Source: Lachnospiraceae bacterium
Lineage (GTDB): Bacteria > Bacillota > Clostridia > Lachnospirales > Lachnospiraceae
Direction: 5' to 3'
Length of the DNA: 32,013 nucleotides
Assembly: GCA_024680815.1 (NCBI GenBank)
Contig: JAILBQ010000114.1
Coordinates: 1-32,013, forward strand
This document shows, one piece after another, positions 1 through 32,013 of this stretch. A model generated the notes under the pieces. That model did not search any database. It was not told the origin of the DNA and saw nothing but the letters and a program-made list of their open reading frames with translations. The position numbers were made by a program, and so were the translations under genes. Position 1 is the first letter of the stretch, and each line of letters starts with the position of its first letter.

Positions 1-1178
1 AGAAAAAACTGATTACCCTGATTCTTACCGCACTTACGGCTGTATGTATGTGCATTCCGGTATTTGCTGAAGAACCTGACAGCGCCGGTAACATCCGGGC
101 TGCCGGCCCGGTCGTAGACCTTCCTTCCGTACCGTTCTTCGGGGCGATGGCTGCCGGGCAGAATGTCAGTATGAAAGATACCGAAGCAGAAGGCTCCGTG
201 ATGGCTGCGGGCATGACAATCAATATCAGCGGTTCAAAGATCGGCGAGAGTCTTTACACCGCCGGTTACAGCGTAAATGTCGAAAGCACCGAGGTGGACG
301 GTAATGTTTTCGCGGCCGGCAGCAGCATCACTTTTGATGAAAATTCCAAAGGAAACGGCGTATACGCGACAGGAAACGAGCTTGTCTTTTCAGGTGAAGC
401 GAAAGCACTGAACGCCCGGGCTTCGCATGTTACCCTGTCCGGAACGATAAACGGCAACGCTGATATTGAAGCCGACACCGTGGATATAACCGAAGACGCG
501 GTTATTACGGGCGAGCTTAAGATAAAAAGCTCAAATAATCCCAATTTATCCGAAGCTGCTGAAATCAACGAGTATTCTTTTGAGCAGGTATCAAAGGAGG
601 AGGAAGAAAAGGCCGGGAAGGCTGAGAAAGCTGAGAAGGCAAAAAAGTCAGTAATAACAGGTATCATCGCCGCATTTTTCAAAAAGCTCACCAGGTGCCT
701 TTACTGGATGATTGCGATGGCGGCTTTCGGAATGCTGCTGACCTGGCTCTTCAACGCTCATCTGGACAGAGCGTCCCTGTATATAAGAAAAAGAACGGGA
801 GCAATGATCGGAAGCGGAATTGTGGGCTGGATAGCCATTCCGGCCGCCGCGGTTATTCTCTGCTGCACGATTATCCTTGCCCCTGCCGGCGGAATGCTGC
901 TGCTTGCCTATGTTTTGCTTTTATGTGCCGGACTTGCGTTTGCGGGCGCGTCACTCGCGCGTCTGATATTTCCGGAAATGAATGTTTTCCTGTCTGCCCT
1001 CATTGGCATAGCCGCTCTTGAGATTGTGCGCTCCCTGCCGTTTATCGGCATTCTGGTTGGCGTCGCCGCCGATATGTATCTTATAGCCTACGTTATTCAG
1101 TATACTTGGGAATGCAGATATAAAAAGAACAATCAGACACAAACGGCGAAGGAAGAGTCACCCCGAACGGAAGAGTGA
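1..1178 (+). CDS. Secreted/membrane protein with bactofilin-like repeat region (5' partial)
   Basis: The reading frame is open from the first full codon (3-5) and reads KKLITLILTALTAVCM then CIPVFAEE, a typical signal peptide with cleavage after VFA. The true start is therefore probably one or two codons outside the window, and the ATG at 48 is internal. After the signal comes about 150 residues of short repeats (AAGQNVSM, AAGMTINISG, TAGYSVNVES, AAGSSITFDE) like the right-handed beta-helix of bactofilins and polymer-forming proteins. Then come a Lys/Glu/Ala-rich linker and about four hydrophobic segments rich in Gly and Ala, ending in a charged tail. Exported beta-helix plus membrane anchor suggests an envelope-associated role, but the function is unknown. 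The stop lies 3 nt before the alkD-like start, so the genes are probably co-transcribed. The family name is an inference from repeat character only. Confidence 0.75.
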   Translation, partial: KKLITLILTALTAVCMCIPVFAEEPDSAGNIRAAGPVVDLPSVPFFGAMAAGQNVSMKDTEAEGSVMAAGMTINISGSKIGESLYTAGYSVNVESTEVDGNVFAAGSSITFDENSKGNGVYATGNELVFSGEAKALNARASHVTLSGTINGNADIEADTVDITEDAVITGELKIKSSNNPNLSEAAEINEYSFEQVSKEEEEKAGKAEKAEKAKKSVITGIIAAFFKKLTRCLYWMIAMAAFGMLLTWLFNAHLDRASLYIRKRTGAMIGSGIVGWIAIPAAAVILCCTIILAPAGGMLLLAYVLLLCAGLAFAGASLARLIFPEMNVFLSALIGIAALEIVRSLPFIGILVGVAADMYLIAYVIQYTWECRYKKNNQTQTAKEESPRTEE

Positions 1179-1181
1179 AAA

Positions 1182-1862
1182 ATGGTTAAGAAAATACAGG
1201 ATGAACTGTTTAAACATCAGGATATAAAATACAGGGATTTTCAGGTGAAGCTGATCCCGAACATTGAGGCTTCCTCCATGATCGGGGTCAGGACTCCCGA
1301 GCTTAAAAAATACGCAAAAGAGCTGCTTAAAGCGGAGGATGTTTCGGACTTTCTCAAAAGTCTCCCCCACAGATATTTCGACGAAAATCAACTGCATGCC
1401 TTTATAATTTCAGAGCTCAGGGATTATAATAAGTGTATCCGTGAAGTCACAGACTTCCTGCCTTATGTGGATAACTGGGCAACCTGCGACCAGTTATCCC
1501 CGAAGGTCTTTAAAAAGCACAGAAAAGAGCTGACGGAGCATATAAAAGCATGGTTGAAATCAGAGCATACCTACACCGTCAGATTCGGTATCGGAATGCT
1601 GATGGAGCATTTTCTCGGCGAGGACTTTGAGGAGACATATCCCGGGATGGTGGCCTCTGTCAGGTCTGAGGAATACTACATCAGAATGATGATCGCCTGG
1701 TATTTTGCAACAGCTCTTTCAAAACAGTATGATAAAATAATACCTTATATCGAAGACAGACGGCTGGATCCCTGGACACACAACAAAGCAATTCAGAAGT
1801 CCGCGGAGAGCAGGAGGATCACGGATGAAAGGAAGCAATACCTGAAGAGCCTGAAAGTTTAA
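1182..1862 (+). CDS. AlkD-like DNA alkylation repair glycosylase
   Basis: A 226-residue all-helical HEAT-like protein of the DNA alkylation repair (AlkC/AlkD) family. These enzymes excise N3- and N7-alkylpurines without flipping the base. Family landmarks are visible: IGVRTPELKKYAKEL near residues 34-48, and the catalytic pair W99 and D103 in NWATCD, with the same four-residue spacing as Trp109/Asp113 of Bacillus cereus AlkD. R134 in YTVRFGIGML aligns with the DNA-contacting Arg148. The C-terminal DPWTHNKAIQKSAESRRI segment is also typical. Length matches the family (about 220-240). The start is the ATG 3 nt after the upstream stop, with a weak GGAAGAG ribosome site inside the upstream gene's end, suggesting translational coupling. 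The next gene, a signalling kinase, starts 16 nt downstream; the functional link is unclear. Confidence 0.9.
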   Translation: MVKKIQDELFKHQDIKYRDFQVKLIPNIEASSMIGVRTPELKKYAKELLKAEDVSDFLKSLPHRYFDENQLHAFIISELRDYNKCIREVTDFLPYVDNWATCDQLSPKVFKKHRKELTEHIKAWLKSEHTYTVRFGIGMLMEHFLGEDFEETYPGMVASVRSEEYYIRMMIAWYFATALSKQYDKIIPYIEDRRLDPWTHNKAIQKSAESRRITDERKQYLKSLKV

Positions 1863-1878
1863 TCATGTCGAGGTAGAT

Positions 1879-4800
1879 ATGACAAATCTTTATTATGTTC
1901 TTATAAGCATCCAGTGCTATACAATAATCGGGCTGTTCATAGAGAGCTGGATAGTCTTTAAGAACTGGAAAAACATGCTGCACAGCTATCTGTTCTTAAG
2001 CTGTTTTGTGACGCTTATCTATAATATCGGGTATCTTCTGGAAATGACAGCCAAAACGGAGGGAGCCTATATCACGGCACTGAAGTTCTGCCAAACCGGC
2101 GGGGTCTGGATAGCGCTTTCCCTGTTTGTTTTTTCCGCCAGTCTCTGCAGAATACGGATTCCCGCCTTCCTTTCCAGAATTCTGGTGCCGCTCCACCTGG
2201 CCTTCTATGCGGTGATCCTCACTTTTCAGTATCACCATCTCTATTATACATCCTATCATTTTGAACACAGCGGAAAATTCGGTATGTTTTACCGCGCGAA
2301 CGGTATTGTGCATCATCTGTACGTTGCCCTGCAGGTTGTATATATTATATTCGGACTGTACTGGCTTTTTATTACATATCTTAAAGAAAAAAAGGAAAAT
2401 GCGCCGAACCGCAAACGCCTGATAACGGTATTTTTTGCCATGCTCTCGGAAAGCGGCTTTTTTCTGATAAAGACCGTCAATCCTTTCGGCGTCAACAGAT
2501 ATTACGATTTGACCATGCTGGGTTTTTTCCTCGGCACGGTGATCATGCTCATCGCCATTTTCTCCTTCAATCTTCTGGAAACGGACGAAATCGCCAGGGA
2601 GTTCGCGATTGACCGCCTCTCCGAAGGAGTTATCGCCGTGGACAGAAACGGCAGGATACAGTATTTTAACAAAACCGCAAAACGCCTGTATCCTAAACTT
2701 AAGAGCGGGGAAGCGGCGTTGCCGTCCGGAATCGGAGAGGCCATCGAAAGCGGGGAGCATATAACGATAAGCGGCCGTATTTATCACGCTGAAGAAAATG
2801 ATCTGATCAGCAACGGGGAGAATTACGGGAAGCTGTACGCTCTTGTGGATGAGACTGACCATATCCGGTACATGGAAGAGCTTGAGCGGCAGAAGAAGCT
2901 GGCCGACAGGGCAAGCGAGGCCAAGAGCAGATTTCTCGCAAACATGTCCCACGAAATACGGACCCCCATCAACGCCGTACTCGGAATGGATGAAATGATC
3001 CTGAGGGAATCCAGGGAAAGCTCCGTTCGATCCTACGCGGCAAATATCATGTCGGCGGGCAGAACACTTCTTTCACTCATTAACGATATCCTTGATCTTT
3101 CCAGGGTTGAGGAGGGAAGGATGGAGATCGTCCCCGTCCATTACGAACTTTCCTCTCTCATCAATGACCTTTTTAACCTTATCCATGACCGGGCCGCCAA
3201 AGCGGGGCTGAAGTTCTCCGTTACGGTTGATGAACATATCCCCCATCTTCTCTGCGGCGATGAAATCCGCATCCGGCAGTGTGTTTTAAACCTCCTGACC
3301 AATGCGGTGAAATATACGGAAGCCGGCTCGGTCACCATGACGGTTTTTTTTGAAAAAAAGGACGAAAGTCATATACTTCTGGGCTTCACCGTCGAGGATA
3401 CCGGTATCGGCATGAAGAAAGAGGATATGGAAGCCCTTTTCTCGCCCTACAGAAGGATTGATGAGGAGCGGAACCGGAGCATAGAGGGCACGGGACTGGG
3501 AATGAGCATCACCAAACAGCTCTTATCTCTTATGGGAAGTGAGCTTATGGTAGAAAGCGAATACGGCAAGGGCTCAAGGCTTTCCTTCGCTGTGGAGCAG
3601 GAGGTTGTGAGCTGGGAAGAGGCAGGCCCGAACGCGCTGAAATTCGGCGATACGGACCGTGAAGTCGGGGCTTACCATGAACTGTTTCACGCACCGGAGG
3701 CCCGCATCCTGGTAGTAGACGACACCGAGATGAATCTCACTGTTATGGAAAGTCTTTTAAAGAAAACCGAAATTCGTATTGACACGGCCCTCTCCGGCTC
3801 TGATGCGCTGACTCTCGCAGCAGGCAACGTCTATGATGTAATCTTTATCGACCACATGATGCCGGGGATGGACGGTATCGAAACCTTAAAGCATCTTCGG
3901 GAGGAAGGAAAAAATCAGACCACTCCTGCCATTGCGCTTACCGCAAACGCCGTGTCCGGCGCAAGGAAGCTGTATCTGGACGCCGGCTTTACTGATTATA
4001 TTTCAAAACCGGTGGACGGGGTAAAGCTTGAAAAGCTTTTGTATATCCTGCTTCCCGACGAAAAGCTGAATAAAAGTTCCCCTGCCGGGGAAATTCAGCG
4101 GGAAAGCCTGATCTCCGACAGCTCGAAGATACTGTTAATCGATGACGACGAGGCGGTGGGCACCCTTGTAAAGAGCATAATGGAGCCCCTTTATGATATA
4201 AGAATCTGTCTTTCCGGCCTGGAGGCCGTCAGCGAAGCAAAAAAATACAGTCCGGATCTTATCCTTCTGGATATTCACCTGTCTGACGGCAACGGTTTTG
4301 CCGTTATGCAGGAACTTAAAAGCGAAACGCAGACCGCCGGCATTCCGGTACTTATGTTAACCGGAGACAATGACAGCGTAACCGAGGAAAACGGATTTAA
4401 GAGCGGGGCCTCGGATTATATCCGCAAACCCTTTGTTCCGGATGTCCTTATGCAGAGGGTTAAGCGGATAATCGACCTTCATCACTATCAACAGTCAATA
4501 GAGGAGGAAGTGGAACGTCAGACCGGGCGCAGCAGAAGGCTGACCCGGGAGATGATGCTTGCCCTTTCCAAAACCGTTGATACAAAGGATCACTATACCG
4601 ACGGTCATTCCCGGAGGGTGGCGGCCATGAGCGCGGAGCTTGCCAGAAGACTGGGCAAGAGCGATACGGAGCAGGTTATGCTCTATGAGATCGGACTGCT
4701 TCATGACATAGGAAAGATCGGAGTGCATGAGGACATCATCCATAAGGACAGTCGCCTTACGGATGATGAATATCTGGAGATAAAGGATCATACTGTAAAG

Positions 4801-5799
4801 GGCTATGAGATATTGAAGGAAATTGTGGATATGCCGAAGCTCCGGGAAGGCGCCAGATGGCATCATGAGCATTTCGACGGGACGGGTTATCCCGACGGAC
4901 TTAAAGGGGAAGACATTCCTGAAACGGCCAGAATCGTCTGCGTCGCCGACTGCTACGATGCAATGACCAGTACCCGGACATATTCCGAACCTAGGAAACA
5001 GTCGGAGGTCCGTGCGGAAATCGAGCGCTGCAGAGGAACTTATTTTGATCCTCAGATTTCCGATATTATGTTAACCATCATAGATGAAGACAACAACTAC
5101 CGGATGAACGAGCATGCTCAGAGCAGCGACGTCTGGAAGGAATATGACAGACTCTGGGGGAACTTAAGCGCCGAAGTGGCCGAAAAGGAAGTCCCTCCGC
5201 CAGCCGGACAGAGCGTCTTACCTGAGTGGCTTGAAACGCTTACGGAGCTGGATGTCAGGAAAGGTATAAAAAACTGCGGCTCTGAAGAGGGCTATCTTTC
5301 GGTTCTGGCCGTTTTTCACCGGACCGCAGAACAGAAAGCGGATGAAATAGAAAAACTCTTTAATACGGGCGATACGGAAAATTACACCATAAGGGTTCAC
5401 GCCTTAAAGAGCTCGGCCAGAATAATCGGCGCATCTGACCTCTCAGCCCTCGCAGAAAAGCTCGAAGTTGCGGGAAAAGAAGGGGATACGGAATTTATAA
5501 ATGAAAATACCGCCGCTCTTCTTTCCGAATATCGTGAACTCGATAAACACCTGTCGGCGATGGACAGCGAAAGCCGCTCTCTCCCCGGCATAGAAGCCGG
5601 CGCCATGAAGGAAGCTTATCAGACCATCGCAGAGATTGCCGATGCGATGGACTACGCTCTCATGGAAGAGCTCTTAAAAAATCTGCGTACTTACCGTCTT
5701 GCTCCCGCGGATGAAAAAACCGTCGGTTCGATAGAAAAAATGCTGACGGAGCTTGACTGGGAGGGCATCACACAGGCAGCGGAGAAGGCATTGAGTTAA
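1879..5799 (+). CDS. Hybrid sensor histidine kinase with HD-GYP phosphodiesterase and HPt domains
   Basis: A 1306-residue multi-domain signalling protein. In order: seven predicted membrane helices (about 1-235, 7TM sensor type), a PAS-like segment (about 240-335), HisKA with SHEIRTPINAV (phosphoacceptor H358), HATPase with N-box near 475, DTGIGM at 507 and GTGLGMSI at 537. Then come two receiver domains (acidic pocket D614 and acceptor D658; acidic patch near 755 and acceptor D798), an HD-GYP domain (HDIGK at 942-946, HHEHFDGTGYP from 995), and a C-terminal HPt with H1174 in RVHALKSSARIIGA. All hallmark residues of each module are present, so it should phosphorelay and hydrolyse cyclic di-GMP. 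Start is the ATG preceded by GAGGT. Probably co-transcribed with the alkD-like gene. The stop codon lies in the foot of a long hairpin. Confidence 0.93.
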   Translation: MTNLYYVLISIQCYTIIGLFIESWIVFKNWKNMLHSYLFLSCFVTLIYNIGYLLEMTAKTEGAYITALKFCQTGGVWIALSLFVFSASLCRIRIPAFLSRILVPLHLAFYAVILTFQYHHLYYTSYHFEHSGKFGMFYRANGIVHHLYVALQVVYIIFGLYWLFITYLKEKKENAPNRKRLITVFFAMLSESGFFLIKTVNPFGVNRYYDLTMLGFFLGTVIMLIAIFSFNLLETDEIAREFAIDRLSEGVIAVDRNGRIQYFNKTAKRLYPKLKSGEAALPSGIGEAIESGEHITISGRIYHAEENDLISNGENYGKLYALVDETDHIRYMEELERQKKLADRASEAKSRFLANMSHEIRTPINAVLGMDEMILRESRESSVRSYAANIMSAGRTLLSLINDILDLSRVEEGRMEIVPVHYELSSLINDLFNLIHDRAAKAGLKFSVTVDEHIPHLLCGDEIRIRQCVLNLLTNAVKYTEAGSVTMTVFFEKKDESHILLGFTVEDTGIGMKKEDMEALFSPYRRIDEERNRSIEGTGLGMSITKQLLSLMGSELMVESEYGKGSRLSFAVEQEVVSWEEAGPNALKFGDTDREVGAYHELFHAPEARILVVDDTEMNLTVMESLLKKTEIRIDTALSGSDALTLAAGNVYDVIFIDHMMPGMDGIETLKHLREEGKNQTTPAIALTANAVSGARKLYLDAGFTDYISKPVDGVKLEKLLYILLPDEKLNKSSPAGEIQRESLISDSSKILLIDDDEAVGTLVKSIMEPLYDIRICLSGLEAVSEAKKYSPDLILLDIHLSDGNGFAVMQELKSETQTAGIPVLMLTGDNDSVTEENGFKSGASDYIRKPFVPDVLMQRVKRIIDLHHYQQSIEEEVERQTGRSRRLTREMMLALSKTVDTKDHYTDGHSRRVAAMSAELARRLGKSDTEQVMLYEIGLLHDIGKIGVHEDIIHKDSRLTDDEYLEIKDHTVKGYEILKEIVDMPKLREGARWHHEHFDGTGYPDGLKGEDIPETARIVCVADCYDAMTSTRTYSEPRKQSEVRAEIERCRGTYFDPQISDIMLTIIDEDNNYRMNEHAQSSDVWKEYDRLWGNLSAEVAEKEVPPPAGQSVLPEWLETLTELDVRKGIKNCGSEEGYLSVLAVFHRTAEQKADEIEKLFNTGDTENYTIRVHALKSSARIIGASDLSALAEKLEVAGKEGDTEFINENTAALLSEYRELDKHLSAMDSESRSLPGIEAGAMKEAYQTIAEIADAMDYALMEELLKNLRTYRLAPADEKTVGSIEKMLTELDWEGITQAAEKALS

Positions 5800-5843
5800 G
5801 GTGACTTGAGTCGAACCCCGGGGTTCGGCTTCCGTCACCTTAA
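5796..5843. terminator. Bidirectional terminator-like hairpin shared by convergent genes
   Basis: Arms TTAAGGTGAC (5796-5805) and GTCACCTTAA (5834-5843) are perfect complements around the same centre as an inner 14-bp palindrome GAACCCCGGGGTTC (5813-5826). The bases between pair partly with G-U wobbles, giving one long stem. The TAA of the kinase gene and the TAA of the minus-strand symporter gene both lie within the outer arms. A+T-rich pairs at the foot could act as a short U tract in either direction. Confidence 0.7.
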
Positions 5844-7228
5844 AGTATTCCCAGAGACTCCAGAAGCAGGATGGTCAGCAGCACCGGCGCGATGAAACAC
5901 AGCATCACCGAGAACATTCCCTTCCTGGAAAAATGTTCCCCGTTCTTCGTGGCTTCTGCGATGATGGTATCCGGCTTTATCACCCATCCCGTAAGAAGGC
6001 AGGTGCTTATGGTAACGACAGGCATCAGGATTCCGGTACTTAAATAATCCATAAGATCCAGAATCTGCCCCGTGGAACCGTTGGGGAGCTTAAGCTCGAA
6101 GTATAATGAATTGTAGCCCAGGCAGACGATGGTTCCCAGGATAAGAGCGAGAAAGGCCTCCACAATCGTAGCTTTTTTTCTTGACATATTGAATTTTTCC
6201 ATTATGGACGCGACCACGGCCTCCATTATGGAGATGGAGCTGGTGAAGGCCGCGAAAAATACCATTACGAAAAAAGCGGCCCCCAGAATGCCTCCTATAC
6301 TCCCCATGGACGCAAATACCCGGGGCATGGAGATAAACAAAAGCGAAGGTCCTGAGGAATCCATGGCATCGCGCCCGAGAAACACATAGAGCGGCAGAAT
6401 AACCATAATTCCTGCCATAAAAGCCACCAGCGTATCAAAGAACTCTATCTGTCCCACACTTTTAACAAGATTATCCCCGTCCGCGAAATAGGAGCCGTAG
6501 GCGACCATTATTCCCATGGCGACACTGATGGAGAAGAAAAGCTGTCCCATTGCGTTCATAAGCACATTCATGAACTTTTTGAATGTGAGTCCGGCCAGAT
6601 CCGGAATAATATAGATTTTAAGCCCCTCCAATCCGGTTCTTGTGACCGTGCCGTCAGTAAAGCTGAGAGTCAGCGAAAAGATCGAAAGAACAGCCACAAT
6701 CACCAGGAGAATCGGCATCAGAATTTTCGAGAGTCGCTCAATCCCCTTATTTATTCCGCGGAAGATGACAAAGGTGGTAAGAAGTACATAGATTGCCATC
6801 AGGAGGATTGGCTCAGCCCCTCCCGAGATGAAGCCGGTGAAGTAGTCCGGAGTCACAGCATTAAGCCCCTGCCCCGTCAGATATACGAGGCAGTATTTCA
6901 TTACCCAGCCGCCGATGGCACAGTAATAAGGGAGGATCAGGAAGGGCACGAGGACCGCGAAGAGACCGATCCACTTCCATTTCGGATGTATCTCTCCGTA
7001 GGCCTTTAAAGGGCTGCGCTTCGTTTTCCGGCCTATGGCGACTTCGACCACAAGCAGAGTGAAACCGAAGGTTAATACCAGAATCAGATAAATAATAAGG
7101 AAAAGCCCTCCCCCGTTCTGAGCGGCCAGATAGGGAAAACGCCAGAGATTTCCCAGCCCGACCGCACTGCCGGCGGCCGCGAGCACAAAGCCTATGGATC
7201 CCGAAAAAGTCCCCCGTTTTAATTCCAT
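5840..7228 (-). CDS. Sodium-dependent symporter, neurotransmitter:sodium symporter (NSS/SNF) family
   Basis: A 462-residue polytopic membrane protein with the NSS family signature in TM1: GSAVGLGNLWRFPYLAAQNGGG, the unwound region that holds Na+ and the amino-acid substrate in LeuT, Tyt1 and MhsT. It is followed by ARG-like FLIIYLILVLTFGFTLLVVEVAIGRK for TM2. Length and an estimated 11-12 helices fit the bacterial branch. It should import an amino acid or related amine with sodium; the exact substrate cannot be read from sequence. Start is the ATG at 7226-7228 behind AAGGGAGAA. It is transcribed alone from a good promoter, with a roughly 100-nt structured leader, and ends head to tail with the kinase gene in a shared hairpin. 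Confidence 0.93.
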   Translation of the reverse strand: MELKRGTFSGSIGFVLAAAGSAVGLGNLWRFPYLAAQNGGGLFLIIYLILVLTFGFTLLVVEVAIGRKTKRSPLKAYGEIHPKWKWIGLFAVLVPFLILPYYCAIGGWVMKYCLVYLTGQGLNAVTPDYFTGFISGGAEPILLMAIYVLLTTFVIFRGINKGIERLSKILMPILLVIVAVLSIFSLTLSFTDGTVTRTGLEGLKIYIIPDLAGLTFKKFMNVLMNAMGQLFFSISVAMGIMVAYGSYFADGDNLVKSVGQIEFFDTLVAFMAGIMVILPLYVFLGRDAMDSSGPSLLFISMPRVFASMGSIGGILGAAFFVMVFFAAFTSSISIMEAVVASIMEKFNMSRKKATIVEAFLALILGTIVCLGYNSLYFELKLPNGSTGQILDLMDYLSTGILMPVVTISTCLLTGWVIKPDTIIAEATKNGEHFSRKGMFSVMLCFIAPVLLTILLLESLGIL

Positions 7229-7250
7229 CAGTTTTCTCCCTTGTTTTCTT

Positions 7251-7323
7251 GTTATTATTCACAGGAACAGCACCCGTGAGCAAGCTCACGTACTGTCCGG
7301 GTGTTGAGCAACTGTGAATAGTA
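7251..7323 (-). promoter_or_regulatory. Structured 5' leader of symporter mRNA (possible cis-regulatory RNA)
   Basis: The leader holds nested inverted repeats. An outer stem pairs TATTCACAG with CTGTGAATA (about 7254-7262 and 7312-7320). Inside, CACCCG pairs with CGGGTG and GTGAGC pairs with GCTCAC, forming a stacked arm with an asymmetric loop containing GACAGTA. ACAG in that loop can also pair with CTGT near the outer stem, so a pseudoknot or alternative fold is possible. No run of U follows, so it is not a simple terminator. I could not match it to a riboswitch class I know. Structure is seen; regulation is inferred. Confidence 0.5.
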
Positions 7324-7339
7324 ACATTGATTTTTCGAT

Positions 7340-7368
7340 ATTATACCCCCGGAAGCTGCATGAAACAA
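7340..7368 (-). promoter_or_regulatory. Promoter of the NSS symporter gene
   Basis: On the minus strand, TTGTTT (7363-7368) and a perfect TATAAT (7340-7345) are separated by 17 bp. A transcript would begin near 7333 and carry a leader of about 100 nt before the symporter ATG. Confidence 0.7.
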
Positions 7369-7409
7369 GGAAAAAGGATACACGCGGAAAAAGAAAATAA
7401 ATTTTTTAA

Positions 7410-7438
7410 TTTACAAATACAATTCTGTAGGATATAAT
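7410..7438 (+). promoter_or_regulatory. Promoter of the tRNA cluster
   Basis: TTTACA (7410-7415), a 17-bp spacer and a perfect TATAAT (7433-7438) lie 39 bp upstream of the tRNA-Arg gene. It is back to back with the symporter promoter, with the two -35 boxes about 40 bp apart. Confidence 0.8.
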
Positions 7439-7477
7439 ACAATGCGGTGTGGCTGTGGGGCGGGTTCAGAATAGTTT

Positions 7478-7551
7478 GTGTCCGTAGCTCAGCTGGATAG
7501 AGCATCGGCCTTCTAAGCCGAGGGTCTGGGGTTCGAATCCCCACGGGCATA
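7478..7551 (+). tRNA. tRNA-Arg (anticodon TCT)
   Basis: All four arms fold. The acceptor pairs GTGTCCG with CGGGCAT (first pair G-U), the D stem is GCTC/GAGC, the anticodon stem is TCGGC/GCCGA with loop CTTCTAA, and the T arm is TGGGG-TTCGAAT-CCCCA. The discriminator is A at 7551. CCA is not encoded. It decodes AGA (and possibly AGG). Confidence 0.95.
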
Positions 7552-7754
7552 TGTGAAAACAGCGAGGAAAATTGAGCCGCTCTGTGCTTGCACAAGAGCG
7601 GGCGAGAATTTGACGAGCGTCCATCATGAGCAGCGAAGCTGTTGCAAAGCAAGAGCGGGAGCTGCGAATGATGGCAGTCGCGAAGCGACTGGTTTTCAAC
7701 CTTCGCGAAGCGACTGGTTTTCTGTTTTCGAACACTGCATCAATCAACTGCTAT
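7552..7754. repeat. tRNA spacer with GCGAAGC hairpins and a 20-bp direct repeat
   Basis: This 203-bp spacer holds no gene I can support. It contains a direct repeat of 20 bp beginning TCGCGAAGCGACTGG and ending TTTTC, at 7678-7697 and 7703-7722 (25-bp period). Hairpins with GAA loops include CAGC-GAA-GCTG (7631-7641) and GTCGC-GAA-GCGAC (7677-7689), the latter followed by TGGTTTTC like a weak terminator. CCATCAT (7621-7627) and ATGATGG (7668-7674) form an enclosing inverted repeat. CAAGAGCGGG also occurs twice. It may guide processing of the tRNA precursor or be a family-specific dispersed repeat. Confidence 0.6.
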
Positions 7755-7829
7755 GGTGGGTATAGCGTAGCTGGTTAACGCGCCAGATTGTGGTTCTGGA
7801 GATCAAGGGTTCGAGTCCCTTTACCCACC
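7755..7829 (+). tRNA. tRNA-His (anticodon GTG)
   Basis: The acceptor pairs GTGGGTA with TACCCAC. The genome-encoded extra G at 7755 (G-1) faces discriminator C at 7829, the identity mark of tRNA-His. D stem is GCGT/ACGC. The anticodon stem is CCAGA/TCTGG with loop TTGTGGT, and the T loop is TTCGAGT. CCA is not encoded. Confidence 0.95.
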
Positions 7830-7874
7830 CTCGAACTACAGACAAATCGAAAAAGCCTTGTATCAAGGTAACAC

Positions 7875-7946
7875 AGGGCTATAGCCAAGTGGTAAGGCAC
7901 AGCACTTTGACTGCTGCATGCGCTGGTTCGAATCCAGCTGGCCCTG
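7875..7946 (+). tRNA. tRNA-Gln (anticodon TTG)
   Basis: Acceptor AGGGCTA pairs with TGGCCCT, including one U-G pair. The anticodon stem is CAGCA/TGCTG with loop CTTTGAC, and the T arm is GCTGG-TTCGAAT-CCAGC. Discriminator is G. CCA is not encoded. The gene lies 45 bp after tRNA-His. Confidence 0.95.
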
Positions 7947-7964
7947 CTCTTAGCTAACAATCAT

Positions 7965-8037
7965 GAGACACTAGCTCAGTCGGTAGAGCACTTGACTTTT
8001 AATCAAGTTGTCGAGGGTTCGATTCCCTCGTGTCTCA
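7965..8037 (+). tRNA. tRNA-Lys (anticodon TTT)
   Basis: Acceptor GAGACAC pairs with GTGTCTC. D stem is GCTC/GAGC. The anticodon stem CTTGA/TCAAG has loop CTTTTAA, and the T arm is GAGGG-TTCGATT-CCCTC. Discriminator is A. CCA is not encoded. It is the last gene of the cluster. Confidence 0.96.
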
Positions 8038-8040
8038 CTA

Positions 8041-8065
8041 CGACGCGAAGCGTCGAACCCTTTTT
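8041..8065 (+). terminator. Terminator of the tRNA cluster
   Basis: Stem CGACGC (8041-8046) with loop GAA and GCGTCG (8050-8055) is followed by AACCC and five T residues (8061-8065). It uses the same GCGAAGC core as the hairpins in the tRNA-Arg/tRNA-His spacer. The T tract is displaced by 5 nt, so strength is uncertain. Confidence 0.65.
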
Positions 8066-8077
8066 CAAAAAGATTCA

Positions 8078-11002
8078 TCAGCCCAACAATTCTTTCAGTG
8101 TTTTCATGATTGCCGGAACATCGTACGGCTTTACCAGATGACCGTTCATGCCGGCACCCAAAGCAATCTGCCGATCTTCTTCAAAAGCATTTGCCGTGAC
8201 AGCCACAATGGGAATGTCAGCCTTTTCCTTGTCGTCAAGCTCGCGAATCCGGTTTGTCGCCTCATATCCGTCCATTACAGGCATCTGAATATCCATCAGT
8301 ATAATATCGTAATAACCTGCGGCTGCGGATTTCATTTTTTCCACAGCCTCTGTTCCGTCACACGCTATGTCAACAGCGAGTCCGACGCTGGTCAGTATAT
8401 TTTCCGCAAGGATTTGGTTCATCTGGTTATCTTCCGCCAGCAAAACCCGTTTACCCGAGAAATCAGGCATCGATTCGTGCTCATTCTTTTGACCCTGCCG
8501 TCCGTCCTGAGGCGACGGAACACTTCCCGGTTCTGACGCGAAAACCGGCCCGGCCTTTGCGGATTCGTTGCTGATTTTACAGGGGAGTTCAACTATAAAT
8601 TCAGTACCCTTACCCTCAGTTGAATACACTGTAATAATGCCGCCCATCATGTCAATTATATTCTTCGCGATTGCCATGCCCAGACCCGTCCCCTGTATGC
8701 CGCTGACCGTGCTGGTCTTTTCACGGGTGAAGGGTTCAAATATCGTCTTCCGGAACTCCTCGCTCATGCCTATCCCGTTATCTTTGATACGGAATTCAAA
8801 ATCAGCAGTATTCCCGGCAGATGACGGCTTCTCAATAACCCGAAAGCTGATTGTACCCCCTGAAGGCGTAAACTTGATGGCATTGGACAAAATATTCAGC
8901 AGCACCTGATTCAGCCGGAGTTTATCCGTAATGATGTCTTCATGCTTAACATCCTGCGTGTCGATGATCAGTTCCAGCTGCCTGGAGGAAATATTTGACT
9001 GGATAATCGTCTTTAAATCATGGATCATATCCGGCAGATGAACATCCGTCTCTTCGATGGTGACTTTCCCGCTTTCAATCCGGCTCATATCCAGCACATC
9101 ATTGATAAGCGACAGAAGATGCTCACTTGATATGGCGATTTTTCCGAGGTAATCCTGCACCAGTTCTTTATTATCGATGTGAGAGGCCGCCAGCGCCGTG
9201 AAACCGACGATGGCATTCATCGGCGTACGGATATCATGGGACATGTTGTTGAGGAAAGCGGTTTTTGCACGGTTGGCATTCTCTGCGGCAATAAGCGCAT
9301 CAGACAAAGCCTTCTGGCTTTCCGCAAGTTCATTGTTTTTTGCCTCAAGCTCCTGCCGTGCTGTTTCCTTTTCTTCAACTTCCTTCTTCGTACGCCGCAC
9401 ATCACGTACAAGCAGAAACACAATCAGGGCTGCAATTACAAGCAGTATCAAACCGATAGCGGCCATATGATCACGAACCATATCCGTAAAGCTGTAGGAA
9501 TACAGTCCGCCGGTATAGCGGTATGAAATATTCTGCGCGTAGTCGGAACCCAGCACATTGATTCCCCGGTTTAAGAGCTTCAACAGCCCCTCGTTGCCGA
9601 TTTTCACGCCGAAGCAGCGGTCGTCGTTATGACCGGATTGACGTATTGACAGATCCTCGTATTTTCTGTTTTTCAGGATTTCATTTGCGCGAAGTCCGTT
9701 CAGCGTTGTGCATTCGACGCTGCCCGAGAGCACTGCAGCAAGGCTTTCTTCGATCGACGGGAAGAAAACGATCTCCGCGTCAGGATAGTTAGTCCGCACG
9801 TAGTAATACTGCATGCGGTTGTTTTCGTTGACCGCAAACCGGGATGTAGTTGCCTCACCGAATTCACCCTGATAAATCAGTGCGGTAGGCGCTGAAACAA
9901 CAGGATTCGATTGATAAATACCGTTCTCCTCTGAATAATACAAGCCTCCGCCTACGGGAAAAGCCACATCGATGGCGCCGGCAGCCATGTCGGAAATCAT
10001 ATCATCATAGCTTTGGTACCCGCCGAATGTAACGGCAGTTTCCTCGATGCCCAGTGCTTTCATAATATCCGGGATCATATCCCTGATAACACCGGTCACA
10101 TTTCCTTCCTCATCCGTGGCACTGTACGGAAGGTAGTTTTCAAGGTAACCGACATTGAGGGTGTTATGGGTATCCATCCACTCACGCTCGGCCTGTGAAA
10201 AAGCCCGTGCCGTAACACTTACCGAATAATACCTGGCTCTCAGAGAACTCAGATAATCAGGTTCGTCAGCAGCCAGCAGCGTCTGCGCGGAATTCAACTT
10301 TGCCAAAAGGTCAGGCCTGTTGATATTTACGCACAGATAATAATCTGATGAGCCGAAAACCGACAGTACTTCAGAATGTTCTCTGCCGTAAGCTCCATCG
10401 CTTTCCGCCGCAAGAACATTCACGTCATGAGAATCGAAGGCTGCGAACAAGCGGGTGTAGTCAGGATAAGTAACAACCTCAGCTGTTACATGATTTTCAT
10501 CCAGCTACCGGTTAATGACGCCGACCATCGCACTGTCCAGAACACCGATTCTGCATCCGTTCAGCGTGACGGGATCAGCTGTGATATCCATATCCTCATC
10601 ATACTTGACAAGATAGTAGGATTCATTGCCCATTTCGGCATCCGGGTAGCCGATTACCCCGGCCCGGTCTTCTCTCTTCGCGAGCCCTGCAAGCAGATCG
10701 ATTTCACCATCAAGAAGCATTTGATAGAGCTCACTGAACTCGCCGTAAACATATTCATATTCCCAGCCGGTGTATTCCGAAAGCTTACGGTAGTATTCGT
10801 AGGCATAGCCGCTCTTGACTTCTCCCTCCCCGGCTCCCTCCTGAAAGACTTCATTCTCGTAATAGCCTACACGAACAGTTTCTGCTTTCGTATCGGCGTA
10901 TGCAACAGCCGGAAAGCAGCCTATCATGAACATAGCCGCACAAACAAAGAGAATGCGCCGGAGTATCGGTATTCTGTTATTTTTGTCCTGAATCCGTATC
11001 AT
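8078..11002 (-). pseudogene. Hybrid sensor histidine kinase with two SBP_bac_3 domains, interrupted by in-frame TAG
   Basis: The frame would encode 974 residues: a signal peptide (ILFVCAAMFMIGCFPAVAYA), two periplasmic solute-binding (SBP_bac_3, amino-acid type) domains, one membrane helix (LILLVIAALIVFLLV), HisKA with MSHDIRTPMNA (phosphoacceptor H589), HATPase with DNGIGM and GTGLGMAIA, and a receiver with acceptor D904 in LMDIQMPVMDG. A TAG at 10505-10507 (codon 166) cuts the first binding domain in its middle. The frame is unchanged on both sides and the sequence reads smoothly through as VGVINR-stop-LDENHVTAEVV. A single C-to-T change in a CAG Gln codon would explain it. The start chosen is ATG 11000-11002 behind AGGAGAGGAA, rather than the upstream GTG at 11038. 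A shortened kinase from TTG 10450 would lack a signal peptide. No cognate regulator gene lies nearby. Confidence 0.85.
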
Positions 11003-11031
11003 TTCCTCTCCTCTGACGCATGTTTCTCTTA

Positions 11032-11154
11032 TTACCACATTTGCCCCGTTCTTTTATTCTCCGGAATAGTATCAACAGCCCCGGCTGAGCTGTCCGGTTT
11101 AACAGCCGGTACCTGGGCATAACTGAAACCGCAGGCTAATAATACAAATATCAT
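11032..11154 (-). CDS. Possible small exported peptide upstream of the kinase
   Basis: In the kinase leader an ATG at 11152-11154 opens a 40-codon frame reading MIFVLLACGFSYAQVPAV, which looks like a short signal peptide (possible LLAC lipobox or SYA-Q cleavage), then a polar tail ending TGQMW. The frame can be extended to a TTG at 11169. No Shine-Dalgarno sequence precedes either start, and the stop lies 29 nt before the kinase start. It may be a leader peptide or chance. No homologue is recognised. Confidence 0.2.
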   Translation of the reverse strand: MIFVLLACGFSYAQVPAVKPDSSAGAVDTIPENKRTGQMW

Positions 11155-11183
11155 ACATGAGCTGAACAATCTGCTGTGAAAAC

Positions 11184-11189
11184 ATTATA
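11184..11189 (-). promoter_or_regulatory. Extended -10 promoter for the kinase gene
   Basis: On the minus strand TGATATAAT gives a TGn-extended perfect -10 box (TATAAT at 11184-11189). No good -35 is seen at 17 bp. A transcript would start near 11177, leaving about 175 nt of leader before the kinase ATG. The TTGACA of the divergent tetR promoter starts 7 bp away. Confidence 0.5.
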
Positions 11190-11195
11190 TCACAC

Positions 11196-11224
11196 TTGAC
11201 ACTTCAAAATGATTCTGATATCAT
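11196..11224 (+). promoter_or_regulatory. Promoter of the tetR efflux operon
   Basis: A perfect TTGACA (11196-11201), 17 bp, then TATCAT (11219-11224). Transcription would begin near 11231, at the first base of the operator palindrome. Confidence 0.8.
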
Positions 11225-11230
11225 AACGCT

Positions 11231-11251
11231 CAACCGACAACCTGTCGGTTG
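11231..11251. promoter_or_regulatory. TetR-type operator
   Basis: CAACCGACA and TGTCGGTTG are perfect 9-bp inverted arms around ACC. The site covers about +1 to +21 of the predicted transcript and lies 27 bp before the TetR start, as expected for autorepression of the whole operon. Confidence 0.75.
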
Positions 11252-11266
11252 CCGGATCGATCCGGC
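11251..11266. promoter_or_regulatory. Second palindrome in the tetR leader
   Basis: GCCGGATCGATCCGGC is a perfect 16-bp palindrome that shares its first base with the end of the operator and stops just before the AAAGGA ribosome site. In RNA it would form a six-pair hairpin with loop TCGA at the start of the mRNA. It may be a second protein site or a translation-tuning hairpin. Confidence 0.5.
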
Positions 11267-11278
11267 AGAAAGGAAAAC

Positions 11279-11914
11279 ATGAGAATCGTTAAAACGGCGG
11301 AAGAGAGAAAAAACGAAATACTTGACGTGGCCGAGCAGCTTTTTGCGGAGAGGGGCTACGATAACGCCAGCACAAACGACATCATTAAAAAAATCGGCAT
11401 TGCCCGGGGCACACTGTATCATCATTTCGGCTCCAAGGAAGAGATACTGGACGCAATCGTAGACCGGATGACCGATGAGTGCATCGAGCGTTCACGCTCT
11501 GTCATCGCTGAGAAAAACGTCCCTTTGTTAAATCGTCTTACCGGAGCGATTCTTGCGCTGAATATAGATACCGCCCCGGGAAGGGAGGTGCTCGAACAAA
11601 TCCACAAGCCGCAGAATGCCCTGCTCCACCAGAAAATGCATGAGCGGCTGCTTGACGGCGTCGTCCCTCTGATCACAAAGCTTATCGAAGAGGGAAAAGA
11701 CAGCGGAATATTTAACACGAAATATCCCCGGGAAGCCGCGGAAATGATAATGATCTATTCCGGCACCGCCTTCGATGAGCTTGCCGCTATTTCCCCGGAA
11801 GAAACGGAAAGAAAAATCAGGGCCTTTATCTTTCATGTGGAAAGAATTGTCGGTGCAAAAGAAAGGAGTCTGGAGCAGGCAATGATAAATATTTTCAAAA
11901 GGAAACAGCCATGA
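11279..11914 (+). CDS. TetR family transcriptional repressor
   Basis: A 211-residue protein with the TetR N-terminal DNA-binding domain: ILDVAEQLFAERGYDNASTNDIIKKIG followed by the recognition helix IARGTLYHHFGSKEEIL (about residues 31-58). The C-terminal ligand-binding half is helical and variable, as usual. Start is the ATG behind GAAAGGAAAAC; an upstream in-frame TTG at 11249 lies in the operator and is rejected. It overlaps the next gene by ATGA, so it is translationally coupled to the exporter genes. A perfect operator sits on its own promoter, so it probably represses the operon until a toxic or signal compound binds. The inducer is unknown. Confidence 0.92.
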   Translation: MRIVKTAEERKNEILDVAEQLFAERGYDNASTNDIIKKIGIARGTLYHHFGSKEEILDAIVDRMTDECIERSRSVIAEKNVPLLNRLTGAILALNIDTAPGREVLEQIHKPQNALLHQKMHERLLDGVVPLITKLIEEGKDSGIFNTKYPREAAEMIMIYSGTAFDELAAISPEETERKIRAFIFHVERIVGAKERSLEQAMINIFKRKQP

Positions 11915-13140
11915 AGCAGAAATCAAACTACAGCAAATTTCTCCTACTCTGGAGCGGGGAGCTTATATCCGCCATAGGCGGAGGACTGACCAGCTTCGGC
12001 CTGGGCGTGTATGTTTTCCAGAAAACCGGAAGCGCCGGAAGCATGGCGCTTGTAACCCTGCTGGCTTTTCTGCCCACACTGCTCTTAAGCGCTCCTGCCG
12101 GTGTACTTGCCGACAGATATGACAGGCGTCTTCTGATGATGGCAGGCGACGGTCTGTCGGCTATAGGACTGGTATACATACTTGTCTGCATGCTGACCGG
12201 GGAAGCACAGCTTTATCAGATATGTATCGGAGTATTCATCAGCTCGGTCTTTTCATCTCTGCTCGAGCCTGCCTACAGGGCAACCGTTACAGACCTTCTG
12301 ACCCCTGATGAATTTTCCAGGGCAAGCGGCATGGTGAGTATAGCCGGAAGCGCAAGATACCTGATTTCACCGCTCATCGCCGGACTTCTCCTTGCGATCA
12401 GCGATGTAAAGCTCCTCCTTATCATAGATATCTGCACCTTTATGCTGACGGTGATCTGCACGGCCGTAGTAAGAAAGGGTATATCCGCAAAGCCGTCAGA
12501 TAAAACCGACACCTTCACGGAAAGCTTCAGGGAGGGCTGGGACGCTGTAAGGGAAAAGCGCGGCATATTGATACTGATATTCGTTTCATCCGTAATGACC
12601 TGTTTCATGGGGGCGATGCAGATCCTCGCCGAGCCGATGATCCTTGATTTCCAAAGCAGCAAAGTCCTCGGTATCGCGGAGACTGTCTGCGCAAGCGGAA
12701 TGCTTGTATCGAGCATCATAATAGGAATCCGGGGGTTAAGGAAAAACTTCACCGGGATACTCAGCTTTTCCCTTGCGATGGCCGGACTGGCCATGGTCGG
12801 CTTTGCCCTGAAGGAAAACATAGTCATGATCTGCTTCTTCGGTTTCCTCTTCTTCTTTATGCTGCCCTTCGCAAACAATTGTCTTGATTATCTCGTAAGG
12901 ACGAATATCGAGGCCGGAAAGCAGGGCAGAGCCTGGGGACTTATCAGTTTTCTGTCGCAGATCGGTTATGTCGTCGCATACGGAAGCGCGGGATTTATTT
13001 CTGACAGAATCGCCGCCATACGACACATCGGTGTGGGAAGGGGCGCGGCCGCTGTTATCATGATCTCGGGCGTCCTGCTTATAGGTACGGCAATCGCACT
13101 GTCCCGGTTTGAAACCGTCAGGGAGCTGGAAAGAGGCTGA
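11911..13140 (+). CDS. MFS transporter (drug-efflux type)
   Basis: A 409-residue major facilitator with about 12 membrane helices. The motif-A-like loop between TM2 and TM3 reads GVLADRYDRRLLMM, and the N-terminal segment GGLTSFGLGVYVFQKTGS followed by VTLLAFLPTLLLSAPAG resembles the MFS_3 / macrolide-efflux and EntS-type exporters. It should export small hydrophobic compounds by proton exchange. It starts inside the tetR stop (ATGA overlap), and the next gene starts 4 nt after its stop. This places it in a regulated efflux operon. Substrate cannot be predicted. Confidence 0.88.
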   Translation: MKQKSNYSKFLLLWSGELISAIGGGLTSFGLGVYVFQKTGSAGSMALVTLLAFLPTLLLSAPAGVLADRYDRRLLMMAGDGLSAIGLVYILVCMLTGEAQLYQICIGVFISSVFSSLLEPAYRATVTDLLTPDEFSRASGMVSIAGSARYLISPLIAGLLLAISDVKLLLIIDICTFMLTVICTAVVRKGISAKPSDKTDTFTESFREGWDAVREKRGILILIFVSSVMTCFMGAMQILAEPMILDFQSSKVLGIAETVCASGMLVSSIIIGIRGLRKNFTGILSFSLAMAGLAMVGFALKENIVMICFFGFLFFFMLPFANNCLDYLVRTNIEAGKQGRAWGLISFLSQIGYVVAYGSAGFISDRIAAIRHIGVGRGAAAVIMISGVLLIGTAIALSRFETVRELERG

Positions 13141-13144
13141 AGGG

Positions 13145-15418
13145 ATGAAAATAAGACTGATAATAAATGATCTTAAAGAAAACAGGCTTGTCTCGATCGC
13201 TACAGTCATCTTCATGACGGTAACGGCGATGCTCCTCGCTCTTTCCATCCTTCTTTTTGCGAGGCTTTCCGACGCTATTGACTCCCTTATGACAAAAGCC
13301 GAAACGCCGGATTTCCTGCAGATGCATACCGGTGACATCGATGCGTCACAGATAAACGGCTTTGTCCGGCAAAGAGACGATGTGGAAAAGATGCAGTTAT
13401 GCACCTTTCTCAATCTTCAGAACTCCCGGCTGTCAATCGGCGGAAAATCCCTTGAGGGCAATACGCAGGATAACGGGCTTTGCTGCCAGAGCGAAGCCTT
13501 TGACTACCTCCTGGATCCGGAAAACAATCCGATTCAACCGGCCGCGGGAGAGGTTTATATTCCTGTCTGTTACAGGAAGGAATATGGAATCGAGTCCGGA
13601 GCTTTGATGAGGATCGGCACGGAGAAACTGACGGTCGCGGGTTTCCTTCGTGACTCCCAGATGAATTCCATGATGGCCTCCTCCAAAAGATTTCTGGTGC
13701 ACAGATCTGATTATGAGAGATTAAAGCCTCTGGGCAGCGAAGAATATCTTATAGAGTTCCGGCTTAAAGAAGGGAGCGACGTCAATTCCTTTGCCACGGC
13801 CTATAAGGACGCAAAGCTGCCGGAAAACGGCCCGACGATCACATATCCTCTTATAAAAATGATGAATGCTCTCTCCGACGGAATCATGATACTTGTGATT
13901 CTGCTGCTGAGTTTCGTTATGCTGTTCATATCAATGCTCTACATCAGATACATAATACTGACTCAGCTGGAAAAGGATAAACGCGAAATCGGTATGCTGA
14001 GGGCCGTGGGTATTTCGCGAAAGGATATCCGGGCTCTTTACCTGTCGAAATACCTGCTGCTTTCGGTTTTCGGATGCATTGCCGGTATTATCCTGGCAAT
14101 GCTGTTGTCAGAGCCGCTCGGAACCCGGATGAGGGAATTGTACGGAGACGCAGGCAATACGGGCCTTATCTGCATCCTGATGATTCTCGGTTCGATCTGC
14201 GCGGAAGCGCTCATCCTGTTATCCGTAAGCCGTACGCTCGGCAAAACGGAAAAGCTCACTGCGCTCGAAGCTCTTTACGGGCAGGATAATCCCGGCAGAA
14301 AGAAAAATCTCTGGCTTCCTGTCGGGATAATCACCGCAGCCACCGTATTTATGATACTTGTTCCATGGAACCTGAAAAACACTTTGGAGGCCCCGGATTT
14401 TGTAACATATATGGGTATCGGAAACAGTCAGATTCGTATCGATGTGAGACAGACGGATGATATCGGGCGTCAGGTGCGGGCGCTTACCGGGGAAATAAAG
14501 CAGGATCAGCGGGTCGAAAGCTTTACGCTTATGCAGACAGGCTCGTATAAAACAATTCTTCCTTCCGGAGCTTCATATAATCTCATGATCGAAAACGGCG
14601 ATCACGGCAGCTTTCCCGTCAGCTACATTGAGGGAAGGTATCCCGAAGGCGAAAACGAGATTGCGCTTTCCATACTTAACGCCGAGGAAATGAACGTAAA
14701 AGCCGGAGACACCGTCATTGTCTGCCGCGACACCGGAAACGGGGAAACGGAGAAAAATCCCTGCACGGTCTGCGGTATTTATTCCGATATCACAAACGGC
14801 GGCAAAACCGCCAAGGCATGCATGAACAGAGACGGGGATCTGACCCCGGTCATGTGGAGCATCTTATATGTCTCCCTCACCGATGAAAGCTTTGTGCATG
14901 AATGGGTCAGTGAATATCAGAACGCTCATTCATCCTCCGGTGAAGGGATCCGGGTTACCATGATATCCGAATACCTTAAGGAAATATACGGTCAGACGAT
15001 CAGAAATATCAGGAACGCCTCGATTGTGGCGGCTGTTCTTGCAGGGGTGATCCTCTTCGTCGTTTTGCTTCTTTTTATACGCCTTGTGATCTGGCGGGAG
15101 CGGAAGGACTGCTCGCTAAAAAAAGCTTTGGGATATACATCCTCTGATATACGCAGGGAATACCTGATAAAGCTTCTGCTTTACATTATACCGGGAATCG
15201 CCCTCGGACTGTTTACGGGAATTGTCCCGGGAGCGGGTATGGCGGGAATGCTTCTGGGTTCCATGGGCGCACGGGGTTTTCATTATATTATCGATCCGTT
15301 ATCGGTGTTCGTTTCCGCTCCTGCCCTGATTGCTTTCACGGCAATGTGCGCAGCTGCTTTCAGTCTCACGGAGATTCACAATATCCGGGCATACGAATGT
15401 CTGTACACAGAAGGATAA
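13145..15418 (+). CDS. ABC transporter permease, FtsX/MacB-like, two FtsX domains
   Basis: A 757-residue permease. An N-terminal helix (about 15-39) is followed by an extracellular domain, a first FtsX block of three helices (about 257-370, with the coupling segment REIGMLRAVGISRKDIRALYL), another helix (about 398-418), a second extracellular domain, and a second FtsX block (about 625-745, with LKKALGYTSSDIRREYL). This duplicated layout is typical of Firmicute permeases that move or sense peptides, lipids or drugs. The start is the ATG behind GAGGCTGAAGGG, 12 codons inside the longest frame. Its partner ATPase follows after a 32-nt gap with a hairpin. Exact substrate is unknown. Confidence 0.88.
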   Translation: MKIRLIINDLKENRLVSIATVIFMTVTAMLLALSILLFARLSDAIDSLMTKAETPDFLQMHTGDIDASQINGFVRQRDDVEKMQLCTFLNLQNSRLSIGGKSLEGNTQDNGLCCQSEAFDYLLDPENNPIQPAAGEVYIPVCYRKEYGIESGALMRIGTEKLTVAGFLRDSQMNSMMASSKRFLVHRSDYERLKPLGSEEYLIEFRLKEGSDVNSFATAYKDAKLPENGPTITYPLIKMMNALSDGIMILVILLLSFVMLFISMLYIRYIILTQLEKDKREIGMLRAVGISRKDIRALYLSKYLLLSVFGCIAGIILAMLLSEPLGTRMRELYGDAGNTGLICILMILGSICAEALILLSVSRTLGKTEKLTALEALYGQDNPGRKKNLWLPVGIITAATVFMILVPWNLKNTLEAPDFVTYMGIGNSQIRIDVRQTDDIGRQVRALTGEIKQDQRVESFTLMQTGSYKTILPSGASYNLMIENGDHGSFPVSYIEGRYPEGENEIALSILNAEEMNVKAGDTVIVCRDTGNGETEKNPCTVCGIYSDITNGGKTAKACMNRDGDLTPVMWSILYVSLTDESFVHEWVSEYQNAHSSSGEGIRVTMISEYLKEIYGQTIRNIRNASIVAAVLAGVILFVVLLLFIRLVIWRERKDCSLKKALGYTSSDIRREYLIKLLLYIIPGIALGLFTGIVPGAGMAGMLLGSMGARGFHYIIDPLSVFVSAPALIAFTAMCAAAFSLTEIHNIRAYECLYTEG

Positions 15419-15436
15419 GGTGACGCAAGTCGCCTT
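15417..15436 (+). other. Intercistronic hairpin between permease and ATPase genes
   Basis: AAGGTGAC (15417-15424) pairs with GTCGCCTT (15429-15436), with one G-U pair and a GCAA (GNRA-type) loop. The last two bases of the permease TAA stop form the foot of the stem, and the AGGAGG of the next gene begins 1 nt after it. It may set the ATPase to permease ratio or stabilise the transcript. Confidence 0.55.
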
Positions 15437-15450
15437 GAGGAGGATTTGAA

Positions 15451-16185
15451 TTGAATAAAATACTGAGAGTAAATAATCTGAAAAAAGAAAACATACTGAA
15501 TAATATCAGCTTCGAAATGGTCTCAGGAGAAATGCTCGCGGTTATGGGACCTTCGGGTTCGGGAAAATCGACGCTGCTCTACAATGTGTCAGGAATGGAT
15601 CAGGCTGATGAAGGCGAGGTCTGGCTTGGAGACACGGAAATCGCAGGATTGAACGAAGACAGGAAAGCCGCCCTCCGGTTAAAGCGGATGGGTTTTGTAT
15701 TTCAGCAGATGAACATGCTTTCCAACCTTAATATTCTGGATAACATTGCGCTTCCCGCAGTCCATGCGGATAAAAAGCACCGCAGCGAATACTACGAACG
15801 GGCAAAGGCACTTATGGAGGATTTCCACATCTCCTCTCTCTCCGGACGCAGAGTTAATGAGGTATCCGGCGGGCAGCTTCAGAGAGCCTGCATATGCCGG
15901 AGCATGATGATGAAGCCGGAGATCATTTTTGCCGACGAACCCACGGGAGCTCTGAACCGGAGCGCAGCAGCGGAAGTGATGGATGCTTTTCTCAAAATCA
16001 ACCGTGAAGGAACGACAATACTCATGGTCACCCATGACAGCAAAATTGCTGCCATGTGCGAAAGAATCCTCTATATACTTGACGGAGAGCTGAAGGGAGA
16101 GCTGAGGCCCGGAAAGTATAAGTCCGGCGAAATAAAAGAGCGTGAGCAGAAAACTCTCCGCTGGCTCGAGTCAATGGGATGGTGA
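15451..16185 (+). CDS. ABC transporter ATP-binding protein (MacB/LolD type)
   Basis: A 244-residue ATPase with Walker A GPSGSGKST (33-41), Q-loop FVFQQMNML (Q85/Q86), signature VSGGQLQRA (138-146), Walker B IIFADEPTGALN (158-169) and switch His in VTHD (H195). The sequence class is the MacB/LolD/BceA group that pairs with FtsX-type permeases, such as the one just upstream. The start is a TTG, chosen because AGGAGG (15438-15443) lies 7 nt before it and no ATG is near. It is the last gene of the tetR operon, and no clear terminator is seen in the 15 nt before the convergent galE stop. Confidence 0.92.
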   Translation: MNKILRVNNLKKENILNNISFEMVSGEMLAVMGPSGSGKSTLLYNVSGMDQADEGEVWLGDTEIAGLNEDRKAALRLKRMGFVFQQMNMLSNLNILDNIALPAVHADKKHRSEYYERAKALMEDFHISSLSGRRVNEVSGGQLQRACICRSMMMKPEIIFADEPTGALNRSAAAEVMDAFLKINREGTTILMVTHDSKIAAMCERILYILDGELKGELRPGKYKSGEIKEREQKTLRWLESMGW

Positions 16186-16200
16186 TTCATATCCCTCTTA

Positions 16201-17211
16201 TCAATAACCGTCCGGATTGTTTTTCTGCCAGTTCCAGGAATCCCGGCACATTTCGGCTATTCCGAATTGCGCTTTCCAGTTAAGCTCTTTTTCGGCTTTT
16301 TCCGGGCTGCAATAGCAGGTGGCAATATCTCCGGCCCGCCGGGGCTTTATACTGTAGGGTATTTTGACGCCGTTAACCTCTTCAAAGGTTTTTATAAGCT
16401 CCATAACGGAATATCCCTGCCCCGTACCCAGATTACATATAAAACAGCCGGGATTTTCCCGAAGCTTGTCTATGGCCTTCACATGAGCTCTGGCAAGGTC
16501 AACCACATGCAGATAGTCCCTGACCCCGGTGCCGTCGGGAGTATCATAGTCGTTTCCGAAGACTCCCAGCTCGGGAAGCTTTCCCACAGCGACCTGGGTA
16601 ATAAAAGGCATCAGGTTATTTGGTCTTCCGTTGGGGTTTTCACCGATTCGTCCCGAAGGATGGGCGCCGATCGGATTAAAATAGCGAAGTATTACCATAT
16701 TCCATTCGTTATCCGCCTTCTGCATATCGATGAGGATCTGCTCCAGCATCCATTTTGTCCAGCCGTAGGGATTGGTGCAGGTGCCTTTCGGACACTCCTC
16801 GGTTATCGGAATAACCGCGGGGTCGCCGTAAACCGTGGCCGAAGACGAAAAAACAAAGTTCTTTGCGCCATGCCTGCGCATCACATCCAGAAGGGTAAGG
16901 GTCCCTCCGATATTGTTGTTGTAATACTCCCAGGGCTTTTCCACGGATTCGCCGACTGCCTTTAACGAGGCAAAATTAATGACTTCCCTGATATCGTTTT
17001 CACTGAATATCTTTTCCAGCGCGTTCCTGTCGGAAATATCGGCTTCGTAATACCTGATTTTCTTTCCCGTAAGCTCTTCCACCCGCTCAAGAGCTTTCGG
17101 CGATGAATTGGAAAAATTATCCATTACAACAGCATCGTAGCCGCCGTTGATAAGTTCTGTAAGAGTATGGGATCCGATATAGCCGGCACCGCCCGTAAGT
17201 AAAATTGACAT
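16201..17211 (-). CDS. galE: UDP-glucose 4-epimerase
   Basis: A 336-residue short-chain dehydrogenase/reductase enzyme that interconverts UDP-glucose and UDP-galactose in the cytoplasm using tightly bound NAD. The Rossmann motif TGGAGYIGSH is at residues 6-15, and the catalytic Ser region FSSSATVYG (121-129) and Y149-x3-K153 in NPYGWTK are present. The C-terminal substrate region (NLGTGQGYSVMELI, RRAGDIATCYC) is typical of GalE, whose usual length is about 330-340. The start is the second ATG because AAGGAAGG lies just before it; the ATG at 17229 overlaps that ribosome site. It is transcribed alone. It may supply sugar nucleotides for envelope glycans or serve galactose use. Confidence 0.95.
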   Translation of the reverse strand: MSILLTGGAGYIGSHTLTELINGGYDAVVMDNFSNSSPKALERVEELTGKKIRYYEADISDRNALEKIFSENDIREVINFASLKAVGESVEKPWEYYNNNIGGTLTLLDVMRRHGAKNFVFSSSATVYGDPAVIPITEECPKGTCTNPYGWTKWMLEQILIDMQKADNEWNMVILRYFNPIGAHPSGRIGENPNGRPNNLMPFITQVAVGKLPELGVFGNDYDTPDGTGVRDYLHVVDLARAHVKAIDKLRENPGCFICNLGTGQGYSVMELIKTFEEVNGVKIPYSIKPRRAGDIATCYCSPEKAEKELNWKAQFGIAEMCRDSWNWQKNNPDGY

Positions 17212-17264
17212 GGTTTTCCTTCCTTTCATTTTTTCTTCTGTTTTGAAGAGGGTACTTCAGACAT

Positions 17265-17293
17265 ATAATACTACAAATACTTATCGGTGTCTT
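17265..17293 (-). promoter_or_regulatory. Candidate galE promoter
   Basis: On the minus strand AAGACA (17288-17293), 17 bp, then TATTAT (17265-17270). This sits about 55 bp upstream of the galE ATG. Both boxes are imperfect. Confidence 0.4.
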
Positions 17294-17305
17294 TAAAGTT
17301 CAGCT

Positions 17306-17929
17306 TTAATCTTTTGCGGGATCCTCTTCAATCCATCCCGCCTTTTTACAGATATGCTCAAATACATAATGCAAAAGACAGGTGTATCCCCCGGGCAGCA
17401 GGACAACAATTATAATAAGATATCTGCATAAAACTATCAGCCCGGCAAGAATCGCCGTAAGAAAAATCATCCATCCGATATTTGTAAATGCGATGTAAGC
17501 GCTCTTGACGAGGACGGAACGGACTGAATCTTCAAAACGGGCCTGATAGGCAAAAGCGGAAAGCTGCCACATGAGCGCTATAACGATGCAGACAAGGACG
17601 GGATAATACAGAAAAGCCAGAGCACTGCCCTGACGCACGGCCATTGCAGCAAGCAGAAAATCAAATATCAAAAACGAGTCCAGCAGAATAAAAATAATCC
17701 ATATAAGAGTGGCCTTTCTGAAATTATCCAGAAAGGCCTTTTTATAGGTGGGAAAAATATAGCCCTCGCCCTTGAATATCCTGGTGTGAACAGTATAATA
17801 CATCGAAGACATGGCACACCCGGCGGTAAACACGAAAATACTGCTTATATACCAGAGAAGGCTTATCCACAGGACATCCACGATACCGGCAAGAAACACA
17901 AAAACCTTTTTATCAAGCCATGTTTTCAT
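17306..17929 (-). CDS. YesL/DUF624 family membrane protein
   Basis: A 207-residue protein with about five hydrophobic helices. The segment WISSLF-like DVLWISLLWYISSIFVFTAGCAMSSMYYTVHTRIFKGEGYIF, followed by FLDNFRKATLIWI, is characteristic of the DUF624 (YesL) family. These proteins occur next to carbohydrate ABC importers and glycosidases in Firmicutes. The molecular role is unknown. The gene starts 8 nt after the arabinofuranosidase stop and is probably the last gene of that operon. The family call rests on pattern and context. Confidence 0.8.
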   Translation of the reverse strand: MKTWLDKKVFVFLAGIVDVLWISLLWYISSIFVFTAGCAMSSMYYTVHTRIFKGEGYIFPTYKKAFLDNFRKATLIWIIFILLDSFLIFDFLLAAMAVRQGSALAFLYYPVLVCIVIALMWQLSAFAYQARFEDSVRSVLVKSAYIAFTNIGWMIFLTAILAGLIVLCRYLIIIVVLLPGGYTCLLHYVFEHICKKAGWIEEDPAKD

Positions 17930-17937
17930 CCGTCAGA

Positions 17938-19479
<1,542 letters not shown>

Positions 19480-20319
19480 TTAACCTTTAACGCTGCCCGC
19501 TGCCATACCGGCAATAAAGGTCTTCTGGTTTAAAAGGAAAATGATCATTATGGGAACCACGCTCATAACCGCCCCGGACAGCAGCATGTCATAGTTGTTG
19601 CCATAGGGCGTAAGGAGCGACTGAAGACCTATGGGGAGGGTCTGCATTTCCGAGGTTCTTAAGACGATCATGGGCCACACCATGGAGTTCCAGCTTCCCA
19701 TGGCAAGGAGAATCGTCATGGCGCCGTAAGCCGGAAGCATCAGGGGCATCATCAGCCTGAAGAATATGCCGAATTCTCCGCAGCCGTCTACTCTTCCGGA
19801 TTCTATTATCTCAGTGGGAAGCCCGCTGGCAAACTGCCTGAAAAAGAATATCCCGGTCGCCGGAACAAGGAAGGGCAGTATCACTCCGGCATAGGTATCG
19901 ATCATGTTGATGGAGTTAATCTCCTTATACAGCGGGAGAATCAATATCTCAACCGGCACCATCATGACTATGAGCACCAGCAGGAAGAGGATATTTCTTC
20001 CCTTAAACTCATACTTTGCAAGGCCGTACCCTACCAGGGATGAAAAGAAAAGCCCAACCCCCACCTGAAGCACCATTATCACAATACTGTTGATATACCA
20101 TTTGATATATATACCGTCACGCTCTGTAAGCAGAAGCGCGTAGTTCCCCAAACCGTAGTTTTCAAAGTCAAATTTAAACTGAAGTCCGTTTCTTATCATT
20201 TCACTTCCGGGCTTGAAGGAGGAGATGAAAAGGAAGAAAAACGGCATCAGCGCAATTACCGCAAATACTGCGATAACCAAAGTCGCAAGGATAGTAAGTC
20301 CGATATTTTTGTTTTTCAT
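19480..20319 (-). CDS. Carbohydrate ABC transporter permease (MalG/AraQ type)
   Basis: A 279-residue inner-membrane permease with about six helices and the BPD_transp_1 EAA-type loop EIIESGRVDGCGEFGIFFRLMMPLMLPA, which contacts the ATPase. The FKPGSEM segment after TM1 is typical of MalG/AraQ/LacG-type CUT1 permeases. The start is the ATG at 20317-20319 behind GAGGTGAT; the longer frame from GTG 20328 would bury that ribosome site. It is 10 nt after the upstream permease gene. No ATPase gene is present in this locus, so the importer probably uses a shared MsmK-type ATPase from elsewhere, as is known for CUT1 systems in Firmicutes. Confidence 0.93.
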   Translation of the reverse strand: MKNKNIGLTILATLVIAVFAVIALMPFFFLFISSFKPGSEMIRNGLQFKFDFENYGLGNYALLLTERDGIYIKWYINSIVIMVLQVGVGLFFSSLVGYGLAKYEFKGRNILFLLVLIVMMVPVEILILPLYKEINSINMIDTYAGVILPFLVPATGIFFFRQFASGLPTEIIESGRVDGCGEFGIFFRLMMPLMLPAYGAMTILLAMGSWNSMVWPMIVLRTSEMQTLPIGLQSLLTPYGNNYDMLLSGAVMSVVPIMIIFLLNQKTFIAGMAAGSVKG

Positions 20320-20329
20320 TTTTATCACC

Positions 20330-21226
20330 TCACTTTTCCTTTTTCCCTACCGGATCGGTAATGGACAGCTGGATGATATTTATTATCAGAACTCCTGCCA
20401 GCAGGGTTATGCCCGCCGCTGAAGCAATACCGAAATTATTGCGGTTAAAGCCCTGTGAATAGATATAGCTTACGATTGTGGCTCCTATATCCCCCGGTGT
20501 ACGCGCGCTGTTAAAGAGGGTATAAGCCTCCGCGAACATTGAAAAGCCGCCGTATATTGAGATTGTCAGCACATAGATTATGGTGGGCTTCACACAGGGT
20601 ACGGTTATATGTAAGAATTTCTGCCAGGAGCTGGCACCGTCTATTGTAGCCGCCTCGTACAGATCATTGGATACTGTCTGGAGCGCGGACAGATAATAGA
20701 CAATGTTTACGCCCAGCCATTTCCATACGCAAAAAACGACCAGAACTATCCAGGTCGTCACACGTTTTTCCAGCCACCCCTGAGGAGGGATACCGAACAG
20801 CCCCACCACGGCGTTCATAAGGGCCGCCGGATTGGAGGAAAAGGCGTATTTAAAGAAAAGACCGGCCATGACAACACTTGTCAGGGCAGGAATAAAAAGC
20901 ATGCTCTTAAACACATCAGCGCCTTTTACAAACTTCGAATCCAGAATTGCCGCCAGAAACAGCGGAAACGGAACAAGTATCAGGCAGGTAAAAAACGTAT
21001 ATATCGCGGAATTCTGAACCGCCATTTTAAAATACGGATCCATCAGCAGCCCGTAATTTGCCAGTCCCGCAAATTTCGGCGGAGCAAAACCCACCTGCTG
21101 GCAAAGACTTGTCCAGAAGGTCGATATGATCGGATAAATAAAAAAGATAAGAAAATAAATAACAAAAGGGGCCGTGAAAATATACGGGGCCACCTTTACC
21201 ATGTGGAGCTTTCTTTCTTTCGTCAT
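20330..21226 (-). CDS. Carbohydrate ABC transporter permease (MalF/AraP type)
   Basis: A 298-residue permease with six helices. It carries the opening PYIFTAPFVIYFLIFFIYPIISTFWTS segment and the EAA loop DLYEAATIDGASSWQKFLHITVPCVKPT typical of the MalF/AraP/UgpA group. It pairs with the next gene to form the import channel. The start is the ATG at 21224-21226 behind AGAGGAATAAT, 18 codons inside the longest frame. A strong hairpin lies between it and the binding-protein gene, which likely lowers permease expression relative to the binding protein. Confidence 0.93.
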   Translation of the reverse strand: MTKERKLHMVKVAPYIFTAPFVIYFLIFFIYPIISTFWTSLCQQVGFAPPKFAGLANYGLLMDPYFKMAVQNSAIYTFFTCLILVPFPLFLAAILDSKFVKGADVFKSMLFIPALTSVVMAGLFFKYAFSSNPAALMNAVVGLFGIPPQGWLEKRVTTWIVLVVFCVWKWLGVNIVYYLSALQTVSNDLYEAATIDGASSWQKFLHITVPCVKPTIIYVLTISIYGGFSMFAEAYTLFNSARTPGDIGATIVSYIYSQGFNRNNFGIASAAGITLLAGVLIINIIQLSITDPVGKKEK

Positions 21227-21244
21227 ATTATTCCTCTTTGAAAA

Positions 21245-21277
21245 TATGCGGGAACGGTTAAAAACCATTCCCGCATA
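21245..21277 (-). terminator. Intercistronic hairpin / attenuator between binding protein and permeases
   Basis: The arms 21245-21259 and 21263-21277 (core TTCCCGCATA and TATGCGGGAA) make a 15-bp stem with a 3-nt loop in minus-strand RNA. The only non-Watson-Crick pair is a G-U in that strand, whereas the opposite strand would have a C-A mismatch, so the fold is suited to the minus-strand transcript. A short TTTTC follows. It should act as a partial terminator or a 3' stabiliser of the binding-protein mRNA. Confidence 0.75.
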
Positions 21278-21308
21278 CATATCACCGAACTACCGTATAA
21301 GCTTATTA

Positions 21309-22676
21309 TTACTGCATTGCGCGAAGTTCGTCCGCTGCCTGCTTTAACGACTCCTCGGGAGTCTGGCTCTTGTCATGAAGAACGTTAAACATGACGGTCT
21401 TCTGAACACGGGTAAGAGCTTCAGGATAAAGAGGATTGGATGTAGACAGCTTTGAAATAGCATCTGCCGTATCATTCATAACATCATAGATATTATCGCC
21501 GAAGTACTCGGTGAAACGGTTGGGAGCCGTCATCGCGGGATCATCATAAACGTCCTTGCGGATCGGATCAAAGCCGAGCTCTGTCCATGTCCTGATGGCG
21601 CCGTCCCTTGAAATCTTTGCGAAATACAGGAAATCCTTTGCAAGCTGCACGTCTTTAGCCTGATTTGTGATGGAAGTACCGGTTCCGCCGAGACCTGCCG
21701 AGTTTGCGCCGCCCTTTTCCCATACAGGAAGGGTTCTTACAGCCATCTTGCCCTTGAGGTCAGGCATATAATCCGTGAAGCGGTTGAGATACCATAAAGG
21801 AACACCTATTGCTGCAACGTTTCCTTCGTTCATGTAAGCGTACCACTCCTCGCTGTGGCAGAAGCCGCCTGGCATCTCGACGAAAATGTCATCATTAATG
21901 CCGTCAAGCAGCCACTGAAGGACATCGATATTTGTCTGGTTGTCAAGAGTGACCTCGCCGGTATTAGGATCGAAGAAATCGCTTCCCAGCTCCGTGATCA
22001 GAGGATAATATGTCCAGTGCTCCGTTGTTTCACAGGCCATGATATATTTACCGGTCTTTTCCCTGATGGTCTTTCCTGCCTCTTTGAAGTCGTCCCAGGT
22101 CTCGATGGAGTTGATATCGATTCCGGCTTCCTCAAAGATCTCCTTATTGTACATAAGGCAGGTGGCGCCCACGTGATAGTCAACACCGTAATAGTTGCCG
22201 TGGTTTGCATAGTTGTCAAATCTTCCCATGATCAGGTTTTCCTTGTCGGGCTCGACGATGTCATTGAGCGGAACAAGGGGAATGCTTTCCTCATCACCGG
22301 TAATGAAGTTTGCGTACATGGCGATCTCGATATCGGCAATATCGGGAGCCCCTGTGCCGGACTGAAGTGAGATCATCAGGTTGTTATGGATATCGTCATA
22401 TCCGAGAGTTTCAGCCTTGAAATCGATTGGACGGTCGGGATAGGTTTCATTCCATCTCGCTGCCGCATCCTCCATGAATTTCTGGTGTGCTGCCTGGAAT
22501 GTCCAGAATGTCAGTTCCTGTGCTCCTTCGGGCGCCGTGGATGTCTCTTCGGCCGTTCCCTCTGTGCTCCCTGTGGAGCCCGCTGCAGGCGCTGCGGCTC
22601 CTGCTCCTCCCACACAGCCAACAAGCGAAACCGTCATGCATGCCGCGAGAAGAACCGAAATAATCTTCTTTTTCAT
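21309..22676 (-). CDS. Extracellular carbohydrate-binding lipoprotein of ABC importer
   Basis: A 455-residue family 1 solute-binding protein (SBP_bac_1). The N-terminus is a lipoprotein signal with lipobox LVGC (Cys21), followed by a low-complexity Gly/Ala/Thr/Glu linker to about residue 50. The mature part shows ELTFWTFQAAHQKFMEDAAARWNETYP, DIADIEIAMYANF and YNKEIFEEAGID, typical of CUT1 sugar-binding proteins. It captures the oligosaccharide for the two permeases. The start is the ATG behind TAGGAGG with 7-nt spacing. It is the first gene of the locus and has its own strong promoter. Arabino-oligosaccharide as ligand is inferred from the GH51 gene. Confidence 0.94.
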   Translation of the reverse strand: MKKKIISVLLAACMTVSLVGCVGGAGAAAPAAGSTGSTEGTAEETSTAPEGAQELTFWTFQAAHQKFMEDAAARWNETYPDRPIDFKAETLGYDDIHNNLMISLQSGTGAPDIADIEIAMYANFITGDEESIPLVPLNDIVEPDKENLIMGRFDNYANHGNYYGVDYHVGATCLMYNKEIFEEAGIDINSIETWDDFKEAGKTIREKTGKYIMACETTEHWTYYPLITELGSDFFDPNTGEVTLDNQTNIDVLQWLLDGINDDIFVEMPGGFCHSEEWYAYMNEGNVAAIGVPLWYLNRFTDYMPDLKGKMAVRTLPVWEKGGANSAGLGGTGTSITNQAKDVQLAKDFLYFAKISRDGAIRTWTELGFDPIRKDVYDDPAMTAPNRFTEYFGDNIYDVMNDTADAISKLSTSNPLYPEALTRVQKTVMFNVLHDKSQTPEESLKQAADELRAMQ

Positions 22677-22716
22677 TTTGAACCCTCCTAAACTAAACAA
22701 AAAAACGGTTGTCTCA

Positions 22717-22754
22717 GGGGCAATTATACATATTGCACAATTACCGTATGCCCC
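22717..22754 (-). promoter_or_regulatory. 5' leader hairpin of the sugar importer operon
   Basis: GGGGCA and TGCCCC (22717-22722, 22749-22754) pair around a 26-nt A+T-rich loop. The stem begins about 5 nt after the predicted transcription start. It could protect the 5' end or be a regulator site. Confidence 0.45.
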
Positions 22755-22765
22755 TTTATGCTTTT

Positions 22766-22794
22766 ATGATAAATGTATACAAAGGATATGTCAA
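22766..22794 (-). promoter_or_regulatory. Promoter of the arabinoside importer operon
   Basis: On the minus strand a perfect TTGACA (22789-22794), 17 bp, and TATCAT (22766-22771). Start is expected near 22759, giving an 80-nt leader. Confidence 0.8.
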
Positions 22795-22820
22795 TAATAA
22801 TTTGTATTAATTTAAAATAA

Positions 22821-22834
22821 TTTGGACATTTCCA
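22821..22834. promoter_or_regulatory. Putative operator copy 1
   Basis: TTTGGACATTTCCA is a partial palindrome that overlaps the -35 box of the regulator gene promoter and lies 27 bp upstream of the importer -35 box. It matches the second site at 22893 in 12 of 14 positions. Confidence 0.5.
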
Positions 22835-22851
22835 TTTTGGTTTGATATAAT
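22823..22851 (+). promoter_or_regulatory. Promoter of the ArsR-type regulator gene
   Basis: TGGACA (22823-22828), 17 bp, and a perfect TATAAT (22846-22851). The predicted leader is about 130 nt. The -35 box is inside operator copy 1, so autoregulation is likely. Confidence 0.7.
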
Positions 22852-22892
22852 CCTAATTAAATTATAAACTGGAGTAGCTTTAATTGTTTTAG

Positions 22893-22908
22893 TTTGGACT
22901 ATTCCAAA
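22893..22908. promoter_or_regulatory. Putative operator copy 2
   Basis: TTTGGACTATTCCAAA has perfect TTTGGA/TCCAAA arms around CTAT. It lies about 35 bp downstream of the regulator's predicted transcription start and 72 bp from copy 1. Confidence 0.5.
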
Positions 22909-22986
22909 GCAACAATCCCGCTGTAAGGCCCGGTATGGCTGTACCATTTCGGATCAGGCCGGAAATCTTCACGGAGGAAATATCAG

Positions 22987-23916
22987 ATGAAATACATTAG
23001 CGATCTTGCCCAGGCCGTTCCCCTTTTTAAATGTCTGGGTTCCGATACACGAATTGCCATTATGGAAATGCTTTCCTCAAAGGGTCCTCTGCCGATGAGC
23101 GCCATCGCGGAAAACCTCGGCATAACTGCCGGCTCTCTTTCGCTTCATATAAAACAGCTTAACGAGTGCGGGCTTATCAATATCAAATTTGATTCTGGCA
23201 GGCACGGGCTTCAGCGGATTTGCAGCATAGCGGACGAAAAGATCGTGATAGACTTTGAGAGCCGGACAAGCAGTAAGAATTTTTATGAAACCGAAATCGG
23301 TGTAGGTCTCTATTCCGACTATGATGTTTATCCCACCTGCGGCATATCCACAAACGACCATCTCATCGGAACAGAGGATGAACCCAGGTTTTTTTCCTCT
23401 CCGGAGCGGGTTGACGCGGAAATCCTGTGGTTCACCACAGGTCATGTGGAATATATCATTCCCAACTACCTTGAAGAGGATCAGCTCCCCATTGAACTCC
23501 TGATATCCTTTGAAATCGCAAGTGAGGCCCCCGGCATACGGGAGGACTGGCCCAGCGATATACAGTTTGCCATAAACAGCATACCTGTCTGCATGTGGAC
23601 CTCCCCCGGAGATTTCGGCAAAAACCCCGGCATATATACTCCTGACTGGTGGGACCCGAACTGGAATCAGTACGGACTTTTAAAATTTCTGTCTGTCAGC
23701 GAAACAGGTACCTATATAGACGGAGTCAAGGTTTCCGATATCACTCTGCAGGATCTTAAAATAACTGCCGGTTCGACCATCCGGCTCAGAATGTCCGTCA
23801 GTGACAAAAGCGAGCATAAGGGCGGGCTGACTCTCTACGGACGTTCCTTCGGAAACTATCCCCAGGACATCAAAATCCGTATGCATTATAAGATCCGCGA
23901 AGCCGGGAAAGAATAA
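22987..23916 (+). CDS. ArsR-type transcriptional regulator with large C-terminal domain
   Basis: A 309-residue protein. Residues about 10-85 form a winged helix of ArsR type: VPLFKCLGSDTRIAIMEMLSSKGPLPMSAIAENLGITAGSLSLHIKQLNECGLI. No metal-binding Cys motif (ELCVCDL-like) is seen. Residues about 120-305 are beta-rich with many aromatic residues (IYTPDWWDPNWNQYGLLKFL), ending in a strand pattern (GGLTLYGRSFGNYPQDIKIRMHYKI). They look like a beta-sandwich, perhaps a carbohydrate-sensing domain. It is divergent from the arabinoside importer operon with two candidate operators between, so it most likely controls that locus. The start is the ATG behind GGAGG. The ligand and the fold of the C-terminal half are inference. 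Confidence 0.82.
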   Translation: MKYISDLAQAVPLFKCLGSDTRIAIMEMLSSKGPLPMSAIAENLGITAGSLSLHIKQLNECGLINIKFDSGRHGLQRICSIADEKIVIDFESRTSSKNFYETEIGVGLYSDYDVYPTCGISTNDHLIGTEDEPRFFSSPERVDAEILWFTTGHVEYIIPNYLEEDQLPIELLISFEIASEAPGIREDWPSDIQFAINSIPVCMWTSPGDFGKNPGIYTPDWWDPNWNQYGLLKFLSVSETGTYIDGVKVSDITLQDLKITAGSTIRLRMSVSDKSEHKGGLTLYGRSFGNYPQDIKIRMHYKIREAGKE

Positions 23917-23978
23917 CGGCCGGAAGGACGCTTACAACCCGGGCAAAAACGCCTCTGTATTTTTTCCCCGGATTAGGT

Positions 23979-23984
23979 TATAAT
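23979..23984 (+). promoter_or_regulatory. Candidate -10 box of the zinc-ribbon gene
   Basis: A perfect TATAAT within TAGGTTATAATTAC, 44 bp before the start codon. The 17-bp-spaced -35 (TGTATT) is poor. Confidence 0.4.
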
Positions 23985-24028
23985 TACGTTTGTTGCTTTT
24001 TTATCATTATTTTTCAGGAGACCAGAAC

Positions 24029-25240
24029 ATGAGCGGAAAAGAAAATGAAGCTTTGGCGTACAGCTGCCCGTCCTGCGGAGGGGCTTTGAGATTTGATCCC
24101 GAAACCGGAAAGCTTAAATGTGATTTTTGCGAATCATTGTTTACAACAGAGGAAGTGGAGAAGCGGTTCGGAGAAAAGGAAGCCACTGCCGAAGCCTCTC
24201 AGTCTGAGGACGAGATGAGGGCCTACTCCTGCTCCACCTGCGGGGCCGAGCTTATGACGGATCCCAACACCGCCGTCATCAAATGCCCCTATTGCGGAAA
24301 TAATACCATTGCGACCGCCCAGTTCGCGGGAAATATCCGGCCCGAATTCGTGGTTCCTTTTGCTTTCACCAAAAAGCAGGCCATGGAAAAATATAAGGAC
24401 TACCACGGAAGAGGCCTTAAAAAGCTGCTTTTACCGGGCTCCTTCGGTTCAAAAAGCCACGTCGAAGAAATTCAGGGAGTTTACGTCCCCTTCTGGCTTT
24501 TTAACGGAAAGGTTGATATAGACGGAACGTTTGAAGCTTCGGATTCACGAACCCAGGGAGATTATAAAATAACAAAATATTATGAGGTCAAGCGGGCTGG
24601 TACCATGGATTTTAAACGCGTTCCCGCAGACGCCTCCAAACGTATGCCCGATGACCTTATGGATTCCATTGAGCCCTACGATTTCAAGGCGTTAAAGCCC
24701 TTCTCCATGTCATATCTTCCCGGCTTTTTAGCGGAGCGTTTTGACGTGAACGAAGCGGACGATGAAGCGCGGATGAACAAAAGGGTTAAAGAGACCATTC
24801 ACAGCATGACCGTGAAGACCATTTCCCACAGTGATGTCACGGACAGGAACGTAAACATAGATGTTACTCTCGGCAAAACAGAATACGCTCTGCTCCCTGC
24901 ATGGGTCTTAACGACAAAATGGCAGGATAAGAACTGGCTGTTTGCCATGAACGGGCAGACCGGCGCTTTTACCGGGGATCTTCCGATCAGCAAGGGAAAA
25001 TATGTAGCTCTCCTGCTGCTTTCATTCCTCATATTCTTTATTTTGGGATCGCTCATCATGGGCGCTACCGTAGGCGCGATCTTAGGGTCAGTTGTGGCAA
25101 TCATCGCCGGAATGATCGCATACGGCGGAATGAAACCCGTTGGAGAAGCTTCAAATGCGGATAAATACATGGAAAACAAAATCAACCTGACCGTGAAAGA
25201 AGAAAAATTCCTCCGGGAGGAAAAGCACAAAGTAAAGTAG
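24029..25240 (+). CDS. Double zinc-ribbon membrane protein of unknown function
   Basis: A 403-residue protein. Two zinc ribbons lie at the N-terminus: CPSC/CDFC (C13, C16, C31, C34) and CSTC/CPYC (C68, C71, C86, C89). A soluble middle domain follows, with VVPFAFTKKQAMEKYKDYHGRG and GVYVPFWLFNGKVDIDG, then two C-terminal helices (LLLLSFLIFFILGSLIMGATVGAILGSVVAIIAGMIAYGG) and a charged tail. Proteins of this shape are common in Firmicutes and are often loosely labelled as PriA-like or TFIIB-type zinc ribbon proteins; no such activity is supported here. The start is the ATG behind CAGGAGA. Its stop codon touches that of the convergent preA-like gene. Confidence 0.8.
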   Translation: MSGKENEALAYSCPSCGGALRFDPETGKLKCDFCESLFTTEEVEKRFGEKEATAEASQSEDEMRAYSCSTCGAELMTDPNTAVIKCPYCGNNTIATAQFAGNIRPEFVVPFAFTKKQAMEKYKDYHGRGLKKLLLPGSFGSKSHVEEIQGVYVPFWLFNGKVDIDGTFEASDSRTQGDYKITKYYEVKRAGTMDFKRVPADASKRMPDDLMDSIEPYDFKALKPFSMSYLPGFLAERFDVNEADDEARMNKRVKETIHSMTVKTISHSDVTDRNVNIDVTLGKTEYALLPAWVLTTKWQDKNWLFAMNGQTGAFTGDLPISKGKYVALLLLSFLIFFILGSLIMGATVGAILGSVVAIIAGMIAYGGMKPVGEASNADKYMENKINLTVKEEKFLREEKHKVK

Positions 25241-26737
25241 TTATCCGCGCTTTATCCTATTGCCCACACCGGATACTGCCTCTTCGGGGCAGACAAGGAC
25301 GCAAAGGTGGCAGCCCACGCATTTGCTTCCGTCCAGCTTCGGAACTCTGTTTTCGAAGCTGATTGCCTGATGTCCGCCGTCCATACAGGAAATAAAGCAC
25401 CTTCCGCAGCCAATGCACTTCTCTTTATCAAACCGCGGGAAAAGAACCGTATCGCGCTCAAGCACGTCAGTTGTATCGCTGATGGAGCCCAGCCCGGCTC
25501 CGACGATATCCCTGACGTTTTTGATTCCAAACTGTGCAAGGTAATAGTTAAGCCCCAGCTTCAGGTCGTCAATGATGCGGTATCCGTACTGCATGACGGC
25601 TGTGGTCACCTGGATGGAACCCGACCCCAGAAGGATGAATTCCAACGCATCTCTCCAGGTCTCGATTCCTCCCATGCCGCTGATATGAAGACCTTTAAGC
25701 TTTTTATTCTGTCCAAGCTCCGAAATAAACCTTAAGGCTATGGGCTTTACGGCATTTCCGCTGTAGCCGCCGACGGCCGATTTTCCTTTGACGGCGGGGG
25801 CGGAAACGTAAGTAAAGGGACTGACTCCGGTAACGCTTTTTATTGTATTAATCGCGGCAATACCGTCGGCCCCGCCCCTTACCGCAGCTTCGGCCGCGGG
25901 GCTCATAGCTGCGACATTCGGCGTAAGCTTTGCAAGCACCGGAATCCGGGTACCGCTTTTTGCGGCCCTTGTGTATTTTTCCACCAGCTCGGGAATCTGG
26001 CCTATGTCACTTCCCAGGCCATCCTCCTGCATATTAGGGCAGGAAAAGTTAAGCTCGACAGCATCGGCTCCGTTTTTTTCGCACAAGCCGGCAAGCTCTT
26101 CCCATTCCCCTTCGTCCTGGCCCATAATCGAAGCAAGAATAAATTTTGACGGGTATTTTTTCTTGAGGCGTCTGAAAATCTCCATGTTTTCAGCGACGCT
26201 GTGATCCGAAAGCTGTTCTATATTCTTAAACCCGATTATGCTTCCGTTATCTCCGGTTATGGCTGAAAATCTCGGCGAAGCCTCATGAATATCAAAGGAG
26301 CATATGGTCTTAAAACAGGCCCCTGCCCACCCCGCTTCAAAAGCCCTTGCGCACATGTCATAGGTGGAAGCCACGACCGACGATGAAAGCAGGAACGGAT
26401 TTTCAAGAGGTATGCCGCAAAGATCGCAGGAAAGTCTCAGCTCATCCTCAGGGAGCGGTATTTCCGCCCTTTCTCTGACTTCGGTATGAAGCTTTGATAT
26501 TATATGTTTTATCGGAACCCTTCCGGCTCTTACACACGCCTTTTCGCATGGTGCGTCACAGGACAGGCACAAATTATCCGCCGGAAGCTCCAAAGCGGCC
26601 ACATCCGCATTGTCGAACCATATATGTCTTAAAGCTCCGGCAGGATCCAGGTGCGGGCACTTCGCGGAGCACGGCGCATCACTGCAGAGTGCGCACGAAA
26701 TCATATCTGCCCGTTTGATTATTCCTGAAGAAAGCAT
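25241..26737 (-). CDS. PreA-like dihydropyrimidine dehydrogenase / dihydroorotate dehydrogenase family protein with extra Fe-S domain
   Basis: A 498-residue oxidoreductase. The N-terminal region holds CALCSDAPCSAKCP (C15, C18, C23, C27) and CLSCDAPCEKAC (C57, C60, C64, C68), like the Fe-S domain of PreT and mammalian DPD. The middle is an FMN-binding DHOD-type barrel with active-site C233 in ELNFSCPNMQEDGLGSD, and the FMN-phosphate region HISGMGGI. The C-terminus has two [4Fe-4S] clusters (CIGCGRCFISC, CVGCHLCVLVC). The barrel and C-terminus match PreA. The flavin/NAD(P) module that PreT or DPD would supply is absent, and no preT is in the window. ATG 26737 is chosen (9 nt from AGGGAGGT); GTG 26743 is the alternative. 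Pyrimidine reduction or a related flavin reaction is likely. Confidence 0.85.
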   Translation of the reverse strand: MLSSGIIKRADMISCALCSDAPCSAKCPHLDPAGALRHIWFDNADVAALELPADNLCLSCDAPCEKACVRAGRVPIKHIISKLHTEVRERAEIPLPEDELRLSCDLCGIPLENPFLLSSSVVASTYDMCARAFEAGWAGACFKTICSFDIHEASPRFSAITGDNGSIIGFKNIEQLSDHSVAENMEIFRRLKKKYPSKFILASIMGQDEGEWEELAGLCEKNGADAVELNFSCPNMQEDGLGSDIGQIPELVEKYTRAAKSGTRIPVLAKLTPNVAAMSPAAEAAVRGGADGIAAINTIKSVTGVSPFTYVSAPAVKGKSAVGGYSGNAVKPIALRFISELGQNKKLKGLHISGMGGIETWRDALEFILLGSGSIQVTTAVMQYGYRIIDDLKLGLNYYLAQFGIKNVRDIVGAGLGSISDTTDVLERDTVLFPRFDKEKCIGCGRCFISCMDGGHQAISFENRVPKLDGSKCVGCHLCVLVCPEEAVSGVGNRIKRG

Positions 26738-26788
26738 AATCACGGTACCTCCCTGGTGTTATATAATGACAGCGGCAATATGTCTGTA

Positions 26789-26817
26789 ATTATAACCTAC
26801 CTGCCCCGTTCCCACAA
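26789..26817 (-). promoter_or_regulatory. Promoter of the preA-like gene
   Basis: On the minus strand TTGTGG (26812-26817), 17 bp and perfect TATAAT (26789-26794). The -10 is embedded in TAGGTTATAATTAC, a 14-mer also found upstream of the zinc-ribbon gene. Confidence 0.6.
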
Positions 26818-26837
26818 GATTTCCGGATAAAGAATGA

Positions 26838-26866
26838 TTGTATGAATTAAAAATATGACCTATAAT
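26838..26866 (+). promoter_or_regulatory. Promoter of the AIM24-family gene
   Basis: TTGTAT (26838-26843), 17 bp, perfect TATAAT (26861-26866). It lies 64 bp before the start codon, divergent from the preA-like promoter. Confidence 0.65.
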
Positions 26867-26930
26867 GGTAATGGCGGAAGGCATTCATCCACAGATGCCT
26901 TTGAATGAATTAATAAAAAGGAGGAGCAAT

Positions 26931-27608
26931 ATGAAGTATTCAATTGAGGGAGAACCCTTACCGGTAGTGATCTGCGAACTGGAACCCGGCGAGTATGTTC
27001 AGACTGAGGCGGGAGCAATGGCCTGGATGAGCTCCAACATGAAAATGGAGACCGTCGGCGGCGGAGCATCCAAAATGCTGGGGCGCATGTTCTCCGGTGA
27101 AAGCCTCTTTCTTAACAAGTATACCGCCGAAGGCGGCCCCGGACTGATCGCTCTTTCATCAAATGTTCCCGGTGCAATTAAACCGTTTCAGATTTCCCCC
27201 GGAAACGAGATCGTCGCTCAGAAAAACGCGTTTCTGGCAATGGCGCCGGGAGTGGAGCTTTCAACCTTCTTTCAGAAAAAGATCGGTGCCGGCTTCTTCG
27301 GAGGCGAAGGTTTCATAATGCAGAAGCTCTCCGGAGACGGTATGGCATTCGTCGAATTTGACGGATATGTTAAAGAGTATGACCTTGCGGCCGGTGAGAG
27401 CATGCTGGTCAACACCGGATACCTTGCAGCTATGACGGCAGGCTGTTCAATTGATGTCAAAACCGTACCGGGAGTAAAAAATATGCTCTTCGGCGGTGAA
27501 GGAATTTTCAATACGATCATAAACGGCCCCGGACATATCTGGATTCATTCCATGCCCGTATCCGCGCTCGCAAACGCGATCAGACCTTTTATTCCCACTT
27601 CAAAGTAA
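26931..27608 (+). CDS. AIM24 / TIGR00266 family protein
   Basis: A 225-residue soluble beta-rich protein of the AIM24 (TIGR00266) family. Typical features are the opening MKYSIEGEPLPVVICELEPGEYVQTEAGAMAWMSSNMKMET, the glycine-rich GGGASKMLGRMFSGESLFLNKYTAEGG, and the later GAGFFGGEGFIMQKLSGDGMAFVEFDG and GGEGIFNTIINGPGHIWIHS. Bacterial members form trimeric beta-barrel-like shells, but their cellular function is not settled. The start is the ATG behind AAGGAGG with 7-nt spacing; 22 extra upstream codons are rejected. It is a single-gene unit with its own promoter and a downstream hairpin. Confidence 0.9.
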   Translation: MKYSIEGEPLPVVICELEPGEYVQTEAGAMAWMSSNMKMETVGGGASKMLGRMFSGESLFLNKYTAEGGPGLIALSSNVPGAIKPFQISPGNEIVAQKNAFLAMAPGVELSTFFQKKIGAGFFGGEGFIMQKLSGDGMAFVEFDGYVKEYDLAAGESMLVNTGYLAAMTAGCSIDVKTVPGVKNMLFGGEGIFNTIINGPGHIWIHSMPVSALANAIRPFIPTSK

Positions 27609-27622
27609 AACTGTTTTTTATT

Positions 27623-27657
27623 CCCGGAACAGGCACTTCCTGTCAGCCTGTTCCGGG
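27623..27657 (+). terminator. Hairpin downstream of the AIM24-family gene
   Basis: CCCGGAACAGGC (27623-27634) and GCCTGTTCCGGG (27646-27657) form a perfect 12-bp stem with an 11-nt loop, 14 nt after the stop. The tail GTTATCAATATCTT is only moderately T-rich, so termination may be incomplete. Confidence 0.65.
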
Positions 27658-27731
27658 GTTATCAATATCTTCGCAAACGGGTTCTAAACTCGTGGGCGTG
27701 GTCGCCCCGAAGGTTAAAACAATAATAAGGA

Positions 27732-30296
27732 TTATTCCGGGTTCTCTGTCTTTTTCCAGTTGTTTTTGTCGAAAATATTGTCATGCACAGCATACCACGA
27801 TCTGTCGGAGGTATCAAAGGTATTGCCGTTGTATTTCAACACGTCCCAGTGGCGGGACATTGTAACAAGCTGATCGTGGGCGGTCTTTTCGTCACTGTTG
27901 ATCTCCTTTCCGGTAAAAGGGTTGACCGGATTGTCTATCAGCCCTTCCACGGCAAGCGCAGGCGCATCCGCATGTGTCATAAACTCATCCGATATATTAA
28001 ACTCCTTTGCGTCAAAATCTTTATACAAAAACAGCGGATTCACATCCATCATATCATCATCATCAATTAAGAGGCTTTCCACCTCATGCAGCCTCCGCCC
28101 ATGATCCGCCGCTATAATGATTCTGGTATTGTCATAAACGCCGTTTTCTTTTAAATAGTCCAGCCATTTCCCTATCTGAAGCATGGCTGCCATATTCACG
28201 TAATAGTGATTGGGTTTTTCCAGATCCAGCACATTTCCTTCGTCATCTGTCCTGAAATAAGTCTCAAGCCCGGAGTTCCTGACATTCCCTGCCGGTTCAT
28301 AGTACGGAAGCTGAAGCTCCTGAGGCTCATGGGTAATATCATTTACCAGAGAAAAATATGTATTATCCGGAGAATCATCCACCATAGTCATGGAGCCCAG
28401 ATTCTCCAAAACAACATATGAATCCATAAAAGCCGCTTTTGTAAACGGATCAGTGTTTTCCGAAAGATAGAGCCTGTAATCTCCTTCACAATACACGGCA
28501 CGCTGAAGCAGGGTCGGAGCCACCTTAAAAACGCTGTACATGAAAAATACCCGTTTCCGGGTTGTCGCCCTTGCCTGCTGTGCCGGCTGGGCATTCGGAT
28601 TCCGCGTATTATAAGCGTCAATCTCAGGATAAGCATCAAATATGGATAAATCTCCTGCATAATGATAATTGACATACGGAGGGTCGCATACCGTCGTTTT
28701 AAAACCGTTTTCCGAAAAAAGCACCGGAAGCATCAGATCAGCTTCATTCTGCTTGGAAGCCAGGGATTCCGAAGAACGCTTATTTATCTCCGTCGGAGTA
28801 TATTCATAGCCGCCAAACAGCGGCGGCGTACCGATATTGGTACAGGTTCCGAAGGAAATCGTATTCGGAAAAAGGGTGAAACCGGAAAACTGCTCCTTAA
28901 GCTCCGGCTTTTCCGCAAATATGTAGGGACCGTACACACCTATCGCACGATCCAGCATGATAAAGACAACATTTTTCCCTGTTTTACTGAGCGTAAGTAT
29001 CTGATCAGACTTCACATCAATCCTGTCCGAACTGATATAATCCGAATCCTTCAAAACCTTTCCGATGTTAATAATATTTATTAAAGACATGATTATCAGG
29101 CTGATGAGTCCCACAAGATAAATCCAGGCGAGGTTCTTCCTGAATCTTCTCCAAATCACAAAAAACAGTGCAATAATCACACACAGCAGAATAATATTTC
29201 CCGCCCGGTTCCAAAGGCTGTAATACGGCTCTTCATCAAAAACAAGAAACGATGACATGGTTCCGAGGTTTTTTCCGAAGAAAAAATAATCCGCAAGAAA
29301 TATGCCGCTAAGACAGAAAACCGCAAAACAGAATCTGTCCCTGATACGTGCCGTGGCCAGTGCGTAAAAAATCGAGAACCAGAGCAGAAACATTCCGGCG
29401 GAAACACAGAAGGTATTAAAAACATATACCAGCGGATTCCGGCTTGCGTCCGCTTCTATAAATTCCGTAGGGGAAGAAGCGATCACAGCCGAAGGGATCA
29501 GCAGGCCCATAAGAACCGCCAGCAGCGCAACCCCCGTAATAAACACGCGAAGGGGAGCATATGATTTTTCTTCCGGAGCCGGTTCCGTCTTCGTGTCCAC
29601 GGCCGGTTTTTCTTTGTTTCCGGACAGCTTCAGAAGCTTCGTAAAAACATTCTTCAGGAGAGAAAAAAGATTGTTCAGGGTCCAGTAGAAAACCAGCCCG
29701 GACGGTCTGTTATACAGCAAAACCAGGAAGATAACCGCGATCGCGTAAAGCTGCCACTTGTTTTTCCAGGAAAATCCACGTGTGTAGATCGCCGCGGAGC
29801 AGAAATTGAACAGCGTCATCAGAATCGGTAAAAGATTTACGGAAAAGGCCCCGAGTCTTATCAGCGCATCCGGCTGCGACAGATCAGAAATAAACAGGAA
29901 GCTTGCCCCGTTAAGCTTCGACAGATGAGATAAAAAATGATACGCGGCAATAAAAAACGGAATTTGCAGCAGAAGCGACACGGAGCTTCGAAGCGTATAA
30001 TAGGGCTGATAATGCTGTTCCCGGTAATAAGCCGAAAGCATCATCACCCGCTCGTCTCCTTTGAAGTGTTTGCGGATGTGATCAGTCCAGCGGGACATCT
30101 CTTCCTGCTTGTTTCGCTCCGCCTCCTGAATCGCGTCCGCCCGTTTATACAGCGGATAGGCCAGGAAGTTTACGATCAGGCTGACGCCGATAATGGCAAT
30201 ACCGGGATTACCGCTGATATGATGGATGGTGTAAAACGCTACCTCAATGATCAGTTCGATCGGATATATTATAAAATAATAGAGAATATTCCCCAT
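27732..30296 (-). CDS. YidC/Oxa1-like domain fused to membrane sulfatase/phosphotransferase domain
   Basis: An 854-residue membrane protein. Residues 1-225 resemble YidC/Oxa1 insertases: IIGVSLIVNFLAYPLYKRADAIQ for the first core helix, the coiled hairpin (about 55-100, MLSAYYREQHYQPYY), SVSLLLQIPFFIAAYHFL and RPSGLVFYWTLNNLFSLLKN. The groove Arg expected in the TLIVR motif is Asn43. Residues about 246-410 hold four or five helices. Residues about 440-800 are an alkaline-phosphatase/sulfatase-superfamily domain: metal Asp449 in FIMLDR, candidate nucleophile Thr in TCTNIGTPPLFGGYEY (484-490), His656 in ITHEPQ, and D731-H732 in AADHGRR. This catalytic class transfers phosphoglycerol, phosphoethanolamine or sulfate in envelope glycans. 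The start is ATG 30296 behind GAGG. It follows a paralogue by 26 nt. Substrate is unknown; the fusion is an inference from sequence pattern. Confidence 0.8.
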   Translation of the reverse strand: MGNILYYFIIYPIELIIEVAFYTIHHISGNPGIAIIGVSLIVNFLAYPLYKRADAIQEAERNKQEEMSRWTDHIRKHFKGDERVMMLSAYYREQHYQPYYTLRSSVSLLLQIPFFIAAYHFLSHLSKLNGASFLFISDLSQPDALIRLGAFSVNLLPILMTLFNFCSAAIYTRGFSWKNKWQLYAIAVIFLVLLYNRPSGLVFYWTLNNLFSLLKNVFTKLLKLSGNKEKPAVDTKTEPAPEEKSYAPLRVFITGVALLAVLMGLLIPSAVIASSPTEFIEADASRNPLVYVFNTFCVSAGMFLLWFSIFYALATARIRDRFCFAVFCLSGIFLADYFFFGKNLGTMSSFLVFDEEPYYSLWNRAGNIILLCVIIALFFVIWRRFRKNLAWIYLVGLISLIIMSLINIINIGKVLKDSDYISSDRIDVKSDQILTLSKTGKNVVFIMLDRAIGVYGPYIFAEKPELKEQFSGFTLFPNTISFGTCTNIGTPPLFGGYEYTPTEINKRSSESLASKQNEADLMLPVLFSENGFKTTVCDPPYVNYHYAGDLSIFDAYPEIDAYNTRNPNAQPAQQARATTRKRVFFMYSVFKVAPTLLQRAVYCEGDYRLYLSENTDPFTKAAFMDSYVVLENLGSMTMVDDSPDNTYFSLVNDITHEPQELQLPYYEPAGNVRNSGLETYFRTDDEGNVLDLEKPNHYYVNMAAMLQIGKWLDYLKENGVYDNTRIIIAADHGRRLHEVESLLIDDDDMMDVNPLFLYKDFDAKEFNISDEFMTHADAPALAVEGLIDNPVNPFTGKEINSDEKTAHDQLVTMSRHWDVLKYNGNTFDTSDRSWYAVHDNIFDKNNWKKTENPE

Positions 30297-30322
30297 TTAC
30301 AAGCCTCGTTAAAACTTCGGAT

Positions 30323-32013
30323 CTATTCCGCCTTTAACCATATCTCCCAATTATCTTTAACGAAAATATCATCATGAACAGAGTACCAGTCCGCGTCCGA
30401 GGTATCAAAAACATTTCCGTTGTTGGTAAGGACATCCCAGTTGCTTGACATCGTCACCAGCTGTTTATGAGCGTACTTTTCCTCATTATTGACGGCTTTC
30501 CCCGTAAACGGATTAACCGGGTTGTCTATTATCCCTCCTACAGCCAGGGTTGGCGCGTCTGCGTTTGTCATGAATTCATCGGAAATTTCAAACCCGTGAG
30601 CATCAAAGTCCTTAAACAGAAACATAGGGTTTACATCCATCATGTTATAATCGTCAATCTTCAGGGCATCGATATGGCTTCTGGCCCTGCCGTGGTCTGC
30701 CGCAATTATGATGCGCGTATTATCGTATACGCCGTTCTCCTTAAGGTAGTCCAGCCATTTCCCCAGAAGAAGAATCGCAGCCATGTTGGTATGATAGTGC
30801 TTGGGATTTCCCAGATTAAACTCATTTCCTTTATCATCCGTTCTGACCTTGTTTTCCAGACCGTCATTATGAACCTCCTCCGCCACCTCATAGTCCGGCA
30901 GCTGCAGCACCTGAGGCTCATGCGTCAGATTGTTTATCATCGAAAAATATGTATTCCTGTCCGAATCCTCCACAAGAGTCATGTTAATCATATTGTCCAG
31001 TACAGTATAGGATTCCATAAACGCCGCCATGCTGAAGGAATCGGTGTCTTCATCAAGAAACAGGCGATAGTCCCCACCGCTGTATATCTGACGCTGTATC
31101 AGTGTTGGCGCCACTTTGAAAACACTGTACATAAAAAATACCTGTTTCCGGTATTCTTCTCTTGCCTGCTGATGTGGCTGGGCGTTCGGATTGCGGGTAT
31201 TATAGGCGTTTATTTCCGGATAATCATCAAAAATCGATAAATCCCCGGCATAATGATAATTGACATACGGAGGATCGCAGACCGTCGTTTTAAAACCGTT
31301 TTCCGAAAAAAGTACCGGAAGCATCAGATCAGCTTCATTCTGCTTGGAAGCCAGAGATTCCGAAGAACGCTTATTAATTTCAGTCGGTGAATATTCATAG
31401 CCCCCGAAAAGCGAGGGGGTTGTGAAATTGGTATATGCACCAAAGGAGATGGTATTGGGGTAGAGGGAAAAGCCGTCATATATTTCTTTCAGCTCCGGTT
31501 TTTCCGCAAAAATATATGGCCCGTAATATCCGATCGCCCGGTCCAGCATGATAAAGACAACATTCTTTCCGGTTCTGCTAAGAGTCAGAATCTTATCGGA
31601 GGTTACGTCGATTTTATCGGAACGGATATAATCCGTATCAGAGAGAACCCGTGAGGTTTTCACCACGTTAATTACCGACATTGCTAAAAGGCTCAAAATT
31701 GCGACAATATAAACCCAATGAAGCATTTTTGCCGCGTAACGCCAGACAAGCCACAGCAATAATACTATTCCGCAAAGCAGACTTAAATTCCCGATGCGGT
31801 TGAAGAGAGTATAAGAAGGTTCATCATCAAAAATCAGAAGTGAAGACATATTTCCCAGATTCCTGCCGAAAAACAGGTAATCCGCAAGAAAAACACCGCA
31901 AAAACACAGGATCAGGAAACACATTCCCTTTCTGACCCTGGCAGTGGCAAGCGCATAGAAAATGGAGAACCAGAGTAAAAACATTCCCGCAGCGACACAA
32001 AACGTATATAATA
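30323..32013 (-). CDS. Paralogous membrane sulfatase-superfamily protein (5' partial)
   Basis: The frame is open to the right edge, so the N-terminus is missing; the visible 563 residues align from about residue 293 of the downstream gene's product to its end. The visible part has the last four membrane helices (MFLLWFSIFYALATARV onward) and the complete catalytic domain: FIMLDRAIGYYGPYIF, TNFTTPSLFGGYEYSPTEIN, LTHEPQ and AADHGRARSH. A block of about 50 residues from NKRSSESLASKQNEAD through HYAGDLSIFD is identical in the two proteins. Whether this copy also begins with a YidC-like domain cannot be seen. It is upstream of, and probably co-transcribed with, the complete copy. Confidence 0.85.
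   Translation of the reverse strand, partial: LYTFCVAAGMFLLWFSIFYALATARVRKGMCFLILCFCGVFLADYLFFGRNLGNMSSLLIFDDEPSYTLFNRIGNLSLLCGIVLLLWLVWRYAAKMLHWVYIVAILSLLAMSVINVVKTSRVLSDTDYIRSDKIDVTSDKILTLSRTGKNVVFIMLDRAIGYYGPYIFAEKPELKEIYDGFSLYPNTISFGAYTNFTTPSLFGGYEYSPTEINKRSSESLASKQNEADLMLPVLFSENGFKTTVCDPPYVNYHYAGDLSIFDDYPEINAYNTRNPNAQPHQQAREEYRKQVFFMYSVFKVAPTLIQRQIYSGGDYRLFLDEDTDSFSMAAFMESYTVLDNMINMTLVEDSDRNTYFSMINNLTHEPQVLQLPDYEVAEEVHNDGLENKVRTDDKGNEFNLGNPKHYHTNMAAILLLGKWLDYLKENGVYDNTRIIIAADHGRARSHIDALKIDDYNMMDVNPMFLFKDFDAHGFEISDEFMTNADAPTLAVGGIIDNPVNPFTGKAVNNEEKYAHKQLVTMSSNWDVLTNNGNVFDTSDADWYSVHDDIFVKDNWEIWLKAE

What the first reader, a model, noticed from the sequence alone, without database searches (positions are those of the whole stretch)
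27732..30296. YidC/Oxa1-like insertase domain fused to a sulfatase-superfamily envelope enzyme, with the groove Arg lost
Seen: one uninterrupted frame joins a YidC-like N-terminus (LIVNFLAYPLYKR, LLLQIPFFIAAYHF, GLVFYWTLNNLFS) to a four-to-five-helix linker and a catalytic domain with FIMLDR, THEPQ and AADHGRR. Known: YidC proteins of Gram-positive bacteria need an Arg in the hydrophilic groove, in the TLIVR motif. Here that position is Asn43. Inference: the insertase fold has been reused, perhaps to present or move a lipid-linked glycan or phospholipid donor to the transferase, rather than to insert proteins. I know of no characterised protein of this layout.
Basis: partly seen in the sequence, partly recalled or inferred. 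Interest (0 to 1): 0.78.

Follow-up and report, generated by a model that had tools for sequence, protein, structure and literature searches.

The report
YidC-like module fused to envelope transferase
A gut-bacterium gene joins a relative of the membrane-protein insertase YidC to an outward-facing enzyme, and the usual gene neighbours of its relatives suggest that the pair moves and attaches small phosphate- or phosphonate-bearing groups onto the cell surface.

Summary
The fusion is real. Minus strand 30296-27732 encodes 854 aa with a YidC domain (Pfam 1.2e-23) and a Sulfatase-superfamily domain (1.6e-7). Predicted topology: YidC core ending inside, then 5 or 7 helices (96 of 105), then an external catalytic domain with invariant D449, T486, H656, D731, H732. 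A TagF/TarL-like transferase (GT, PF04464) is in 47 of 53 well-flanked loci, next to a fusion in 43; donor-making genes (choline-kinase-like, phosphonate) in 34. In the window's own genus the link is looser: 4 of 10 fetched stretches. Another YidC clade is fused to GT instead; one own-genome run also holds phosphonate genes and an unfused sulfatase-like enzyme. Best reading: the YidC-like module passes a lipid-linked donor from inner to outer transferase. Pathway link strong; lipid translocation inferred. The groove-Arg loss is true but uninformative: the genus's housekeeping YidC has Tyr there (12 of 12).

The parts
27732..30296 (-). YidC-sulfatase fusion gene (854 aa, ATG at 30296, stop at 27732-27734)
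29640..30203 (-). YidC/Oxa1-like domain, residues 32-219; YidC core helices, conserved inner C1 loop
   Evidence: Pfam PF02096 1.2e-23; genome-wide PF02096 match at the same place, 89.2 bits; hydropathy and charge
30168..30170 (-). Asn43, at the position of the YidC groove Arg
   Evidence: N/S/Q in 104 of 104 readable family rows
29064..29549 (-). five-helix linker, residues about 250-411
   Evidence: five hydrophobic peaks, positive charges on the predicted inner loops
27735..28991 (-). alkaline-phosphatase-superfamily (Pfam Sulfatase) catalytic domain, residues 436-854, predicted outside
   Evidence: Pfam PF00884 1.6e-7, residues 441-777
28839..28841 (-). Thr486, probable nucleophile
   Evidence: invariant in 105 of 105; role inferred
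28950..28952 (-). Asp449 (MLDR), probable metal ligand
   Evidence: invariant in 105 of 105; role inferred
28101..28106 (-). Asp731-His732 (DHG), probable metal ligands
   Evidence: invariant in 105 of 105; this region aligns with PDB sulfatases and phosphonate monoester hydrolase
28329..28331 (-). His656 (THEP), probable substrate or metal residue
   Evidence: invariant in 105 of 105; role inferred
30297..30322 (-). 26-bp gap between the tandem copies, with a GAGG shortly before the ATG
   Evidence: sequence
30323..32011 (-). tandem paralogue, 562 aa readable, cut by the contig end
   Evidence: 71% identity to residues 295-848; Pfam Sulfatase 1.9e-7

Best explanation
The gene encodes a membrane-bound envelope transferase that works as one of three modules. 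Module 1 is a cytosolic TagF/TarL-like transferase (PF04464, here called GT) that takes a head group from a CDP-linked donor (choline/ethanolamine-like, glycerol-like) or a CMP-linked phosphonate such as aminoethylphosphonate and puts it on a lipid or lipid-linked glycan. Module 2 is the YidC-like membrane core, reused to pass that lipid-linked donor across the bilayer through its hydrophilic groove, as E. coli YidC does with lipids in vitro. Module 3 is the external catalytic domain, which takes the phosphoryl or phosphonyl group onto Thr486 and hands it to a surface polymer. Shown here: both domains in one frame, wide conservation of the fusion, predicted topology, invariant catalytic-type residues, linkage of relatives to GT and to donor-making genes, and a second architecture in which a YidC module is fused to GT while a sulfatase-like enzyme is separate. 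Inferred: donor and acceptor, Thr486 as nucleophile, and lipid translocation by the YidC module. My split: surface phospho/phosphono-decoration pathway about 0.8; YidC module as donor translocator about 0.45.
For: (1) Locus linkage: of the 79 named loci, 2 were dropped as duplicates of stretches fetched earlier, 1 (L078) for no called fusion and 23 for short flanks; of the 53 left, 47 hold a stand-alone GT, 43 have it as the next gene to a fusion, 34 hold a recognised donor-making gene. Over all loci read (87, hand-fetched genus stretches included): of 110 fusions, 104 had a readable upstream side; GT directly upstream on the same strand in 56, directly downstream in 11, a tandem fusion upstream in 9, other in 28; median gap 1 bp (-154 to 219), 54 of 56 at most 60 bp, with starts taken mechanically. 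The commonest cluster outside the pathway is in 13 of the 98 loci read (an ABC-ATPase-like protein by eye). (2) GT is rare: 13 stand-alone copies in 12 of 23 genus genomes; 11 of the 13 share a contig with a fusion, within about 3 kb (coordinates). Presence of GT and fusion agrees in 22 of those 23 genomes (Fisher 1e-5, not corrected for kinship). (3) Donor genes in 43 of 87 loci: choline/ethanolamine kinase (PF01633), MobA-like nucleotidyltransferase, PEP mutase, phosphonopyruvate decarboxylase (456 bits, cut-off 312.5), AEP transaminase (418 bits, cut-off 360.8) and others (representatives scanned, the rest by cluster). (4) G305 has fusion-GT-NTP-PhnW-PepM-Ppd in one co-directional run. (5) In the window's genome L035 reads sulfatase-like 569 aa - PhnW - NTP - Ppd - radical SAM - YidC-GT 712 aa, the same modules fused the other way. 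(6) Odd number of predicted helices between YidC core and catalytic domain in 96 of 105. (7) E. coli YidC, yeast Oxa1 and Get1 scramble lipids in liposomes (PMC10491306, passages read).
Against: The window carries no GT or donor gene, and in its own genus only 4 of 10 fetched stretches (4 of 8 contigs) with a fusion hold a GT; 18 of 87 loci hold nothing recognised, 10 of these at least 14 kb long, mostly from this genus and including the window. The own genome's stand-alone GT lies on another contig (C51) beside sulfatase-like genes with no YidC domain, so a YidC module is not always needed. G019 has a fusion but no GT. 44 of 87 loci lack a recognised donor gene. The kinase's best NCBIfam match is another kinase family below cut-off, and the own genome's PEP-mutase protein is below the NCBIfam cut-off (135.5 vs 319.55) though above Pfam's, so head groups are guesses. 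No structure could be predicted. The external domain is not detectably closer to known phosphoethanolamine or phosphoglycerol transferases. The tree does not settle whether the two YidC fusions arose separately. Nothing here measures lipid movement or transfer.
Confidence: 0.55

Rival explanations
1. The YidC module stays an insertase or chaperone: it folds or inserts its own catalytic partner or a pathway protein such as GT, whose N-terminus is a single apparent membrane helix.
For: It scores over the NCBIfam YidC domain cut-off and keeps the YidC helices and C1 loop. GT starts with a short hydrophobic stretch, a type YidC can insert (general knowledge). In only 5 of 18 genus genomes with a readable fusion did the YidC search also find a housekeeping YidC, so a replacement role is not excluded by presence data.
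Against: The housekeeping copy is found just as seldom in genus genomes without the fusion (7 of 18), so its absence looks like a draft or search gap; it is there beside the fusion in G032 (3 contigs, 99% complete). The YidC part of the fusion is one long-stemmed clade far from the housekeeping copies, and its C-terminus runs into more helices instead of a free inner tail. A protein insertase does not explain why YidC is fused to GT in one clade and to the external enzyme in the other.
Confidence: 0.2
2. The YidC module is a scaffold without transport activity: a membrane anchor that brings the external enzyme and GT together, while another flippase or spontaneous scrambling moves the donor.
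For: Own-genome contig C51 has sulfatase-like enzymes beside GT with no YidC domain. The groove Arg is replaced by uncharged residues.
Against: Conservation in the YidC part is high and includes polar residues in the helices (T161, N164, N208, and W205, each 105 of 105), more than a simple anchor needs.
Confidence: 0.22
3. The external domain is a true sulfatase or a phosphate/phosphonate ester hydrolase acting on environmental or self glycans.
For: The PDB matches of the external domain are sulfatases and phosphonate monoester hydrolases.
Against: Most of those matches cover little more than the DHG region. The expected nucleophile column is Thr in 105 of 105, and recognised neighbours look like donor-making enzymes.
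Confidence: 0.1

Closest known systems
YidC/Oxa1 insertase family (PF02096, TIGR03592)
   Same: Domain match over both curated cut-offs, same helix order and C1 loop; profile hits E. coli and B. halodurans YidC structures
   Different: Fused to an enzyme; one separate clade (100/100); N/S/Q at the groove Arg position; Lys/Arg at position 103 in 96 of 104 readable rows, where 22 canonical rows have G/S/A
LtaS / EptA-type envelope phosphotransferases (alkaline phosphatase superfamily)
   Same: Helices followed by an external catalytic domain with an invariant Thr, Asp and Asp-His; the LtaS/EptA features themselves are recalled
   Different: No significant sequence match to five E. coli transferases (EptB, EptC, OpgE, OpgB, BcsG); carries a YidC core; partner GT in most relatives
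Lic phosphocholine and Pnt aminoethylphosphonate decoration pathways
   Same: Kinase-like, nucleotidyltransferase and transporter genes, or PEP mutase, decarboxylase, transaminase and nucleotidyltransferase genes in the flanks; Rice et al. 2019 (PMC6697681, five passages seen) describe LicD-like transferases or glycosyltransferases beside AEP genes
   Different: The constant partners are a TagF-like transferase and the YidC-sulfatase fusion; a find in that paper for sulfatase, insertase and glycerophosphotransferase gave 0, 0, 0
TagF/TarL/Cps3D CDP-glycerol or CDP-ribitol transferases (PF04464)
   Same: The profile of GT (four YidC-GT fusions included) matches Cps3D 1.7e-8, TagF 2.5e-6 and TarL 5.9e-5
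   Different: Median 422 aa over 70 stand-alone copies (407-721 by mechanical calling), one N-terminal hydrophobic stretch with a YIDPGTGSM or YIDPGTGGM motif, not a long polymerase

Membership tests
YidC/Oxa1 superfamily | Significant match to the family profile | tested here: met
   PF02096 84.3 bits vs 35; TIGR03592 88.9 vs 84.3
YidC/Oxa1 superfamily | Five-helix core with inner C1 loop, N-out/C-in | tested here: inconclusive
   Hydropathy and charge fit, but the last two helices form one merged peak and no structure was made
YidC/Oxa1 superfamily | Positively charged residue in the groove | tested here: not met
   N/S/Q in 104 of 104; but the genus's housekeeping YidC has Tyr in 12 of 12, so the feature does not define the family here
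YidC/Oxa1 superfamily | Protein insertase activity | not testable with these tools
   Needs depletion/complementation
Alkaline phosphatase superfamily (Pfam Sulfatase) | Profile match and metal-site motif | tested here: met
   PF00884 31.4 bits vs 25; D449, D731, H732 invariant
Sulfatase proper | Cys or Ser nucleophile converted to formylglycine (recalled) | tested here: not met
   Thr486 in 105 of 105; the column is assigned by position, not by structure
LtaS/EptA-type phosphotransferase | Sequence membership of the subfamily | tested here: inconclusive
   No significant match with EptB, EptC, OpgE, OpgB, BcsG; LtaS and EptA not compared
LtaS/EptA-type phosphotransferase | Thr nucleophile and external domain after membrane helices (recalled) | tested here: inconclusive
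   Invariant Thr and odd helix count in 96 of 105 fit; nucleophile role and topology are predictions
Lic/Pnt surface decoration pathway | Donor-activating genes linked to the transferase | tested here: inconclusive
   34 of 53 well-flanked loci, 43 of 87 loci in all; none in the window itself
Lipid scramblase | Moves lipids between leaflets | not testable with these tools
   Known only for related YidC/Oxa1 proteins in vitro (PMC10491306, passages)

The most novel reading that the evidence does not exclude
Bacteria have turned a YidC/Oxa1 insertase core into a dedicated lipid-donor translocator. It exists in two distinct clades, fused to the external transferase in one and to the cytosolic CDP-X transferase in the other (one recruitment or two is not settled), giving a LicD-independent three-module route that decorates the surface with choline-, ethanolamine- or phosphonate-type groups. 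It would be a natural case in which the lipid scrambling of insertases is the function itself.
Probability: 0.4. Interest if true: 0.9.

Novelty: new variant of a known kind. Interest (0 to 1): 0.76.

Why it matters
Insertases of the Oxa1 superfamily scramble lipids in vitro (PMC10491306, passages), but whether any has this as its job is, as far as I know, open. A YidC-like core wired by gene fusion to enzymes predicted on either side of the membrane makes that directly testable. It would also bear on how gut bacteria build phosphonate and phosphocholine-type surfaces, whose tailoring steps Rice et al. say remained enigmatic (abstract, PMC6697681), and would warn annotators that some 'YidC' hits in rumen genomes may be pathway enzymes.

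Tried and rejected
Groove-Arg argument: rejected, (12 of 12 genus copies have Tyr; three of the twelve are nearly the same sequence).

Assembly or annotation artefact: rejected; 113 frames with both domains in 89 of the 98 loci read, window included; a few contigs are in that count twice (L051/L052, L044/L093), and these duplicates were dropped before the later counts.

Phage or plasmid origin: 8 pattern matches in viral contigs, none a relative; 29 plasmid records match, none covering 80% of the query, the 20 listed all within the YidC part.

Headgroup reading in the groove: residue 111 (Gln in 22 of 22 canonical rows) is Glu in 17 of 22 kinase-type and 3 of 13 phosphonate-type fusions (Fisher 0.004), but only 3 independent pairs exist on the tree and they show nothing; many other positions track the classes too. 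Rejected as kinship.

Two separate recruitments of YidC: not shown. The first tree put YidC-GT with the canonical copies (95/58), the second put it beside the fusions (37/72), and holding YidC-GT with the canonical rows costs nothing (p-AU 0.53). Long branches are in play.

Placing the external domain among E. coli transferases: no significant match; a motif I expected from memory was not in EptB, EptC, OpgE, BcsG or OpgB and is not used.

Spread: 2 of 249 genomes sampled over the phylum at E 1e-80, one of them the window's own, the other of the same family, so the family is clustered, not general. Searches centred on Selenomonadaceae and Treponema failed and the spread there is unmeasured; the two Treponema loci are contigs of under 5 kb and were not checked for mis-binning.

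Literature: searches for YidC with sulfatase/fusion, phosphonate/nucleotidyltransferase, phosphoethanolamine transferase/domain fusion, glycerophosphotransferase, and phosphonoglycan/phosphonolipid/insertase terms listed no paper whose title or shown abstract start describes this architecture (22 and 61 list only the best 15 of 87 and of 47); the string YIDPGTG gave 0 papers. The held library is open-licence only. Passages, not whole papers, were read in PMC6697681, PMC10491306, PMC8675477, PMC7618853.

Weak points of method: ORFs were called mechanically by length, so some genes are missed (L078's fusion was lost); clusters are single-linkage, and the first 'GT' cluster pulled in YidC-GT fusions and the canonical YidC L050, which were removed before the counts of stand-alone GT. 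Gene names in most loci rest on cluster membership with one or a few representatives scanned. For the trees I chose 31 fusions, one per locus, out of the 105 rows; the first tree had truncated canonical rows and was replaced. The helix count is a hydropathy scan with a threshold I set; 9 of 105 gave an even number.
Full report
WHAT IS THERE. The finding's coordinates hold one open frame on the minus strand, ATG at 30296 to stop at 27732, 854 aa. Pfam gives 60KD_IMP (YidC) at residues 32-219, 1.2e-23, and Sulfatase at 441-777, 1.6e-7, both above the curated cut-offs; NCBIfam gives yidC_oxa1_cterm above its cut-off. A tandem copy, 71% identical over residues 295-848, ends 26 bp upstream (stop at 30323) and is cut by the contig end, since the window is the entire contig C64. 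None of the window's other called proteins falls into a GT or donor-gene cluster; of the neighbours I scanned two, an AIM24-family gene on the other strand and a dihydroorotate-dehydrogenase-like gene beyond it.

HOW WIDE IT IS. Of 37 genomes of the window's genus (own included) 19 have a match; in 18 the YidC part is readable and in one (G035) only the sulfatase part, at a contig edge. None of 24 genomes from other families of the order has a full match; two show only the region of the DHG motif. The 79 include Schwartzia succinivorans DSM 10502, Lachnospiraceae bacterium XBD2001 and Ruminococcaceae bacterium AB4001, and records labelled Coriobacteriales and Treponema (the latter on contigs under 5 kb, not verified). 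An even sample over the phylum gave 2 of 249, own included.

TOPOLOGY AND ACTIVE SITE. On the family mean of 105 proteins the YidC part shows the expected helices (the last two as one peak) with a 52-residue, Lys/Arg-rich inner loop (51-102), then an inner loop 205-249, then five peaks (260, 305, 331, 373, 400) with Lys/Arg mostly on alternate loops, then the catalytic domain outside. Longer members insert further helices: counts between YidC end and catalytic domain are 7 in 69, 5 in 27, 6 in 6 and 8 in 3 of 105, so the parity that puts the enzyme outside holds in 96. D449, T486, H656, D731 and H732 are invariant in 105 of 105. That Thr486 is the nucleophile is inferred from position; it would speak for a phosphotransferase of the LtaS/EptA type rather than a sulfatase (recalled). 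Five E. coli transferases gave no significant match, so this looks like its own subfamily.

PARTNERS. Clustering of 1302 mechanically called proteins from 98 loci shows one recurrent companion: a protein of median 422 aa with PF04464, PDB relatives Cps3D, TagF and TarL, and one N-terminal hydrophobic stretch with a YIDPGTGSM or YIDPGTGGM motif. I call it GT. Of 53 well-flanked named loci, 47 hold it, 43 as the next gene to a fusion, and 34 hold a donor-making gene. Of 104 fusions with a readable upstream side (genus stretches included) it directly precedes 56 and directly follows 11. In the genus, GT and the fusion are both present in 12, both absent in 10 and discordant in 1 of 23 genomes, and 11 of 13 stand-alone GTs share a contig with a fusion within about 3 kb; but the converse is weaker, since genus genomes carry several fusions and only 4 of 10 fetched stretches with a fusion hold a GT. 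In 87 loci I counted nucleotidyltransferase 24, choline/ethanolamine-kinase-like 15, EamA transporter 11, PEP mutase 9, phosphonopyruvate decarboxylase 9, HTH-nucleotidyltransferase-kinase fusion 9, nucleotidyltransferase-aminotransferase fusion 6, AEP transaminase 5, Fe-alcohol dehydrogenase 4, glycerol-phosphate-cytidylyltransferase-like 2; 43 of 87 have at least one besides GT and EamA. 18 of 87 have nothing recognised, 8 of them under 14 kb and 10 longer, the latter mostly of this genus. G305 shows the plainest case: fusion, GT, NTP, PhnW, PepM, Ppd in one run.

THE MIRROR FUSION. The window's own genome has two further long YidC-domain proteins, 652 and 712 aa, in which the YidC domain is followed by PF04464: in L034 beside a PEP-mutase-domain fusion and an Fe-alcohol dehydrogenase, and in L035 in the run sulfatase-like 569 aa - PhnW - NTP - Ppd - radical SAM - YidC-GT (the names by Pfam class and cluster). 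Three more (two of the genus, one of them cut by a contig end, and one of another family) were read. The 569-aa protein matches the fusion's catalytic profile at 1.3e-14, with the Asp, Thr and Asp-His regions aligned. In a tree of 59 YidC domains the 31 fusion rows lie on one side of a branch (100/100) and the five YidC-GT rows on one side of another (100/99); whether the two are sister clades is undecided. So a YidC core is joined to the outer enzyme in one clade and to the inner enzyme in the other. When two enzymes sit on opposite faces of a membrane and each, in different proteins, is fused to the same transmembrane module, the simplest role for that module is the step between them. Against this, contig C51 of the own genome has GT beside three sulfatase-like genes and no YidC domain.

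THE GROOVE. It is real and general (N 94, S 8, Q 2 of 104 readable), but 12 of 12 housekeeping YidC copies of the genus have Tyr there, while 10 others of the order have Arg (8) or Lys (2), and YidC-GT keeps Lys/Arg (5 of 5). The fusions carry instead Lys/Arg at 103 (96 of 104) and invariant N164 and N208, so polar residues remain in the helices. I read that as compatible with lipid head groups, not as proof.

HOUSEKEEPING YIDC. The PF02096 search found a separate housekeeping YidC in 5 of 18 genus genomes with a readable fusion (G000, G005, G026, G029, G032) and in 7 of 18 without any match. The low and similar rates point to draft or search gaps; they do not prove that fusion carriers always keep one.

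MECHANISM AND CONFIDENCE. E. coli YidC, yeast Oxa1 and Get1 scramble lipids in liposomes, and all Oxa1 family members tested do so in simulation (PMC10491306, passages read). I propose that GT loads a lipid on the inside, the YidC core lets it cross, and the outer domain transfers the phosphoryl or phosphonyl group. Rivals are a dedicated insertase, an inert scaffold, and a hydrolase.

NOVELTY. No paper describing the architecture appeared in the listings of the searches made. The parts are known kinds; their combination appears new. Interest 0.76.

Noticed in passing
L050 and L135-L145 (genus genomes): The housekeeping YidC of this Lachnospiraceae genus has Tyr at the groove-Arg position in 12 of 12 copies read; 10 others of the order have Arg or Lys. 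Worth a look for anyone who treats that Arg as essential.
   Followed up: yes
L035:4265-12412 (own genome C134): Co-directional run sulfatase-like - PhnW-like - NTP transferase - Ppd-like - radical SAM - YidC-GT fusion; the radical SAM protein's role in such a locus is unclear.
   Followed up: partly
L034:5467-10431 (own genome C91): YidC-GT fusion beside a 647-aa protein with nucleotidyltransferase, cytidylyltransferase-like and PEP-mutase domains and an Fe-alcohol dehydrogenase; perhaps a hydroxyethylphosphonate branch (inference; NCBIfam scores below cut-off).
   Followed up: partly
L118: Five YidC-sulfatase fusions in a row with one GT among them; tandem expansion of the family.
   Followed up: no
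L064:4588-6387 and eight other loci: Proteins of about 600 aa whose representative joins a winged-helix DNA-binding domain, a nucleotidyltransferase and a choline-kinase-like domain, a possible self-regulating donor enzyme.
   Followed up: no
L061:6898-8703 and five other loci: Nucleotidyltransferase fused to a class I/II aminotransferase (601 aa in the scanned copy) next to GT and the fusion; the head group it makes is unknown.
   Followed up: no
L038:6611-7270 (G056): A stand-alone 219-aa YidC-like protein apart from that genome's 328-aa YidC; function unknown.
   Followed up: no
window 27623-27657: A 12-bp perfect inverted repeat between the convergent AIM24 gene and the fusion; no T run follows it on either strand.
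   Followed up: no
G006 contig C172 (L146): Short, stop-interrupted pieces that match the fusion lie about 1.3 kb from that genome's GT: apparently a decayed copy; left as found.
   Followed up: no
   Followed up: no
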